DNA from: Quisquiliibacterium transsilvanicum
GTDB taxonomy: Bacteria > Pseudomonadota > Gammaproteobacteria > Burkholderiales > Burkholderiaceae_E
Direction: 5' to 3'
Length of the DNA: 64,000 nt
Assembly (NCBI RefSeq): GCF_014202215.1
Contig: NZ_JACHGB010000007.1
Coordinates: forward strand, 1-64,000
Below are positions 1 to 64,000 of the stretch, piece by piece. Both the position numbers and the translations under genes were made by a program. The notes under the pieces were generated by a model, which saw nothing but the letters and a program-made list of their open reading frames with translations, was not told where the DNA came from and did not search any database. How positions within the stretch are numbered: position 1 is the first letter of the stretch; each line of letters starts with the position of its first letter.

Positions 1-92
1 ACCACCCCTTCCCATCCCGAACAGGACCGTGAAACGCCTCTGCGCCGATGATAGTGAGCAGCTCGCTCGTGAAAGTAGGTCATCGTCAGGCA
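1..92 (+). rRNA. rrf: 5S ribosomal RNA, 3' part (window starts inside the gene)
   Basis: The first 92 bases match the 3' three quarters of a proteobacterial 5S rRNA. The conserved strings CCCATCCCGAACAGG and TGCGCCGATGATAGTG are present, and the helix that ends in GTAGGTCATCGTCAGG follows. The 5' end lies outside the window, so this is the tail of an rRNA operon transcribed to the right. The 3' end is placed where the closing acceptor-like helix should finish. Confidence 0.93.
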
Positions 93-102
93 AATTTATG
101 CA

Positions 103-136
103 AGACAAAAGGCCAGCGAAAGCTGGCCTTTTGTCT
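103..136. terminator. Strong bidirectional intrinsic terminator after 5S rRNA
   Basis: A perfect 15-bp inverted repeat (103-117 with 122-136) closes on a GAAA tetraloop. The outer stem carries AAAA on one arm and TTTT on the other, so a U-rich tail follows the hairpin on either strand. It sits between the 5S gene and the end of the minus-strand ABC operon and probably stops transcription from both sides. Confidence 0.85.
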
Positions 137-177
137 TTGTGGCGCGCGATGCAGGCGGCCGTTTCGTGGCAGCTGCA

Positions 178-1290
178 TCAGGCCCACTCCACCCGTTTCT
201 CCGCCACAGCGTGGCAGGCGACTGATCCGTACGGGTCGGCTTCGAGCTGCGGGCGCTCGGTGAGGCATCGCTCATCGGCGTAAGGGCAGCGCGGATGGAA
301 CGCGCATCCGCTCGGCGGTGTCAGCGGGTTGGGCACTTCGCCTGCGACCGGCGTGCGGGCTCTGCCGCTCATCTCGAGGTCCGGAATGGCGTCGAGGAGC
401 AAGCGGGTGTAGGGATGGCGCGGGCGGCCGAAGAGGTGCTCGCGCGTCGAGATCTCGACGATTCGGCCCAGGTACATGACCCCGACTCTGTCGCTCACGT
501 GGTGGACGACCGCCAAGTTGTGCGAAATGAAGAGGTAGGTGAGGCCGTGGCGCGCCTGCAGGTCGCGCATCAGGTTCAGGACCTGTGCCTGGACTGACAC
601 GTCCAGTGCGGACGTGGGCTCATCACAGACGAGGAATTCTGGTTCGGATGCCAACGCTCGAGCGATCGAGATGCGCTGGCGCTGCCCGCCGGAGAACTGG
701 TGCGGGTACTTGGTCGCGTCGGCGGGGGATAGGCCGACCAGTTGCAGCAGTTCGGCGACGCGCTCGAGCCTCTCGCGCCTAGTGCGCAGCAGGCGGCGCA
801 TTCGGAGCGCCTCCGCGACGATCTCCGCTATCGTCCAGCGCGGATTGAGACTCGCGTAGGGATCCTGGAAGATCATCTGCACGCGCGCGGGTGCCGGTGC
901 CCCATGCGGTGCGGCCTGCATCTCGGCGAGTTCCTTGCCTCGGTACAGGACGCGTCCGCGGGTGGGGCGGTACAGGCCCACCAGCATGCGGGCAACGGTG
1001 GACTTGCCGCAGCCGGATTCGCCGACGAGGGCGAGCGTTTCGCGCTTGCGAATGTCGAATGAGACGTCATCGACCGCATGGATCAGTTGGCGCGAGCGGC
1101 CTTCGAGAACGCGATTGAGCCAGGGGGCGGAGACATCGAAGCTCTTCGTAAGCCCTTCGGCGCGGACGAGCGGCAGGTTGTCGGTAGCTGCCGCGCGGGC
1201 GGAACCGTTCTTACTCATCGCCGCGCACGCTCTCATCGCCGCGCTCTCGTTCATCGCCGTGCTCTCGTTCATTGAGGCCTTCTCGTTCAT
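178..1290 (-). CDS. Oligopeptide/dipeptide ABC transporter ATP-binding protein (DppF/OppF-like)
   Basis: About 370 residues. This is the second ATPase of a peptide-type ABC importer, which powers uptake on the cytoplasmic face of the inner membrane. Visible are Walker A GESGCGKST near residue 90, signature FSGGQRQR near 198, Walker B ending in CDEP near 220, and the C-terminal oligopeptide-transporter extension with CAFHPRCPYADERC. I chose 1290 because its ATG overlaps the stop of the upstream ATPase as ATGA. Four more in-frame ATGs follow every 18 bp (1272, 1254, 1236, 1218) in a tandem repeat, so the true start is uncertain within 72 bases. The conserved domain begins about 35 residues in. 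It is the last gene of the operon. Confidence 0.9.
   Translation of the reverse strand: MNEKASMNESTAMNESAAMRACAAMSKNGSARAAATDNLPLVRAEGLTKSFDVSAPWLNRVLEGRSRQLIHAVDDVSFDIRKRETLALVGESGCGKSTVARMLVGLYRPTRGRVLYRGKELAEMQAAPHGAPAPARVQMIFQDPYASLNPRWTIAEIVAEALRMRRLLRTRRERLERVAELLQLVGLSPADATKYPHQFSGGQRQRISIARALASEPEFLVCDEPTSALDVSVQAQVLNLMRDLQARHGLTYLFISHNLAVVHHVSDRVGVMYLGRIVEISTREHLFGRPRHPYTRLLLDAIPDLEMSGRARTPVAGEVPNPLTPPSGCAFHPRCPYADERCLTERPQLEADPYGSVACHAVAEKRVEWA
1219..1290 (-). repeat. Tandem 18-bp repeat, four units, each starting with ATG, at the dppF start
   Basis: Read on the minus strand, four imperfect 18-base units follow one another, each beginning ATGA; three begin ATGAACGAGA. A fifth ATG follows at 1218. 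They encode M-N-E-x-x-x repeats ahead of the ATPase domain and give five in-frame candidate start codons. Confidence 0.85.
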
Positions 1291-2393
1291 CGCCGTGCCC
1301 CGGTGTCCGCGCTTGCGGATGCGTGCAGCCAGCACGCTGCCTGCGAGGATCCGGCGGCCATCAGGGGCGGGCGCTCGCTTCGGCAGATCGGCATCGCCTC
1401 AGGGCAGCGCGGATTGAACGCGCAGCCCGATGGGATGGCGTCGAGCCGGGGCATCGAGCCGTCGATCTGCGCGAGCCGCTCTCGTGTCTCGCCAAGAGTG
1501 GGGATCGAACCCATCAGGCCGACGGTGTAGGGGTGCTGGGGGCGGTGGATGACCTCGGTGACCGGGCCGAGCTCGGCGATGCGCCCCGCGTACATGACGG
1601 CGACCCGGTCGGCCGTCTCGGCGATCACGCCCATGTCGTGGGTGACCAGCATCACCGCGGTGCCATGCCGGTGGCAGAGGTCGCGCAGCAGGGCGATGAT
1701 CTGCGCCTGGATCGATACGTCGAGCGCGGTGGTGGGTTCGTCGGCGATGAGCAGCTTCGGTTCTGCTGCGAGCGCGAGTGCGATCACGACGCGCTGGCGC
1801 ATTCCGCCTGAGAACTGGTGGGGGTAGTGGTCGATTCGCTCGTCCGGTGCGGGGATCCCGGTCGAGCGCAGCAGCTCGATCGCGCGTTCACGGGCGCTGC
1901 TCCTGCCAAGGTTCAGGTGTGCCTGGATGGTCTCGATCAGCTGCCGTCCGACGGTGTAGAGCGGATTCAGCGAGGTGAGCGGATCCTGGAATATGGCGCC
2001 GATTTCGCGGCCGCGCACCTTGCGCATCTCGCCGGGAGGGAGATTGTCTATTCGTAGACCCTGCAGCCTGATCTCGCCCGCCGCGATGCGCCCGGGCGGC
2101 TCGAGCAGTCCGATGATCGCGGCGCCGGTGAGGGATTTGCCGGCGCCCGATTCGCCCACCACACCGAGCACTTCTCCGGGCGCGATCGTGAAGGAGATTC
2201 CGTCCAGCGCCGTGAGGGTGCCGCGGCGATTGGGAAACTCCACCCGAAGATCGATGACCTCCAGCAAGGGGCGCCCACCGTGCGCTGGCGCCGGTGTGCC
2301 GCTGGTCGCGTTGTCAGGCACGGGCGTCGACAGTTGCCCGCTCTCGTTGCCGGGCGTGGACGTGGACGTCGGGTTGTTCCGGTCGATGCTCAT
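1287..2393 (-). CDS. Oligopeptide/dipeptide ABC transporter ATP-binding protein (DppD/OppD-like)
   Basis: About 368 residues; first ATPase of the peptide importer. Walker A GESGAGKS lies near residue 80, the signature FSGGMRQR near 173 and Walker B IADEP near 198. The C-terminal CAFNPRCPEAMPIC segment is typical of the Opp/Dpp ATPases. The start at 2393 is two bases after the stop of the permease gene; a longer frame exists but would run into that gene. The first 40 residues are rich in Ser, Thr, Pro and Asn and look unstructured. It is followed directly by the second ATPase, as in dppDF pairs. Confidence 0.92.
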   Translation of the reverse strand: MSIDRNNPTSTSTPGNESGQLSTPVPDNATSGTPAPAHGGRPLLEVIDLRVEFPNRRGTLTALDGISFTIAPGEVLGVVGESGAGKSLTGAAIIGLLEPPGRIAAGEIRLQGLRIDNLPPGEMRKVRGREIGAIFQDPLTSLNPLYTVGRQLIETIQAHLNLGRSSARERAIELLRSTGIPAPDERIDHYPHQFSGGMRQRVVIALALAAEPKLLIADEPTTALDVSIQAQIIALLRDLCHRHGTAVMLVTHDMGVIAETADRVAVMYAGRIAELGPVTEVIHRPQHPYTVGLMGSIPTLGETRERLAQIDGSMPRLDAIPSGCAFNPRCPEAMPICRSERPPLMAAGSSQAACWLHASASADTGARR

Positions 2394-2395
2394 GG

Positions 2396-3310
2396 TCAGC
2401 GCAGCTTGGGGTTGAGCGCGTCGCGCAGCCAGTCGCCGAGCAGGTTCACCGACATGCACAGGAGCACGAGGGCGAGTCCGGGGAATACAACGAGCCACCA
2501 CTCCCCGGAGTAGAGGAAGTTGTTGCCGGTGTTGATCATCGTTCCGAGCGAGGGCGAGGTGGGCGGGACGCCCACGCCGAGGAAGGACAAGGTCGCCTCG
2601 GTGATGATCGCGGTGGCGACGTTGATGGTGCCGATCACGAGGACGGGGCCGAGTGCGTTCGGCAGCACGTGGGTGGCCATGATCCGCAGCGGGGACACGC
2701 CGATGACGCGGGCGGCCTGCACGTACTCGCGATTCTTCTCGACCATCGTCGAGCCGCGGACCGTCCGCGCGTACTGGACCCAGTTGGCGAGTCCGATCGA
2801 ACCGACGAGCACCATCAGGCTGAGGGTGTCGCTGTGCGCGTCGCGCGGCAGCATGGCGCGCGCGGCGCCGTCGATCAGCAGGGCGATCAGGATCGCCGGG
2901 AAGGAGAGCTGGACGTCTGCCACCCGCATGATGAAGGCGTCGAGCCTGCCGCCGACGTAACCGGACAGCAGACCGAGGCTGACGCCCAGCACCAGGGCCA
3001 GAAGCACCGACGCGACGCCCACAGCCAGCGAGATCCTCGATCCGTACAGGATGGTGGAGAGGACGTCGCGGCCCTGGTCGTCGGTGCCGAGCGGATACGC
3101 GATGCGTCCTTCGGCGCTCCAGGCGGGCGGCAGCAGCGAGTCGTTGAGGTCCAGCGAGGCGAGCTCGAACGGCTGGTGCGGTGCGACCCAGGGCGCGAAC
3201 ACCGCGCCGAACACCAGGATCGCGGTGACCAGGGCCGCGGCGATCGCTACGGGGCTGGTGCGGAAGCTGAACCAGAGATCGCTGTCGCGCAGGCGGGCGA
3301 GTGCGCTCAT
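2396..3310 (-). CDS. Peptide ABC transporter permease (DppC/OppC-like)
   Basis: 304 residues. An inner-membrane permease of the BPD_transp_1 type with the N-terminal OppC segment (SPVAIAAALVTAILVFGAVFAPW) as first membrane helix and further helices in the C-terminal two thirds. The DppC-type sequence GTDDQGRDVLSTILYGSR lies near residue 76, and the EAA loop that docks the ATPases is seen around EYVQAARVIGVSP. It should pair with the DppB-like permease encoded at 6186-7169 to form the transmembrane channel. Gap to the binding-protein gene upstream is 19 bases; the downstream ATPase starts two bases after the stop. Confidence 0.92.
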   Translation of the reverse strand: MSALARLRDSDLWFSFRTSPVAIAAALVTAILVFGAVFAPWVAPHQPFELASLDLNDSLLPPAWSAEGRIAYPLGTDDQGRDVLSTILYGSRISLAVGVASVLLALVLGVSLGLLSGYVGGRLDAFIMRVADVQLSFPAILIALLIDGAARAMLPRDAHSDTLSLMVLVGSIGLANWVQYARTVRGSTMVEKNREYVQAARVIGVSPLRIMATHVLPNALGPVLVIGTINVATAIITEATLSFLGVGVPPTSPSLGTMINTGNNFLYSGEWWLVVFPGLALVLLCMSVNLLGDWLRDALNPKLR

Positions 3311-3329
3311 CGGCGTGACGGCGCGCCGT

Positions 3330-4907
3330 TCACATGCCCCCCCACTTGTAGTGATGATAGTTGTCCGACATCTGCACCACCCTGACGTTCTTCTGCATTC
3401 CCCAGGCCAATGCCTGCTGGTGGAGCGGGATGTGGCCGATGTCGTCCTGGTGGATCCTGAAGGCCTCGGCGATCATCGCGCCGCGTTTCTTCTGGTCGGT
3501 CTCGGAAGCGATCCTGTCGGTGAGCTCGTCGAGCTTCGGGTTGCTGTAGTTGCCCAGGTTGAATTGCCCGCGTCCGCTCGCGCCCGGTGTGGCCATCAGC
3601 GCGTTGAGCGGGTTATGCGAGTCGTAGGTCCCGGGGGTCCAGCCGAGCATGTAGAACGAGGTGTTGCGCGAGAGGATCTTCGGGAAGTAGGTGGCCTTCG
3701 ATTCCGCCTCGAGATTGATCTTCACGCCGACGCGCGCGAGCATCCCTGCGACCGCCTGGCAGATTTCGCCGTCGTTGACGTAACGGTCGTTCGGGCAGTT
3801 CAGCTTCACTTCGAAGCCGTTCGGATAGCCCGCCTCCGCGAGCAGCTTCTTCGATGCTTCCGGATCGTAGGGCAGGCGCTTGTCCAGTTCGGCCACGTAG
3901 CCGCGGATGCCCGGCGCCACCATCAGCCCGGTAGGCGTGGCGGCGCCGCGCATGATCCGCGTGCGGATCGCTTCCATGTCGATCGCCTGGTAGAAGGCCT
4001 GGCGAACGCGCTTGTCCTTGAAGGGGTTCTTGCCCTTGACGCTCGAGTAGAGGAGTTCGTCGCGGGACTGGTCCATGCCGAGGAAGATGGTGCGCAGCTC
4101 CGGCCCCTGGAGCACTTCGATCGCCGGGTTGCGCTTGAGCCGCGCGACGTCCTGCACCGGCACCGGCTGCATCATGTCGACTTCGCCCGATGCGAGCGCG
4201 GCGACGCGGGTGGCGTCGTTGCCGATCGGCGTGTAGACGACCTCTTCGAAGTTGCCTTCGATCTTTCCCCAGTAGCCGAAGTTGCGCACGAGCACGGTGC
4301 GCACGCCGGGGTCGCGCGACTTCAGCCTGAACGGGCCGGTGCCGTTGGCGCGGAACGAGGCCGCGTTCTCGATGCCCTTGCGCTTGTCCACCGGGCGCTC
4401 GGCGCTGTTCTCGGTGCACCACTTGCGGCTCATCACGTATACCGACGACAGCACGTCCGGCAGGATGGGGAAGGGGGTCTGCGTGATCACGTCGACCGTG
4501 TGGTCGTCGATCCGCTTCACCTCCTTGATCGTGTTCGTGTACGAGCGCATGTCGGAGCCTTCGCTCGCGGCGCGCTGCAGCGTGAACACGACGTCGTCGG
4601 CGGTGAAGGGCGTGTTGTCGTGGAAGCTGACGTTGCGCCGCAGCTCGAAGCGCCAGGTGGTCGGGTTCACCTGGCTCCACGAGGTGGCCAGCGCTGGCGT
4701 GAGTCCGAGCTTCTTGTCGCGCCCGACCAGCGGCTCGTACACGTTGCCGGTGAACGAGAGCTGCACCGATTCGTTCAGCGAGTGCGGATCCATCGACAGG
4801 GCATCGCCCTGGTCCGCGACGCGGAAGGTCTTCGCGTGCGCGGCGCCGGTGGCGAGCGCCGCAGCGGTGGCCAGCGCAATCGTGAGTCGTCGCAGTCTGC
4901 CGTTCAT
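3330..4907 (-). CDS. ABC transporter periplasmic substrate-binding protein, family 5
   Basis: 525 residues. A family 5 extracellular solute-binding protein (SBP_bac_5; relatives bind dipeptides, oligopeptides, nickel or glutathione). A clear Sec signal peptide ends in GAAHA near residue 25, and mature sequence begins KTFRVADQGDALSMDPH. The DppA-like core follows, with YEPLVGRDKK, ATSWSQVNPTTWRFELR and VFHDNTPF-type segments. It delivers substrate to the permeases encoded on both sides. Because two M20 amidohydrolases share the operon, the ligand may be a peptide or an N-acyl/amide conjugate of an amino acid; the exact substrate cannot be read from sequence. Confidence 0.92.
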   Translation of the reverse strand: MNGRLRRLTIALATAAALATGAAHAKTFRVADQGDALSMDPHSLNESVQLSFTGNVYEPLVGRDKKLGLTPALATSWSQVNPTTWRFELRRNVSFHDNTPFTADDVVFTLQRAASEGSDMRSYTNTIKEVKRIDDHTVDVITQTPFPILPDVLSSVYVMSRKWCTENSAERPVDKRKGIENAASFRANGTGPFRLKSRDPGVRTVLVRNFGYWGKIEGNFEEVVYTPIGNDATRVAALASGEVDMMQPVPVQDVARLKRNPAIEVLQGPELRTIFLGMDQSRDELLYSSVKGKNPFKDKRVRQAFYQAIDMEAIRTRIMRGAATPTGLMVAPGIRGYVAELDKRLPYDPEASKKLLAEAGYPNGFEVKLNCPNDRYVNDGEICQAVAGMLARVGVKINLEAESKATYFPKILSRNTSFYMLGWTPGTYDSHNPLNALMATPGASGRGQFNLGNYSNPKLDELTDRIASETDQKKRGAMIAEAFRIHQDDIGHIPLHQQALAWGMQKNVRVVQMSDNYHHYKWGGM

Positions 4908-4942
4908 CTCGGGCTCCTCGGTGGTGTGCGCCTCTGTAAGGC

Positions 4943-6160
4943 TCAGGCGGGCAGCGGCATGCCGCGCTCGATCAGCCGCACGAAGAGCGCAGCGCCGAGC
5001 GGCAGGATGCCGTCATTGAAGTCATAACACGCGTTGTGCAGGAAGCACCCGCCGGTACCAGTGCCCTGGCCGATCCGGAAATAGGCGCCGGGCCGCTTCT
5101 GCAGCATGAAGGCGAAGTCCTCCGAGCCCATGCTCGGCTCCAGGTCGCGGACCAGCTTGTGCGCGCCGACCAGTTCCTCCGCGACCCGCTGTGCGAACAG
5201 CGCCTCGTCGCGCGAGTTGATCGTGGCGGGGTAGATGCGCTCGTACTGGACGGTGGCGCGCGCGCCGAAGCCTTCGGCGATGGAAGTGCACAGGCGGCTC
5301 AGGTTCTGCTCGACCATGTCCTGGGTGTCCCGCCGGAAGGTGCGCACCGTGCCGACGATGCGCGCCTCGCGCGGGATCACGCTCATGGCCCCGGAGTTGC
5401 CGGCCTCGATCGAGCACAGGCTGACGACCGCCGAATCGATCGGACTCACGTTGCGCGACACGATGCTCTGCGCTGCGGTGATGATGTGCGCCGCGACCAG
5501 CACGGGGTCGATCGCGAGGTAGGCGTGCGCGCCGTGGCCGCCCTTGCCTTCCACCGTGATCGTCACGCGGTCGGCGGCGGCCATCATCGGGCCGGGGCGC
5601 ACTGCGAGCGTACCGGGGGGCAGGGCAGGCCAGTTGTGCATCGCGTACACCGCATCGCAGGGGAAGCGTTCGAAGAGGCCGTCGTCGATCATCGCCTGAG
5701 CGCCGCCGAAGCCTTCCTCGCCAGGCTGGAAGATCAGGTGGGCCACGCCGTCGAAATTGCGGGTGATCGCGAGCTGTCGCGCTGCGCCCAGCAGCATCGT
5801 GGTGTGGCCGTCGTGCCCGCAGCCGTGCATCAGCCCTGGCCGCTGCGAGCGGTGCTCGAAGTCGTTCTCCTCGTGCATCGGCAGCGCGTCCATGTCGGCG
5901 CGCAGGCCGATCCGGCGCCCGGAGTCGTCCCGCCGGCCGCGGATCACTGCCACCAGCCCGGTGCGGCCGACGCCGCGGTGGATCTCGCCGACCCCGTAGC
6001 GCTGCAGCTCCGCGGCGACCAGGTCGCCGGTGAAGTGCTCCTCGAAGCCGAGCTCGGGATTGCGGTGCAGCCGCCGGCGGATCGTGGTCAGCTCGTCGTG
6101 CCAGGCACGGATCGACGCGATTGCCGGGTGCTGTCCCAGGTAGGACTCGGGGGCGTTCAT
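4943..6160 (-). CDS. M20 family metallo-amidohydrolase (hippurate/N-acyl-amino-acid hydrolase-like), copy 2
   Basis: 405 residues. A zinc amidohydrolase of the M20D group (hippurate hydrolase, indole-acetyl-amino-acid hydrolase, N-acetyl-diaminopimelate deacetylase). Metal-site motifs are present: RADMDALP, GCGHDGH at residues 113-119, the catalytic Glu pair in QPGEEG (148-149), and GSEDF with a following His-rich C-terminus. No signal peptide, so it acts in the cytoplasm on imported substrate. It lies between the DppB-like permease and binding-protein genes, with gaps of 25 and 35 bases. It clearly resembles the other M20 enzyme of this operon but is diverged from it. Confidence 0.9.
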   Translation of the reverse strand: MNAPESYLGQHPAIASIRAWHDELTTIRRRLHRNPELGFEEHFTGDLVAAELQRYGVGEIHRGVGRTGLVAVIRGRRDDSGRRIGLRADMDALPMHEENDFEHRSQRPGLMHGCGHDGHTTMLLGAARQLAITRNFDGVAHLIFQPGEEGFGGAQAMIDDGLFERFPCDAVYAMHNWPALPPGTLAVRPGPMMAAADRVTITVEGKGGHGAHAYLAIDPVLVAAHIITAAQSIVSRNVSPIDSAVVSLCSIEAGNSGAMSVIPREARIVGTVRTFRRDTQDMVEQNLSRLCTSIAEGFGARATVQYERIYPATINSRDEALFAQRVAEELVGAHKLVRDLEPSMGSEDFAFMLQKRPGAYFRIGQGTGTGGCFLHNACYDFNDGILPLGAALFVRLIERGMPLPA

Positions 6161-6185
6161 CTGCGGCTGTCCTGCGGGGAAGGGC

Positions 6186-7169
6186 CTAGTGGGAGCTGCT
6201 TGCGCGATCGATGCGCAGCCTGGGGTCGACCGCGAAGTACAGCAGGTCGACGGCGAGGTTGATCACGACGAACACCAGCGCGATCAGGCACAGGTAGGCC
6301 GCCATGATGGGGATGTCGGCGCTCTGCACCGCCTGGATGAAGAGCAGGCCCATGCCGGGCCACTGGAACACGGTCTCGGTGATGATCGAGAACGCGATGA
6401 TCGAGCCCAGCTGCAGGCCCGCGATGGTGATCACCGGGACCAGCGTGTTGCGCAGCGCGTGGCCGAAGTGGATCGTCCGGTCCGGCAGGCCGCGCGCCCG
6501 TGCGAAGCGGATGTAGTCGGTGCGCAGCACCTCGAGCATCTCTGAGCGCACCAGCCGCATGATCAGCGTCAGCTGGAACAGGCAAAGCGTGAACGCCGGC
6601 AGCAGCAGGTGCTTCCAGCCATCGACGGTGAGCAGGCCGGTGCTCCACCAGCCCAGCGCCACGGTGTCGCCCCGCCCGTAGGACGGCAGCCAGCCGAGCA
6701 CCACCGCGAACAGCAGGATCAGCAGGATGCCGATCAGGAAGGTGGGCAGCGAGACGCCGATCAGCGAGACCGCGAGGAACAGGTTGGCGAGCCAGCCATC
6801 GCGCTTCAACGCGGTGTAGACGCCCAGCGGGATGCCGGCCGTCAGCGCGAGCACAGCTGCTGCCAGCGACAGCTCCAGCGTGGCCGGCAGCCGCTCCTCG
6901 AGCAGCGTCGAGACCTTGCGCCCCTGCCGGTAGGAGAGACCGAATTCGCCCTGGACGGCGTTGCCGACGAAGCGGGCGAACTGGGCGTGGAAGGGCTGGT
7001 CCAGGCCGAGCTTGCTGCGCAGCTCGGCGCGCTCCTCGGGCGTGGCGTCCTGGCCGACCATCGCGAGCACCGGGTCGCCGACGTACTGGAACAGCGAGAA
7101 CGCGATGAAGGCAACCACCAGCATCACGGCAGCCGCCTGCAGGATGCGTCGCAACACGAAAGCGATCAT
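6186..7169 (-). CDS. Peptide ABC transporter permease (DppB/OppB-like)
   Basis: 327 residues. DppB-type permease with the usual N-terminal helix (MIAFVLRRILQAAAVMLVVA), the GLDQPFHAQF segment and the conserved block FLIGILLILLFAVVLGWLPS. EAA loop is seen at DYIRFARARGLP. It partners the DppC-like protein in the inner membrane. Its ATG overlaps the stop of the upstream amidohydrolase gene as ATGA, which shows tight translational coupling between an enzyme and a transporter subunit. In standard dpp operons dppB is next to dppC; here an amidohydrolase and the binding protein come between. Confidence 0.92.
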   Translation of the reverse strand: MIAFVLRRILQAAAVMLVVAFIAFSLFQYVGDPVLAMVGQDATPEERAELRSKLGLDQPFHAQFARFVGNAVQGEFGLSYRQGRKVSTLLEERLPATLELSLAAAVLALTAGIPLGVYTALKRDGWLANLFLAVSLIGVSLPTFLIGILLILLFAVVLGWLPSYGRGDTVALGWWSTGLLTVDGWKHLLLPAFTLCLFQLTLIMRLVRSEMLEVLRTDYIRFARARGLPDRTIHFGHALRNTLVPVITIAGLQLGSIIAFSIITETVFQWPGMGLLFIQAVQSADIPIMAAYLCLIALVFVVINLAVDLLYFAVDPRLRIDRASSSH

Positions 7170-8353
7170 CGGGCCAGGTATCGCTCGACCAGGCGCACCC
7201 AGAAGCTCGAGCCGATGGGCAGCAGGTCGTCGTTGAAGTCGTAGGACGGGTTGTGCAGCATGCAGGGGCCGAGCCCGTGGCCGGCCGAGCGGTGATCGCC
7301 GCTGCCGTTGCCCGCCATCAGGTAGCAGCCGGGGCGCGCCTGGAGCATGAAGGCGAAGTCCTCCGAGCCCATCGTCGGCTCGAAGTCGAGCACGTTGGCC
7401 TGGCCGACCAGTTCCTCGAGCACCTCGCGCGCGAAGGCGGTCTCCCGCTCATGATTGATGGTGGGCGGGTACTTGCGCTCGAAGCGCAGTGTGCCGGCGG
7501 CGCCGAAGGCCGGCGGCAGCCCCTCGACGATGGTGCGCATCCGGTCCTCGATCAGGTCGAGCGCCTCGCTGGTGAAGGTGCGCACCGTGCCGCTGATGAC
7601 CGCGGTGTCGGGGATCACGTTGTTCGCGTCGCCGGCGTGGATCTGGGTCACCGAGATCACTGCGGTGTCGATCGGTTTCTTGTTGCGCGTGATGATCGAC
7701 TGCAGCGCCTGCACGACGTGCGTTGCGACCAGCACCGGGTCGGTGCAGTTGTCGGGCATCGCCGCGTGGCCGCCCTTGCCGCTGACGGTGATGGTGAACT
7801 CGTTGCTGCTGGCCATCACCGGCCCGGGGCGCAGCGCGAACTGCCCCAGCTTCATGCCGGGCCAGTTGTGAACGCCGAACACCGCGTCGCACGGGGCTTT
7901 CTCGAACAGGCCGTCGTCGATCATGCGCTGCGCGCCTGCGCCGCCTTCTTCGGCCGGCTGGAAGATCAGGTGGACGGTGCCGTCGAAGTCCTGCTGCTGC
8001 GCGAGGTGGCGCGCGGCGCCCAGCAGCATCGCCGTGTGGCCGTCGTGGCCGCAGGCGTGCATCTTGCCGGGGTGGCGGGAACGGTGCTCGAACTCGTTGT
8101 GCTCCTGCAGCGGCAGCGCGTCCATGTCGGCGCGCAGCCCGAGCGACCGGGACGAGGAGCCGGCCCGGATGGTGCCGACCACGCCGGTTCCGCCCAGCCC
8201 GCGCAGCACGGGGATGCCCCACCTCGCGAGCTGCCCGGCGACCAGGTCGGAGGTGCGGTGTTCCTCGAAGCGCAGCTCGGGGTGCGCGTGGATGTCCCTG
8301 CGGATGTCGCGGATTTCGTGCTGGAACTCGATGATGCTGTCCACCAGCTTCAT
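7166..8353 (-). CDS. M20 family metallo-amidohydrolase (hippurate/N-acyl-amino-acid hydrolase-like), copy 1
   Basis: 395 residues; first gene of the seven-gene operon. M20D-type zinc amidohydrolase with RADMDALP, CGHDGH at residues 101-106, QPAEEG with the catalytic Glu pair near 135, and GSEDFAFML near the C-terminus. No signal peptide. A paralogue is encoded two genes downstream. Having two amidohydrolases of the same class suggests two related substrates, two stereoisomers, or sequential cleavage. The 200 bases upstream are shared with the divergent molybdopterin oxidoreductase gene; no clear sigma70 promoter was identified for this gene. Confidence 0.9.
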   Translation of the reverse strand: MKLVDSIIEFQHEIRDIRRDIHAHPELRFEEHRTSDLVAGQLARWGIPVLRGLGGTGVVGTIRAGSSSRSLGLRADMDALPLQEHNEFEHRSRHPGKMHACGHDGHTAMLLGAARHLAQQQDFDGTVHLIFQPAEEGGAGAQRMIDDGLFEKAPCDAVFGVHNWPGMKLGQFALRPGPVMASSNEFTITVSGKGGHAAMPDNCTDPVLVATHVVQALQSIITRNKKPIDTAVISVTQIHAGDANNVIPDTAVISGTVRTFTSEALDLIEDRMRTIVEGLPPAFGAAGTLRFERKYPPTINHERETAFAREVLEELVGQANVLDFEPTMGSEDFAFMLQARPGCYLMAGNGSGDHRSAGHGLGPCMLHNPSYDFNDDLLPIGSSFWVRLVERYLAR

Positions 8354-8553
8354 GACGGTCTGCCGGGCGTTTGCGTGGGTTTAGCTTAGCATCGGCGGCA
8401 GGATCCCGCCCGGGAATGCGAACCGTTCCACGCCGATCCGGCTGCGCGCCGCGAGCACGGTTCGCGCCCGTCGGCGGCTTGCGTTAGCCTTGCCGGAAAC
8501 TGCGGCGGCCGGGCGATCCATGCCCTGCGCACGTCGCGGTGCGGAGGATCCCG

Positions 8554-10629
8554 ATGGACATCAAGGCTGGCGACATCGTCGTCAAGGGCGCCTGCCCCCA
8601 CGATTGCCCCGACACCTGCGCGCTGCACGTCACGGTGCGCGACGGCCGTGCGATCCGGGTCGCGGGCGATCCCGACCATCCGACCACGCGGGGCGTGCTG
8701 TGCACGAAGGTGTCGCGCTACACCGAGCGCACCTACCACCCGGACCGGGTGCTGACCCCGCTGCGGCGCATCGGCCCCAAGGGCAGCGGCCGCTTCGAGC
8801 CGGTGGGCTGGGACGAGGCGCTCGATGCGATCGCGGCACGCCTGCAGGCGATCGCCGCGCGCGATCCGCAGCGCATCCTGCCCTACAGCTATTGCGGAAC
8901 GATGGGCTGGGTGCAGGGCGAGGGGATGGCTTCGCGCTTCTTCCACCGCCTCGGCGCCTCGAGGCTGGATCGCACGATCTGCGCGAGCGCCGGCATGGCG
9001 GGGCTGGAGTACACGATGGGCGCCGCGGTGGGAATGGACGTTGAGCGCTTCGTCGATTCCGGGCTGATCCTGATCTGGGGCACCAACGCGATCACCTCCA
9101 ACCTGCACTTCTGGAGCATCGCCCAGGAGGCGAAGCGGCGCGGCGCGAGGCTGGTTGCGATCGATCCCTACCGCAGCGACACCGCGATGAAGTGCGACCG
9201 CCACGTCGCGCTGCTGCCGGGCACCGACGCGGCGCTTGCGCTGGGCATCGCCAACGTGCTGATCGGCGAGGACCTGCTGGACCATGACTACATCGCCCGT
9301 CACACCTTGGGTTTCGACGCGCTGCGCGCGCGCGCGGCGGAGTACCCGCCTGAACGCGTGGCGCGCATCTGCGGCATCGCTGCCGACGACGTGACCTGGC
9401 TGGCGCGGGCGCTGGCCGGCACGCGGCCGGCGGCGATCCGCGTCGGCTATGGCCTGCAGCGCACCCGGGGCGGCGCCAACGCGGTCCGCGCGGTGATGAG
9501 CCTGCCGGCGCTGACGGGTGCCTGGCGCGATGCCGGCGGCGGTGCGCTGCTGTCGACCAGCGGCCACTTCCCGCAGGACCTGGCGGCGCTCACGCGTCCC
9601 GACCTGATGCCCGGATGGCCGGGCGCGCTTCCGCGCGTCGTGAACATGGTGGAGATCGGCGACGCGCTGCTCGGCGCAGATCCGCCGATCGAGGCAGTGG
9701 TCGTCTACAACTCGAACCCGGTGGCGGTGGCGCCGGACTCCGAGAAGGTGATCCGAGGCTTCGCGCGCGAAGACCTGTTCACCGTGGTGCTGGAGCACTT
9801 CCTGACCGACACTGCGGACCACGCCGACTACGTGCTGCCGGCCACCACCCAGCTCGAGCACTTCGACCTGCACAAGACCTACGGTCACCGCTACCTGGTG
9901 GCCAACAACCCGGCGATCGCTCCGCTGGGCCAGGCGCGCGCGAACTCGGACATCTTCCGGGCGCTCGCGCAGCGGATGGGCTTCGACGATCCGTGCTTCG
10001 CCGAGACCGACGAGCAGGTCGCCGCCGCCGCGCTGCGCTGGGACGACCCCAGGATCGCGGGCGTCACCCTTGGCCAGATCCGCGAGCACGGCTGGCTCAA
10101 GCTGAAGGTTCCCGATGCGCCCTTCGCCCAGGGCGGGTTTCCGACCCCGTCGGGGAAGTGCGAACTGGCCAGCCCGCGGCTGGCGCAGCAGGGGCTGGAT
10201 CCGGTGCCGGATTTCCTGCCGCCGCATGAGTCGGCTGCGTCGGCGCCGGAGCTGGCCGCGCGCTACCCGCTCGCGCTGATCAGCCCGCCGGCGCGCAACT
10301 TCCTGAACTCCACCTTCGTCAACGTGGACAGCCTGCGGGCGTCCGAGAAGGCGCCGGGCTGTGAGCTGCACCCGGAAGACGCGGCGGCGCGCGGCATCGC
10401 CGACGGCGACCAGGTTAGGGTGTTCAACGATCGCGGCGCCTTCCTCGCGCGCGCCCGGGTCAGCGAGCGTGCGCGCCGCGGCGTGGCGGTCGCCTGGGGC
10501 GTCTGGTGGCACAAGCTCGCGCCCGGCGGGCGCAGCGTCAATGCCGTCACCTCGCAGGCGCTGACCGACATGGGGCGTGCTCCGACTTTCTACGACTGCC
10601 TGGTGGAGATCGCCGGGGCGCAGGAATAG
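8554..10629 (+). CDS. Molybdopterin-dependent oxidoreductase with N-terminal [4Fe-4S] site
   Basis: 691 residues. A DMSO-reductase-superfamily catalytic subunit. Four N-terminal cysteines (C14, C18, C22, C50; spacing x3, x3, x27) fit a [4Fe-4S] cluster. The molybdopterin domain follows with GTNAITSNLHFW and GYGLQRTRGGANAVRAV, and a C-terminal dinucleotide-binding domain ends near residue 690. The start is the ATG preceded six bases upstream by GGAGG; a GTG 15 bases earlier is less likely. No twin-arginine signal peptide, so it should be cytoplasmic. No electron-transfer or membrane subunit is encoded beside it, so its partner and substrate are unknown. Confidence 0.88.
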   Translation: MDIKAGDIVVKGACPHDCPDTCALHVTVRDGRAIRVAGDPDHPTTRGVLCTKVSRYTERTYHPDRVLTPLRRIGPKGSGRFEPVGWDEALDAIAARLQAIAARDPQRILPYSYCGTMGWVQGEGMASRFFHRLGASRLDRTICASAGMAGLEYTMGAAVGMDVERFVDSGLILIWGTNAITSNLHFWSIAQEAKRRGARLVAIDPYRSDTAMKCDRHVALLPGTDAALALGIANVLIGEDLLDHDYIARHTLGFDALRARAAEYPPERVARICGIAADDVTWLARALAGTRPAAIRVGYGLQRTRGGANAVRAVMSLPALTGAWRDAGGGALLSTSGHFPQDLAALTRPDLMPGWPGALPRVVNMVEIGDALLGADPPIEAVVVYNSNPVAVAPDSEKVIRGFAREDLFTVVLEHFLTDTADHADYVLPATTQLEHFDLHKTYGHRYLVANNPAIAPLGQARANSDIFRALAQRMGFDDPCFAETDEQVAAAALRWDDPRIAGVTLGQIREHGWLKLKVPDAPFAQGGFPTPSGKCELASPRLAQQGLDPVPDFLPPHESAASAPELAARYPLALISPPARNFLNSTFVNVDSLRASEKAPGCELHPEDAAARGIADGDQVRVFNDRGAFLARARVSERARRGVAVAWGVWWHKLAPGGRSVNAVTSQALTDMGRAPTFYDCLVEIAGAQE

Positions 10630-10630
10630 G

Positions 10631-11803
10631 GTGGGGCGCGTGCGCATCGGGGCGATCCTGCTCGCGGCGGGCCTGGCGGCCGGCTGTGCCGCCACCACAG
10701 TCGATCTCCCGTATTACTGGCAGTCCGCCGTCGGCCAGGTCTCGGTGCTGCAGCGCGCGCGGCCGATCGGCGATCTGCTGGCGGATCCCGCGCTCGACGA
10801 GCGCCTGCGCCCGAAGCTGCGGCGGGTGCTGGAGATCCGGTCCTTCGCCTCGCGCGAGCTTGGCCTGCCGGACAACGGCAGCTACACGCGCTACGCGGAC
10901 CTGGGCCGGCCCTTCGTGGTCTGGAACGTGTTCGCCACGCCCGAGCTGTCGATGCAGATGAAGCAGTGGTGCTTCCCGGTGGCGGGCTGCGTGACCTACC
11001 GCGGCTACTTTGAGCGCGACGCGGCCGAGCGCCATGCGGCCGAGCTCAGGACGCAGGGCTGGGAGGCATACGTGGCCGGCGTGCCGGCGTACTCCACTTT
11101 GGGCTGGTTCGACGATCCGGTGCTCAACACCTTCGTCCATGCGCCGGATGGCGAACTGGCGCGCCTGATCTTCCATGAGCTCGCGCACCAGGTGCTCTAC
11201 GTGAAGGGGGACTCGGCCTTCAACGAGTCCTTCGCCACTGCGGTGGAGGAGGTCGCTGTGGAGCGCTGGCTCGACGCCGGGGGCGACCCCGCGGTGCGGG
11301 CGGCCTACGACCGGTTCGCCGAGCGCCGGCGGGCCTTCGTCGCGCTGCTCGTCCGGCACCGGGACGAGCTTGCAGCGGTCTTTGCGGGCGATGCGACCGA
11401 CGAGGAGAAGCGCGCCGGCAAGCAGGCGGTGCTGGCATCGCTTCAGCAGGGTTACCGGGCGCTGAAGGCCGCCTGGGGCGGCTGGGCGGGCTACGACCGA
11501 TGGTTCGCGCAGCCGCTCACCAATGCGCATCTCGCGTCGGTGGCCACCTACCACGAGCTGGTGCCCGGCTTTCGGCTCCTCCTCGACGAGGCGGGGGGCG
11601 AGTTGCCGCGCTTCTTCGAGCGCGCACGGGAACTGGCGGCGCTGCCGCAGGCCGAGCGGCGCAGGAAGCTGGGCGCCTGGTGCGCGCCCTGTGGATCAGT
11701 GCGCGTCGCCGTTGCCGAGGCAGCGGGTGACCGAGGTTTTCAGCTTGCCCAGCAGGGCATGGAGCTCGTGCTGCTCGCTGCGGGTGAGCCCGCCGAACAG
11801 TGA
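10631..11803 (+). CDS. Predicted aminopeptidase lipoprotein (COG4324 type, HExxH)
   Basis: About 390 residues from the GTG at 10631, which lies two bases after the preceding stop and has AGGA upstream. That start gives a lipoprotein signal (IGAILLAAGLAAGC) with lipobox cysteine near residue 19. The sequence LIFHELAHQVLYVKG contains the zincin HExxH motif, followed by NESFATAVEE that would supply a third ligand. The family is annotated as putative aminopeptidase; real substrates are not known to me. The last 36 codons overlap the convergent marR-type gene by 108 bases, an unusually long overlap, so the C-terminus may be extended compared with relatives. Confidence 0.82.
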   Translation: MGRVRIGAILLAAGLAAGCAATTVDLPYYWQSAVGQVSVLQRARPIGDLLADPALDERLRPKLRRVLEIRSFASRELGLPDNGSYTRYADLGRPFVVWNVFATPELSMQMKQWCFPVAGCVTYRGYFERDAAERHAAELRTQGWEAYVAGVPAYSTLGWFDDPVLNTFVHAPDGELARLIFHELAHQVLYVKGDSAFNESFATAVEEVAVERWLDAGGDPAVRAAYDRFAERRRAFVALLVRHRDELAAVFAGDATDEEKRAGKQAVLASLQQGYRALKAAWGGWAGYDRWFAQPLTNAHLASVATYHELVPGFRLLLDEAGGELPRFFERARELAALPQAERRRKLGAWCAPCGSVRVAVAEAAGDRGFQLAQQGMELVLLAAGEPAEQ

Positions 11804-12217
11804 GATCACCCAGCGCTCATGCTCCTGGGCGATGGTGTCGAAGCGCGCCCGGCCGGCATCGGTGAGCCGCAGCCGGATGGCACGGCGGTCGTCGGGCACC
11901 GATTCGCGGACGATCAGGCCCTCGGCCTCCAGGAAGTCGGCCAGCGCGGTGACGTTGCCGCCGGTGACCATCAGTCGCTGGGAGAGCTGGCTCATCTTCA
12001 GCCCTGCGGGGTGCTGGGCCAGCTGCGCCATCAGTTCGAAGCGCGGGCTGGTGGTGTCGAAATCGCTGCGCAGCCGTCGCTGCAGAGTGCCGCCGATCAG
12101 GTCGCGGCAGGTCATCATCCTCAGCCACAGCTTGAGCGCGGTGTGGTCGCCGGCCTCGAGCCGCGTCTCGTGGTCTGCGAGCGCTTCGATGGACGGTGAC
12201 GGGTCGGTGGGCAGCAT
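11696..12217 (-). CDS. MarR family transcriptional regulator
   Basis: 173 residues. A winged-helix MarR-type regulator: LWLRMMTCRDLIGGTLQRRLR, then the HTH around KMSQLSQRLMVTGGNVTALADFLE and the wing with VPDDRRAIRLRLTDAG. Such proteins bind DNA as dimers and usually respond to small aromatic ligands or oxidation. It is convergent with the aminopeptidase gene and not clearly linked to a target; the nearest gene on the same strand upstream is the porin, 246 bases away and reading toward it. No obvious palindromic operator was noticed near its start. Confidence 0.9.
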   Translation of the reverse strand: MLPTDPSPSIEALADHETRLEAGDHTALKLWLRMMTCRDLIGGTLQRRLRSDFDTTSPRFELMAQLAQHPAGLKMSQLSQRLMVTGGNVTALADFLEAEGLIVRESVPDDRRAIRLRLTDAGRARFDTIAQEHERWVISLFGGLTRSEQHELHALLGKLKTSVTRCLGNGDAH

Positions 12218-12399
12218 GGCTTCTGGGTCAGTCGGCGTCGCGGAAGTCTAAGGCGAAAGCCTTGGGCGGCAAGTCGCCGAATTGCGGCATTTGGAAGGGC
12301 GGCGGGTTTGCCTGCGCCCGGCGGTCCGAAAAGGCGGCGGGGCGCCACGGAGTGCTACCAGGGCGGGCGCCGCTGCGATCGAGACCCAGGAACGGCGAA

Positions 12400-12417
12400 G
12401 GCCGCCCGAAGGCGGCC
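12400..12417 (-). terminator. GC-rich hairpin after porin gene
   Basis: A 7-bp stem GGCCGCC/GGCGGCC with a CGAA loop (TTCG read on the minus strand) lies 47 bases past the stop of the first porin. The following minus-strand bases (TTCGCCGTTCC) are only weakly T-rich, so this is a moderate terminator candidate. Confidence 0.5.
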
Positions 12418-12463
12418 CCCACTGCGACCGCCGGGAGGCGGTCGTGGATCAGGACGGGCCCGA

Positions 12464-13564
12464 TCAGAAGGCGTGGCGGACGCCCACGTAGAACTGCTTG
12501 GTGTCCTGGCCGGCGGTCGGAGCGTTCAGGTCCGCGCCGCTGCGGCTGTAGACGCCGTAGCTCGCGTTGCTGTCGTTGTTGATGACCGCGTAGGAGACGC
12601 CCAGCGAGGTGCGCTTGGACAGCGGGTAGTCGTAGCCCAGCGCGAACATCTTGGCGCCGGTGTCGTTGCGCTTGGAGCCGCCGACCTTCATGTCCTGCGC
12701 CTGGGTGTAGGCGAACACGAGGGTGCCGGGGCCAACCTTGGCGGTGACCGGGATCGACCAGGCGCCGCGCTTGCGGTCGCCGGTGGTGTCGTACGACAGC
12801 TCCGACTCGTCGTAGGTCAGGCCGAGGCTGACCACGCCGAAGTTGTAGGTACCGTACAGGCGCCAGGCCTGCTGGCCGGTGTTGTCACCCGCAGCGGCGT
12901 TCTTGTAGCCGTCGAACTTCTCGTCCCAGTAGGCGCCGCCGACCGTGAACGGGCCGCCGCTCCAGGCGAGGTCCAGTTCCCAGGCGTTGCCCTTGTTGCC
13001 GTCGCCCATCGCGCCGGCTTCGGCTCCGTTGGCGCCCGGCGACCAGGCTGCGCCGCCCTTGAGACCGCCCATTTTCGGCAGGTCGTAGCGCACCACGTTG
13101 CTCGAGCGCGAGGCGCGGGCGATCGGGTTGGAGTTGCTGCCGACGTAGGACAGCAGACCGGCGTTGGAGGCCTGGTGGGCGGTGGCGTAGCTCTGGAAGC
13201 TATCGATGCCCTGGTTCCAGTACAGGTCCAGCTTGCCGAGGCGGACGGTACCGAAGCCGCCGGTCAGGCCGACGAAGGTGTTGCCGCCGGCCAGCGACTG
13301 CGTGCCGCCGTTGTCCGGACGGAAGCGGTTGTCCATCTGGAAGATGGCCTTGAGCCCGCCGCCGAGGTCCTCGGTGCCCTTGATGATGAAGCGGGACGAG
13401 CCGTCGATCATCGCGGTGTGGTTGCCGTTGTTGCTGGCGCCGTTGCTGTACTTGGTCTGCGCGACGCCGGTCTTGAAGTTGCCGGTCATCACCACATTGG
13501 TCTGCGCATGCACGAGCGCCGGCACGGCGGCGGCGACGGCTGCTGCGAGAAGGGCCTTCTTCAT
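12464..13564 (-). CDS. Gram-negative general porin, OmpC/Omp32 type, copy 1
   Basis: 366 residues. An outer-membrane trimeric 16-strand beta-barrel porin of the betaproteobacterial group. Start chosen at MKKALLAAAVAAAVPALVHA, a Sec signal peptide ending in VHAQ, preceded by GGGAGA; the frame is open further upstream but that sequence is not porin-like. Typical porin segments follow: TNVVMTGNFKTG, GLKAIFQMDNRF, NTFVGLTGGFGTVRLGKL, and a terminal aromatic F (YVGVRHAF) required for BAM recognition. It lies 293 bases downstream of a close paralogue on the same strand. Confidence 0.93.
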   Translation of the reverse strand: MKKALLAAAVAAAVPALVHAQTNVVMTGNFKTGVAQTKYSNGASNNGNHTAMIDGSSRFIIKGTEDLGGGLKAIFQMDNRFRPDNGGTQSLAGGNTFVGLTGGFGTVRLGKLDLYWNQGIDSFQSYATAHQASNAGLLSYVGSNSNPIARASRSSNVVRYDLPKMGGLKGGAAWSPGANGAEAGAMGDGNKGNAWELDLAWSGGPFTVGGAYWDEKFDGYKNAAAGDNTGQQAWRLYGTYNFGVVSLGLTYDESELSYDTTGDRKRGAWSIPVTAKVGPGTLVFAYTQAQDMKVGGSKRNDTGAKMFALGYDYPLSKRTSLGVSYAVINNDSNASYGVYSRSGADLNAPTAGQDTKQFYVGVRHAF

Positions 13565-13807
13565 TACTGGGTTCTCCCTGGGTTTCGGAAATTGCTCGGC
13601 GTCCCTCGTGGGCCGCCGGAACTCCACGAGCAGATCAAGCCTGGCGCTTGGGCCTGGCGAGGGTCCGTCTCGGTGGTGCGGAGGCCATGAGACCAGCGCG
13701 CCGATGACGGTTTTGTGACGCTCGCGCGGGTGGCGATCATCCAGGGGAGATTGTTGTGCGTTGGCAACGGATCTGGAGGCAAGATGGCCGCGGGATCCTG
13801 GCGCACA

Positions 13808-13836
13808 GAAAAGAAAAAGCCGCCCGAAGGCGGCTT
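13808..13836 (-). terminator. Intrinsic terminator after porin copy 2
   Basis: Minus-strand hairpin AAGCCGCC-TTCG-GGCGGCTT (stem arms 13829-13836 and 13817-13824) followed by TTTTTCTTTTC. A stable 8-bp stem with UUCG tetraloop and U tract makes this a convincing Rho-independent terminator placed 21 bases past the porin stop. Confidence 0.9.
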
Positions 13837-13857
13837 TCTCCAACCGATGAAGCCGGT

Positions 13858-15003
13858 TTAGAAGGCGTGACGCACGCCCAGGTGCAGCTGCTTCTGGTCC
13901 TGGCCCGCGGTCGGCGAGGTCAGGTTGTTCAGGGCAGCGCCCGTGAAGTAGCCGTACGCAGCGTTCGAATCGTTGTTCAGCACGGCGTAGGAAACGCCGA
14001 CCGACGTACGCTTCGACAGCGGGTAGTCGTAGCCAACAACGTACATCTTGGCGCCGGAGTTGGAATCCTTCGAGCCGTTGTACTTGGCGTCCATCGCCTG
14101 CGAGTACGTGAACAGCAGCGTGCCGGCACCCAGCTTGGCCGTGACCGGCAGCGACCAGGCGCCGCGCTTCACGTCGCCGCCGCCAACCGAGGAGACCTCG
14201 GCTTCGTCGTACACCAGGCCGACCTTGAACATGCCGAAGTTGTAGCCGCCGAAGACACGCCAGGCTTGCGTGCCCTCGTGCGAGCCGGCGGCGAAGGTCT
14301 TGTAGCCCTCGACCTTCTCGTCGAAGTAGGCGGCGCCGACGTTCAGCGGGCCAGCGGCGTAGCCGATGTTGGCCGACCAGACCTGGCCCTTGTTGCCGTC
14401 ACCCATGCCGGCGCCTTCGCCAGCGCCCGCGCCGGCCGAAGCGCCGGTCGAGTAGGTCAGGCCACCGGAGAGGCCGCCGAAGTTCGGGCTATCCCAACGG
14501 ATGACGTTGTTCAAACGGCTGTTCCGGGCGACGGTGGCGGTGTTCGCGGTGCCGACCGTGGTCGTGCCCAGCGAGCCGTTGACGTAACCCAGGATGGACG
14601 TGTTCGAATGCTGCAGCGCGGTCGCGCGGGCACCGTGCTCGTCCAGGCCGAAGTAGTAGTAGGTGTCCAGCTTGCCGAGGCGAACCGTACCGAAGCCGCC
14701 AGCCAGGCCGACGAAGGTGTTGCCGCCGGCCAGCGACTGCGTGCCGCCGTCGTCCGGACGGAAGCGGTTGTCGACCTGGAAGATGGCCTTCAGGCCGCCG
14801 CCGAGATCCTCGGAGCCGCTGATGATGAAGCGCGAGGAACCGTCGTTCATCGCGGTGTGGTTGCCGTTGTTGGCAACGCCGTTGCTGTACTTGGTCTGGG
14901 TGATACCCGTCTTGACGTTGCCCGACAGGACCACGTTGGTCTGCGCGTAGGCAAACGCGGGCAGGGCGGCCGCGACAGCCACTGCGAGAAGCGATTTTTT
15001 CAT
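13858..15003 (-). CDS. Gram-negative general porin, OmpC/Omp32 type, copy 2
   Basis: 381 residues. Outer-membrane porin with Sec signal peptide MKKSLLAVAVAAALPAFAYA, then QTNVVLSGNVKTG, GLKAIFQVDNRF, NTFVGLAGGFGTVRLGKL and the terminal HLGVRHAF. It is clearly homologous to the neighbouring copy over its whole length, so the pair arose by tandem duplication and has since diverged in loops (for example the SAGAGAGEGAGMGDGN segment versus the shorter loop of copy 1). It has its own terminator and a candidate upstream promoter, so the two copies can be expressed separately. Confidence 0.94.
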   Translation of the reverse strand: MKKSLLAVAVAAALPAFAYAQTNVVLSGNVKTGITQTKYSNGVANNGNHTAMNDGSSRFIISGSEDLGGGLKAIFQVDNRFRPDDGGTQSLAGGNTFVGLAGGFGTVRLGKLDTYYYFGLDEHGARATALQHSNTSILGYVNGSLGTTTVGTANTATVARNSRLNNVIRWDSPNFGGLSGGLTYSTGASAGAGAGEGAGMGDGNKGQVWSANIGYAAGPLNVGAAYFDEKVEGYKTFAAGSHEGTQAWRVFGGYNFGMFKVGLVYDEAEVSSVGGGDVKRGAWSLPVTAKLGAGTLLFTYSQAMDAKYNGSKDSNSGAKMYVVGYDYPLSKRTSVGVSYAVLNNDSNAAYGYFTGAALNNLTSPTAGQDQKQLHLGVRHAF

Positions 15004-15108
15004 TGATCAATCTCCTAGGTTTCTGGAATCAATCGGCAGCCCTCGAACCGCCGCAACTCCCCGAAGCAAGCCAAATCAGAAACTTGGCCCCGGATAGAAG
15101 TCAAACCT

Positions 15109-15136
15109 ATTGTCACCAAATTCAGGGGGCGGGCAA
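15109..15136 (-). promoter_or_regulatory. Candidate sigma70 promoter for porin copy 2
   Basis: On the minus strand TTGCCC, a 16-base spacer, then GACAAT. This would start transcription near 15102 and leave a 5' leader of about 98 bases before the porin ATG. The match is fair, not strong. Confidence 0.45.
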
Positions 15137-15279
15137 AGGCGAACGAACTGCCGAGCCCAGGTTTTTGACTGTCTTGTAGTATTGCTGCAACAATCCTTCG
15201 GTATCACCCGGAGCTGCAGGTGCCGGGAGTTCGCGTTCTTGCCGCTCCTTTTGGGGTGGTCGTCACCGAGGTCCGTGCG

Positions 15280-15927
15280 ATGAATCCTTCGATCAGCCTG
15301 AGCCCCCTTGACCGTGCGCTGTCCCTGGCCGGTCGAGCCCTTGCCACCGTGGGGTCGGCCTTGCCGGCCGACCGCCCCTCGCCCGCGCAGGAAGTTGCTG
15401 GCGAGGTCGAGCTCTCGCCGGCCGAGCGGCGCCTGTCCGGCGCACTGATGCGGGTGAACCACGTGGGCGAGGTCTGCGCGCAGGCGCTCTACGAGGGGCA
15501 GGCGCTCACGACGCGCGATCCGGTGCTGCGCGAACAGTTCCTGCACGCGGCCGCCGAAGAGAACGATCACCTGGTCTGGACCCGCGAGCGGCTCGAGGAG
15601 CTCGGCGGCCGGCCCTCGCTGCTCAACCCGCTCTGGTATGCGGGCGCGCTGGTGCTGGGTGCGCTGGCGGGTCGCGCGGGCGACCGGATCAGTCTTGGCT
15701 TCATGGCCGAGACCGAGCGGCAGGTGGAGCAGCACCTCGAGGGGCATCTGGACCGGCTTCCGGTGCAGGACGCCCGCTCGCGAGCGATCGTCGCCGTCAT
15801 GAAGGAGGACGAGGTGGCCCATGCGGATGCTGCCATCCGGCTCGGCGGCGTCGAGCTGCCCGCGCCAGTGCGCGGTCTGATGCGCGCCGCCGCGCGGGTG
15901 ATGACGAGCTCCGCGCATTACATATAG
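15280..15927 (+). CDS. coq7: 2-polyprenyl-3-methyl-6-methoxy-1,4-benzoquinone monooxygenase (Coq7)
   Basis: 215 residues. The di-iron hydroxylase that converts demethoxyubiquinol to the hydroxylated precursor in ubiquinone biosynthesis, at the membrane surface. Carboxylate-bridged iron ligands are visible in [28 protein letters not shown] and [11 protein letters not shown], which match the three ExxH-type clusters of Coq7. Start is [14 protein letters not shown]; an earlier in-frame start would add 20 unconserved residues. It is divergent from the porin and convergent with the OsmC-type gene, so it is probably a single-gene unit. Confidence 0.92.
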
Positions 15928-16013
15928 ACAGGCAGCGATCGCGACGGGGAGGGGGCGGCCGCTCCCTCGGAAGCTGTGACTGAACCCGGTGCGCGGGATT
16001 CGTTCACGGGTTT

Positions 16014-16436
16014 TCAGTCTTCGATCAGTTCCCAGCCGAGCGACAGTTCCGCGGTCTTGGCGAGCATCGCCGAGGCCGAGCAGTACTTGTCGTGCGACAG
16101 CTTGATCGCGCGCTCCACCAGGTTCGGCTTCATGCCGCGCCCGCGCACCGTGAACTGGAAGTGGATGCGGGTGAACACCTTGGGGTCGGTTGGCGCGCGC
16201 TCGGCGACCAGCCTGGCTTCGCAGCCGCGGATCTCCTGGCCGCTCTTGCGCAGAATCACCACCACGTCGTAGGCCGCGCATCCGCCGGCGCCCAGCAGCA
16301 TCATTTCCATCGGCCGTGGCGCGAGGTTGCGGCCGCCGCCTTCCGGTGCGCCGTCCATCGCCACGACATGCCCGCTGCCGGTTTCGGCCAGGAAGGTCAT
16401 GCCTTCGCCGCCGGTCCACTTCACTGTGCACTCCAC
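16014..16436 (-). CDS. OsmC/Ohr family protein (YhfA-like)
   Basis: 140 residues. A small dimeric OsmC-family protein; family members reduce organic hydroperoxides through a reactive cysteine pair. Cysteines are present in LGAGGCAAYDVV (C53) and KYCSASAML (C119), the two expected positions, and the family loop APRPMEMMLLG is intact. Starts with GTG at 16436, eight bases after AAAGGAGA, which is a strong ribosome site. Sequence resembles the YhfA subgroup more than Ohr, for which a peroxidase role is less certain. Convergent with coq7; the gap of 86 bases contains no clear terminator. Confidence 0.9.
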   Translation of the reverse strand: MECTVKWTGGEGMTFLAETGSGHVVAMDGAPEGGGRNLAPRPMEMMLLGAGGCAAYDVVVILRKSGQEIRGCEARLVAERAPTDPKVFTRIHFQFTVRGRGMKPNLVERAIKLSHDKYCSASAMLAKTAELSLGWELIED

Positions 16437-16652
16437 GGTGTTCTCTCCTTTCAGGGGTAAGGGATGGACGGGAATGTTGCGTTGCGCAAAACCCGCATTA
16501 GAGGTTTTCTTCTAGAGGTGGACTGGGCCACAGCGAATTTGGGGCGCCCAGTATAGAAATACAATCTAATAAACAATGAGTTAGGAGTCGTACAGGGTAA
16601 ACCCGTGAACTCTGGGAGGACCCTGGGTGCTGGTGTTCATGCAACGAATATC

Positions 16653-16681
16653 TTGCAATGCACAAATCGTTTCGGTATCAT
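16653..16681 (+). promoter_or_regulatory. Candidate sigma70 promoter for small RNA
   Basis: TTGCAA (16653-16658), a 17-base spacer, then TATCAT (16676-16681), matching four and five of six consensus bases. It predicts transcription from about 16689, just before a three-hairpin segment. Nothing coding lies directly downstream. Confidence 0.6.
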
Positions 16682-16688
16682 TCGTTCC

Positions 16689-16776
16689 ATTGGTTGTCGA
16701 TCACAACCCACCGATGTCTCCTCCACCCTCCTCCTTTGGTGGATTAAGCCCGAACCTCGTGTTCGGGCTTTTTTTT
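16689..16776 (+). ncRNA. Candidate trans-acting small RNA with anti-Shine-Dalgarno loop
   Basis: About 88 bases bounded by a sigma70-type promoter and an intrinsic terminator. Three stem-loops are visible: SL1 GGTTGT/ACAACC (16692-16708); SL2 CCACC/GGTGG (16723-16742) with a 10-base loop that reads CUCCUCCUUU; SL3 the terminator hairpin (16746-16770). A second CUCCUCC (16718-16724) precedes and partly enters SL2. Such C/U-rich loops are complementary to ribosome-binding sites and are known in several regulatory RNA families. I do not recognise the RNA as a named family. No stop-bounded reading frame fits inside it. Inferred, not proven. Confidence 0.6.
16746..16776 (+). terminator. Strong intrinsic terminator of the candidate sRNA
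   Basis: Ten-base-pair stem AAGCCCGAAC/GTTCGGGCTT with a CTCGT loop, followed by an uninterrupted run of T to 16776. It is one of the best terminators in the window and no protein-coding gene ends upstream of it, which is the main reason to propose an RNA gene here. Confidence 0.93.
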
Positions 16777-16884
16777 GGCCGGTTGGCCCATCTGCCTGGT
16801 CCATCCGGTCTGGCGGTGGTGCAGTCGAAATCCGCCGCGAGGGCCATCGCGAAGCGTGGACAGACGTTGTGAAGAAAAAGGGCT

Positions 16885-16914
16885 TTGACCGGAGCCGCGT
16901 GTCCGGGCTAGAAT
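16885..16914 (+). promoter_or_regulatory. sigma70 promoter of rplM-rpsI
   Basis: TTGACC (16885-16890), an 18-base spacer and TAGAAT (16909-16914). Transcription would begin near 16921 and give a leader of about 135 bases that is rich in GGCC-type inverted repeats (16941-16985). Leaders of ribosomal protein operons often carry autoregulatory structure; I see hairpins but cannot assign a known leader class. Confidence 0.8.
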
Positions 16915-17055
16915 ATCAGGCTTTCCGCGCGTCCGATTTCTTGCGCGGGTTCTGGCAGGCCCCACAGGCCTGGCTTCCAGGGCCAGCCGAATCGGGTGAT
17001 TCCGGTGTCTGAACAAGCGAGCCGCATTCAAAAGCGGGTCACTGCGAGTATTTTC

Positions 17056-17484
17056 ATGAAAACCTTTTCCGCCAAGCCGCATGAAGTCAAGCGCGACTGG
17101 TTCCTGGTCGATGCCAGCGACAAGGTGCTGGGCCGCCTCGCTGCCGAGATCGCCCTTCGCCTGCGCGGCAAGCACAAGCCCGAGTACACCCCGCACGTCG
17201 ACACCGGCGACTTCATCGTCGTGGTCAACGCCGGACGCCTGCGCGTCACGGGCAACAAGGGCACCGACAAGAAGTACTACCGCCACAGCGGCTACCCCGG
17301 CGGCATCAGCGAGACCAACTTCTCGAACATGCAGGCACGCTTCCCGGGCCGCGCGCTCGAGAAGGCCGTCAAGGGCATGCTCCCGAAGGGTCCCCTGGGC
17401 TATGCGATGATCAAGAAGCTCAAGGTGTACGGCGAGGGCTCGCATCCGCATTCCGCCCAGCAGCCGCGCACGCTCGATATCTGA
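17056..17484 (+). CDS. rplM: 50S ribosomal protein L13
   Basis: 142 residues, the normal length. L13 is an early-assembly protein of the large ribosomal subunit. The sequence starts [20 protein letters not shown] and carries the family signature around [20 protein letters not shown]. An upstream in-frame ATG-like start would add 20 residues not found in L13, so 17056 is preferred. It forms the usual rplM-rpsI pair with a 52-base gap and is driven by the TTGACC/TAGAAT promoter upstream. Confidence 0.98.
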
Positions 17485-17536
17485 TCGCCGCTCCCGGCAA
17501 CCGCACACAGACCGAATACACGAAGGAATCGAACCG

Positions 17537-17929
17537 ATGATCGGTGATTACTACTACGGCACCGGCCGGCGCAAGACCTCGGTGGCCCGCGTCTTCCTGA
17601 AGAAGGGCAACGGGAAGGTCGTCGTCAACGGCAAGCCGCTCGATCAGTACTTCGCACGGGAAACCGGGCGCATGGTCGTGCGCCAGCCGCTCGAGCTGAC
17701 CAACCACGTCGAGACCTTCGACATCATGGTCAACGTGAACGGCGGCGGCGAGTCCGGCCAGGCCGGCGCGGTGCGTCATGGCATCACCCGTGCGCTGATG
17801 GACTACGACGGCACGCTCAAGCCCACGCTCTCCAGCGCCGGGCTGGTCACGCGCGATGCACGCGCGGTCGAGCGCAAGAAGGTCGGTCTGCACAAGGCAC
17901 GTCGCCGCAAGCAGTTCTCGAAGCGCTGA
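17537..17929 (+). CDS. rpsI: 30S ribosomal protein S9
   Basis: 130 residues, full length. S9 sits in the head of the small subunit, and its C-terminal tail reaches the P-site tRNA. The family features are clear: [20 protein letters not shown] at the N-terminus, [15 protein letters not shown] in the middle and the basic tail [10 protein letters not shown] ending in the conserved KR. Second gene of the rplM-rpsI operon. The start has no strong Shine-Dalgarno sequence beyond AAGGAATCG. Confidence 0.98.
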
Positions 17930-18002
17930 TCGGCTTCACTGTTTCAAGGGGCGCTCCGCTGCCGTCTGCACGGCGGCCGGGCGCCGCGCCTTCGGGCGCA
18001 GC

Positions 18003-18022
18003 AGGCCGCCTCCGGGCGGCCT
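18003..18022 (+). terminator. Candidate terminator after rpsI
   Basis: Hairpin AGGCCGCC-TCCG-GGCGGCCT followed by TGTCAC, so the stem is stable but the U tract is poor. It lies 73 bases after rpsI and 100 bases before argC. Confidence 0.5.
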
Positions 18023-18122
18023 TGTCACATTCCACGCCCGGCCTGGCCGTACACTGACGGGCTCGGGAATGCCGATGGGCGGCGCGTCGCGGCGCCGCCG
18101 TCAACACGATGGACGCGCGCAC

Positions 18123-19169
18123 ATGATCAAGGTCGGAATCGTCGGCGGCACCGGATACACCGGTGTCGAGCTGCTCAGGCTGCTCTCCCAGCACCCGGAG
18201 GTGGAGCTTGCTGCGATCACCTCGCGCAAGGAAGCCGGCATGCCGGTGGCCGACATGTATCCGTCCTTGCGCGGTCGGGTTGCGCTGTCCTTCTGCGATC
18301 CCGCCGACGCGGCGCTGTCCTCCTGCGACGTGGTCTTCTTCGCCACGCCCCATGGAGTGGCGATGGCGCAGGCACGCGAGCTGCTGGCCGCCGGCGTCCG
18401 GGTGATCGACCTGGCGGCGGACTTCCGCCTGAAGGACACCGCGGAGTTCGAGCGCTGGTACGCGATGCCGCATTCCTGCCCCGACCTGCTGGCCGAGGCG
18501 GTCTACGGGCTGCCCGAGGTGAACCGCGATGCGATCCGCAAGGCGCGGCTGATCGGCCTGCCCGGCTGCTACCCGACTTCGGTGCAGCTGGGCCTGCTGC
18601 CGCTGCTGGAGCCGGTCGCGGGCGACCTGATCGACGTCGATACCCTGATCGCGGACTGCAAGTCCGGCGTGTCGGGGGCAGGACGCAAGGCCGAGGTGCA
18701 CACGCTGCTTGCCGAGGCGAGCGACAACTTCAAGGCCTACGGGGTCAGCGGCCACCGCCACCTGCCGGAGATCGTCCAGGGCCTTGGGGCGATCGCCGGC
18801 CGCCCGGTGCGGCTGGCCTTCACCCCGCACCTGGTGCCGATGATCCGCGGCATCCATTCGACGCTGTATGCGCGCATTCGTCCCGGCGCCGGCGACACCG
18901 ATTTCCAGGCTCTCTACGAGCGCCGCTATGCCGACGAGCCCTTTGTCGACGTGATGCCGGCTGGCTCGACGCCCGAGACGCGCTCGGTGCGCGCCTCCAA
19001 CATGGTGCGCATCGCGGTTCACCGGCCACAGGGCGGCGACCTGCTGGTGATCCTGGTGGTCGAGGACAACCTGGTGAAGGGGGCTTCCGGCCAGGGGGTC
19101 CAGGTGATGAACCTGATGCTGGGGCTACCCGAGACGCTCGGTCTCACCCAGCTGCCGGTCCTTCCTTGA
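18123..19169 (+). CDS. argC: N-acetyl-gamma-glutamyl-phosphate reductase
   Basis: 348 residues. NADPH-dependent third step of arginine synthesis, reducing N-acetyl-glutamyl phosphate to the semialdehyde. The N-terminal Rossmann motif [17 protein letters not shown] and the active-site cysteine in [17 protein letters not shown] are present, as is HRHLPEI. Start at MIKVGIVGG. The gene stands between rpsI and erpA, a common arrangement in Burkholderiales, where argC is not clustered with argJ or argB. Confidence 0.97.
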
Positions 19170-19301
19170 GCGCCCTGGAGGCATTCCGCCAGCCCCCGGT
19201 CCGCTGGCTGCATCGAAGGGTCCGGGGCCCCGTATGACATGGCTGCCGGCAAGGTTTTGAGGCGGCAGCTAGAATCGAGCGATAACAGGAGGTTCGAGAC
19301 A

Positions 19302-19652
19302 ATGAACGCAGTTGCAGAGATGCCCGCACCGCTGCTCTTCACCGACAGCGCCGCCGACAAGGTTCGCCAGCTCATCGACGAGGAAGGCAATGCCGACCTG
19401 AAGCTGCGCGTGTTCGTGCAGGGCGGCGGCTGTTCGGGCTTCCAGTACGGGTTCACGTTCGATGAAGAGACGAACGAGGACGACACCGTGATGGAGAAGA
19501 ACGGCGTGACCCTGCTGATCGACGCGATGAGCTACCAGTACCTGGTCGGCGCCGAGATCGACTACAAGGAAGACATCGAGGGCGCCCAGTTCGTGATCAA
19601 GAACCCGAACGCGACCACCACCTGCGGTTGCGGGTCGTCGTTCACGCCCTGA
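19302..19652 (+). CDS. erpA: Iron-sulfur cluster insertion protein ErpA
   Basis: 116 residues. A-type carrier that delivers Fe-S clusters to apo-proteins, including those of isoprenoid synthesis. The three ligand cysteines are C44 in [11 protein letters not shown] and C108 and C110 in the terminal CGCGSSF. Start is the ATG at 19302 preceded by AGGAGG at the proper distance. A TAGAAT -10-like box sits 27 bases upstream. A bidirectional terminator separates it from the convergent anmK. Confidence 0.96.
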
Positions 19653-19689
19653 TCGGACGCCCGGGGCCTTGTGCCCTGATGCAACAGCG

Positions 19690-19715
19690 AAAACGGGCCC
19701 CTCGGGGCCCGTTTT
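19690..19715. terminator. Bidirectional terminator between erpA and anmK
   Basis: Inverted repeat AAAACGGGCCC/GGGCCCGTTTT around a CTCG loop. A-rich and T-rich outer arms allow termination on both strands; TTTTCGTT follows on the plus strand. Confidence 0.88.
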
Positions 19716-19786
19716 CGTTGGGCAGGACGGCGCTCCCGGGGGCTGCGTGCTGATCTCGCGGCTGCGCGTGTGCCGGAGTCCCGCGT

Positions 19787-20962
19787 TCAAGCCGCTGGCG
19801 CCAGAGCGCGAAGCGGCGCCGGATACAGGGCGCCGAGCACCCGGGGCCCGCGCGCGCCGGTGACTTCAGGCAGGTTGCCAGGCTCGCCTCGCAGGCGCTG
19901 CGCGGCCAGCCAGGCGAAGGCCACCGCCTCCACCGCCTGCGAGGCGGCGCCAAGGCTGTCGGTGGCTGCCACGGTGGCGGGGGCGCACAGCGCGCCGAGC
20001 CGCTGCATCAGCAGCAGGTTCCGCGCGCCGCCGCCGCAGATGAAGACTTCGTCGGCACGGAATGCGCTGCAGGCCTGTGAAATCGTGAGCGCGGTGAGCT
20101 CGGCGAGCGTGGCCTGGACGTCGGCCGGGTCGGGCAGGGGCGGCGTCGTCGTGGCGCCGGCGGAGGGGCCAGCGCCACCGGCACCGGGTTCGGCACCGGC
20201 TCCGGCGAGCCGCGCGTCCAGCCATTCGGCATGGAAGAGGTCCCGGCCCGTGCTCTTCGGCGGCGCAAGCCGGAAGTAGGGCTCGTCCAGCAGCCGTTCC
20301 AGCAGTGCCGGCAGCACCCGGCCGCCAGCGCCCCAGGCGCCGTCGCGGTCGTAGGGTGCGCCTGTGTGGCGTTCACACCAGAGGTCCAGCAGCAGGTTGC
20401 CCGGCCCCGTGTCATGGCCGCGGACGGTCTCGCCCGGCGCCAGCAGGCTGACGTTGGCGATACCGCCGATGTTGACGACGGCGCGCCGCCTGGAGGGGTG
20501 GGTGAAGGCGCCGGCGTGGAAGGCCGGCACCAGGGGGGCGCCCTGGCCGCCGGCGGCCACGTCGGCGCTGCGGAAGTCGCAGGCCACTGCGATGCCGCTG
20601 CGCTCGGCGAGCCGTGCGCCGTCCATCAGTTGCAGCGTGTAGCCTTCCTCCGGGCGATGGCGCACCGTCTGACCGTGGGCGCCGATCGCCCCGACTGCAG
20701 CCGCGTCCAGCCGCGCATCCGCGAGCAGACGATGCACGACCTCGGCATAGAGATCGGCGAGCGCGACGGTGGCCCTTGCCGCGCGCGCGAGTTCGTCGGG
20801 GCCGGGCCGTTGCAGCGCGAGAAGCTCGCCGCGCAGCGCCGCCGGCATGGGCAGCGACGCGAAGGAAAGCGTTTCGGGGCGGGCGCCGGCGAAGTCGACC
20901 AGTGCACCGTCGACCGCGTCGACGCTGGTGCCGGACATCAGGCCGATGAACAGGTCCGGCAT
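19787..20962 (-). CDS. anmK: Anhydro-N-acetylmuramic acid kinase
   Basis: 391 residues. Phosphorylates and hydrolyses 1,6-anhydro-MurNAc released during cell-wall turnover, giving MurNAc-6-phosphate for recycling. The N-terminal FIGLMSGTSVDAVDGALVD, the VNIGGIANVS block, GHDTGPGNLLLDLW and the late FICGGGARNLLLM are the family signatures. A low-complexity Gly/Ala/Pro segment around residues 250-275 (AGAGAEPGAGGAGPSAGATT) interrupts the usual spacing between the DLFHAEWL and DVQATLAELT blocks and looks like an insertion. The M23 peptidase gene lies 67 bases upstream on the same strand, which links the pair to peptidoglycan metabolism. Confidence 0.95.
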   Translation of the reverse strand: MPDLFIGLMSGTSVDAVDGALVDFAGARPETLSFASLPMPAALRGELLALQRPGPDELARAARATVALADLYAEVVHRLLADARLDAAAVGAIGAHGQTVRHRPEEGYTLQLMDGARLAERSGIAVACDFRSADVAAGGQGAPLVPAFHAGAFTHPSRRRAVVNIGGIANVSLLAPGETVRGHDTGPGNLLLDLWCERHTGAPYDRDGAWGAGGRVLPALLERLLDEPYFRLAPPKSTGRDLFHAEWLDARLAGAGAEPGAGGAGPSAGATTTPPLPDPADVQATLAELTALTISQACSAFRADEVFICGGGARNLLLMQRLGALCAPATVAATDSLGAASQAVEAVAFAWLAAQRLRGEPGNLPEVTGARGPRVLGALYPAPLRALAPAA

Positions 20963-21029
20963 CGGCGGATCGGGAAGGAAGGGCGAGGCCAGCAGGCGGC
21001 CGGTCCGCAGGGGGCGGCCGCCACTGCGT

Positions 21030-22343
21030 CTACTGGAAGCTGGCGACGCGCAGCGAGTCGAGTTGCGCGAGCTGCTCGCGGATGCTCTGGACCGAGGCCA
21101 TCAGCGCCCTGCGCTCGCCGGGTGACAGCGGCTTGGAGTCGGGGATGGCCACGCCCATGGGGTCGACCTGCTCGCCGTCGATCTTCACCTCGTAGTGCAG
21201 GTGCGGGCCGGTGGTCCAGCCGGTCATGCCGACCGCACCGAGCGTGTCGCCCTGCCGGATCTTCGCGCCGGGCGTCAGGCCGGGGGCGAAATCGTTCAGG
21301 TGGGCGTAGAGCGTGGAGTACTGGTTGCGATGGTTGACGATCACCACGTTGCCGTAGCCGCGCTGCTGGCCGACGAACTCCACGGTGCCGTCGGCAGTGG
21401 CGCGGACGCGGGTGCCGATCGGTGCGGCGAAATCCACGCCCTTGTGGGCGCGCCAGTCGCGCAGCACCGGGTGCATGCGGGCGGGGCTGAATCCGGAGCT
21501 GATGCGGCTGAACTCGAGCGGATTGCGCAGGAAGCTCTTCTTGAGGCTGCGCCCGTCGAAGGTGAAGTACTCGCCGCGGCCGTCGCGCTCGTGCCAGAAG
21601 GCCTCGTGGCGCTCGCCGGCGCTGACCAGCTCGACCGCGAGCAGGCGGCCGGCCTGTGCCTGGTCGAGGCTGCCTTCCTCGCGGACGGATTCGTAGACCA
21701 CGCGCAGGCGGTCGCCCTTGCGAAGGTCGCGGTCGAAGTCGAGGTCGCCGCCGAAGATGTCGGCGACGCGGATCGCGACCCCCTCCGGGATGCCGACCGC
21801 GTCGGTTGCGGCGAACAGCGACGATCGGATCTCGACGCTGCGCATCTCGATGGTGCGCTCGAGCGGGATGATGTCCTCGGTCGCGGTGAAGCGGTCCCCG
21901 TCGCGGACGATCTCGAGCCGGGTGAGCGGGGTGGGCTCGCCGGCATCGGCGGCGTCCGCCTCGAGGCCGCCGAAACGGTAAGTGAAGCGCTGGATGCGGC
22001 CAAGCGCATCGACCTCGGCCTGCACCGTGCGGCCGGCGCGCATCTGCAGCGCCAGACGGCCGACCGGGTCACCGGCGGCAAAGCGCAGGAACCCGGGGTC
22101 GTTCGCGCCGAGCCGACCGACCAGCTGGCCGAGGGTGTCGCCGCGGCGGATGGTCTCGGTCTGGATGAAGCTGTCCAGCGATTCCGGAACCTCGAGCGCC
22201 AGCGGGATGGTTTCCGTGATGTGCTGTTCCGGCGGAAGCTCGGCCTCGGCAAGCGGCGCGACGCCGAAGGCGGTGACTGCGCCCAGGAGGCCGACGGCGG
22301 CGGTGGCGATGGCGACGTGGAAGAAGTGCTTGTTTCGATGCAT
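21030..22343 (-). CDS. M23 family metallopeptidase (murein DD-endopeptidase MepM-like)
   Basis: 437 residues. Envelope zinc endopeptidase that cleaves peptidoglycan cross-links. An N-terminal signal anchor (HVAIATAAVGLLGAVTAFGV) is followed by a LysM/OapA-like region with IRRGDTLGQLVGRLG, then a C-terminal LytM domain with HKGVDFAAPIGTRVRATADG, the core GNVVIVNHRNQYSTLYAHL and zinc-ligand HLHYEVKIDG. Start at MHRNKHFFHV; the open frame continues upstream but crosses the tyrS promoter area. It precedes anmK, which recycles sugars released by such enzymes. Divergent from tyrS. Confidence 0.93.
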   Translation of the reverse strand: MHRNKHFFHVAIATAAVGLLGAVTAFGVAPLAEAELPPEQHITETIPLALEVPESLDSFIQTETIRRGDTLGQLVGRLGANDPGFLRFAAGDPVGRLALQMRAGRTVQAEVDALGRIQRFTYRFGGLEADAADAGEPTPLTRLEIVRDGDRFTATEDIIPLERTIEMRSVEIRSSLFAATDAVGIPEGVAIRVADIFGGDLDFDRDLRKGDRLRVVYESVREEGSLDQAQAGRLLAVELVSAGERHEAFWHERDGRGEYFTFDGRSLKKSFLRNPLEFSRISSGFSPARMHPVLRDWRAHKGVDFAAPIGTRVRATADGTVEFVGQQRGYGNVVIVNHRNQYSTLYAHLNDFAPGLTPGAKIRQGDTLGAVGMTGWTTGPHLHYEVKIDGEQVDPMGVAIPDSKPLSPGERRALMASVQSIREQLAQLDSLRVASFQ

Positions 22344-22509
22344 CGTCACGGGCTGTGTCGGCGGACCTGATCGAGCGGGCGTGAAGCGGGGCGCGGGCCG
22401 GTCGGATAGAATCGAGGGCTTCGCGGCGCGTGGAAAAGCATTCGCGCTCGCAGCATCTTCCGGTCCCCGCCCGGGACGGATCGACGGATTGTAAACGAAA
22501 AGACGCACC

Positions 22510-23751
22510 GTGATTCCAGAGCCGACGAACGATCAAGATCGCCCGACCAGCGAGGCCGTGCGGCACGCGCTGGAGGTCTCCCTGCGCGGCTGCGAAGAGC
22601 TGCTGATCCGCTCCGAATGGCAGGCCAAGCTCGTCCGCAGCGAGGCCAGCGGCGAGCCGCTGCGCATCAAGCTGGGCCTGGACCCGACGGCGCCCGACCT
22701 GCACATCGGCCACACGGTGGTGCTGAACAAGATGCGCCAGCTGCAGGACCTCGGCCACAAGGTGATCTTCCTGATCGGCGACTTCACCGCGATGATCGGC
22801 GACCCTTCCGGCCGAAACACCACGCGTCCGCCGCTCACCCGCGAGCAGATCGAGGAAAACGCGCGCACCTACTTCAACCAGGCCAGCCTGGTGCTGGACG
22901 CGCAGAAGACCGAGATCCGCTACAACTCCGAGTGGTGCGACCCGCTGGGCGCGCGCGGCATGATCGAGCTGGCGGCGAAGTACACGCTGGCCCGGATGAT
23001 GGAGCGCGACGACTTCACCAAGCGCTTCAAGGGCGGGCTGCCCATCTCCGTGCACGAGCTGCTCTACCCGCTGATGCAGGGCTACGACTCGGTCGCGCTG
23101 AAGTCCGACCTCGAGCTCGGCGGCACCGACCAGAAGTTCAACCTGCTGGTGGGGCGTGAACTGCAGCGGGAGTACGGCCAGGAGCCGCAGTGCATCCTGA
23201 CCATGCCGCTGCTCGAGGGACTCGACGGCGTGGACAAGATGTCCAAGTCGAAGGGCAACTACGTCGGCATCACAGAAGCGCCGGCGCAGATGTTCGGCAA
23301 GCTGATGTCGATCTCCGACCCCCTGATGTGGCGCTACTTCACGCTGCTGTCCTTCCGGCCGATGGCCGAGATCGGGCGGCTGAAGGAAGAGTGCGCGCAG
23401 GGCCGCAACCCGCGCGACGCCAAGGTGATGCTGGCCCAGGAGATCGTCGAGCGCTTCCATTCGCGCGCCGCCGCCGAGCAGGCGCTGGCCGACTTCGAGG
23501 CGCGCTTCCGCGAGGGGGCCATCCCCGACGACATTCCCGAGGTACTCCTTGCCGGCGCGCCGATGCCGGTGGCGCAACTGCTCAAGCAGGCCGGTCTGGT
23601 GCCGTCCACTTCGGAGGCGATGCGCAACCTCGCCCAGGGCGGCGTGCGCATCGACGGCGCGCGGGTCGAGGACAGGGCGCTCAAGCTCGACCCCGGCACC
23701 TACGTGGTCCAGGTCGGCAAGCGCCGCTTCGCCCGCGTCACGCTGTCCTGA
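22510..23751 (+). CDS. tyrS: Tyrosyl-tRNA synthetase
   Basis: 413 residues. Class I aminoacyl-tRNA synthetase of the TyrRS/TyrZ group (KMSKS type with HIGH). HIGH occurs at 65-68, KMSKS at 243-247, and a C-terminal S4 RNA-binding domain covers roughly 345-413 ([19 protein letters not shown]). The tyrosine-binding stretch [14 protein letters not shown] and [15 protein letters not shown] are intact. Start codon is GTG at 22510. A GATAGAAT box at about 22405 could serve as its -10. Dtd follows six bases later, so charging and D-Tyr proofreading are co-transcribed. Confidence 0.97.
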
Positions 23752-23757
23752 TCCTCC

Positions 23758-24294
23758 GTGATCGGCCTGCTGCAGCGGGTCTCGGAGGCCCGGGTCGTGG
23801 TCGACGGCGCGACCGTCGGCGCGATCGGCCGCGGCCTGCTGGTGCTGGTCTGCGCGGAGCGCGGCGATGGCGACGAGCAGGCCCGCAGGCTGCTCGCGCG
23901 GCTGCTGACCTATCGAGTGTTTCCCGACGAGGCCGGACGGATGAACCGCTCGCTCTCCCAGCTTGCCCAGGAGGCCCGAGGGACGCAGGACGCCCGGGAG
24001 CCGCAGGACGCCGGGGAGGCCCGGGAGGCGCCCGGCGAAGCAGGTCTGCTGCTGGTGCCACAGTTCACGCTCGCGGCGGACACCCGCAGCGGTACCCGTC
24101 CGGGCTTCTCGCCGGCCGCCGAGCCCGAGGAAGGCCGGCGGCTGTTCGCGTTGCTGGCCGAGGAGGCCCGGCGCGAGCATCCGACGGTTGAAACCGGTAT
24201 CTTCGGGGCTGACATGAAGGTCCATCTGGTCAACGACGGCCCGGTCACGTTCTGGCTGCGGGCCGATCCCCCCATGCAGGAGGCGAAACGATGA
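23758..24294 (+). CDS. dtd: D-aminoacyl-tRNA deacylase with insertion
   Basis: 178 residues against about 145-150 for the family. Hydrolyses D-amino acids (and glycine mischarged on tRNA-Ala) from tRNA. The start [17 protein letters not shown] uses GTG. The catalytic strand reads [12 protein letters not shown] and the NxGP region is NDGPVTFWL. Between MNRSL and LLLVPQ there is an insertion of about 25 residues rich in E, A, R, Q, D, encoded by imperfect repeats of CAGGACGCC and CCGGGAG-type units (23968-24045). The insertion lies in a loop next to the active-site strand. The gene overlaps the next one by ATGA. Confidence 0.93.
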
Positions 24295-24920
24295 AACTGC
24301 GCAGCGATTCCTTTGCCGATGGCGGCACCATTCCGGTGGAGTTCGCGTTCGGGAAGATCGATCCCGCGAGCCACATCTCGCTCGCGGGCAACCGCAATCC
24401 GCACCTGGCCTGGAGCGAGGCGCCGGTCGGGACGAAGTCCTTCGCGGTGGTCTGTCACGACAGCGACGTGCCCTCGAGCGGCGAGGACGTCAACCAGGAA
24501 GGGCGCGAGGTGCCGGCGTCGCTGCCGCGCGTCGACTTCTTCCACTGGGTGGTGGTGGACCTGCCGGCCTCGCGCAGCGAGATCGCCGCCGGCGAGTTCT
24601 CCAACGGGGTCACCCCGAAGGGCAAGTCCGGTCCGGCCGCGAAGCAGGGCGCGCGCCAGGCCGTCAACGACTACACCGACTGGTTCGCGGGCGACCAGGA
24701 CATGTCCGGTGACTACTATGGCTACGACGGCCCCTGCCCCCCGTGGAACGACGGCATCGTGCATCACTACCACTTCACGGTATATGCGCTCGACGTCGAC
24801 GTGCTGCCGCTGATGGGGCGCTTCCACGGTGCGGAGGCGATGAAGGTGATCGAGCGCCACGCCCTGGGTCGTGCCCGGATCACCGGTACCTACACGCTGA
24901 ATCCCCGGCTGGCGGGCTGA
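24291..24920 (+). CDS. YbhB/YbcL family phosphatidylethanolamine-binding-like protein
   Basis: 209 residues. A Raf-kinase-inhibitor-like PEBP-fold protein; bacterial members are cytoplasmic and of unclear function, possibly small-ligand binding. Motifs typical of the YbhB group are [32 protein letters not shown] and the late [20 protein letters not shown]. Slightly longer than YbhB (about 158) because of a segment around [19 protein letters not shown] and an extended mid-part. It starts inside the dtd stop codon (ATGA) and is followed by a phosphatase seven bases later. Confidence 0.9.
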
Positions 24921-24927
24921 GTCGCTC

Positions 24928-25566
24928 ATGGCCGAGCTCGTGCTGGTGCGCCACGGCGTCACCGCCTGGAACCGCGCGAGGCGCTTCCAGGGACACATCG
25001 ACATCCCGCTCGACGACGAGGGCCACCGGCAGGCGCGGCTCGCCGCGCGGCGGCTGGCGCAGGAGCCGATCTCGGCGGTCTACGCGAGCGATCTCGGTCG
25101 AGCGGTGCAGACCGCGGAGCCGATCGCGCAGGCGCTGGGGCTCGCGCTCGGCAGCGAGCCCGGCCTGCGCGAGCGCCACTACGGCGCCTTCGAGGGCCTG
25201 GACCACGACACGATTGAGCGGGAGCATGCCGAGGCCTTTGCGCGCTGGCGGGCCCGCGACCCGGACTACGTGCTGCCGGGCGGGGGCGAGACGCTGCGCA
25301 CCTTCAGCGCAAGGGTGGAGGCCGCGATGCTGCGCCTGGCGCTGCGCCATCCCGGCGAGCGGGTGGTGGCGGTCACCCACGGCGGCGTGCTCGACTGCGC
25401 CTACCGGATCGCCAGCGGGCTCGACCTGGGCGCGCCCCGGCGCCACGACCTGCTCAATGCGAGCGTGAACCGCGTTGCCTGGGACGGCGTGCGCTTCAGG
25501 CTGATTGCCTGGGGCGACGTGAGCCATCTGGATGCCGCGCTGGACGACGTCGAAGCGCGCGCCTGA
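24928..25566 (+). CDS. Histidine phosphatase family protein (phosphoglycerate mutase-like)
   Basis: 212 residues. Branch-1 histidine phosphatase: catalytic LVRHGVTAW near residue 6, YASDLGRAVQTAEPIA, the acid residue in LRERHYGAFEGL and the second His in VAVTHGGVLDCAYRI. The family includes GpmB-like, CobC-like and broad sugar-phosphatases; the sequence does not settle which. It ends the tyrS-dtd-PEBP-phosphatase run, so it may be a general housekeeping phosphatase. The glyA riboswitch promoter starts 27 bases after its stop. Confidence 0.9.
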   Translation: MAELVLVRHGVTAWNRARRFQGHIDIPLDDEGHRQARLAARRLAQEPISAVYASDLGRAVQTAEPIAQALGLALGSEPGLRERHYGAFEGLDHDTIEREHAEAFARWRARDPDYVLPGGGETLRTFSARVEAAMLRLALRHPGERVVAVTHGGVLDCAYRIASGLDLGAPRRHDLLNASVNRVAWDGVRFRLIAWGDVSHLDAALDDVEARA

Positions 25567-25592
25567 GCATGGCGGCCGGCCGGCGCCGGCGG

Positions 25593-25598
25593 TACAAT
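25593..25598 (+). promoter_or_regulatory. -10 element of glyA riboswitch transcript
   Basis: TACAAT, with a start predicted near 25604, directly before the riboswitch. No recognisable -35 box; the upstream bases are GC-rich. Confidence 0.6.
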
Positions 25599-25602
25599 CC
25601 CG

Positions 25603-25752
25603 GCTTCCGCGTGACTGGCGAAACGGGTGCGCGGCGCTGCAGGCGCCGCTCCATTCCGGGGTGAATCGACACCGTGAAGCGCGGACTCGGCCGATGCCGG
25701 TCCCTGGGGCGTGCCCCCGATCCGAGCGAAGGCAGCCGAACGCCTGGGCGTA
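25603..25752 (+). ncRNA. ZTP (pfl) riboswitch in the glyA leader
   Basis: The two strings conserved in the ZTP/ZMP aptamer are present in order: GTGACTGGCGAA at 25611-25622, and GCCTGGGC within CGCCTGGGCG at 25741-25750. TTCCGGGG (25655-25662) follows the P2 arm. P1 can form between TCCGCG (25606-25611) and CGCGGA (25680-25685), with a GGCGC/GCGCC hairpin inside P2 and a structured linker (CTCGG...CCGAG) between the subdomains. The class senses ZTP, a sign of low 10-formyl-tetrahydrofolate, and turns on one-carbon genes; glyA is one of its known targets. The hairpin GCGGC...GCCGC (25761-25776) before the glyA ribosome site is a candidate expression platform. Confidence 0.82.
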
Positions 25753-25802
25753 GCTTCCCCGCGGCACCTGCGCCGCAGCCAAACTACGCGAGAGGAAACA
25801 CC

Positions 25803-27047
25803 ATGTTCGACCGCAGCATCGGAATCGCTCAGACCGACCCTGAGCTCTGGAAAGCCATCGAGCTCGAGAACCGCCGCCAGGAGGATCACATCGAGCTGAT
25901 CGCCTCCGAGAACTACGCCAGCCCGGCAGTCATGGCGGCGCAGGGCAGCCAGCTCACCAACAAGTACGCCGAGGGCTATCCCGGCAAGCGCTACTACGGC
26001 GGCTGCGAGTACGTGGACATCGCCGAGCAGCTCGCGATCGACCGCGTCAAGAAGATCTTCGGCGCCGAGGCCGCCAACGTCCAGCCCAGCTCCGGCTCGC
26101 AGGCCAACCAGGCGGTGCTGCTGGCCTTCCTGAAGCCGGGCGACAAGATCATGGGAATGAGCCTGGCCGAGGGCGGCCACCTGACCCATGGCATGCCGCT
26201 GAACATGTCCGGCAAGTGGTTCGACGTCGTCTCCTACGGGCTGGATGCCAACGAGGCGATCGACTACGACGCGATGGCTGCGAAGGCCCGCGAGCACAAG
26301 CCGAAGCTGATCATCGCCGGCGCCTCCGCCTACGCGCTGCGCATCGACTGGGAGCGCTTCGCGAAGGTGGCGAAGGAGGTCGGCGCGATCTTCATGGTCG
26401 ACATGGCGCACTACGCGGGGCTGATCGCCGCCGGCGTCTACCCGAACCCGGTGCCGCATGCCGACGTGGTCACGTCCACCACGCACAAGAGCCTGCGCGG
26501 ACCGCGCGGCGGCATCATCCTGATGAAGGCCGAGCACGAGAAGGCGATCAACTCCGCGGTGTTCCCGGGCCTGCAGGGCGGCCCGCTGATGCACGTGGTC
26601 GCCGCCAAGGCGGTGGCCTTCAAGGAGGCGCTCGAGCCGGGCTTCAAGGCCTACCAGGAGCAGGTGCTGGTCAACGCCCGCGTGCTCGCCGAGACGCTGG
26701 TCGAGCGTGGCCTGCGCATCGTGTCGGGTCACACCGAGAGCCACGTGATGCTGGTCGACCTGCGGCCGAAGAACATCACCGGCAAGGCGGCCGAGGCGGT
26801 GCTCGGGCAGGCGCACATCACCTGCAACAAGAACGCCATTCCGAACGACCCCGAGAAGCCCTTCGTCACCAGCGGCATCCGGCTGGGTTCGCCGGCGATG
26901 ACCACGCGCGGCTTCGGCGAGGCCGAGGCGCGGCAGGTGGGCAAGCTGATCGCCGACGTGCTCGACAATCCCGGCGACGAGGCCAACCTGGCGCGCGTGC
27001 GCGAGCAGGTGGGCGCGCTGACCGCGCGCTTCCCGGTCTACCGCTGA
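25803..27047 (+). CDS. glyA: Serine hydroxymethyltransferase
   Basis: 414 residues. PLP enzyme that converts serine and tetrahydrofolate to glycine and 5,10-methylene-THF, the main one-carbon entry point. The PLP lysine lies in [16 protein letters not shown], and [31 protein letters not shown] and SGSQANQAV are the family signatures. Start at [10 protein letters not shown] with AGAGGA upstream; the longer open frame covers the riboswitch and is not coding. Controlled by the ZTP riboswitch in its leader. Followed by nrdR. Confidence 0.98.
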
Positions 27048-27060
27048 TCCGCGCAGCGGC

Positions 27061-27082
27061 GGCCCGGCCTCACTGCCGGGCC
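27061..27082 (+). terminator. Candidate terminator hairpin after glyA
   Basis: Perfect 8-bp stem GGCCCGGC/GCCGGGCC with a CTCACT loop, 13 bases after the glyA stop. No U tract follows, so it may act with Rho or only protect the mRNA end. Confidence 0.45.
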
Positions 27083-27150
27083 GTGCCGCATTCCGCTTCG
27101 CGCGGCGCGCGGCGGATCGCTGGCGGCGCGCCTGCGGCACAATCCAGCCC

Positions 27151-27621
27151 ATGCGCTGCCCCTTCTGCGATCACACCGATACCCAGGTCGTCGAGACCCG
27201 GGCCTCCGACGACGGCGAGTCCATCCGCCGGCGGCGCCGCTGTCCGAACTGCGACAAGCGCTTCACCACCTACGAACGCATCGAGCTTTCGATGCCGGCG
27301 GTGGTCAAGAAGAACGGGTCGCGCGTCGAGTTCGACCGACGCAAGCTGCGCGCCTCGATCCAGCTCGCGCTGCGCAAGCGCCCGGTGGGCGCGGAGCAGG
27401 TCGACGCCGCGGTGCATCGCATCGAGGAGCGGCTGCTGAGCCTGGGCCTGCGCGAGGTCGACAGCGAGAAGGTCGGCGAACTGGTGATGCGCGAGTTGAA
27501 GAAGCTCGACAAGATCGGCTACGTCCGCTTCGCGTCGGTGTACCGCAGCTTCGAGGACGTCGACGAGTTCGCCGAGGCGATCGAGGAAGTGAGCTCCCGC
27601 AAGGCCCGCCGCGAGGAGTGA
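27151..27621 (+). CDS. nrdR: Transcriptional repressor NrdR
   Basis: 156 residues. ATP/dATP-sensing repressor of ribonucleotide reductase genes. An N-terminal zinc ribbon uses C3, C6, C31 and C34 (MRCPFC and RRCPNC), followed by an ATP-cone domain of about residues 49-139 with [16 protein letters not shown]. Normal length. A CACAAT -10-like box ends seven bases before the ATG and there is no Shine-Dalgarno sequence, so the mRNA may be leaderless. glyA-nrdR adjacency is conserved in this group of bacteria. Confidence 0.97.
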
Positions 27622-27652
27622 AGGCCGGCGCCGCGCGACGCGGGGCGGCGCC

Positions 27653-28996
27653 TCAGTCGGCGGCGGCCGGTTCCGACTCCGCACGTGCGCTGCGCGGGGC
27701 GTCGGCGGGCAGGGCGGCCGATGTCGGCGGGTCGCCGCCATGCAGGGCGTCGGCAGCCTCGTCGGCAGCTTCGTCCGTGCCGCCCTGCCGGCGGTCCATG
27801 CCTCTTCGGCGCTCCGGCGCCTGCTCGGGCTCCGAGGCGACGACCCGGTCGCGGCCCATCGACTTGGCGACGTAGACGCGGCGGTCGGCGATCGCCAGCA
27901 GCGGCTCGAACTCCTGCGCATCCGCGGTTGTGGCCACGCCGATCGACACGGTCAGCGCGATGTCCTCACCCTCGTGCTCGAACTGTGCGCCGGCCACGGC
28001 GGCGCGAATCGCCTCCGCTGCCCGCGCCACGTCCTCCGCGCGGGAGCGCGTCAGCAGCGCGCAGAATTCCTCGCCGCCGTAGCGACCCGTCAGGTCCCCG
28101 GGCTGCAGCGAGTGGCGCAGCGTGGCTGCGAAGTGCGCCAGCGCGCGGTCGCCGACCCGGTGGCCGTGACGGTCGTTGATGCGCTTGAAGTCGTCGAGGT
28201 CGATCATCAGCAGTCCGCCCACGCGTCCATCCGGCAGCCCGCGCGCCAGCGCTTCGCGGGCCGTGGAGAAGAAGTTGCGGCGGGTGCCGAGTCCGGTGAG
28301 CGGGTCGGTGCTCACCAGCGAGCGCAGTTCGGCGGCGACCCGGCCGTTGACCCAGGACATCACCACCATTGCCTGGACCATCGGTCCCAGCACGAAGAGC
28401 CCGGCGATACCCGCCTGCAGCGCCCCGGTGGCATAGCGGCCGTCGGCGCTCATGCTCACGCCGTTCACCAGGATCCACAGGGCACGCGCGCCGTTGGCGA
28501 CGACGAAGGCGAGGGCCAGCGCGATCGCGGCCGTCACGGGGCCGGCCGGATCGCGCCCGACGCGGCGCAGCAGCAGCGGAACCATCAGCGCCGCCGTCAG
28601 CGCCTGGGCGCTCGCGGTGGCGAGCAGCCGTGGCGCCTGCTGGGCCGGATCGTCGCCGAGCCAGGCCTGGAACGCGAACATCGCCGCCGTGGCACCCGCC
28701 ACGAGCAGCGGCCTTGGGCGGGCGTGGCAGAGTCGGCGCACCGCTTCGTAGAGCACGAACATGCCCGCCGGGCCGAGGGTGTTCGGGCCGACCCAGGACA
28801 CGAACTCGGGCAGCAGGCCGCGCAGCGCCACGCACATCATCGCCAGCGAGGACAGCAGCAGGCCAAACCCGCCCCAGCGCACGGCCGGCTCGGAGCGCCG
28901 GTGCAGCGGACGCATCACGAACAGCATCGCTGCGCTCAGGAAACTGGTCAGCGATCCGGCAAGGAAGAGCGTCCGGATGTCGAAGAACTCGGGCAT
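27653..28996 (-). CDS. Membrane-bound diguanylate cyclase (GGDEF)
   Basis: 447 residues. The N-terminal 200 residues form about six or seven membrane helices (a MASE-like sensor of unknown ligand). The C-terminal GGDEF domain has DPLTGLGTRRNF, MIDLDDFKRINDRHGH and the active-site GGEEF near residue 307, so it should make cyclic di-GMP. The inhibitory I-site RxxD five residues before GGEEF reads QPGD, so product inhibition is probably lost. The last 60 residues are polar and low in complexity. Convergent with nrdR. Confidence 0.92.
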   Translation of the reverse strand: MPEFFDIRTLFLAGSLTSFLSAAMLFVMRPLHRRSEPAVRWGGFGLLLSSLAMMCVALRGLLPEFVSWVGPNTLGPAGMFVLYEAVRRLCHARPRPLLVAGATAAMFAFQAWLGDDPAQQAPRLLATASAQALTAALMVPLLLRRVGRDPAGPVTAAIALALAFVVANGARALWILVNGVSMSADGRYATGALQAGIAGLFVLGPMVQAMVVMSWVNGRVAAELRSLVSTDPLTGLGTRRNFFSTAREALARGLPDGRVGGLLMIDLDDFKRINDRHGHRVGDRALAHFAATLRHSLQPGDLTGRYGGEEFCALLTRSRAEDVARAAEAIRAAVAGAQFEHEGEDIALTVSIGVATTADAQEFEPLLAIADRRVYVAKSMGRDRVVASEPEQAPERRRGMDRRQGGTDEAADEAADALHGGDPPTSAALPADAPRSARAESEPAAAD

Positions 28997-29119
28997 GGCC
29001 GGGAGACTATCGCATTGGCCACGCCACGCCGGGGCGTCGTCGGACGCCCGTCGGAACCCCGCCGACGAACGCGCGAGTCCGCGCCCGCCGGGGACCCCGG
29101 CCGACCGTCCAGGGGCGAT

Positions 29120-30907
29120 TCAACTCGCGGTTCCCGCCGTGCGCAGCGCCGCCTCGCGGATCGCCGACAGGCTCAGGTTCGGCGTGATCGCCTCCGGGTC
29201 GATGCGCAGGTGAAGCAGCGCCGGGCGGCGTCGTTCGCGCATGAAGGCCAGCGCGGCCTCCAGTGCGGGCGCGAACTCCGCGGTGCGCTCGACGCGCGCG
29301 CCGAAGCCGCCGAAGGCCTCGCACAGGCGGGCGAAGTCGGGATTGGCCAGGCTGGTTCCGATCTGGCGGGCGGGGTACTCGCGCTCCTGGTGCATGCGGA
29401 TGGTTCCGTACATGCCGTTGTCGAAGACCAGCACCAGGATGCCGGCTTCGTGCTGCACTGCGGTGGCGAGTTCCTGTCCAGTCATCAGGAAGTCGCCGTC
29501 GCCGGCGAAGCAGACCACCGTGCGGTCGGGCTGAAGGATGCCGGCGGCCACCGCCGCCGGCACGCCCATGCCCATCGCGCCGGAGGTCGGCGCGAGCTGG
29601 CAGCGGGTCTGGCCGCTCGGATGCGGCGCCAGCGCGCCGTAGCGCCAGAAGCGGTGCGCCCAGGTGGCGAAGTTGCCTGCGCCGTTGGTGACGATGGCAT
29701 CGGCGGGCAGCCGCTTGCGAAGCGCCTGCACCACCGCCCAGGGGTCGAGCGCCGGCTCCAGCGCGGCGATTGCCGGCGGGCGCCGCTGCCAATCCTCGTA
29801 GTCGGCGCGCGCCGACTGCACCGCGCCCGCCCAGGCCGCGGGATCGACCTGGAGGCTGCGCAGCGCGGTGGCGAACTCGGGCATGCCGGAGTTCACCATC
29901 AGCGCCGCTTGATGGACACGGCCGAGCTCGTCGATTCCCGGGTGCACGTGCACCAGCGCCTGGCGCGGCGTAGGCGACTCGAACAGCGTGTAGCCGGAAG
30001 TGGTGATCTCGCCGAGGCGGGGGCCGATCGCCAGCACCAGGTCGGCTTCGCGGATGCGCGCCGCCAGCTTCGGGTTCAGGCCGATGCCGACGTCGCCGCA
30101 GTAGTTGGGGTGCCCGTTGTCGAACAGGTCCTGGCAGCGAAAGGCGCAGCCCACCGGCAGCGCGTTGGCCTGCGCGAAGTGCCGCAGGTCGTCGCAGGCG
30201 CGTGGCGTCCAGCCGCTGCCGCCCAGCAGCAGGAAGGGCCGCGACGCTGCCGCGAGCATCGAGCGCAGCCGTTCGATCTGCGCGGTGGACGGGCCGGCCT
30301 GCAGCGGCGCGTGCCGCGCGGCATCCGCCACGGCCGCCTCCCCGGCGAGCATGTCCTCCGGGAGCGCCAGCACCACCGGGCCCTGACGGCCGCTGGTGGC
30401 GGTCTGGAAGGCGCGCGCGACGTATTCGGGAATGCGCTCGACGCGGTCCACCTGGGCGACCCACTTGGTGAGCGGGCCGAACATGCGCCGGTAGTCGATC
30501 TCCTGGAAGGCCTCCCGGTCGGCGAAGCCGCCGCCCACCTGGCCGACGAAGACCACCATCGGCGTGGAGTCCTGGTGCGCGGTGTGGATGCCGATCGAAG
30601 CGTTGGTGGCGCCGGGGCCGCGCGTCACCATCAGCACTCCGGGCCTGCCGGTGAGCTTGCCGTAGGCGTCGGCCATGAAGGCCGCGCCGCCCTCGTGGCG
30701 GCAGGTGACGAAGCGGATCCGGTCGCGGTGCCGGTGCAGGCCGTCCAGCACCGCCAGGTAGCTCTCGCCCGGCACGCCGAACACCGTGTCGACGCCCTGC
30801 GTTGCCAGCGCGTCGGCGACGATCCGGCCGGCAGGGCGCATTGCAGGGCTCGCGGCGGCGCTCCGGCTGATGGGGGTGTCGCCGCCTGGGGCAGCAGTTG
30901 TGTTCAT
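29120..30907 (-). CDS. Thiamine diphosphate-dependent enzyme, acetolactate synthase large-subunit-like
   Basis: 595 residues. Three-domain ThDP enzyme: N-terminal pyrimidine-binding domain with the catalytic Glu in CRHEGGAAFMADAYG, a central Rossmann-like domain, and the C-terminal diphosphate-binding domain with AGDGDFLMTGQEL and FDNGMYGTIRMHQ. Start chosen at MNTTAAPGGD, preceded by AGGAGA. It has no regulatory-subunit gene beside it and is diverged from biosynthetic IlvB, so it may be a catabolic or broad carboligase/decarboxylase. The SIMPL gene is 19 bases upstream on the same strand. Confidence 0.9.
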   Translation of the reverse strand: MNTTAAPGGDTPISRSAAASPAMRPAGRIVADALATQGVDTVFGVPGESYLAVLDGLHRHRDRIRFVTCRHEGGAAFMADAYGKLTGRPGVLMVTRGPGATNASIGIHTAHQDSTPMVVFVGQVGGGFADREAFQEIDYRRMFGPLTKWVAQVDRVERIPEYVARAFQTATSGRQGPVVLALPEDMLAGEAAVADAARHAPLQAGPSTAQIERLRSMLAAASRPFLLLGGSGWTPRACDDLRHFAQANALPVGCAFRCQDLFDNGHPNYCGDVGIGLNPKLAARIREADLVLAIGPRLGEITTSGYTLFESPTPRQALVHVHPGIDELGRVHQAALMVNSGMPEFATALRSLQVDPAAWAGAVQSARADYEDWQRRPPAIAALEPALDPWAVVQALRKRLPADAIVTNGAGNFATWAHRFWRYGALAPHPSGQTRCQLAPTSGAMGMGVPAAVAAGILQPDRTVVCFAGDGDFLMTGQELATAVQHEAGILVLVFDNGMYGTIRMHQEREYPARQIGTSLANPDFARLCEAFGGFGARVERTAEFAPALEAALAFMRERRRPALLHLRIDPEAITPNLSLSAIREAALRTAGTAS

Positions 30908-30926
30908 CGAGGTCTCCTGCCGGGAC

Positions 30927-31730
30927 TCAGCGGCGCAGCAGCTTGAAGCTGCCGTTGAAGCCGACCGACACCTGGCTGCGGCCGGGCTCCAGCGGCACCG
31001 GCGCGGCTTCGGCGCCCATCGCATCCTTGGACATCGCGGCGCGCATCATCGGCACGCCGGGATTGCCGGACGACGAGAGATTGGCCTCGACCAGCTCGAT
31101 GTCGCCGTAGCCGAGCGCGCGGGCCGCGGCGCGCGCCTTCTCCTGGAACTGCGCTGCGGCCTCGCCGGTGAGCTCGCGTTCGGCGCGCGCGCGCTGCTCG
31201 TCGGACAGCCTGAAGCCGATCGATCCCACGTTCATCTTCCCCGCCAGCTTCGAGGTCGCCTTCGACACTGCGGACACGTCGCTCGACTCCGCGATCAGCT
31301 CGCCGCGCACCCGCCAGCCCTCGATGCGTCCCTCGCGGCCGTAGCGCGGCTGCGTGACGTAGCGGCCGGAGCGGACCTGCAGCGCGGGGTCGCGCTTGAG
31401 CTCGGCCAGCGACGCCTGCAGCACCGGGTTCACCGCGGCCTGCAGCGCCGAGGGCTCGGGGCCGTCGCGTTCCACGAAGAAGACCGCGACCGCGATGTCG
31501 TCGGTAACTTCGCGCTGCGCCTGCGCGTCCACGCGCAGCAGCGGGCCGGCGGGGGGCGGCTCGGCGGCGCCGGCCGGCGCGATCGACAGCGAGGCGCTCG
31601 CGGCCAGGGCGGCGAGGACCGGCCGCCAGGCGACGCTGCGCGCGGCCCGGCGACGGCGAGCGGGCGGGGCGTCCGTGGCGGCCGGGGCGACCGCGGCGGC
31701 GGCCGGGGCGGGGGAGTTCTTCCGGGTCAT
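30927..31730 (-). CDS. SIMPL domain protein (DUF541), periplasmic
   Basis: 267 residues. SIMPL/DUF541 family (BP26/OMP28 and YggE relatives), envelope proteins of unclear role tied to oxidative stress in some species. An N-terminal Ala/Pro-rich stretch of about 30 residues precedes a signal-like segment (PVLAALAASASLSIAPAGAA), giving an unusually long signal region with an ARRRRAAR basic patch. The family core runs from LRVDAQAQREVTDDIAVAV to SQVSVGFNGSFKLL. AAGGAG precedes the ATG. Probably co-transcribed with the downstream ThDP enzyme. Confidence 0.87.
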   Translation of the reverse strand: MTRKNSPAPAAAAVAPAATDAPPARRRRAARSVAWRPVLAALAASASLSIAPAGAAEPPPAGPLLRVDAQAQREVTDDIAVAVFFVERDGPEPSALQAAVNPVLQASLAELKRDPALQVRSGRYVTQPRYGREGRIEGWRVRGELIAESSDVSAVSKATSKLAGKMNVGSIGFRLSDEQRARAERELTGEAAAQFQEKARAAARALGYGDIELVEANLSSSGNPGVPMMRAAMSKDAMGAEAAPVPLEPGRSQVSVGFNGSFKLLRR

Positions 31731-31778
31731 GCTGCGCTCCTTGGGACGGACTGCCCATGTTAACGGGTGCCGCGTCGG

Positions 31779-31784
31779 TACAAT
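31779..31784 (+). promoter_or_regulatory. -10 box just before ribD start
   Basis: TACAAT ends nine bases before the ribD ATG at 31794. With normal spacing transcription would start within about three bases of the ATG, giving a leaderless or nearly leaderless mRNA. No clear -35. Confidence 0.55.
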
Positions 31785-31793
31785 CCCGCTGCC

Positions 31794-32888
31794 ATGTTCA
31801 CTCCCGCCGATCACGACTTCATGGCCCGCGCGCTCGAGCTCGCAGCGCAGGGCCTGACCACCACCACACCGAACCCGCGCGTCGGTGCGGTGGTCGTGCG
31901 GGAGGGCCGCGTCGTCGGCGAGGGCTGGCATCGCCGCGCGGGGGAGCCGCATGCCGAGCTGCTCGCGCTCGCGCAGGCCGGTGGCCAGGCGCGCGGCGCC
32001 ACCGTCTACCTGACGCTCGAGCCTTGCAGTCATTTCGGCCGCACGCCGCCCTGCGTCGACGCCCTGATCGACGCCAGGGTGGGGCGGGTCGTCGCGGCGA
32101 TGGAGGACCCCAACCCGCGCGTCAACGGCCGCGGGCTCGAGCGGCTGCGCGCCGCGGGCATCGACGTACGCTGCGGCCTGCTCGAGCAGGAGGCGCGCGA
32201 GCTGAACATCGGTTTCGTGTCGCGGATGTCGCGCGAGCTGCCCTGGGTGCGCCTGAAGGTGGCGGCCAGCCTGGACGGCGGCACCGCGCTGCGCAACGGG
32301 CGCAGCCAGTGGATCACCGGCGAGGCGGCCCGCACCGACGGCCACGCATGGCGGTCGCGCGCCTGCGCCATCCTCACCGGCATCGGCACGGTGCGCGACG
32401 ACGATCCCGAGCTCACGGTGCGGCTGGTGCCCACCACCCGGCAGCCGCTGCGGGTGCTGGTCGACTCGCGGCTGGAGGTGGATCTGGACGCGAAGCTGCT
32501 GCATGCCGGCGGCCCGGTGCTGGTGGTCTGCGCCATTGACAATCCCGACAAGGAACAGGAACTGCGCGACCGCGGCTGCGAGATCATCAAGCTGGCCAAC
32601 GCCGCCGGCAAGGTCGACCTGCCCGCGCTGATGCGCGAGCTCGCCCGGCGCGAGATCAACGAACTTCACGTCGAGGCGGGCGCGCGGCTCAATGCGTCGC
32701 TGGTGCGCGAGGGCTGCGTCGACGAGTTGCTGGTCTACCTGGCGCCGTCGCTGCTCGGCGACGCGGCCGGGATGTTCGCGCTGCCGCCGCTGGACGACCT
32801 GGCTGGTCGCATTCCCCTGGTATTCCGCTCAGCGGATCGCGTGGGCGACGACCTGCGCATCGTCGCCCGTTTCGCAGGGCGGGACTGA
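31794..32888 (+). CDS. ribD: Bifunctional riboflavin biosynthesis deaminase/reductase
   Basis: 364 residues. Second and third steps of riboflavin synthesis: deamination of the pyrimidine ring, then ribosyl side-chain reduction with NADPH. The zinc deaminase site is HAE at 53-55 with PCSHFGRTPPC (C78 and C87). The reductase half shows LKVAASLDGGTALRNG and the late VEAGARLNASLVREG. Start at MFTPADHDFM without a Shine-Dalgarno sequence, consistent with a leaderless message. In most relatives ribE follows directly; here a toxin-antitoxin pair comes first. Confidence 0.96.
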   Translation: MFTPADHDFMARALELAAQGLTTTTPNPRVGAVVVREGRVVGEGWHRRAGEPHAELLALAQAGGQARGATVYLTLEPCSHFGRTPPCVDALIDARVGRVVAAMEDPNPRVNGRGLERLRAAGIDVRCGLLEQEARELNIGFVSRMSRELPWVRLKVAASLDGGTALRNGRSQWITGEAARTDGHAWRSRACAILTGIGTVRDDDPELTVRLVPTTRQPLRVLVDSRLEVDLDAKLLHAGGPVLVVCAIDNPDKEQELRDRGCEIIKLANAAGKVDLPALMRELARREINELHVEAGARLNASLVREGCVDELLVYLAPSLLGDAAGMFALPPLDDLAGRIPLVFRSADRVGDDLRIVARFAGRD

Positions 32889-33001
32889 AGCACCCGAAGC
32901 AGTTCCATGGGCACTGGCCGCGCCTCCCGACTGCGGACGGGCCAGGCTGCGCCGGCTTGTGGCAACCTTATGCATCCAACCGAAATCTGGCGGGAGCGCC
33001 C

Positions 33002-33229
33002 ATGCCAAGCACCCTCGAAGCACTTCAAGCCGAGATTCTCAGCCTGTCGCCGCTAGATCGCGCTAAGTTGCTCGACCGTTTGATCTCGAGCTTGGACGCT
33101 GATGTCGAAGCAGAGGCAGAATGGGACGCGGTTGCCGAGGCTCGCGAGCAGGAGCTGGATTCTGGCAAGACGCCTGCAGCGTCGATCGAGGTCGCTCTGG
33201 CGAGTCTGGAAGCGCGGTTTCCTGGATGA
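33002..33229 (+). CDS. Addiction module antitoxin (TIGR02574-like)
   Basis: 75 residues. Small acidic protein of the addiction-module component family that pairs with ParE/RelE toxins: [32 protein letters not shown], then WDAVAEAREQELDSG. GGGAG lies just upstream of the start at 33002. Its stop overlaps the toxin start (ATGA), so the pair is translationally coupled. Codon usage is less GC-biased than in the riboflavin genes on either side, which suggests acquisition by transfer. Confidence 0.87.
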   Translation: MPSTLEALQAEILSLSPLDRAKLLDRLISSLDADVEAEAEWDAVAEAREQELDSGKTPAASIEVALASLEARFPG

Positions 33230-33519
33230 TGATTTCGATTCATCCGGATGCAGAGCAGGATCTTCGGGAGGCTGCGGAATTCTATGAACGCGAAGGGTCG
33301 CCGTTGGTGGCGGCTCGCTTTGTTCGAGAGTTCAGACGTTTGATCGAACTGTTGGCCGAGCATCCTCACATCGGTTCGCCAAGGGCGCGCGGGCGTCGCG
33401 GATTCTCCATGAACGTCTTCCCGTACACGCTCATCTACCGGGCCACGCAGGACGAGATCGTCGTTCTCGTCGTCAAGCACGACAGTCGACGACCTGGGCA
33501 CGGTAGCAAGCGTTCATAG
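33226..33519 (+). CDS. RelE/ParE family toxin
   Basis: 97 residues. ParE/RelE-fold toxin: MISIHPDAEQDLREAAEFYE, the conserved LLAEHPHIGSPRARGRRGF and the final strand VFPYTLIYRATQDEIVVLVV. Relatives inhibit gyrase or cut mRNA on the ribosome; the subgroup cannot be told with certainty, though the sequence is nearer ParE. Start is the ATG at 33226 overlapping the antitoxin stop; a second ATG follows at 33229. Sits between ribD and ribE. Confidence 0.88.
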   Translation: MMISIHPDAEQDLREAAEFYEREGSPLVAARFVREFRRLIELLAEHPHIGSPRARGRRGFSMNVFPYTLIYRATQDEIVVLVVKHDSRRPGHGSKRS

Positions 33520-33662
33520 GCGTGCACGGGCCCGATGCATCACTCATGCGCGCCGGGCGTGGCCTCTCCTTCGAGCGGATTGCACCCGGCGGCCGCCCTT
33601 TGGCGGTCAGGTTGATGTTGAACGTAACGCCGGGTTGTCGATCCGGCACGGAGACTCTACGA

Positions 33663-34280
33663 ATGTTCACCGGAATCATCGCGGCCGTCGGCCGAATCGA
33701 GCGCGTCGAGCCGCTGGGCGACGGCGTGCGCCTGCTGGTCGACGCGGGCGGCCTGGGCCTGGACGACGTCGCGGTGGGCGACTCGATCGCCATCCAGGGC
33801 GCCTGCATGACCGCCACCAGCGTCGACGGCAGCCGCTTCACCGTCGACGTCTCGCGCGAGAGCCTGAACCACACGGTGGGGCTGGAAGCGTCCGGCGAGG
33901 TGAACCTGGAGAAGGCGCTGACCCTGGCGGACCGCCTCGGCGGCCACCTGGTCTCCGGGCATGTCGACGGCCTCGCCGAGGTGGTGGCTTTCGACGAGAT
34001 CGGCGAATCCTGGCGGCTCGACGTCCGCGTGCCGCCGGAGCTGTCGAAGTACTTCGCCTACAAGGGCTCGGCCACGGTCAACGGCGTGAGCCTGACCGTG
34101 AACTCGGTGAGCGACGGGTCCGCGGGCGCGGTCATCAGCATCAACCTGATCCCGCACACCATCGCGGTGACCACGCTGAAGCACCTGCGCGCAGGCGCGA
34201 AGGTCAACCTGGAGGTTGATCTGATCGCCCGCTACGTCGAGCGCATGCTGGGCGCGGGGGTGGCGGTTCCGGCGCGATGA
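33663..34280 (+). CDS. ribE: Riboflavin synthase, alpha subunit
   Basis: 205 residues. Dismutates two 6,7-dimethyl-8-ribityllumazine molecules to riboflavin. The hallmark MFTGIIAAVGRIE starts the protein, and the two lumazine-binding repeats are visible (GDSIAIQGACMTAT with LEKALTLADRLGGHLVSGHVDG in the first; GSATVNGVSLTVNSV in the second). Called ribC in some species. An earlier open start adds 47 unrelated residues. The 143-base stretch after the toxin gene has no FMN-riboswitch consensus. Confidence 0.96.
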   Translation: MFTGIIAAVGRIERVEPLGDGVRLLVDAGGLGLDDVAVGDSIAIQGACMTATSVDGSRFTVDVSRESLNHTVGLEASGEVNLEKALTLADRLGGHLVSGHVDGLAEVVAFDEIGESWRLDVRVPPELSKYFAYKGSATVNGVSLTVNSVSDGSAGAVISINLIPHTIAVTTLKHLRAGAKVNLEVDLIARYVERMLGAGVAVPAR

Positions 34281-34363
34281 GCGCGGGCGGGCCGGAACCG
34301 CGCGCCGCCGTCATCGCGCCGCGCCGCGCCGCGACGGCCCGCATCCCTCGCGCCCGCTGCCGC

Positions 34364-35131
34364 TCAGCGGCCGCGGGCCGTCAGGTAGCGCTTCATCACC
34401 TCGATCGACTCCGGGTCGCGCATCGCGCCGATCGTGGTCTGGGCGTCGCGGAAGCTCTCGGCGGTGGACCCGGCCTGTTCGGCCACCGCGTTGACGTGCC
34501 GCTTGGTGTTGGTCAGCGTGTAGGACGACTTGCTCACCAGCAGTTCGACGAGCTCCTGCACCTGGGCGTCGAGCCGGTCCTCGGCCACCACGCGGTTCAG
34601 GAAGTGCAGCGCGTGCGCCTCCGCCGCCGTGAACGGCCGGCAGGTCAGCACGAGTTCCTTGGCCATCGCCGGGCCGAGTTCGCGCACCAGCCGGGGGACG
34701 CCGCCCCACGCCAGCGGGATGCCCAGGTCCAGCTCCGGAATCGAGAAGCGCGCGTTGTCCGCGGCCACCCGCAGGTCGCAGGCGGCCGCCAGCACCAAGC
34801 CCCCGCCGACGCAATGGCCGTGGATGCGCGCGATGGTGATCGCGCGGATCCGGTCGACCGCCTCGGCCATCCGCCGTCCCAGGTCGACGACCTCCGCGTC
34901 CACCTCGGTGCGGCCGGCGGCGTCGTCCAGGTCGAAGCCGGCGCAGAAGGCGCGGCCCTCGCCGGACACGATCACGGCCTTGAGTCCGGGCTGGGCGTCC
35001 AGCCAGTGCGCGGCCTGCGCGATCTCGCGCAGGGTGTCGGGGCTCAGCGCGTTGAGACGGCTGGCGCGGGTCAGCGTGAGTCGGCCGACGGCGCCGTCGG
35101 CGCTCACGCGCAGGTTCTGGAAGTCGGGCAT
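34364..35131 (-). CDS. Enoyl-CoA hydratase/isomerase family protein
   Basis: 255 residues. Crotonase-fold enzyme: oxyanion-hole blocks GEGRAFCAGFDLDDA and HGHCVGGGLVLAAACDLRVA are present, and IPELDLGIPLAWGGVPRLVRELG follows. The residue where hydratases have the first catalytic Glu is not obviously conserved (GIPLAWGGVPRL), so the reaction may be isomerisation or another crotonase chemistry. Start at MPDFQNLRVSADG. It interrupts the riboflavin cluster on the opposite strand and is divergent from an MFS gene, with 126 bases between. Confidence 0.9.
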   Translation of the reverse strand: MPDFQNLRVSADGAVGRLTLTRASRLNALSPDTLREIAQAAHWLDAQPGLKAVIVSGEGRAFCAGFDLDDAAGRTEVDAEVVDLGRRMAEAVDRIRAITIARIHGHCVGGGLVLAAACDLRVAADNARFSIPELDLGIPLAWGGVPRLVRELGPAMAKELVLTCRPFTAAEAHALHFLNRVVAEDRLDAQVQELVELLVSKSSYTLTNTKRHVNAVAEQAGSTAESFRDAQTTIGAMRDPESIEVMKRYLTARGR

Positions 35132-35257
35132 CGGGTTCGCTCGGGTCGTGGGTGAAGGGTCGCGCCGCCCGTCGCGGCGTCCGTTCGGGCGCGGGGCGGC
35201 GGCGCGGCACGGGTTATCGTACCGGCTTCGCGATAGCCGCCCCCGTCCGGAGATTCC

Positions 35258-36496
35258 GTGCATTTGAAGGGAACCCGCGCCGGCCTGCTGGCCGGGCTCG
35301 GTCTGATCGCCATCGTCAGCCAGTTCTACCGCTCCTCGCTCGGCGTGATCGCGCCGGAGCTGGTGCGCGACCTGTCCCTGTCGCCGCAGGCGCTCGGGCT
35401 GGCCGGCGGCGTGTTCTTCCTCGCGCTCGGCACGGTGCAGGTGCCGGTGGGCATGAGCTTCGATCGCATCGGCCCCCGGCGCACCGTCGCCTGGATCAGC
35501 GTTTTCGCCGTGGCAGGGGCGCTCTGGATGTCGCTGGCGCGCACCGGCCCCGAGCTGATCGCCGGGCGCTTCCTGGTCGGCGTCGGCTGCGCGGCCAGCT
35601 TCATGAGCGTGGTCCTGCTGATGGTCCGCTGGTATCCGGGCGACCGGATCGCAACCATGTACGCGCGGGTCTTCGCAGTCAGCCAGGTGGGCAACCTGAT
35701 GGCCGCCACGCCGATGGCCTGGATGAGCGAGGCCTACGGCTGGCGCGCGGTGTTCGCAGGTTCGGCGGCCGTGGTGGTGGGCGTCACCCTGTTCTTCGTC
35801 TGGGCGGTGCGCGACCAGCCACCGGGCCAGCCGCCGGTCAGCGCGCGCGGCGAAAGCCTTTCGCAGGCGCTGCGCGGCTTCGTCGAGGTTTTCAGGCTGC
35901 CCGGCTGGCGCAGGGTGGTGGCGGTGCACATGGTGGCCTACGCCACGCTGGCCACCATTCTAGGGCTTTGGGCGGGCCCCTATCTGCACGACGTCCACGG
36001 CCTGGACGCGGTCGGGCGCGGCCACGTGATCCTGGCGATGAGCTGCGCGCAGGTGGCCGGAATGCTCTGGCTGGTGCCGCTGGAGCGCCGCTTCGACACG
36101 CGCAAGGGGGTGATCCTGGTGGCCGGCTGCGGGGTGATCGCCATTCTGCTCACGCTCGCGGCGCTGTCCGACCCGCCGCTGTGGCTGGCGGTGACGCTGC
36201 TGGTGGCGCTGTGCGGCGTCAGCACCTACAGCCCGATCATCATCGCCCACGCGGCAAGCCTCACGCCTGCGCCGCTGCTGGGCCGCGGCTCGGCAGCAGC
36301 CAACCTGGGCCAGGTGGCCGGCTCCTTCCTGCTGCCGGTGATCACCGGCGCGATCGCCGGGCTCTTCGTGCGCACCGAGGCCGGCTATCCGCCGCAGGCC
36401 TACCGCTGGATCTTCCTCTTCATGGCTGCGGCGCTGGCCGCCGGGCTCGCGGTGTATTCGAAGGCCCGCGACCTCAAGCCGGGGCGTGCTGCATGA
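35258..36496 (+). CDS. MFS transporter
   Basis: 412 residues with twelve predicted membrane helices. Major facilitator superfamily signature between helices 2 and 3 reads GMSFDRIGPRRTVAWIS. The N-terminal motif SQFYRSSLGVIAPEL is close to the nitrate/nitrite and organic-anion-like MFS groups but the substrate cannot be named. Start codon GTG at 35258. Divergent from the enoyl-CoA hydratase gene, which may supply a functional link (uptake of an acid later activated to a CoA thioester), an inference only. Confidence 0.9.
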   Translation: MHLKGTRAGLLAGLGLIAIVSQFYRSSLGVIAPELVRDLSLSPQALGLAGGVFFLALGTVQVPVGMSFDRIGPRRTVAWISVFAVAGALWMSLARTGPELIAGRFLVGVGCAASFMSVVLLMVRWYPGDRIATMYARVFAVSQVGNLMAATPMAWMSEAYGWRAVFAGSAAVVVGVTLFFVWAVRDQPPGQPPVSARGESLSQALRGFVEVFRLPGWRRVVAVHMVAYATLATILGLWAGPYLHDVHGLDAVGRGHVILAMSCAQVAGMLWLVPLERRFDTRKGVILVAGCGVIAILLTLAALSDPPLWLAVTLLVALCGVSTYSPIIIAHAASLTPAPLLGRGSAAANLGQVAGSFLLPVITGAIAGLFVRTEAGYPPQAYRWIFLFMAAALAAGLAVYSKARDLKPGRAA

Positions 36497-36532
36497 GCGC
36501 GCGCACGCCCGGCGGCGGCTTCGGCGGCCGCG

Positions 36533-36538
36533 TAGAAT
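36533..36538 (+). promoter_or_regulatory. -10 box directly before ribBA start
   Basis: TAGAAT ends six bases before the ribBA ATG at 36545, so transcription is predicted to begin at or next to the start codon (leaderless mRNA). No Shine-Dalgarno sequence is present. Confidence 0.6.
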
Positions 36539-36544
36539 AGCGGA

Positions 36545-37669
36545 ATGTCGATATCGAGCACTCCAGAAATCCTCGCCGAATTCCGTGCGGGCCGGATGGT
36601 CATCCTCGTCGATGAGGAAGACCGCGAGAACGAGGGCGACCTCGTCCTGGCCGCCGACTTCGTCACGCCCGAGGCCATCAACTTCATGGCCCGTTTCGGC
36701 CGCGGCCTGATCTGCCTCACGCTCACCACCGAGCGCTGCCGGCAGCTCGAGCTCTCGCCGATGGCCAGCCGCAACGGCACCAAGATGGGCACCAACTTCA
36801 CGGTGTCCATCGAAGCCGCCGAGGGCGTCACCACCGGCATTTCCGCTGCCGACCGCGCCCGCACCGTGCAGGTTGCGGTGGGCAAGAACGCCAGGCCGAT
36901 CGACCTGGTCCAGCCGGGCCACATTTTCCCGCTGATGGCGCAGGACGGCGGCGTGCTGATCCGCGCCGGCCACACCGAGGCCGGCTGCGATCTCGCCCAG
37001 ATGGCCGGGCTCACGCCCGCCTCTGTCATCTGCGAGATCATGAAGGACGACGGCACCATGGCGCGCCTGCCGGACCTCATCGAGTTCGCGCAGACGCACG
37101 GCCTGAAGATTGGCACCATCGCCGACCTGATCCAGTACCGCAGCGCCAACGAGAGCCTCATCGAACGTGTGACCGAGCGCGAGGTCAGCACCGCGCACGG
37201 CCCGTTCCGGCTGGTGGCCTACCGCGACAAGCCCACCGGCGCGCCGCACATCGCGCTGGTGCGCGGCGAGATCCGCCCGGAGGCGGAGGTGCTGGTGAGG
37301 GTCCACGAGCCGGTCACCGTGCTCGATCTCATCGAGACCGACCGCAGCACCCATAGCTGGCCGGTGGCCCGCGCGCTCGAGGCGATCGCCGAGCACGGCA
37401 GCGGCGTGGTGGTGCTGCTGAACTGCGCCCGGCCCGCCGCCGAGCTGTTCGACGAGCTTGAGGCGCTGGATCGTTTCGACCGTGATCCGGGCGCCCGCGC
37501 CCAGGCCGAGCGTCGCGCCGGCAAGATCGACCTGCGCACCTACGGAGTGGGTGCGCAGATCCTGAAGGACCTGAACGTGGGGCGCATGAGGCTTCTGGCC
37601 CAGCCCCGCAAGATGCCCAGCATGACGGGCTACGACCTCGAGGTCGTTGGCTTCGACCCGGGCCACTGA
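36545..37669 (+). CDS. ribBA: 3,4-dihydroxy-2-butanone-4-phosphate synthase with degenerate GTP cyclohydrolase II domain
   Basis: 374 residues. The N-terminal 200 residues are a complete RibB: DEEDRENEGDLVLAADF, the GLICLTLT block and QPGHIFPLMAQDGGVL with HTEAG. It makes the four-carbon unit for lumazine. The C-terminal half aligns with GTP cyclohydrolase II, but the zinc-binding cysteines of the active motif (normally SECLTGD followed by RCDC) are absent; the equivalent region reads VHEPVTVLDLIETDRS. So it probably lacks cyclohydrolase activity and a separate RibA must exist elsewhere. Followed ten bases later by ribH. Confidence 0.94.
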   Translation: MSISSTPEILAEFRAGRMVILVDEEDRENEGDLVLAADFVTPEAINFMARFGRGLICLTLTTERCRQLELSPMASRNGTKMGTNFTVSIEAAEGVTTGISAADRARTVQVAVGKNARPIDLVQPGHIFPLMAQDGGVLIRAGHTEAGCDLAQMAGLTPASVICEIMKDDGTMARLPDLIEFAQTHGLKIGTIADLIQYRSANESLIERVTEREVSTAHGPFRLVAYRDKPTGAPHIALVRGEIRPEAEVLVRVHEPVTVLDLIETDRSTHSWPVARALEAIAEHGSGVVVLLNCARPAAELFDELEALDRFDRDPGARAQAERRAGKIDLRTYGVGAQILKDLNVGRMRLLAQPRKMPSMTGYDLEVVGFDPGH

Positions 37670-37678
37670 GGAGTTTTC

Positions 37679-38176
37679 GTGAGCATTGACGTATTCGAAG
37701 CCGATCTCGACGGCGAAGGCCTCCGCATCGGCGTGGTGCAGGCCCGCTTCAACGCGCCGGTGTGCGAGGCGCTGCGCGATGCCTGCGTGGGCCAGCTGCT
37801 GGAGCTCGGCGTGGAAGAAGAAGACATTTTCGTGTGCACCGTGCCCGGTGCGCTCGAGATTCCCTTCGCGCTGGACAAGCTCGCCCAGACCGACGAGTTC
37901 GACGCGCTGATCGCGCTCGGCGCGGTGATCCGCGGCGAGACCTACCACTTCGAGGTGGTGTCCAACGAGAGCGCGTCCGGCATCGGCCGGGTGTCGCTCG
38001 ACTTCGCCATTCCGATCGCCAACGCGGTGCTCACCACGAACACCGACGAGCAGGCGATGGAGCGCGCAGCCGAGAAGGGCGCCGAGGCCGCGCGGGTGGC
38101 GATCGAGATGGCCAACCTCGCCGATTCCATCGAGTCGTTGTCGGCGGTTCCCGACGCCGACGATCTCGACGACTGA
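37679..38176 (+). CDS. ribH: 6,7-dimethyl-8-ribityllumazine synthase
   Basis: 165 residues. Joins the butanone-phosphate unit to the pyrimidine to give lumazine, forming an icosahedral or pentameric shell. Substrate-binding blocks are intact: [51 protein letters not shown] and [18 protein letters not shown]. Starts with GTG six bases after GAGGAG. Overlaps no gene; nusB begins two bases after its stop, so ribBA-ribH-nusB-thiL-pgpA-pncC appears to be one transcription unit. Confidence 0.97.
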
Positions 38177-38178
38177 GC

Positions 38179-38664
38179 ATGTCCACCACGCCTGCCGGCT
38201 CCGGCCGTCCCGTTCAGGGCGGCGCCAAGCCTCCTGCGCGCAGCGCGCGGCGGCGTTCGCGCGAGTTCGCTGTGCAGGGGCTCTACCAGTGGCTGGTGTC
38301 CCGCGAGGACGGCGGCGTCATCGAGGCCCACCTGCGCGACGCGCAGGGCTTCGACAAGGCCGACTACGAGCACTTCCAGTCGCTGCTGTACGGGGTCATC
38401 CGTTCGCTCGACGAGTTGCACGCGGCGATCGAGCCCCACATCGACCGGCGCCTCGAGGAACTCAGCCCCGTCGAGCATGCCACCCTGCTGCTGGGGGCCT
38501 TCGAACTGGCCCGCCACCCGGAGATCCCCTACCGGGTCGTCATCAACGAGGCCGTAGAGGTCGCCAAGACCTTCGGCGGCACCGACGGCTACAAGTACGT
38601 CAACGGCGTGCTCGACCGGGTCGCGGCGCGGCTGCGGTCGGTCGAGGCCGGCTCGCGCACTTGA
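38179..38664 (+). CDS. nusB: Transcription antitermination factor NusB
   Basis: 161 residues. Binds boxA RNA with NusE (S10) in rRNA antitermination complexes. Typical blocks are [19 protein letters not shown] near the N-terminus, [17 protein letters not shown] and the terminal [29 protein letters not shown]. The first 22 residues are a Ser/Gly/Pro-rich extension before the conserved domain. Placed after ribH, the classic ribH-nusB coupling. Confidence 0.96.
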
Positions 38665-38681
38665 GCGCCGGACCGCGCCCG

Positions 38682-39617
38682 ATGGGCGAGTTCGAGCTGA
38701 TCTCCCGGTTCTTCGACCGCGGGCCAGCGCGCCGCAGCGAGCTGGGCGTGGGCGACGACTGCGCCATCCTGCGCGCGCAGGCGCCCGGCACGACGCTGGC
38801 CGTGGCCACCGACATGCTGGTGGCCGGCCGGCACTTCCTTGCCTCGGCCGACCCCGCTTCGGTCGGACACAAGGCGCTGGCGGTCAACCTGTCCGACCTG
38901 GCCGCGATGGGCGCCCGACCGCTCGCCTTCACGCTGGCGCTGGCGCTTCCCGATGCCGACGAGCGCTGGCTGGAGGGTTTCTCTGCGGGCATGTTCGCGC
39001 TCGCCGACCAGCATGACTGCGAGCTGATCGGCGGCGACACCACCCGTGGGCCGCTGAACGTGTGCATCACCGTGCTGGGCGAGCTTCCGGTTGGCGCTGC
39101 GCTGCGCCGCGACCGGGCGGAGCCCGGCGACGATCTCTGGGTCTCGGGCGAACTCGGCGGCGCTGCGCTGGCCGTCAGGCTCGGCGAAGCAGCGCTGCCT
39201 GCCGAGCGCGCCCGGCTCGACCGTCCGCAGCCGCGGGTGGCGCTGGGCCTGGCGCTGCGCCACCTGGCACGGGCAGCCATCGATGTCTCCGACGGTCTGG
39301 TCGGCGACCTCGGCCATGTCTGCGAGCGCTCCCGCGTGGGCGCCGAGGTCCAGTGGCCGGCGGTGCCGCTGGCGCCGGGGCTCGCGCAGTCGGCGGCCCA
39401 GGATCGCCCCGCGTTGGCGCTGGCGGGCGGCGACGATTACGAACTCCTCTTTAGTGCCGCGCCCGAAAACCGCAGCTCGATCGAGGCGCTCGCCGGTCCG
39501 CTGGGCCTGCGGCTGTCGCGCATCGGCCGCATCGTCCCAGGGCAGGGAGTGCGGGTGCTCGACGAGCGCGGCCGTCCGATGGCGGCGGGGCTGCACGCTT
39601 ATGACCACTTCGCCTGA
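38682..39617 (+). CDS. thiL: Thiamine-monophosphate kinase
   Basis: 311 residues. Phosphorylates thiamine monophosphate to the active cofactor thiamine diphosphate. PurM-like fold with GVGDDCAILR, LAVATDMLVAGRHF, HKALAVNLSDLAAMGARPL and the C-terminal AIDVSDGLVGDLGHVCE and GGDDYELLF. Start at MGEFELISRF; a TTG at 38661 overlapping the nusB stop is an alternative that would add seven residues. The 3' end overlaps pgpA by 17 bases. Confidence 0.95.
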   Translation: MGEFELISRFFDRGPARRSELGVGDDCAILRAQAPGTTLAVATDMLVAGRHFLASADPASVGHKALAVNLSDLAAMGARPLAFTLALALPDADERWLEGFSAGMFALADQHDCELIGGDTTRGPLNVCITVLGELPVGAALRRDRAEPGDDLWVSGELGGAALAVRLGEAALPAERARLDRPQPRVALGLALRHLARAAIDVSDGLVGDLGHVCERSRVGAEVQWPAVPLAPGLAQSAAQDRPALALAGGDDYELLFSAAPENRSSIEALAGPLGLRLSRIGRIVPGQGVRVLDERGRPMAAGLHAYDHFA

Positions 39618-40182
39618 ACCCCGGCCGGAGCCGGTCGGCGCTGGTTCCGGCGCTGGCACAGGCGCTGCCTCGCGGGCCGGCGCGCCCGCCCCGGCGGATG
39701 CGCCGAAGCGTCCCACCGCGGCCTTCATGCGCGCCCGGCTGTCGCACCTGGTCGCACTGGGGTTTGGCAGCGGCTTGTCGCCGGTCGCGCCCGGCACCGT
39801 GGGCACACTCTGGGCCTGGCTTGCGTGGATGGTCATCGGAAACTGGGTGCAGGGCCCCGCGCTGTTGATGTTCCCGTTGCTGGGCTTCGCGCTGGGTGTC
39901 ATCGCCTGCGGGCGCACCGGCCGCGCGCTGGGCAGCCACGACCACGGCGCCATCGTCTGGGACGAGGTGGTCGCCTTCTGGCTGGTGCTGGCGCTGTTGC
40001 CGGCCGGCTTTGGCTGGCAGCTGGCCGCTTTCGTGCTGTTCCGCTTCTTCGACATCGTCAAGCCACCTCCCATCAGGCACTTCGACCGCACGGTCGGGGG
40101 CGGCTTCGGCGTGATGTTCGACGACCTGCTGGCGGCCTTCTACACGCTGCTGGCGATCGCAGCCTGGAGGGCGCTGGGATGA
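39601..40182 (+). CDS. pgpA: Phosphatidylglycerophosphatase A
   Basis: 193 residues. Membrane phosphatase that finishes phosphatidylglycerol synthesis. Conserved segments: GFGSGLSPVAPGTVGTLWAW, DHGAIVWDEVVAFWLVL and FFDIVKPPPIRHFDRTVGGG, with a C-terminal helix. The first 40 residues (rich in E, P, G, A, with repeats of Gly-Ala-Gly-Ser/Thr) precede the conserved domain and are absent from the usual protein. Start 39601 overlaps thiL; a later start near MRARLSHLVALG would remove the extension, so the start is not settled. Confidence 0.93.
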   Translation: MTTSPEPRPEPVGAGSGAGTGAASRAGAPAPADAPKRPTAAFMRARLSHLVALGFGSGLSPVAPGTVGTLWAWLAWMVIGNWVQGPALLMFPLLGFALGVIACGRTGRALGSHDHGAIVWDEVVAFWLVLALLPAGFGWQLAAFVLFRFFDIVKPPPIRHFDRTVGGGFGVMFDDLLAAFYTLLAIAAWRALG

Positions 40183-40814
40183 CGGCCGGTCCGCTGCCGG
40201 CCCCGGAACTCGTCGGCACGCCTGCCTCGCGACCGGATCCGCTTGCCGCCGACCGGGCCAACCAGCAGTCCGATCCGGTGGTCGTCGCCGCAGCCGCGCT
40301 GGGCCGCCGCCTGCAGGCGCTGGGCGGCATGGCGGTGACCGTGGAGTCCTGCACCGGCGGGCTGATCGCCTGCGCCTTCACCGAGACGGCGGGCTCCAGC
40401 GCCTGGTTCGATCGCGGCTTCGTGACCTACACCAACGATGCGAAGATGGAGCTCGTCGGCGTGTCCGCGGCCGCGCTCGAGGCCCACGGCGCCGTCAGCG
40501 AGCCGGTGGCCGCCGAAATGGCGCGCGGCGGGCTGGCCCGCAGCGGCGCCCGGCTGGCACTGTCGGTCACCGGCATCGCGGGACCGGGCGGCGGCGTGCC
40601 CGGCAAGCCGGTGGGCACAGTGTGCTTCGGCTGGGCGCTCGCTGCCGGTGGGGGCGACGGTACGGCGTCTGCGGCCGGCGGGGGCCGCGCGTGCGCGCTC
40701 GTTCGTACCGCCACGCTGCGCTTCGACGGCGACCGTGCCCAGGTGCGCCGTCAGGCGGCGCTGCATGCCCTTCAGCAGGGTCTCCTACTGCTGGCGGCCG
40801 ACCCGAAAGACTGA
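40179..40814 (+). CDS. pncC: Nicotinamide-nucleotide amidohydrolase (CinA C-terminal family)
   Basis: 211 residues. Deamidates nicotinamide mononucleotide to nicotinate mononucleotide in NAD recycling. The CinA C-terminal fold is shown by AVTVESCTGGLIACAFTETAG, RGFVTYTNDAKMELVGV and SVTGIAGPGGGVPGKPVGTVCFGW. A Gly/Ala-rich segment (ALAAGGGDGTASAAGGGRA) of about 18 residues follows, where relatives have a short turn. Starts by ATGA overlap with pgpA. Its stop codon lies inside the LexA box of recA. Confidence 0.93.
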   Translation: MTAGPLPAPELVGTPASRPDPLAADRANQQSDPVVVAAAALGRRLQALGGMAVTVESCTGGLIACAFTETAGSSAWFDRGFVTYTNDAKMELVGVSAAALEAHGAVSEPVAAEMARGGLARSGARLALSVTGIAGPGGGVPGKPVGTVCFGWALAAGGGDGTASAAGGGRACALVRTATLRFDGDRAQVRRQAALHALQQGLLLLAADPKD

Positions 40815-40826
40815 TTGTTTATACAG
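40811..40826 (+). promoter_or_regulatory. LexA (SOS) box of recA
   Basis: CTG-N10-CAG palindrome (CTGATTGTTTATACAG) matches the gammaproteobacterial/betaproteobacterial LexA operator. It overlaps the -35 region of the recA promoter, as expected for repression, and also contains the pncC stop codon. Confidence 0.9.
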
Positions 40827-40843
40827 TAGTTTGCTGCCATACT
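40815..40843 (+). promoter_or_regulatory. recA promoter
   Basis: TTGTTT (40815-40820), a 17-base spacer and CATACT (40838-40843). Transcription would start near 40850, about 30 bases before the recA ATG. LexA bound at 40811-40826 would cover the -35 box. Confidence 0.75.
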
Positions 40844-40880
40844 TCCTTCAACGAGCCAACCCAAGAAGGAAGCCCTGGCC

Positions 40881-41939
<1,059 letters not shown>

Positions 41940-41956
41940 GCCTGGGGAGAAGGGCG

Positions 41957-42421
41957 TTGGCAGGCGCGCGCGGCCCCTCGCTGCGCGGGCGTGCGCTCAA
42001 GCTGCTCTCGATGCGCGAGCAGAGCCGCAGCGAGCTCACCCGCAAGCTGGCGCCTCATGCCGAGTCCGCGGAGCAACTGGAGGCGCTGCTCGATGAGCTC
42101 CAGCGCGCCGGCTTCCTGTCCGAACAGCGCTTCGCCGAGAGCCTGGCGCGGCGTCGTTCGGAGCGCTACGGCCGGCGCTTCATAGAGCACGAGCTGGATC
42201 AGCATCGGGTTGCGGGCGAGGTGGCGGCGCCCATCCTGCGCGCGCTGGCCGCAGACGAACGCACGCGCGCCCAGGCGCTCTGGGAGCGCCGCTTCGGCAG
42301 TCCGCCGGCCGATCTCGCCGAGCGGGCACGCCAACATCGCTTCCTTGCCCAGCGCGGATTCGACGGCGAAACGATCGCCTGGGTGCTGCGCGAAGCCACC
42401 CGCACGAACCGGAACGGCTGA
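41957..42421 (+). CDS. recX: Regulatory protein RecX
   Basis: 154 residues. Binds and inhibits RecA filaments and RecA ATPase. Three-helix repeat architecture with RALKLLSMREQSRSELTRKL, LDELQRAGFLSEQRFAESL and YGRRFIEHELDQHRV. Starts with TTG at 41957 behind GGGGAGAAGGG, a start codon that keeps translation low relative to RecA. Co-transcribed with recA and so SOS-induced. Confidence 0.93.
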   Translation: MAGARGPSLRGRALKLLSMREQSRSELTRKLAPHAESAEQLEALLDELQRAGFLSEQRFAESLARRRSERYGRRFIEHELDQHRVAGEVAAPILRALAADERTRAQALWERRFGSPPADLAERARQHRFLAQRGFDGETIAWVLREATRTNRNG

Positions 42422-42735
42422 ACTCCAGCCGGGCCCAAAGCGTCCAGACCGCCTGAATCTGCGCCTGGGGCCTGTGCTAACATTCTTGGCTCCGGCGTCG
42501 TTGCGGCGCACAACAGATTGCTCGAACAATGCCTCTGCCGCCGGCAAGCGCTTATCGAACGCGGTCCGCCGCGGTTTCCGAAGAGACGATGGCCCGCCAG
42601 CAGCATGCGCCGGTCAGCCGCTCATCGAGACACTCCCCCAGAATCCAGACCCGCGAGGCTGCGGCGTATACCGGCGTGGGCCGATAGCGCCGTGGTGCCT
42701 GCGAAACGCATCCACGACTCCGAGGGCAAACACCC
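42422..42735 (+). other. 314-bp intergenic region with sucC promoter and long leader
   Basis: No gene is recognised. An extended -10 (TGCTAACAT, 42475-42483) suggests transcription from about 42490, so sucCD would have a 5' leader of about 245 bases. Several short GC inverted repeats are present, but no known riboswitch motif was found. Confidence 0.5.
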
Positions 42736-43902
42736 ATGAAGATCCATGAGTACCAGGGCAAGGAAATCCTGAAGCGCTACGGCGTTCCGGTGCCGCGCGG
42801 GATTCCCTGCTTCACCGTCGAAGAGGCAGTCAAGGCTGCCGAGACCCTCGGCGGTCCGGTCTGGGTCGTCAAGGCGCAGATCCACGCCGGCGGCCGCGGC
42901 AAGGGCGGCGGCGTCAAGGTAACCAAGTCGCTGGACGAAGTCCGCGAATGGGCCGGCAAGATCCTCGGCATGCAGCTGATCACGCACCAGACCGGTCCCG
43001 AGGGACAGAAGGTGCGTCGCCTGCTGGTCGAAGAGGGCGCCGACATCAGCAAGGAGCTCTACCTGGGCATGGTCGTCGACCGCGTGACGCAGCGCGTCAC
43101 CGTGATGGCCTCCAGCGAGGGCGGCATGGACATCGAAGAGGTGGCCGAGCACAGCCCCGAGAAGATCCACAAGGTCGCGGTCGACCCGGTCAACGGTCTG
43201 TCCGATGCCGAGGCCGACGGGCTCTCCCGCAAGATCGGCGTGCCCGAGGGCTCGCTGCCCAAGGCGCGCGCAGTGCTGCAGGGGCTGTACAAGGCATTCT
43301 GGGAGACCGACTCCAGCCTGGCCGAGATCAACCCGCTGATCCTCACGGGTTCGGGTGACGTGATCGCCCTCGACGCCAAGATCAACTTCGACAGCAACGC
43401 GCTGTACCGCCATCCGGAGCTGGTCGAGATGCGCGACCTCGACGAGGAAGACCCCGCCGAGGTGGAGGCCAGCAAGTTCGACCTGGCCTACATCCAGCTC
43501 GACGGCAACATCGGCTGCCTGGTCAACGGCGCCGGCCTCGCGATGGCCACCATGGACACCATCAAGCTGTTCGGCGGCGAGCCGGCCAACTTCCTGGACG
43601 TGGGCGGCGGCGCCACCACCGAGAAGGTCACCGAGGCCTTCAAGATCATGCTGCGCAACCCCAACCTCAAGGCCATCCTGGTCAACATCTTCGGCGGCAT
43701 CATGCGCTGCGACGTCATCGCCGAGGGCGTGGTGGCGGCCTCCCGTGCGGTCGGCCTGAAGGTGCCGCTGGTGGTCCGGATGAAGGGCACCAACGAGGAG
43801 CTGGGCAAGAAGCTGCTTGCGGAGTCGGGGCTGCCGATCATCGCGGCGGACACGATGGCCGATGCGGCCGAGCGGGTGGTCCAGGCGGCCGCCAAGGCCT
43901 GA
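42736..43902 (+). CDS. sucC: Succinyl-CoA synthetase, beta subunit
   Basis: 388 residues, standard length. Forms the ADP/GDP-dependent enzyme that makes ATP from succinyl-CoA in the TCA cycle, giving the nucleotide-binding subunit. ATP-grasp N-terminus [50 protein letters not shown] and [17 protein letters not shown] are all present, with the [13 protein letters not shown] block near the C-terminus. Operon with sucD, 24 bases apart. Confidence 0.98.
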
Positions 43903-43926
43903 GCAGCGCACTAGGAAACCGAACAC

Positions 43927-44808
<882 letters not shown>

Positions 44809-44851
44809 AGCACCTCCCGGCAGACGCCCGCATCTACAAACGGACTGGCAA

Positions 44852-45565
44852 GTGATCGAGTTCCTCACCACTCTGAGCTGGGCCGCAGTGCTCCAGATCA
44901 TCATCATCGACATCCTGCTCGGCGGGGACAATGCGGTGGTGATCGCGCTGGCGTGCCGCAACCTGCCGCCGCACCAGCGTACCAAGGGCATCCTCTGGGG
45001 GACGGCGGGCGCAATCGTCCTGCGGGTGATCCTGATCGCCTTCGCGGTGACCCTGCTGCAGGTGCCTTTCCTCAAACTGGTCGGCGGCGCGCTGCTGATC
45101 TGGATCGGCATGAAGCTGCTGGTGCCGGAGAACGAGGATGCGCACGGCAATCTCGAGGGTTCCGGCAGCCTGATGGGGGCCATCAAGACCGTCATCGTTG
45201 CCGACCTGGTGATGAGCGTCGACAACGTCATCGCCATCGCGGGTGCCGCGCAGCAGGCCGATCCGGATCACCAGCTCGGCCTGGTGATCTTCGGCCTGCT
45301 GGTCAGCATTCCGCTGATCGTCTGGGGCAGCCAGCTGGTGCTCAAGCTGATCGACCGCTTCCCGCTGGTGGTGCTCGCGGGCGCGGCGCTGCTGGGCTGG
45401 ATCGCCGGCGGAATGATGATCACCGACATCGCAGTGGTCGGGCAGATCGGCGAACCCAGTTCCGCGCTGAAGTACGGTGCGTCGGCGTTGGGCGCGCTGC
45501 TGGTGGTGGCGCTGGGCGAGTTTGCCAAGCGCCGTCAGCGCGGCCGGGCGCGCCCCGCGCACTGA
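44852..45565 (+). CDS. TerC family membrane protein (YjbE-like)
   Basis: 237 residues with seven predicted membrane helices. TerC-family integral membrane protein; several members export manganese or take part in metal homeostasis and tellurite resistance. Conserved acidic-asparagine motifs are in IDILLGGDNAVVIALACRNLP and DLVMSVDNVIAIAGAA, the two repeats that form the ion path. Starts with GTG at 44852. No yybP-ykoY-type manganese riboswitch was seen in the 43-base gap after sucD, so it may be read from the sucCD transcript. Confidence 0.92.
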   Translation: MIEFLTTLSWAAVLQIIIIDILLGGDNAVVIALACRNLPPHQRTKGILWGTAGAIVLRVILIAFAVTLLQVPFLKLVGGALLIWIGMKLLVPENEDAHGNLEGSGSLMGAIKTVIVADLVMSVDNVIAIAGAAQQADPDHQLGLVIFGLLVSIPLIVWGSQLVLKLIDRFPLVVLAGAALLGWIAGGMMITDIAVVGQIGEPSSALKYGASALGALLVVALGEFAKRRQRGRARPAH

Positions 45566-45627
45566 AGAGGGTGCAGGGCTGGCCGGCGCCCGCCGGCCGC
45601 TCGTCCGGTTTTCGCGTGCCGCACGTC

Positions 45628-45653
45628 AGCTTCCCGCCACCCGGCGGGAAGCT
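45628..45653. repeat. Perfect 11-bp inverted repeat between terC and FHA gene
   Basis: Arms AGCTTCCCGCC and GGCGGGAAGCT surround the loop ACCC. It lies 62 bases after the TerC stop and 59 before the FHA start. There is no U tract after it on either strand, so it could be a Rho-assisted terminator or a protein-binding palindrome. Confidence 0.6.
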
Positions 45654-45711
45654 GCGCCCGTTCATGAAATTGTTCCTTCAGGGGCGCATCCCGCCGCCCT
45701 AGATTGGTGGG

Positions 45712-46341
45712 ATGCAGCAACATGAGAACACGGTGACCGCGCGCCTGGTGCTGAGTTTCGGCGATCTGGTGCTGCGCAGCTTCCCCGTAGTCAAGACCCA
45801 CATCACGATCGGGCGGCGGCCCTACAACGACATCGCGCTCGACGATCTCACGGTCAGCGGCGAGCATGCGGTCATCCTGTCAGACAGCGCCGGGCGAATC
45901 GTCAAGGACCTCAACAGCCGCAACGGTACGCTGGTCAACGGCCGGGCGATGCAGTCCCACCGGCTGCAGCACGCGGACCTGATCGAGGTCGGCATCTACC
46001 GCTTGCGCTACCTGGTCGAGCATCGCGAGCCCCCCGCGGCGGCGCCGGACGACGCGCAGGCGCAGGCAAGCCTGGAATGGCTCACCGGCCCCCAGCGCGG
46101 CAGCGCCCAGCCGGTCGACCGGCCGATCGTGCCCATCGCGGGTGCGGGCAACCAGGTGGCCGTTGTCTCGCGCCGGCGCAATGGTTTCTTCGTCACACAC
46201 CTGGAAGGGCTCGCCTTCCCGCTGGTGAACGGGGAGTCTATCGGCCTGGGCTCGCATCCGCTGTCCGATGGCGACCTGATCGAGCTCTCCGGGACGATGC
46301 TGCGCTTCCGGGTGCGGGCCGGCGGTCCGCTCGACGAATGA
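45712..46341 (+). CDS. FHA domain protein
   Basis: 209 residues. Phosphothreonine-binding FHA domain in the first 110 residues: ITIGRRPYNDIALDDLTVSGEHAVI and DLNSRNGTLVNGRAM, with the conserved Arg, Ser-His and Asn. The second half (residues 125-205) has a fainter FHA-like pattern (GNQVAVVSRRRNGFFVTHLEG, LVNGESIGLGSHPLSDGDLIEL). No signal peptide, so it is cytoplasmic. A TAGATT box ends six bases before its ATG. It precedes the adenylate cyclase by 49 bases and may recruit a phosphorylated partner to it. Confidence 0.93.
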   Translation: MQQHENTVTARLVLSFGDLVLRSFPVVKTHITIGRRPYNDIALDDLTVSGEHAVILSDSAGRIVKDLNSRNGTLVNGRAMQSHRLQHADLIEVGIYRLRYLVEHREPPAAAPDDAQAQASLEWLTGPQRGSAQPVDRPIVPIAGAGNQVAVVSRRRNGFFVTHLEGLAFPLVNGESIGLGSHPLSDGDLIELSGTMLRFRVRAGGPLDE

Positions 46342-46390
46342 CCCGGCGCCGGGCGGCCCCGGGCCGCCTGCGCCCGACCGAGGACATGCC

Positions 46391-48562
46391 TTGCTGCTGC
46401 GCCTGCTGAGCTGGCTGCGTCGCCCGGCGGTCGGACTGCTGCTCACCGCCATCGCCAGCGCGGGTGCGCTTGGGCTGCTGCCCTTCCCGATCTCCGAAGC
46501 CCTGGACCGGCTGGTCTACGACGCGCGGCTGCGTGGCAAGGCGGCTGCTTTCGACGAGCGCGTGGTGATCGTCGACGTCGACGAGCGCAGCCTGGCCGCG
46601 CAGGGGCGCTGGCCCTGGTCGCGCCAGACCGTGGCGCGGCTGGTCGAGCGCATCGTGGTCGACGGCGGGGCCAGCGTCGTCGGACTGGATACGCTTTTCG
46701 CCGAACCGGAGCGCGACACCGACGGCGATGCCGTGCTCGCCGCCGCACTGCAGGGGCGCCCGGTGGTGCTCGGCTTCTACTTGAGCTCCGACCGGGGCGG
46801 CGTCACGACCGGCGAACTCCCTCCGCCGGTGATGAACGTCGGCGCCTTCGCCCAGTCCGGCCACCGCATCACCGCCTGGACCGGCTTCGGCGCCAACCTC
46901 CCGCAACTGCAGCAGGCCGCGGCAGGCGCGGGCTTCTTCAACCCGCTGGTCGACTCGGACGGCGTCGTCCGTGCACTGCCGCTGCTGGCCGAGCACGACG
47001 GCCAGGTCTACGAGTCGCTGGTGGTGGCGGTGCTGCGCAGCCACCTGGGCGGCGCCAACCTGGTGCTGGCGCAGGACCGGCTGCTGCTGCGCGGCCCGCG
47101 CGGCAGCGCCGTGTTGCCGCTGTCCACCGGGACGACTGCGCTGGTGCCCTTTGCCGGCCGGCTCGTCGGCGGAGCCGCGGCCGGTGGCGCGCCCGGCGCA
47201 ACGTCCGGCGCAACGTCCGGCCCCGCACCGGGCGCGGCGTCAGACCTAGCCTCCCGCCCCGTTGCCCGGGCGCCCTCCGATTCCAGCCCCTGGGCCGCAG
47301 GCGCCGACCGCCCGTCTCGCTTTCGCTACATCGCCGCGGCCGACGTGCTTTCGGGCCGCATCGACCCTGCCGTCTTCCGCAACCGCATCGTTCTGCTCGG
47401 CACCTCGGCACCGGGGCTGACCGACCTGCGGGCCACGCCGACGCATGCCGTGTTCCCCGGCGTGGAGATCCACGCCACCCTGATCGCGGCGGCGCTGGAT
47501 TCCGACGGGAGCGGCGCCTTCATCAAGCGCCGCTCGGAGGCGTCGGCGGCGCTGGGCGCGGCGCTGGTGGCGCTGGCCGGCATCACGCTCGCCTTCGCGC
47601 TGCCCGCGATGGGGTCGGTCGGCATCGTGGTGCTCGGCGTGCTTTCGGCAGTCAGCCTGTGGCTGGCCGCGGCGGTGGGCTGGTCCAACTTCGGCATGGC
47701 GGTGCCGGTGGCCGCCGGGCTGCTGCTGGTGGCGCTGCTGGCCGGCTTCAACCTGGCGGCCGGCTACTTCGTCGAGGGGCGCGCGCGCCGCGCCGTGGCC
47801 AGCCTGTTCGGCGAGTACGTGTCGCCCGCGCTGGTCGAGCGGATGATGCGCGATCCCCGCCGCTACGCCAGCGCCGCCAGCGAGGACCGCGAGCTGAGCA
47901 TCCTGTTCGTCGACATCCGTGGCTTCACGCGGATTGCGGAAACCATGCAGCCGGACCAGCTGCGCGAGTACATCAACGATTTCCTCACCGCGATGACCGA
48001 AGTGGTGCACCGCTACGGCGGAACGGTCGACAAGTACATCGGTGATGCGGTGATGGCCTTCTGGGGCGCGCCGATGGACGATCCGCAGCACGCGGACCAT
48101 GCCGTCGCCGCTGCGCTGTCGATGCTCGAGGAGGTGCAGCGGCTGAACCGCTCCTACGAGGCGCGTGGCCTGCCGCTGATGCGCGTGGGCATCGGCGTCA
48201 ACACCGGGGTGGTGCGGGTGGGCGACCTGGGCTCCAGGCTACGCCGCGCATACACGGTGATCGGCGACGCGGTCAACCTGGCCTCGCGTTTGCAGGGATT
48301 GACCAAGCAGTTCGAGGCGCAGATCATCGTCGGCGAGTCGACGGTGCGGCAGGCACGCGGCCATGCGTTCGCGGAGTTGGGATACGCGCAGGTGGCCGGC
48401 CGCGCCGAGCCGGTGCATGCCTTCGTTCCGGCCGAGCTCGCCGCGGTCCGCACCTTGCCGCTCGAGCGCGCCGAGGCGCGCAGCAACACGGAACGTCCTG
48501 TCGAGGGCATCGGGCAGGCGAACGGGGATCGTGCCGATGAAGGTGCGGGTATTAGGCTGTAG
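46391..48562 (+). CDS. CHASE2 domain-containing adenylate cyclase
   Basis: 723 residues. Domain order: N-terminal membrane helix (about 14-36), periplasmic CHASE2 sensor (about 40-375), a cluster of membrane helices (about 385-460) and a class III cyclase domain (about 495-680). Cyclase residues: metal-binding ILFVDIRGFTRIAE, the purine-recognition Lys in DKYIGDAVMAFWGAP and Thr in YTVIGDAVNLASRL, which indicate ATP as substrate. CHASE2 carries a Gly/Ala/Ser insertion (residues about 260-300) containing a 12-base tandem repeat (47197-47220). Start TTG at 46391. It overlaps the phosphodiesterase-like gene by 26 bases. Confidence 0.93.
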   Translation: MLLRLLSWLRRPAVGLLLTAIASAGALGLLPFPISEALDRLVYDARLRGKAAAFDERVVIVDVDERSLAAQGRWPWSRQTVARLVERIVVDGGASVVGLDTLFAEPERDTDGDAVLAAALQGRPVVLGFYLSSDRGGVTTGELPPPVMNVGAFAQSGHRITAWTGFGANLPQLQQAAAGAGFFNPLVDSDGVVRALPLLAEHDGQVYESLVVAVLRSHLGGANLVLAQDRLLLRGPRGSAVLPLSTGTTALVPFAGRLVGGAAAGGAPGATSGATSGPAPGAASDLASRPVARAPSDSSPWAAGADRPSRFRYIAAADVLSGRIDPAVFRNRIVLLGTSAPGLTDLRATPTHAVFPGVEIHATLIAAALDSDGSGAFIKRRSEASAALGAALVALAGITLAFALPAMGSVGIVVLGVLSAVSLWLAAAVGWSNFGMAVPVAAGLLLVALLAGFNLAAGYFVEGRARRAVASLFGEYVSPALVERMMRDPRRYASAASEDRELSILFVDIRGFTRIAETMQPDQLREYINDFLTAMTEVVHRYGGTVDKYIGDAVMAFWGAPMDDPQHADHAVAAALSMLEEVQRLNRSYEARGLPLMRVGIGVNTGVVRVGDLGSRLRRAYTVIGDAVNLASRLQGLTKQFEAQIIVGESTVRQARGHAFAELGYAQVAGRAEPVHAFVPAELAAVRTLPLERAEARSNTERPVEGIGQANGDRADEGAGIRL

Positions 48563-49301
48563 CGGCGGCATCGGCGCCCGCGCCCGGACGACTTCCTTCC
48601 TGGTGGACGACGACATCCTCCTGGATGCGGGCACCGGCGTGGAAGACCTGTCGGTGGACGAGCTCGCCGCGATCGACCACGTCTTCCTCACGCACTCCCA
48701 CCTGGATCACATCGCGGCGCTCCCGCTGCTGGTGGATTCGGTGGGCGGCTTGCGCAAGCGGCCGCTGGTGGTGCACGCGCTGGCCGAGACCATCGAGGCG
48801 CTGCGCACCCACATCTTCAACTGGGTGATCTGGCCGGACTTCACCGAGATCCCGCACTACGACCGTCCGTGGATGGTGTTCGAGCCGATCGCCATTGGCC
48901 AGATGGTGGATCTGGGCGGGCGCTGCGTGCGCAGCCTGCCCGCCAGCCATACCGTGCCGGCCTGCGGCTACCACCTGTACAACGAGCGCGCCAGCCTGGT
49001 GTTCTCCGGCGACACCGGCCCCAACGACGAGTTCTGGCAGCAGGTCAACAGCCTGTCGAACCTGCGCTACCTGATCATCGAGACCGCCTTCCCCAACCGC
49101 GACCAGGACCTGGCGGTCACCGCCAAGCACCTGTACCCGATCCAGCTCGGCGAGGAACTCGCCAAGCTGCAGCGCCAGCCCGAGGTGCTGATCACGCACC
49201 TCAAGCCCTCCGACCGCAAGACCATCGAACGCGAACTCGAGGCCTGGGCCGGACGCTATGCGCCGCGGGTGCTGGAGCGGGGGGAAGTGCTGGAGATGTA
49301 G
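48537..49301 (+). CDS. MBL-fold class II cyclic nucleotide phosphodiesterase-like protein
   Basis: 254 residues. Metallo-beta-lactamase-fold hydrolase with HSHLDH (residues 53-58), the late His in LPASHTVPACGY, and SGDTGPNDEFW that binds the metal pair. The pattern VFLTHSHLDHIAALPLLVDSVGG plus THIFNWVIWPDF is the class II cAMP phosphodiesterase type (CpdP/PDE1). No signal peptide. It begins within the adenylate cyclase gene (26-base overlap), so a cAMP maker and a likely cAMP breaker are co-translated from one message. A tRNase Z-like role is less likely because the exosite arm is missing. Confidence 0.85.
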   Translation: MKVRVLGCSGGIGARARTTSFLVDDDILLDAGTGVEDLSVDELAAIDHVFLTHSHLDHIAALPLLVDSVGGLRKRPLVVHALAETIEALRTHIFNWVIWPDFTEIPHYDRPWMVFEPIAIGQMVDLGGRCVRSLPASHTVPACGYHLYNERASLVFSGDTGPNDEFWQQVNSLSNLRYLIIETAFPNRDQDLAVTAKHLYPIQLGEELAKLQRQPEVLITHLKPSDRKTIERELEAWAGRYAPRVLERGEVLEM

Positions 49302-49353
49302 AGGTAGAGGCGCGGGGAGTACCGGTGGGGCCCCGGTGCGGCCACTGTGACGA

Positions 49354-49668
49354 CTACGCCGCCGCTGCGTGCAGCTTGACCCCTAGCGCACGCGCAACTT
49401 TCAGCACTGTGGCGAAGCTAGGATTGCCATTCGCGCTCAGGGCCCGATAGAGGCTCTCACGGCTGAGGCCCGCGTCCTTGGCAACCTGGCTCATGCCCTT
49501 GGCGCGGGCAATGTCCCCAAGTGCCTTCGTGATCCCTGCTGCGTCGTCCGGAGCTTCTTCGAGCCAGGCGTCGAGGTACGCCGCCATTTCTTCGGGTGTA
49601 CGCAGGTGTTCCGCGACGTCGTAGGGCGTCGTCCGCGTCGAGATGGTCTTGCTCGCGGCATGAGGCAT
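49354..49668 (-). CDS. HigA-like antitoxin (addiction module antidote, HTH)
   Basis: 104 residues. Addiction-module antidote protein with a helix-turn-helix: DIARAKGMSQVAKDAGLSRESLYRALS is the DNA-binding core, followed by GNPSFATVLKVARALGVKL. N-terminal half (TTPYDVAEHLRTPEEMAAYLD) contacts the toxin in related pairs. It follows the toxin gene by six bases, the toxin-first order typical of higBA. It should repress the pair's own promoter. Confidence 0.9.
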   Translation of the reverse strand: MPHAASKTISTRTTPYDVAEHLRTPEEMAAYLDAWLEEAPDDAAGITKALGDIARAKGMSQVAKDAGLSRESLYRALSANGNPSFATVLKVARALGVKLHAAAA

Positions 49669-49674
49669 GACGTT

Positions 49675-49968
49675 TTACTCCTTGAAGCTCCTGGCCAACT
49701 CGAGAGCCAACCGGATGTCCTTCGACTGGCTCGATTTGTCGCCTCCCGCCAAGAGAAGCAACAGCCTCGCACCCCGCTGTGCGTAGTACACCCTGTATCC
49801 AGGGCCGAAGTCGATCTTCAACTCTGACACACCGTCAGTCAGGTTGCGATGCTCGCCTGGATTCCCGTTGATCAGCCGTTCGACACGAACGAGGATGCGA
49901 GCCCGAGCCGCTTGGTCTCTGAGCGCATCGATCCACTGCGCGTACTCATCGGTTTTTTCCACCCGCAC
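49675..49968 (-). CDS. HigB-like RelE/ParE-family toxin
   Basis: 97 residues. Phage-derived Gp49/HigB-like killer protein: MRVEKTDEYAQWIDALRDQAARARIL, the HRNLTDGVSELKIDFGPGYRVYY core and LLLLLAGGDKSSQSKDI. Relatives are ribosome-dependent mRNA interferases. GTG start at 49968. A TTGACA hexamer lies 29 bases upstream on the same strand (49997-50002) but no matching -10 is evident. Base composition and codon use are less GC-biased than nearby core genes, suggesting acquisition. Confidence 0.9.
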   Translation of the reverse strand: MRVEKTDEYAQWIDALRDQAARARILVRVERLINGNPGEHRNLTDGVSELKIDFGPGYRVYYAQRGARLLLLLAGGDKSSQSKDIRLALELARSFKE

Positions 49969-50377
49969 GACGATGGTGTCGCTTCTGGGCTACAAATGTC
50001 AATGGGAGTGCTCAGCGAGACGCCGATGCTCCCAGTGTCGCTTGAACCAGCGCGCTGCCGGATGCGCGTCGGCCCTACGGACGATGGGATCGGCCGCAGG
50101 GATCAGGGTGAATGGGGCGAAGCTTCCAGGCCGCAGTTCCGACGTGCGCGGGACCTCGAGACGTGCCCTGCAGTGATTTCGTGTTCGGGCGAAACAGCAG
50201 ATCGATCTTGACGAAGACTTCAGCGCTCATGCGCCTGATTGCGGCTCAGCGGCCCCTCTTGCACCGGCACCGGCTGCCTCAATGCCCGAAGCGCGCGCCG
50301 ACGGGTGGGCTCGAACGCATTCAGCTCGGCCACCGCCCTGGTCACAAGGTCCGCGACCCAGACTGGCCTCCGCACGT
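49969..50377. other. 409-bp region without a recognised gene
   Basis: Apart from the toxin promoter area, I see no gene, RNA or repeat here. GC bias by codon position is weak, and short open frames on both strands look random. It lies between the toxin-antitoxin pair and the end of tctA. Confidence 0.5.
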
Positions 50378-51889
50378 TCACGGCTCCGACGCCGTCGGCT
50401 TCTCCAGCGCAGGCGCGATCACCCTGCGCGGTATGAACGCGATCACCACCAGGATCACCGTGATCACGGCGAAGGCGATCGAGATCGGCGTCGACACGAA
50501 GATCGACAGTTCGCCGTCCGAGATGGCCAGCGCCCGGCGCACCGAGCGCTCGAAGATCCCGCCCAGCACGTAGGCGAGGATCACGATGCCGAGGTCGTAG
50601 CCATAGCGGCGCAGGATGTAGCCGATGACGCCGAACATCACCGCGAGCAGCACGTCCATGGGCGCGCTGTTGGTGGAGTAGACGCCGATCAGGCACACCA
50701 TCAGGATGATCGGCGCCAGCCAGGCGCGCGGCACGTCGAGCACGCGCACGAAGAGGCCGATCAGCGGCAGGTTCAGGATCAGCAGCATCACGTTGCCCAC
50801 GTACATGCTGGCAACGATTCCCCAGAAGATCTCGGGCTGGCGTTCCATGATGGTGGGGCCGGGCGCCACGCCGTGGATCATGAAGGCGCCGAGCAGCAGG
50901 GCGGTGACGGCGTTGGCCGGCACGCCCATGCAGAGCAGCGGTACGAAGGCTCCGGCCGTGCCCGCGTTGTTGGCGGCCTCGGGGCCGGCAAGCCCTTCCA
51001 CCGCGCCCTTGCCGAACTCTTCCGGGCGCTTGGAGAGCTTGCGCTCGGTGGCGTAGGAGAGGAAGGTGGCCAGCACCGCGCCGCCGCCCGGAATCAGCCC
51101 GACCAGGAAGCCGAGCACGGTGCCGCGCGCCACCGGGGCCACGGAGCGCCGGGCCTCGTCGCGGTTCGGCATGAAGCCCAGCAGCGTGGAGGGCGGGGGC
51201 AGCACCTTCATCTTCTCGGGCTTGCCCAGGGCCATCGACAGCACTTCGGAGATGCCGAACAGGCCGATGGCCAGCGGCACCAGGTCGATGCCGCCGATGA
51301 GATGGAACACGCCGAAGGTCAGCCGCGCCGACCCGGTCTGCGGGTCGGAACCCACGGTGCCGAGCAGCAGGCCGAAGGCCGCCATCAGCAGCGCCTTGAG
51401 CTTCGATCCGCTCGAGAAATAGGTGACCAGGGCCAGACCGGCGAGCATCACCATCGAGTACTCGGCGGGCCCGAAGGCCAGCACCCAGCGCGACAGCGGC
51501 GGCGACAGGTAGGAGATGGCGAGCACGCCGACGGTGCCGGCGAAGAACGATCCCATGGCGGCGATGCCGAGCGCCGCGCCGGCGCGTCCCTTGCGGGCCA
51601 TCTCGTAGCCGTCCAGGCAGGTGATCACCGAGGACGCCTCCCCGGGGATGCGCATCAGCACCGAGGTGACGGTGCCGCCGTAGGCCACGCCGTAATAGAT
51701 GCCCGACAGCATGATGATCGCCGAGGTGACGTCCATCTTGTAGGTGATGGGCAGCAGCAGGGCGATGGTGGTGAGCGGGCCGAGGCCGGGCAGGATGCCG
51801 ACCACGGTCCCGAGGAACACGCCGATGAAGCAGTAGAGCAGGGTGGCCGGCTGGAAGACCGTGGCAAAGCCGCCGATGAGGTTTTCCAT
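50378..51889 (-). CDS. tctA: Tripartite tricarboxylate transporter, large membrane subunit TctA
   Basis: 503 residues with about twelve membrane helices. TctA-family permease that moves citrate-like or other organic acids across the inner membrane, driven by a cation gradient. Motifs: GTVVGILPGLGPLTTIALLLP, IPGEASSVITCLDGYEMA and GLIPGGGAVLATFLSYATERKL, with GPEAANNAGTAGAFVPLL. Start at MENLIGGFAT; its ATG overlaps the tctB stop as TAATG. Last gene of tctCBA. Confidence 0.95.
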   Translation of the reverse strand: MENLIGGFATVFQPATLLYCFIGVFLGTVVGILPGLGPLTTIALLLPITYKMDVTSAIIMLSGIYYGVAYGGTVTSVLMRIPGEASSVITCLDGYEMARKGRAGAALGIAAMGSFFAGTVGVLAISYLSPPLSRWVLAFGPAEYSMVMLAGLALVTYFSSGSKLKALLMAAFGLLLGTVGSDPQTGSARLTFGVFHLIGGIDLVPLAIGLFGISEVLSMALGKPEKMKVLPPPSTLLGFMPNRDEARRSVAPVARGTVLGFLVGLIPGGGAVLATFLSYATERKLSKRPEEFGKGAVEGLAGPEAANNAGTAGAFVPLLCMGVPANAVTALLLGAFMIHGVAPGPTIMERQPEIFWGIVASMYVGNVMLLILNLPLIGLFVRVLDVPRAWLAPIILMVCLIGVYSTNSAPMDVLLAVMFGVIGYILRRYGYDLGIVILAYVLGGIFERSVRRALAISDGELSIFVSTPISIAFAVITVILVVIAFIPRRVIAPALEKPTASEP

Positions 51890-52410
51890 TACAGCAGGCC
51901 TCCGGCGCGCAGCAGGGCGCGCAGCGCGCGGTCGGCCGGGCCTTCGGGCAGGCTGACCTGGAGCAGCCAGCCGAAGCCGAGCTGGCCCACGAGCGCCACG
52001 AGGGCCGCGGTGATCAGCGTGGGCCGCCAGCGCACGCCTTCGCCGAAGCGCATGATGACGACGATGACCGCGAACGCGGTGGCGATGAACCCCGCCCACC
52101 ACGAACCGGCCACCAGGAGCACGAGCGCCAGCAGGTAGAAGTGGAAGACGCGCCTCTCCGCCGGCGCTGCCAGGTCGTAGCGCGAGACCGCTTCGCTGTC
52201 GTCGCTCTCAAGCGGCTCGGCTTCGCGCCGCTCGAGGATCAGCACCAGCGCCGACAGCGCGATGGCGATCATCGAGAGAACCTGCGGGAAGATCCCGGTG
52301 CCGGGGCCGTCGAAGCCCCAGCGCGGCAGCGAATGCGCCTGCCCGTACGTGGCCGCCGCTGCGAGCAGCAGCCCCAGTGCAGTCCAGCGCGCTCCAGACA
52401 TCATCGGCAT
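51889..52410 (-). CDS. tctB: Tripartite tricarboxylate transporter, small membrane subunit TctB
   Basis: 173 residues with four predicted membrane helices. TctB is the small, poorly conserved subunit needed with TctA. Helices are seen at about 8-25, 40-60, 90-125 and 135-152, with an acidic cytoplasmic stretch EPLESDDSEAVSRYD between the second and third. Position between tctC and tctA supports the call better than sequence identity does. Two in-frame ATGs (52410 and 52404) could serve as start; no clear Shine-Dalgarno sequence precedes either. Confidence 0.88.
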   Translation of the reverse strand: MPMMSGARWTALGLLLAAAATYGQAHSLPRWGFDGPGTGIFPQVLSMIAIALSALVLILERREAEPLESDDSEAVSRYDLAAPAERRVFHFYLLALVLLVAGSWWAGFIATAFAVIVVIMRFGEGVRWRPTLITAALVALVGQLGFGWLLQVSLPEGPADRALRALLRAGGLL

Positions 52411-52417
52411 GGGAGGC

Positions 52418-53386
52418 TCAGCGCGTCTTCATGCCGGATTCGGTCAGGATCTGGATGAACAGCGGCTCCATGTCCTTCATGTACTTGTGGAAGTCGGGGC
52501 CGCTGCGGTACGAGGGCGCGACGCCCAGCTTGGTGAGTTGGTCGAGCACCTCGGGATCCTTGATCGCGATCGCGAACGCCTCCTGCATGCGGTCGCGGAT
52601 CTTCGGGTCGACGCCGCGCGGGAAGGCATAGCCCATCGGGCCGAAGCTGATGTAGTTGTAGCCGAGCTCACGCAGGGTGGGCACGTTGGGGTATTCCGGC
52701 CAGCGTGCGGGCGAGGCGGACGCGAGCAGGCGCAGGTTGCCGGCCTCGATCTGCGGCTTCATCTCGGTGGCGCTCTGCAGCGTCATGTCCACGTGGCCGC
52801 CCACCGCCTGCAGCACGGATTCCGAGCCGCCCGAGAAGACGATCCAGCGCAGGTTGGCGCCATTGAGCTTGGCCATCTGGAACATCGGCAGCACGTTGTT
52901 CGGGCTGGTCGAGCTGTAGGTCAGGCGCTTTTCCTTCGACATCTTGACGATGTCGTCGACGCTCTTGATCGGCGAATCCTTGCGCACGCCGATGCCGTAG
53001 CGCAGTTCGGCGATCTGCGCGATCAGGTCGAAGGCCTCCCAGGGTTTGAAGGGCAGGTCCACCATGTGCGGCGCGGTGAGGTAGGAAGACGACCCCACCA
53101 GCCCCATCGTGTAGCCGTCGGGCGCGCTGCGCGCCAGCTCCGCCGGGCCGAGCTGCCCCGCGCCGCCCGGCACTGCCTTGATCACCACCGGCTTGCCCAG
53201 CGTCTTCTCGATGCTGCGCGCGAAGGCGCGCGCCGTCAGCTCGGTGGCCGACCCCGGCGGGAAGTTGTTGATGAGGGTGATTTCCTTCTGCGGCCAGTCG
53301 CCTTGCGCGTTGGCGACGGGCGCCAGGAGGCTGGCGCCGACGACGGCGAGCCCTGCGGCAAGGGCGTGAATGCGGATCCTGCTCAT
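52418..53386 (-). CDS. tctC: Tripartite tricarboxylate transporter substrate-binding protein (Bug/TctC family)
   Basis: 322 residues. Periplasmic binding protein with a signal peptide ending in VANAQ near residue 27. Bug-family hallmarks: NNFPPGSATELTARAFA and VIKAVPGGAGQLGPAELARSAPDGYTMGLV. These families are very numerous in Burkholderiales and bind many carboxylates or amides, so the ligand is open. Start at MSRIRIHALAA with AGGAGA upstream. First gene of tctCBA, which is the usual order. Confidence 0.94.
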   Translation of the reverse strand: MSRIRIHALAAGLAVVGASLLAPVANAQGDWPQKEITLINNFPPGSATELTARAFARSIEKTLGKPVVIKAVPGGAGQLGPAELARSAPDGYTMGLVGSSSYLTAPHMVDLPFKPWEAFDLIAQIAELRYGIGVRKDSPIKSVDDIVKMSKEKRLTYSSTSPNNVLPMFQMAKLNGANLRWIVFSGGSESVLQAVGGHVDMTLQSATEMKPQIEAGNLRLLASASPARWPEYPNVPTLRELGYNYISFGPMGYAFPRGVDPKIRDRMQEAFAIAIKDPEVLDQLTKLGVAPSYRSGPDFHKYMKDMEPLFIQILTESGMKTR

Positions 53387-53589
53387 CGTGCGTCTCCTGG
53401 AATCGTTCTGTTGTGAGCGGACGATGCTATAGGGGCGGCGATGGCGGGTCGATATAGGGATTGCGTTGCCCGGGGCATCCCGGCCGGCTCTGCGGATGGG
53501 TTTCGGAACGGAAGCCACGCCGGCAGCGTTCGGGAGCGGGAAGTGAGACGCGGGTGAAAACCCACAACCAGGAGTCGAACCGGCGCTCT

Positions 53590-54951
53590 TCAGTGCCCGT
53601 GCACTGCCTTCCAGGCCATGAACTCGGACGGCCGCAAACCGTAGCGCGCCAGCACGCCCTCGTGCAGCCGCCGCAACTCTTCGACGATCAGGGCCTGCAC
53701 GTTCGGCTGATCTTCCTGCGGAACATGCTCTGCCACGGATCGTCGAACGCAGGAGAGCGGATCGAGTTCCGGATGCGTGACGACCTCGCGGACGGTCCGC
53801 TTGACGAGGTCACGCCAGGCCAGGCGCAGGGGATCGGGCTCCGCCAGCTCCTGCCTGATGGCCAGGTACTCCTGCGTCGAACGTTCGTAGGCCCAGACGT
53901 ACAGGTCGCGCAGCAGTTCCACCCTGGTCAACTCGTACACGCCGAGGATGGCGCGGCTGTAGGCCTGCTCCGGCACGTCCAGGAAGGTGAGCGGGCACAG
54001 GTTGGCGCGGAACAGTGGCAGGTTCGCGGCCAGCCGCGAGGTGCGCTTGTTGATGTCGGCAAAGGGCTGCAGGTAGGGCAGGTGCACCATCATGAAGAAG
54101 GACTGCTCGAAGGGGTCACGGATCCGGTTGGCCTTCTCCAGCAGCGCGTCCAGCGCATCGTCGATCTGCTGCGGCGTGGAAAGCGGGCGATAGACGCTCT
54201 TGCCGATCTCGACGGCGTGCTGGCGAACGCGCCCCTCGTCCGCCGGATTGGGCAGCAGGTTCTCAGCCAGCGCGCTGTGCAGGTTCATCAGCGTGTAGCG
54301 GTTGAACTCGGCACTGTCGATGTTCTCGACCAGCAGTTCGATCGCCGTCTTGTGGTTCAGGATCATCTGCGTTTCGATGGCGGCCTTGCCCCGCGCGGCC
54401 TTGCCGTGCTCGATGAGTTCGCGCGTGTCGAGCCGGGAGTAGGTGTTGCCCTCCAGGAGGCTCGACGCCCATGACAGGTCGATCAGCAGCCTGTTGAGGA
54501 TGGCACGGCTGTAGGTGCCGGCAGGCTCGTCGACGTCAGCGGTCCTGCCCATCCTGTGCAACTGGCGGCGCAGCGACTCGGACAGGTACCAGGTCTCGTT
54601 GGGGCGGTAGGCATCCAGGAAGTCCCGCTGGTAGCCCACGGGCTTTCGCGCCTCAGGAGGCTGGTCGACATAGGCGAGGATGTCCTGGCTGTCGGCGGAC
54701 AAGGGGATGGAGGGCGGAAAGCCGTCGGCTCGGGCGGTCGGCATGCCGGTGCCAGCCTGGGCGCCGGCAGCGAAGTAGCGGCGCGCCCGGCCTTCACCCT
54801 GGGCGGTGACCTGGCCGCTCTCGATCAGCTTCGCGATCATGCGCTGCGCCGTTCGCCTGGCAATGTCGGGGTGCCGGGTCAGGAGCTCGGTCAGTGTCGA
54901 TCCGCCCTCGGATGCTCGAAGGCTGTCCAGCAGGTCGGTGGTCGATGGCAT
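53590..54951 (-). CDS. Fic/DOC family protein with N-terminal winged helix, catalytic His replaced
   Basis: 453 residues. N-terminal winged-helix DNA-binding segment (residues 1-60, TLTELLTRHPDIARRTAQRM), a Fic N-terminal domain with the inhibitory class II motif S163-xxx-E167-G (SWASSLLEGNT), and the Fic core where HxFxDGN(G/K)R reads QPFADINKR (295-303). So Gln stands in place of the catalytic His, though Phe297, Asp299, Asn301 and Arg303 are kept. Enzyme activity (AMP transfer) is doubtful; regulation or a different chemistry is possible. It has no toxin-antitoxin partner next to it. Repeats upstream suggest self-regulation through the HTH. Confidence 0.9.
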   Translation of the reverse strand: MPSTTDLLDSLRASEGGSTLTELLTRHPDIARRTAQRMIAKLIESGQVTAQGEGRARRYFAAGAQAGTGMPTARADGFPPSIPLSADSQDILAYVDQPPEARKPVGYQRDFLDAYRPNETWYLSESLRRQLHRMGRTADVDEPAGTYSRAILNRLLIDLSWASSLLEGNTYSRLDTRELIEHGKAARGKAAIETQMILNHKTAIELLVENIDSAEFNRYTLMNLHSALAENLLPNPADEGRVRQHAVEIGKSVYRPLSTPQQIDDALDALLEKANRIRDPFEQSFFMMVHLPYLQPFADINKRTSRLAANLPLFRANLCPLTFLDVPEQAYSRAILGVYELTRVELLRDLYVWAYERSTQEYLAIRQELAEPDPLRLAWRDLVKRTVREVVTHPELDPLSCVRRSVAEHVPQEDQPNVQALIVEELRRLHEGVLARYGLRPSEFMAWKAVHGH

Positions 54952-54958
54952 TGCGGCG

Positions 54959-55042
54959 TTGGCGCAGTTCGGGAGGTTTGTGGCGCGATTCTGGCGCGAT
55001 TTTTAGAATCGCGCCAGTTGTGGCCGGAAACTGGCGCAGTTC
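54959..55042 (-). repeat. Five-copy TGGCGC(G/A)(A/G)TT(C/T) operator-like array upstream of fic
   Basis: Plus-strand copies: TGGCGCAGTTC at 54960-54970, TGGCGCGATTC at 54981-54991, TGGCGCGATTT at 54992-55002 and TGGCGCAGTTC at 55032-55042; an inverted copy GAATCGCGCCA at 55006-55016. The inverted copy and its neighbour form the palindrome TGGCGCGATT-TTTAG-AATCGCGCCA. The array begins eight bases before the fic start codon and covers the expected promoter. Confidence 0.8.
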
Positions 55043-55072
55043 ATGGCGGCATTCGCCAGCAGCCCCCTTCAC

Positions 55073-55186
55073 GTCACCGCCGACTGCCCAATCGCGTCAC
55101 CCCAACCGACGCGACGCGTCACCCGAGCCGCCGCAACACGACGCATCCGGTCACCTGCGGGTCATGCCGGGTGTGAACAATGTCAC
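55073..55186 (+). repeat. Phased GTCAC repeats upstream of pilA promoter
   Basis: GTCAC occurs at 55073, 55096, 55118, 55150 and 55182 (first bases), spaced 23, 22, 32 and 32, close to whole helical turns. Three copies are CGTCACC. They end 54 bases before the sigma54-type element, a proper distance for enhancer-binding protein sites such as PilR. Assignment is by position and spacing only. Confidence 0.45.
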
Positions 55187-55239
55187 GCAAATCGCCGCTG
55201 TGCGCCGTTCGTCGGCCCGCATCGACCGCGATCCCTGGC

Positions 55240-55255
55240 TGGCACGCCCCCTGCA
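55240..55255 (+). promoter_or_regulatory. sigma54 promoter of pilA
   Basis: TGGCACGCCCCCTGCA fits the -24/-12 consensus TGGCAC-N5-TTGCA with one mismatch. Transcription would begin about 55267, 55 bases before the pilin start. PilR-activated sigma54 control of the major pilin is known in Pseudomonas and relatives. Confidence 0.85.
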
Positions 55256-55291
55256 CCTATGGATGCGAGGGCCGGGGTGGTCCTGACCTGA

Positions 55292-55762
<471 letters not shown>

Positions 55763-55813
55763 GCATCGGCAGCACCGCCGGCCCGTCGATCCAGGCGTGA
55801 TCGCCGGCGAACG

Positions 55814-55837
55814 AAGGGCCACCCTCGGGTGGCCCTT
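55814..55837 (+). terminator. Intrinsic terminator after pilA
   Basis: Stem AAGGGCCACC/GGTGGCCCTT with a CTCG loop and TCGTTTAC after it. Ten base pairs, well placed 51 bases past the stop. Confidence 0.85.
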
Positions 55838-56045
55838 TCGTTTACCAGGGGCCGGCCAGGCGCGTCCATCGCGCCCAGGCTTCCACCGGTCGGAGACCGG
55901 CAGGCGGCGAGGGGCGGTGCCGCTAGCATCGAAGCAGTGAGGAAAGCGGAAGCCCCCGAGAGGGCCGCCGCCCGGGATGGCGAGGGAAACAGCCGGGGTA
56001 ACATCGCCCCCGCACCAAATCCCCCAACCACCCTGGAAGAAGACG

Positions 56046-56225
56046 ATGAGCGAAGCGCCCTACCGCACCTGGATGTGCCTGATCTGCGGATGGATGTACG
56101 ACGAGGCAGCTGGGCTGCCCGAGGAAGGGATCGCACCCGGTACCCGTTGGGAGGACATCCCGATGAACTGGACCTGCCCGGAGTGCGGCGCCCGCAAGGA
56201 AGATTTCGAGATGGTCGAGGTCTGA
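56046..56225 (+). CDS. Rubredoxin
   Basis: 59 residues. A one-iron electron carrier with two CxxC pairs: C11/C14 ([11 protein letters not shown]) and C44/C47 ([13 protein letters not shown]), plus the usual PGTRWEDIP. Start at [10 protein letters not shown], the longer frame being unrelated; GGAAGAAG lies upstream. It stands directly in front of pilG, an arrangement seen in other Burkholderiales, although no role in twitching is known to me. Typical partners are alkane hydroxylases or superoxide reductases, none of which is nearby. Confidence 0.94.
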
Positions 56226-56247
56226 ACCCTCGGCCGAGGGAGTGACG

Positions 56248-56649
56248 ATGAGCCAGCCAGCGGAACTGACGGGACTGAAGGTGATGGTGGTGGACGACAG
56301 CAACACCATCCGTCGAAGCGCGGAGATCTTCCTCGGCCAGGCCGGGTTCCGCGTCATCCTCGCCGAAGATGGCTTCGATGCGCTGGCCAAGGTGGCGGAC
56401 CACGATCCGGACCTGGTCTTCTGCGACATCCTGATGCCGCGGCTGGACGGCTACCAGACCTGCGCGCTGATCAAGAAGAGCCCGCGCTTCAGCGAGATCC
56501 CGGTGATCATGCTGTCGTCCAAGGACGGGCTCTTCGACAAGGCGCGCGGGCGCATGGTGGGCTCGGACCAGTACCTGACCAAGCCCTTCACGAAGGACAG
56601 CCTGCTGCAGGCGGTGGCCACGCACGCGCGCCGCGCGCAGCCTGCCTGA
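56248..56649 (+). CDS. pilG: Twitching motility response regulator PilG
   Basis: 133 residues, a single receiver domain without output. Acidic pocket D16-D17, phosphoacceptor D60 in VFCDILMPRLDGYQTC, the Thr/Ser region MLSSKDG and Lys in YLTKPF. In Pseudomonas PilG is phosphorylated by ChpA and promotes pilus extension. ATG at 56248 follows GAGGGAG; a GTG six bases earlier is possible. Start of the pilGHIJL unit; gap to the rubredoxin gene is 22 bases. Confidence 0.94.
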   Translation: MSQPAELTGLKVMVVDDSNTIRRSAEIFLGQAGFRVILAEDGFDALAKVADHDPDLVFCDILMPRLDGYQTCALIKKSPRFSEIPVIMLSSKDGLFDKARGRMVGSDQYLTKPFTKDSLLQAVATHARRAQPA

Positions 56650-56685
56650 TCCGCCGGAACTCCGAGCACTGACAGGAATCCGGCA

Positions 56686-57051
56686 ATGGCCCACAAGATC
56701 CTGGTCGTGGACGACTCCCCGACCGAACGCTTCTTCCTGGCCGATCTCCTGGTCAAGAAGGGCTATACCGTGATCACCGCGGGCGACGGCGACGAGGCCT
56801 TTGCGAAGGTGAAGGCTGAGCGTCCCAGCCTGGTGCTGATGGACGTTGTGATGCCCGGCCAGAGCGGCTACCAGGTGACGCGCGCGCTGTCGCGCGACCC
56901 GGACACGCAGGCCATCCCCGTGGTGATGTGCACCAGCAAGTCCAACGAGACCGACCGCATCTGGGGCCTGCGCCAGGGCGCGCGCGACTATCTCGTCAAG
57001 CCGATCCGGCCCGACGAGCTGCTCGCCAAGATCGCGGGGCTGGTGGCATGA
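56686..57051 (+). CDS. pilH: Twitching motility response regulator PilH
   Basis: 121 residues, a single CheY-like receiver. D9-D10 pocket, phosphoacceptor D53 in LVLMDVVMPGQSGYQ, Thr in CTSKSNETD and Lys in YLVKPIRPDELL. In Pseudomonas it acts on pilus retraction and as phosphate sink for the Chp system. The stop codon overlaps the pilI ATG (ATGA). Order pilG-pilH-pilI is the standard one. Confidence 0.95.
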   Translation: MAHKILVVDDSPTERFFLADLLVKKGYTVITAGDGDEAFAKVKAERPSLVLMDVVMPGQSGYQVTRALSRDPDTQAIPVVMCTSKSNETDRIWGLRQGARDYLVKPIRPDELLAKIAGLVA

Positions 57052-57728
57052 ACGACCGCGCCATCATCGACGACGAGGTCCTGCTCGACGACCACCGCGC
57101 CATCCCCGGCTTCGAGCGCCTTGGCGCGCTGGCCGGCGACGCGGACGACAAGGGCCACCTGCGCCAGTTCCAGGCGCGGCTGTCCGAGCGGCTGCGCCAT
57201 GCCGACACTGCGCCGCGCGTGGCGCGGCTGGGCCTGCTGATCGGCGGCCAGCGCTGGCTGGTGGACCTGGCCGAGGCCGGCGAGATCGTGCCCTGGCCGG
57301 TGGCGATCACGCCGGTGCCGTTGACCGCGCCGTGGTTCCGCGGGCTGGTGAACCTGCGCGGCGTGCTGTTCGGCGTGTCGGACCTCGATCGCTTCGCGGG
57401 CGGCGAGGCCACGCCGCTGTCACGCGATTCGCGGCTGCTGGCCTTCGGCGCCTCGCTGAACCTGAACGCTGCGCTGCTGGTGTCGCGGATGCTGGGCCTG
57501 CACGACCCGATGGGGTGGCAGGTGGCAGAGGGCGAGGGCGCGCAGGGGCAGGAGCCGGCCTCGGCTGCGGGCGTGGCCCACGCGCAGGCCTCGGTCCACG
57601 CGCAGACGCCAGCACCGGCCCCCACCTGGGCCGGCCGCAGTCTGGTCGACGGCGAAGGCCGCACCTGGCGCGAACTCAGTCTCGCCCGCCTCGCGGCGGA
57701 CGAGCGTTTCCTCAGCGCGGGCCGCTGA
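57048..57728 (+). CDS. pilI: Chemotaxis coupling protein PilI (CheW-like)
   Basis: 226 residues. CheW-like domain linking PilJ to the PilL/ChpA kinase: [48 protein letters not shown] and a C-terminal [21 protein letters not shown]. The family is usually about 170-180 residues. The extra length lies in a Glu/Gln/Ala/Pro-rich stretch near residues 160-200 ([14 protein letters not shown]...APAPTW). It ends with [19 protein letters not shown]. Overlaps pilH by four bases. Confidence 0.9.
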
Positions 57729-57759
57729 GGCGCCCGCCGACCGATCGAGGGATGCAACG

Positions 57760-60288
57760 ATGAAGCTGCCTGGCTTCCTGTTCTCCAGCGGTGGCGGCGG
57801 CAGCGCCGTCGCAGACCCCGACACCGCGATCGCGGACGCCTTCCTGCTGGAGCCGGATCCCGCGGATCTGCCTCGGCGCGGCGACGCGTATGGCGATGCG
57901 CCGGATACCGGGACGTTCGGCCGGAACTCCGGGGCCGATGGCGGCGGCGCATCGGGTGATGTCTCCTTTGGCTCCTTCGGTGGCTCCTCGGCTGGTGCTT
58001 TCGGTGGCACGGCCGTCGCCGCTGCCGCAGGCGCCGCTGCGACCTCCCCCTCCTCCTGGGGCCGCGAAACCTCCCCCCCTTCCGGCAGTGCCGCATTCCG
58101 CGCCCCCTCGGCTTCGCCTGCTTCCGCGCAGGGCGCCGCGCGCGACACCTCGCGGGGCCGCCGTTCCTTTGGCGCTGGCCGTTCCCTCGGCTCCGGCTCC
58201 GGCTCCGGCTTCTGGAGCTTCGCCACCCGCCTGCCCTGGATCGGCGACAAGCCCTTCCGCAAGCAACTCCAGGTGCTGGTGCCGGCGCTGGCAGTCTCGC
58301 TGGCGGTGGTGGCGGCCATCCTCTGGTTCGATTCGCGCCAGGCGGGCAATGCGGCGCTGCTCAACCAGATCATCGGCGACGCGCTGACGCATTCGCAGCG
58401 GCTGGCCAAGGCCGCGCCGGGCGCGGTGTCCGGCAATGCCGAGGCGATGCGCCAGCTGCGCGACAGCCGCGCGGCGATGAGCGCCTCGGTGGCCATGCTG
58501 CAGGGCGCGCCCACCCTGGGCGGCCGCAGCGCTGACGCGCCGTCGGTGATCGTCCCCGACATCCACCGGCTGGACCAGATGTGGAAGGGCACCGACGCGG
58601 CCGCCGGCAAGCTGGCGCAGCACGAGCGGCTGCTGGCCTCGCTGGGCGCGATGCGCAAGGCGGTCAACGATTCGAACAGGGCGCTGCTGGACGCGGCGCA
58701 GGTGGTGGCTGCGCACAAGCTGCAGTCGAACGCCCCGGCGCGCGAGGTCTCGGCGGCCGGCGACCTGGTGATGCTCACGCAGAAGATCGCCAAGGACGTC
58801 AACCAGCTGGTGCTGGGCGAGTCGGTGAACGCCGAGGCCGCGGCAACGCTGGGCGCTGACGCGGTGTTCTTCCGCGAGATCACAGCGAACCTGCTGTCGG
58901 GCAACGACCGGCTGCGGATGGCGCCCACGCAAGACCCGGCCAGCCGGCGCGCGCTGGAGGAAATCCGCCGCGTGATGGAGCGGATCGACGAGCCGCTCAC
59001 GCTGATGGCGCGCGAGCTGCCGCGCATCCAGGAGGCCAAGCGCGCCGAGTTCACCATCTTCAGCGACAGCGAGTCGCTGCGCACTCACCTGGAGAGCATC
59101 CAGGGCAGGCTGCAGGCCGACGGCGCGGCGCGCTCCTGGACCAACTGGATTGCGGCGCTGTTCGGGCTGGTGGCGCTGCTGTCTTCGGTGGGGCTGGTGC
59201 AGGCCTACCTGAACGACACCGGCTCGCGCGCCGAGGAGGCCGAGCGCCAGCGCCGCGAGGCCGAGCGCCTGGAGCAGGAGGCCAAGCTGGCCAACGACCA
59301 GAACCAGGCGGCCATCCTGAGGCTGATGAACGAGCTGCAGGAGGTGGCCGACGGCGACCTCACCATCCAGGCCACGGTGTCCGAGGACATCACCGGCGCG
59401 ATCGCCGATTCGGTGAACTACACCGTCGAGGAGCTGCGCAGTCTGGTCTCGAGGATCAACGCCACCGCCGGCCAGGTGGAGGCGGCGTCCTCCAAGGCGC
59501 AGGAAATCGCCACCGGCCTGCAGGCGGCTTCCGAGCAGCAGTCGCTCGAGATCCGCGACACCGGCGAGGCGGTGCTCGAGATGGCGCACCGCATCGACGA
59601 GATGGCGCTGCGCGCGGCCGAGTCCGCCAAGGTGGCGCGGCAGTCGCTGCGTGCCTCCGAGGGGGGCGCAGGCGCGGTCGAGAACGCGATCACCGGCATG
59701 GACGGCATCCGCGACCAGATCCAGGAGACCGCCAAGCGCATCAAGCGGCTGGGCGAGTCCTCGCAGGAAATCGGTGAGATCGTCGAGCTGATTTCCGACA
59801 TCACCGAGCAGACCAACGTGCTGTCGCTGAACGCCGCCATCCAGGCGGCGTCCGCCGGCGAGGCGGGCCGCGGCTTCACGGTGGTGGCCGAGGAGGTGCA
59901 GCGGCTGGCCGAGCGCTCCGCCGAGGCCACCCGCCAGATCGCCGCGCTGATCCGCGCCATCCAGACCGACACCCAGGACGCGGTGGCGGCGATGGAGCGC
60001 AGCACCCAGGGCGTCGTCGAGGGCACCCGGCTCTCCGACGAGGCCGGCCGGGCGCTGGGCGAGATCGGCCGCGTGTCCACGCGGCTGGCCGAGCTCATCG
60101 AGGGCTTCTCCGCCACCGCATCGAAACAGTCGGCCTCCGCCGCCACGGTTGCACAGGCCATCCAGCGCATCCTGCTGGTGACCGAGCAGACCGGCGAAGG
60201 CACCCTCCAGACCGCGGGCTCGATCCGCCAGGTCTCCGAACTTGCGCAGGAGCTCAAGAGTTCCGTCTCGCGCTTCAAGGTGGCCTGA
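57760..60288 (+). CDS. pilJ: Methyl-accepting chemotaxis protein PilJ with long N-terminal extension
   Basis: 842 residues, while PilJ is usually near 680. The first membrane helix is at about 170-190 ([19 protein letters not shown]) and the second near 465-486; between them lies the periplasmic PilJ-type sensor. The signalling tip [21 protein letters not shown] and [21 protein letters not shown] are well conserved. Ahead of helix 1 there are about 165 residues of Gly/Ser/Ala/Pro-rich, low-complexity sequence on the cytoplasmic side (for example [18 protein letters not shown] and [10 protein letters not shown]). Start at [11 protein letters not shown], 31 bases after pilI. An initiation site further in cannot be ruled out. 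Confidence 0.93.
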
Positions 60289-60314
60289 GCCGCGCCGCAT
60301 CGAGGAACAGACAG

Positions 60315-63300
60315 ATGGCCGATCTCGTGACCCTTTCCTGGTGCCTCGGCGAGATCCGCGAGGCGCTTGCCCACGCCGACCGGCTGCTCGAGCGCCAGCT
60401 CGCCTCCGAGGACGACGACCTGGCTTCGCTGCGCTCCGCGCGGGCCAGCCTGCACCAGGCGCACGGCGCGCTGCAGGTGGTGGCGATCGAGGGCGTGCCG
60501 CTGCTCACCGAGGAGGCCGAGCGTCTGCTGGATGCGGTCGAGCGCGGCGAGGTGCTGCTCAGCGGCAAGCTGGTCTCGCGGCTGTCGCGCGCCTTCCAGG
60601 CGCTGGTCGAGCACCTGGAGACCCTGCTGGCCGGCGTGCCGCACCAGCCGCTGCTGCTCTACCCTTACTACAAGGGGCTGCTGGAGGCGCGCCGCGCCGA
60701 CCGCATCCATCCGGCCGACCTGTTCTTCCCCGACCTGTCCTCGGCGCGGCCGCCGCAGCCCGAGGGCGGCTTCCGCCAGGCCGAGCCCGCCGAGCTGGCC
60801 GCTGCGCGCGCCGGCTTCGAGCGCGGGCTGCTGCAGGTGATGCGCGGCGCCGACGCTGCTGCAGGCGCCGCAGCGATGGGCGCGTCGATCGACGCGGTTG
60901 GCGCTTCGCAGGTGGGCGCGGCCAATCGCAGTTTCTGGTGGGTGGCGCAGGCCTGGTTCGAGGCGCTGTCGGCCGGCGCGCTGCCGGTGGACGTGACGCT
61001 CAAGCGCCTGCTCGGGCGGCTGAACCTGCAGCTGCGCAAGACCATCGAGGAGCGCGCCCCGGTGGCCGGGCAGCTCACCCGCGAGATGCTGTTCGGACTG
61101 GCCGGGGTGCAGGCGAACACGCCGCGGGTGGCGGCGGTGCGCGCGGGCTTCGGTCTGGACGGCGCGGTGCCGGAGGGCTACGAGGAGCCGAGCTACGGCC
61201 GCCTGGACGCGCGCGTGGTGCGCGCCGCCCGCGAGGCGATCGGCCGCGCGCGCTCCGCGCTCGACAAGGTCACCCGCGGCAACGCCGCCGAGCTCGCCGC
61301 CTTTAGCCAGGCCGTGGACGCGTTCTGCGACAACGTCCAGCAGATGCCCACCGAGGGCCTGCGGGCGCTCGGGCGTGCCTTCGCTGAAGTGCGCGCGCGG
61401 CTGGGCGATCGCGAGGGGCTGCTGGGCGAGGCGCTGTCGCTGGAGCTGGCCACCGCGATCCTGTTCGCCGAGCAGGCGCTCGAGGACGGCGCCCGGCCGG
61501 GCTCCGACCATGACCGCCACGGCCACGAGATGGCGCGCCGGCTGGGCGTCGCCTTCGCCGGCGACGGCCCGTTCGACGCCGAGATGCCCGAGTGGCTGCG
61601 CAGCCTGAGCCGCGCCGCCCAGGACCGGATGACGATGATCGCTTTCGTCGCCGAGACCGGGAACAACCTGCGCGCAGTGGAGAAGACGCTGGACGCCTTT
61701 TTCCGCGACCAGTCCCAGCGCGAAGGCCTGCCGGGCTGCGTGCGCGCGCTGCATCAGGTGGCCGGCGCGCTGCGCCTGCTGGGCCATGAGGGCGCCGCCG
61801 CCGGCGCCGAGTCGGTGGCGGTGCGGGTCGCCGCGCTTGCCAATGGCGACGCGTCGGCGGCCGACCCGGAGGGCTTCGAGCGGATCGCATCGAGCGTGGG
61901 CGCGATCGGTTTCTTCGTCGAGGGCCTGCAGCGCCCGGACCGCCAGTCGGGCCGCTTCGAGTACGACGAGGCCAGCGGCGATTTCCATGCCCATCTGACG
62001 CAGGCGCGGGTAGCGCGGGCGGGCGGGGCGGTGGGGGCGGTGGGGGCGGCGGGTGCAGGTGCGGGTGGAGATTCAGGCGCAGGTGGAAATTCGGGCATAG
62101 GTGCGGGTGCGGTTGGCGGGGAGCGGGAGGGCGCGTTCGCTCAGGCGGTGACGGAAGGGGCTTCGGCGCACGCTGCGTCGAACGCCTTGTGGGAATCTTT
62201 GTCGGAATATTCGCAGGGCGCCGGGTCACGGGCGGACCGCGACGCGGACGCCGCCGCCGCTGCTGACGTCGACGCCAGCCAGCCCTCGGCCGAGTCCGTC
62301 CTGGAAATGCATGCGGACGAGGCGGCCAGCCTGTTCGTCGCGCTGGCAGAGCGCCCCGGCGACGCGGTGCTGCGCGGCGCAATGCGCGAGACCCTGGCGC
62401 GGGTGCGCGATGCGGCGATGCTGCTCGACCGCGCCGACCGACGTCATGGCGCCGACGAGGCGCTGGCGCTGCTTGGCGCGCCGGGCGACGTTGATGCGGC
62501 CCGCCTGGCGAAGGCCCTGGAGGCGGCCGGGATCGCGCTGCCGGTGGCCGTCGTGCCGAGCGCGCCGATGCCCGCCGACGAGGCCGCGGTCGACAGCGAG
62601 CTGCTCGAGATATTCCTCGGCGAGGCGGAGGAGGTGCTCGCCGCGATCGAGGAGCATGCCGCACTGTCCATCGCCACGCCTTCGGATGCTCAGTATTTGA
62701 CCACCATCCGCCGCGGTTTCCACACGCTGAAGGGCTCGAGCCGCATGGTCGGCCTGATGCCGTTCGGCGAGGCAGGCTGGGCGCTGGAGCAGGCGCTGAA
62801 CCAGTGGCTGGCCGACGAGCGCCCGGGCGACGAGCCGCTGTATGCGCTGATCGACGACGCCGTGGCCCGGATGGCGCAGTGGGTTGCCGAGCTGCGCGCC
62901 GATCCGGCCAGCGCAGCGGCGATCGCGCCGCGAGTGCTGGTTGCGCATGCCGATGCGGTGCGCGAGGGACGCGATCCGGCGCAGGCGATGGCTGATGCGA
63001 GGGAAGTGGCGGCAGCGGAGGCAGCGGAGGCAGAGGCGGCAGCGACGGCGGCGACGGCGGCGACGGAAGCCCCGGCACAAGCGGGCGCTGGTGCGGCAGA
63101 AGCGGATGCGCTGACGCTTGCCGAATTGCCGGGCGAAGCCGCAGTCGATGCGGCCGCCCTCGAAGACACGGCAGACGTTGTCGAGGTCCTGGGCGCCTTC
63201 GAGTTTCACGAAGAAGCGTTCGAGGCACCGCGGGCCGAGGCAACGCAGATCGAGGCATCGCAGACCGACGCATCGCTGGCCGACGCATCGCTGGCCGAAG

Positions 63301-64000
63301 CGCTGCCGGCCGAAGCGCTGCCGGCTGACGGCCAGGAAGCCACCGTCGAGGCGGACGCCATCCGTTTCTTCGACGCCGACGTGGACCTCGGCGACATCGA
63401 GGAGGTGGAACTCGGCGCCGTCGCGCCGGCCGAGGCGGACAACTCCCTGTCTGATCCGCAGTGCGAAACCTTCACGCAGCCCGAGGCATTCACCGAGCAG
63501 CCCGGGGCAGTCACGTCGCAGCCCGCGGCAGTCACGTCGCCGCCCGAATCCGTCGAGCTTCCCGACGTAGTCACAATCGGCGCGCGCGAACTGAGCCGGC
63601 AGCTCTACACGATCTTCCTGTCGGAAGCCGACGACCTGATCGGGCGGCTGACCGACGACGTCTTCGCCTGGCGCGCCAATCCGGCCCGCGGCGCAAGCAG
63701 CGACGGCACGCGTGCCGCGCACTCGCTCAAGGGCAGCTCCAGCGTCGTCCAGCTCGACGGCGTGCACCGGATCGCCGAACGCCTGGAGGCCTTCATGCAG
63801 GCGCAGCGCGCCTGCAGCGAGGTTCCGGAGCCTGCGGAGCTGCAGGTGGTCTCCGACGCGGTCGAGCGGATGCAGGCGATGCTGCACCAGTTCGCCGCGG
63901 GTGCCGAGCCGCGCGACGAGCCGCTGGCGTTCGAGGCGATCGCCGCGCTGGCCGCCTGGTGGCGCGCCAAGCTCAAGGCTCCGCTGGCGCCCGAGGAAGG
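60315..64000 (+). CDS. pilL: Chemotaxis-type hybrid histidine kinase PilL/ChpA, 5' part
   Basis: At least 1,228 residues, open to the window end. Relatives are very long (about 2,000 or more) and carry several Hpt domains, a HATPase, CheW and REC domains. Seen here: an N-terminal alpha-helical region with YPYYKGLLEARRADRIHPADLFFP, a first clear Hpt with His803 in HTLKGSSRMVGL, and a second with His1136 in HSLKGSSSVVQLDG. Linkers are low in complexity: Gly/Ala-rich (566-604), Ala/Glu-rich (893-915) and D/E/A-L-A repeats (about 980-1005). ATG at 60315 after GAGGAAC. The kinase core lies beyond the window. Confidence 0.92.
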   Translation, partial: MADLVTLSWCLGEIREALAHADRLLERQLASEDDDLASLRSARASLHQAHGALQVVAIEGVPLLTEEAERLLDAVERGEVLLSGKLVSRLSRAFQALVEHLETLLAGVPHQPLLLYPYYKGLLEARRADRIHPADLFFPDLSSARPPQPEGGFRQAEPAELAAARAGFERGLLQVMRGADAAAGAAAMGASIDAVGASQVGAANRSFWWVAQAWFEALSAGALPVDVTLKRLLGRLNLQLRKTIEERAPVAGQLTREMLFGLAGVQANTPRVAAVRAGFGLDGAVPEGYEEPSYGRLDARVVRAAREAIGRARSALDKVTRGNAAELAAFSQAVDAFCDNVQQMPTEGLRALGRAFAEVRARLGDREGLLGEALSLELATAILFAEQALEDGARPGSDHDRHGHEMARRLGVAFAGDGPFDAEMPEWLRSLSRAAQDRMTMIAFVAETGNNLRAVEKTLDAFFRDQSQREGLPGCVRALHQVAGALRLLGHEGAAAGAESVAVRVAALANGDASAADPEGFERIASSVGAIGFFVEGLQRPDRQSGRFEYDEASGDFHAHLTQARVARAGGAVGAVGAAGAGAGGDSGAGGNSGIGAGAVGGEREGAFAQAVTEGASAHAASNALWESLSEYSQGAGSRADRDADAAAAADVDASQPSAESVLEMHADEAASLFVALAERPGDAVLRGAMRETLARVRDAAMLLDRADRRHGADEALALLGAPGDVDAARLAKALEAAGIALPVAVVPSAPMPADEAAVDSELLEIFLGEAEEVLAAIEEHAALSIATPSDAQYLTTIRRGFHTLKGSSRMVGLMPFGEAGWALEQALNQWLADERPGDEPLYALIDDAVARMAQWVAELRADPASAAAIAPRVLVAHADAVREGRDPAQAMADAREVAAAEAAEAEAAATAATAATEAPAQAGAGAAEADALTLAELPGEAAVDAAALEDTADVVEVLGAFEFHEEAFEAPRAEATQIEASQTDASLADASLAEALPAEALPADGQEATVEADAIRFFDADVDLGDIEEVELGAVAPAEADNSLSDPQCETFTQPEAFTEQPGAVTSQPAAVTSPPESVELPDVVTIGARELSRQLYTIFLSEADDLIGRLTDDVFAWRANPARGASSDGTRAAHSLKGSSSVVQLDGVHRIAERLEAFMQAQRACSEVPEPAELQVVSDAVERMQAMLHQFAAGAEPRDEPLAFEAIAALAAWWRAKLKAPLAPEE
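62017..62053 (+). repeat. G-tract cluster in pilL linker (G-quadruplex-capable)
   Basis: Seven runs of two to five G with one- or two-base spacers occur on the coding strand within 37 bases, in the part of pilL that encodes the Gly/Ala-rich linker. Four or more runs of at least three G satisfy the usual G-quadruplex pattern. It may affect transcription, or be only a by-product of Gly codons. Confidence 0.6.

Follow-up and report, generated by a model that had tools for sequence, protein, structure and literature searches.

The element under study lies on the plus strand between an osmC-like gene and rplM, with coq7 farther upstream, in the 64,000-nucleotide stretch of Quisquiliibacterium transsilvanicum DNA that was analyzed (the window); the Pfam domains of the neighbors were COQ7, OsmC, L13, and S9 (Table 1). 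The first-pass annotation had described a small RNA (sRNA) gene upstream of rplM with a promoter, three consecutive hairpins, and a terminator at which no protein gene ends, and each of these features was found. The promoter scan located TTGCAA (16653 to 16658) and TATCAT (16676 to 16681), separated by 17 nt, with 9 of 12 matches, and returned two promoter-like sites between positions 15500 and 18000 compared to a shuffle mean of 0.1. In 81 aligned relatives, among the matches listed, a TATAAT-like block stood at a constant distance from TTGC (columns 23 to 28). The start of the sRNA was placed 7 to 8 nt past the −10 box. RNA from 16689 to 16780 folded at −30.6 kcal/mol, compared to a shuffle mean of −19.7 (z = −4.05; none of 200 shuffles was as good), and the third hairpin (stem, 16746 to 16770) ended in a run of eight T residues (16769 to 16776). 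The terminator scan returned two terminators versus a shuffle mean of 1.9, which is not beyond chance by the scan alone. The only open reading frames listed at the sRNA overlap the terminator or read through it, and a small protein encoded by the sRNA transcript was rejected on this basis.

Table 1. Features of the sRNA locus in the window
Feature	Position	Strand	Evidence
coq7, frequent neighbor	15220..15927	+	Pfam COQ7
osmC-like gene, frequent neighbor	16014..16436	-	Pfam OsmC
Sigma-70-type promoter, TTGCAA-17-TATCAT	16653..16681	+	Promoter scan; TATAAT-like block in relatives
Candidate PhaR operator TGCAATGCACAA, overlapping the −35 box	16654..16665	+	Consensus matches
Predicted primary sRNA transcript, ~88 nt	16689..16776	+	Sequence anatomy; analogy with ncS27 (92 nt)
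5' hairpin, perhaps lost by processing	16692..16708	+	Fold; processing as suggested by the S17 and ncS27 papers
RF02278 double-hairpin sRNA, the probable stable product of processing	16715..16776	+	75.9 bits (gathering cutoff, 50), model 1-64
Site 1, CUCCUCC, anti-Shine-Dalgarno; last 3 nt within hairpin 2 stem	16718..16724	+	Fold, alignment
Hairpin 2, 10-nt loop CUCCUCCUUU (site 2, 16728-16737)	16722..16743	+	Fold, alignment
Rho-independent terminator	16746..16776	+	Terminator scan; covariation
Promoter-like site for rplM, past the sRNA terminator	16885..16914	+	Promoter scan
rplM (ribosomal protein L13)	17056..17484	+	Pfam

The two CU-rich sites were also noticed in the first pass. CUCCUCC occupies the 10-base loop of the second hairpin, as described there; a further CUCCUCC said to lie just before this hairpin is present, except that its final three bases form the 5' arm of the stem.

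The RF02278 family and its conservation

The element, whose family the first-pass annotation left unrecognized, is of a known kind. Rfam family RF02278 ("Betaproteobacteria toxic sRNA") matched over its full model well above the cutoff, and the matched segment has two hairpins, the second of which is the terminator, and two CU-rich sites. It is thus an ordinary new member of RF02278, a family in which the mechanism has already been published for relatives. No paralogue was detected in this genome at E ≤ 0.001, the segment in Table 1 being the sole RF02278 match. Two other families, the Neisseria NmsR/RcoF and Burkholderia anti-hemB sRNAs (RF02837, 33.5 bits, and RF02877, 30.5 bits), were rejected because their scores fell under the cutoffs of 49.5 and 52, and all matches to the remaining Rfam families were likewise under their cutoffs.

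A covariance search in other Burkholderiales had been proposed in the first pass, with conservation of loop and stems in relatives as the expected outcome. Of 200 Burkholderiales genomes sampled, 129 had an RF02278 match at E ≤ 0.001 and 74, including this one, had a score above the cutoff. Nine of 10 genomes of the genus, again counting this one, had a match; the tenth (G195) encodes PhaR and had no RF02278 match at 99% completeness, through either loss or an assembly gap. Three genomes (G006, G055, and G164) each had eight or nine matches, and four RF02278 RNAs are reported for Herbaspirillum seropedicae SmR1. Thirty-four sequences were chosen from the best hits of the 74 genomes and aligned; 95.7% of cells in this alignment pair, and the columns of site 1 are invariant or nearly so. 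Compensatory changes occurred chiefly in the terminator stem, where seven of nine pairs changed on both sides; covariation in hairpin 1 of the alignment says little, with four of six pairs invariant. A pattern scan of named genomes yielded at least 120 loci, which could not be used for hairpin covariation because the search pattern fixed both arms.

The gene neighborhood was conserved as well. Among the matches listed, 57 pattern-found loci had at least 2,500 nt upstream and 1,200 nt downstream, and 54 of these had rplM (within 1 kb downstream), osmC, and/or coq7 (each within 2.5 kb upstream), in any order but with the side and strand seen in the window. With a limit of 1.2 kb, osmC was present at 87 of 96 evaluable loci among the matches listed. 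Two Bordetella loci (L044 and L053) have coq7 upstream and a 27-nt core in common with the window, 24 bases of which were fixed by the search pattern. In Burkholderia aenigmatica (L046) and B. lata (L101), an sRNA copy lies between osmC and rplM; L044, L053, and L046 belong to the set with enough flank, and L101, with 759 nt upstream, lies outside it.

Two members of this group have been characterized, and the following is taken from the available parts of their descriptions. S17 of Bordetella pertussis coprecipitates with Hfq and drops in an hfq deletion; it is made as a 190-nt RNA that is trimmed to 67 nt, apparently by RNase E; and it acts by pairing at ribosome sites, its first CU-rich site mediating a repression of BP2158 that compensatory mutations restore (PMC11722255). 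ncS27 of Burkholderia cenocepacia is a processed RNA of 92 nt whose levels rise in biofilms, in stationary phase, upon starvation, and in glucose medium (PMC5688073). It is located between BCAL3348a and BCAL3349 (PMC4603805), and BCAL3348 is listed with ribosomal protein genes (PMC5688073); from the gene order at L046 and L101, we infer that BCAL3348 is rplM.

The window sRNA shares with ncS27 its sequence, double hairpin, two CU-rich sites, terminator, and primary length of about 90 nt, and it is present in one copy, versus the four reported for B. cenocepacia (PMC5688073, PMC4603805). With S17, known to us by its published description, it shares the upstream coq7, as at the Bordetella loci, and a similar promoter, the S17 −35 box being TTGCAT with a 17-nt spacer (PMC11722255). 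Sequence and gene neighborhood make orthology of the window sRNA with S17 and ncS27 very probable. By analogy, RNase E processing and Hfq dependence (PMC11722255) may extend to it, and the first-pass proposal of an Hfq-type trans-acting repressor is probably right, having already been published for these relatives. The 92 nt of ncS27, in contrast to the 190 nt of S17L, make the predicted primary length of about 88 nt plausible; as for S17S, processing may leave an RNA of about 62 nt, starting at 16715, as the abundant species. CU-rich sites are also a feature in common with the Neisseria NmsR/RcoF sRNAs and the Burkholderia anti-hemB sRNA.

A candidate PhaR operator over the −35 box

The −35 box of the sRNA promoter is overlapped by a palindrome, TGCAATGCACAA. 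PhaR was first proposed when this palindrome was seen, and the published consensus sequences were compared afterwards. The palindrome matched the Bradyrhizobium consensus TGCRNYGCASMA exactly (12 of 12 positions), the Ralstonia eutropha consensus YTKNTGCRNYGCANMAR at 15 of 17 positions, and the Herbaspirillum seropedicae consensus TGNTGCNNNGCAA at 11 of 13. According to the accessible text of the respective papers, the first derives from DNase footprints and promoter alignment (PMC6201568), the second is given for R. eutropha PhaR (PMC12849132), and PhbF/PhaR of H. seropedicae was footprinted on such a motif, TG[N]TGC[N]3GCAA (PMC3206438), and represses phaP1 and phaP2 fusions in E. coli (PMC4873508).

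The palindrome recurs at relatives of the sRNA. Among the matches listed, TTGCNNNGCA was present within 160 nt upstream of 82 of 115 evaluable pattern-found loci; when the same 115 loci were dinucleotide shuffled 100 times, it was present at 3.8 on average and at 9 at most. In these upstream regions the −35 box sits inside the palindrome. In the 81 listed sites with enough flank, the columns left free by the search were R in 79, Y in 81, C/G (S) in 75, A/C (M) in 80, and a last A in 81; the resulting consensus, TTGCRNYGCASMA, fits that of PhaR in these columns. A PhaR operator at this sRNA promoter, apparently unreported, is thus a candidate well supported by sequence.

Co-occurrence of the operator and phaR

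The distribution of the operator was compared to that of PhaR over all 109 RF02278 hits above the cutoff in 74 of the 200 sampled genomes, with the strict consensus sought within 250 nt upstream (the region of one locus, L231, was shortened by a contig end). The strict operator was present in 39 of 55 genomes with PhaR and in none of 19 without it (Fisher P = 1.9e-8, uncorrected for relatedness, as are all comparisons below). Per hit, the counts were 44 of 84 versus 0 of 25, and shuffled upstream regions bore a site in a mean of 0.03 of 84 and 0.01 of 25, respectively. Allowing the GCAACA variant gave 42 of 55 versus 0 of 19; the loose core TGCN3GCA gave a weaker contrast (45 of 55 versus 6 of 19). 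Counted by family, the operator was found in 14 of 19 families versus 0 of 6 (P = 0.0026), leaving out the PhaR-less members of the mixed families f1 and f42. Few families account for the PhaR-less genomes, whose sRNAs mostly have CCAUCC in place of CCACCC. An initial count by regular expression had located the core in 32 of 46 loci, 21 with a site; of the 14 loci not located then, eight entered the later count by coordinates, and L161 to L166, below the cutoff, were left out.

Sixteen of the 55 PhaR-bearing genomes had no operator by the strict consensus within 250 nt. Families f20 (0 of 5), f47 (0 of 2), and f5, f38, and f42 (0 of 1 each) account for PhaR-bearing families with no strict site, and f1, f4, f7, and f48 had it in part. 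Among the matches listed, 112 named loci had at least 200 nt upstream, and 77 of them bore the strict site and 84 the wider one, so that the site was absent in 35, or in 28 with GCAACA allowed. Loci lacking it, among the matches listed, were found in Cupriavidus (4 of 5), Ralstonia (3 of 3), Trinickia (2 of 2), and Burkholderia (4 of 7). Of the 50 genomes tested for PhaR, which belong to 80 named loci among the matches listed, 49 had it, one as a partial match at a contig end; L076, with an operator and no PhaR match, is the 1-in-50 counterexample. The operator present in this genome is absent at the B. aenigmatica and B. lata loci, and the published glucose response of ncS27 therefore could not be counted in favor of PhaR.

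The arrangement of the site was variable. A TANNNT sequence at −10 spacing followed only 26 of 49 strict sites; elsewhere, therefore, either the operator is placed differently relative to the promoter or the −10 box is unlike the consensus. In families f26, f31, and f50 (L283, L284, L288, L295, L301, and L302), a PhaR-type site was seen by eye just upstream of a separate TTGC, and an operator beside rather than over TTGC suggests turnover of operator position. Copies within a genome also differed: two genomes (G116 and G149) had the operator at one RF02278 copy and not at another, and in G006, G055, and G164 the strict site was observed at 2 of 8, 2 of 5, and 1 of 4 copies above the cutoff, so the copies may answer to different signals. 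By eye, a block like ATTTCGYARTGCARATTT was seen near the −35 box of seven operator-less copies (L040, L046, L074, L089, L101, L107, and L114) and in less exact form in three (L047, L085, and L091); it may be bound by a different regulator that has taken the place of PhaR.

PhaR and phasin genes

PhaR is encoded in this genome (PF07879, 108 bits, G000:C1:632538-632717). The motif TTGCRNYGCAVMA had 32 hits in the genome, compared to 9 for the reversed pattern, and these included sites at the sRNA and upstream of each phasin gene (two of two PF09361 genes). Of the 30 motif loci examined, 22 lie inside called frames, and many of the hits are therefore chance or coding; one of the 22 (L180) is a phasin upstream region under a frame taken as spurious. 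Across genomes, PF09361 was found in 18 of 22 searched, and a PhaR site in either orientation lay within 300 nt upstream of the domain in 22 of 29 phasin genes of these 18 genomes, a count that leaves out three further PF09361 matches. Three of the other genomes (G042, G191, and G136) had no phasin match in the PF09361 search, no PhaR, and no operator; the fourth (G051) had no phasin match in this search despite having PhaR and the operator.

The window has one further exact match to the PhaR consensus, TGCGGCGCACAA (42502 to 42513, plus strand), which is intergenic and upstream of a sucC-like gene (42736 to 43902, named by eye). By sequence, PhaR may touch succinyl-CoA synthetase too.

The same promoter could belong to an RF02278 sRNA in which PhaR is uninvolved and the conserved block is merely a strong −35 box or the site of another regulator. 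Since the operator overlaps the −35 box, TTGC could be retained for sigma-70; the operator is missing from some PhaR-bearing groups; and a different palindrome-like block was seen by eye near the −35 box of operator-less copies from Cupriavidus, Ralstonia, Burkholderia, and Trinickia. Yet the second half of the site, GCASMA, lies outside any −35 box and is kept nonetheless (S in 75, M in 80, and A in 81 of the 81 sites, among the matches listed), the strict site is absent from all 19 PhaR-less genomes, and both phasin genes of this genome bear the motif. We regard this explanation as unlikely and favor control of the sRNA by PhaR.

Predicted targets of the sRNA

Target prediction at ribosome sites, also proposed in the first pass, was carried out in this genome with the nine bases complementary to site 1, GGAGGAGAC, followed by ATG within 10 nt. 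It returned 23 matches (22 sites, one of them counted twice) compared to 0 for the permuted sequence GGAGGACAG; candidates were thus obtained, with this one permutation as the sole control and with AGAC being a natural purine-rich extension of the Shine-Dalgarno sequence. Five matches were set aside before annotation (two short frames, two likely internal ATGs of ligase genes, and the double count), and the remaining 18 candidate proteins were scanned by Pfam. Eleven fell into uptake, acyl-CoA, or short-chain dehydrogenase classes: five solute-binding proteins (Peripla_BP_6 twice, SBP_bac_5, TctC, and NMT1_3), two acyl-CoA dehydrogenases, an enoyl-CoA hydratase, an AMP-binding ligase, and two short-chain dehydrogenases. 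The others were a class III aminotransferase, a ketopantoate reductase, a metallo-beta-lactamase-superfamily protein, a Beta-lactamase-family (PF00144) protein, RcnB, DUF4212, and DUF169. These classes resemble the transporter and catabolic targets reported for S17 in the available text, our own counts being made without a background gene set.

Selective targets compete with the idea of a general translation inhibitor ("toxic sRNA") whose CUCCUCC sites, presumably mimics of the 16S tail, bind Shine-Dalgarno sequences in general. The name of the family refers to toxicity in E. coli (PMC4603805), which may reflect overexpression, and overexpression of ncS27 slows growth (PMC5688073); as described in the accessible text, overexpression of S17S left exponential growth of E. 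coli unimpaired, and repression of BP2158 needs extended pairing (PMC11722255). General inhibition is thus quite improbable, and repression of particular mRNAs is preferred.

Proposed mechanism

We consider it likely, with some confidence, that the window encodes an RF02278 sRNA with a PhaR-repressed promoter that is released upon polyhydroxybutyrate (PHB) formation and that brakes uptake and acyl-CoA breakdown. This reading builds on the family, anatomy, and neighborhood of the sRNA, the exact operator match, the co-occurrence with phaR, and the phasin motif; from these, we infer the transcript, PhaR binding, repression, the signal, and the targets in this organism. With little PHB, PhaR, a repressor with affinity for PHB granules, would occupy TGCAATGCACAA over the −35 box and keep the sRNA off. 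Under carbon excess, as PHB forms, the granules would titrate PhaR, and the sRNA would be made alongside the phasins. Transcription from the sigma-70 promoter would yield an RNA of about 88 nt, which processing before 16715, as suggested by S17, would convert to about 62 nt. Probably together with Hfq, its two CU-rich sites would base pair with many mRNAs at the ribosome-binding site and block translation, thereby braking solute uptake and acyl-CoA breakdown. It also seems likely that PhaR controls the RF02278 sRNA as part of its regulon in many Burkholderiales that encode PhaR, such that the PHB granule switches on an anti-Shine-Dalgarno sRNA that shuts down carbon uptake and acyl-CoA catabolism.

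A cis-acting leader or attenuator of rplM-rpsI, with the terminator controlling the ribosomal protein operon, would suit the position upstream of rplM on the same strand, seen here and at 60 of 103 evaluable loci (within 1 kb, among the matches listed), but was rejected as very improbable because rplM is not always adjoining (at 43 of the 103 listed loci, no rplM start follows within 1 kb, yet osmC or coq7 is still upstream in 35 of these 43) and has its own promoter-like site past the sRNA terminator, and S17 and ncS27, as described in the published text available, act in trans.

The PhaR-controlled sRNA proposed here has a precedent in MmgR of Sinorhizobium meliloti. In the available portions of the two accounts, MmgR is repressed by PhaR (AniA) and Hfq dependent, and its promoter contains a PhaR site that is shifted in vitro by PhaR (PMC12542648; PMC8401924). 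A PhaR site in the sRNA promoter is the likeness, predicted from sequence for the window sRNA; MmgR belongs to another RNA family, in another class of bacteria, and it is described as limiting PHB accumulation and phasin levels, whereas the function proposed here concerns carbon uptake instead.

A link between PhaR and RF02278, S17, or ncS27 was not reported in the mostly open-access literature searched, including the available parts of PMC11722255, PMC7011215, and PMC5688073; the 2019 ncS27 paper lies outside that literature. Sass et al. (2017) called the regulation of accumulation of these sRNAs "yet unknown" (PMC5688073), and a review states that the role of riboregulation in PHB synthesis by C. 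necator "remains undeciphered" (PMC8401924). A PhaR operator at the sRNA promoter joins these two questions, sRNA control and PHB riboregulation. If the mechanism is true, PHB storage in the order would have a posttranscriptional feedback arm, parallel to but separate from MmgR, and PhaR would be a candidate for the unidentified repressor that the S17 authors, in the text available, speculate acts on the S17 promoter (PMC11722255). The mechanism could also be relevant to bioplastic production, since an RNA would then restrain carbon intake just as PHB accumulates.

Other features of the window

A 5S rRNA gene at positions 1 to 91 (plus strand) is truncated by the start of the window. Two adjacent porin-like frames lie on the minus strand at 12464 to 13843 and 13858 to 15003, the second of which matched Porin_4 (Pfam).
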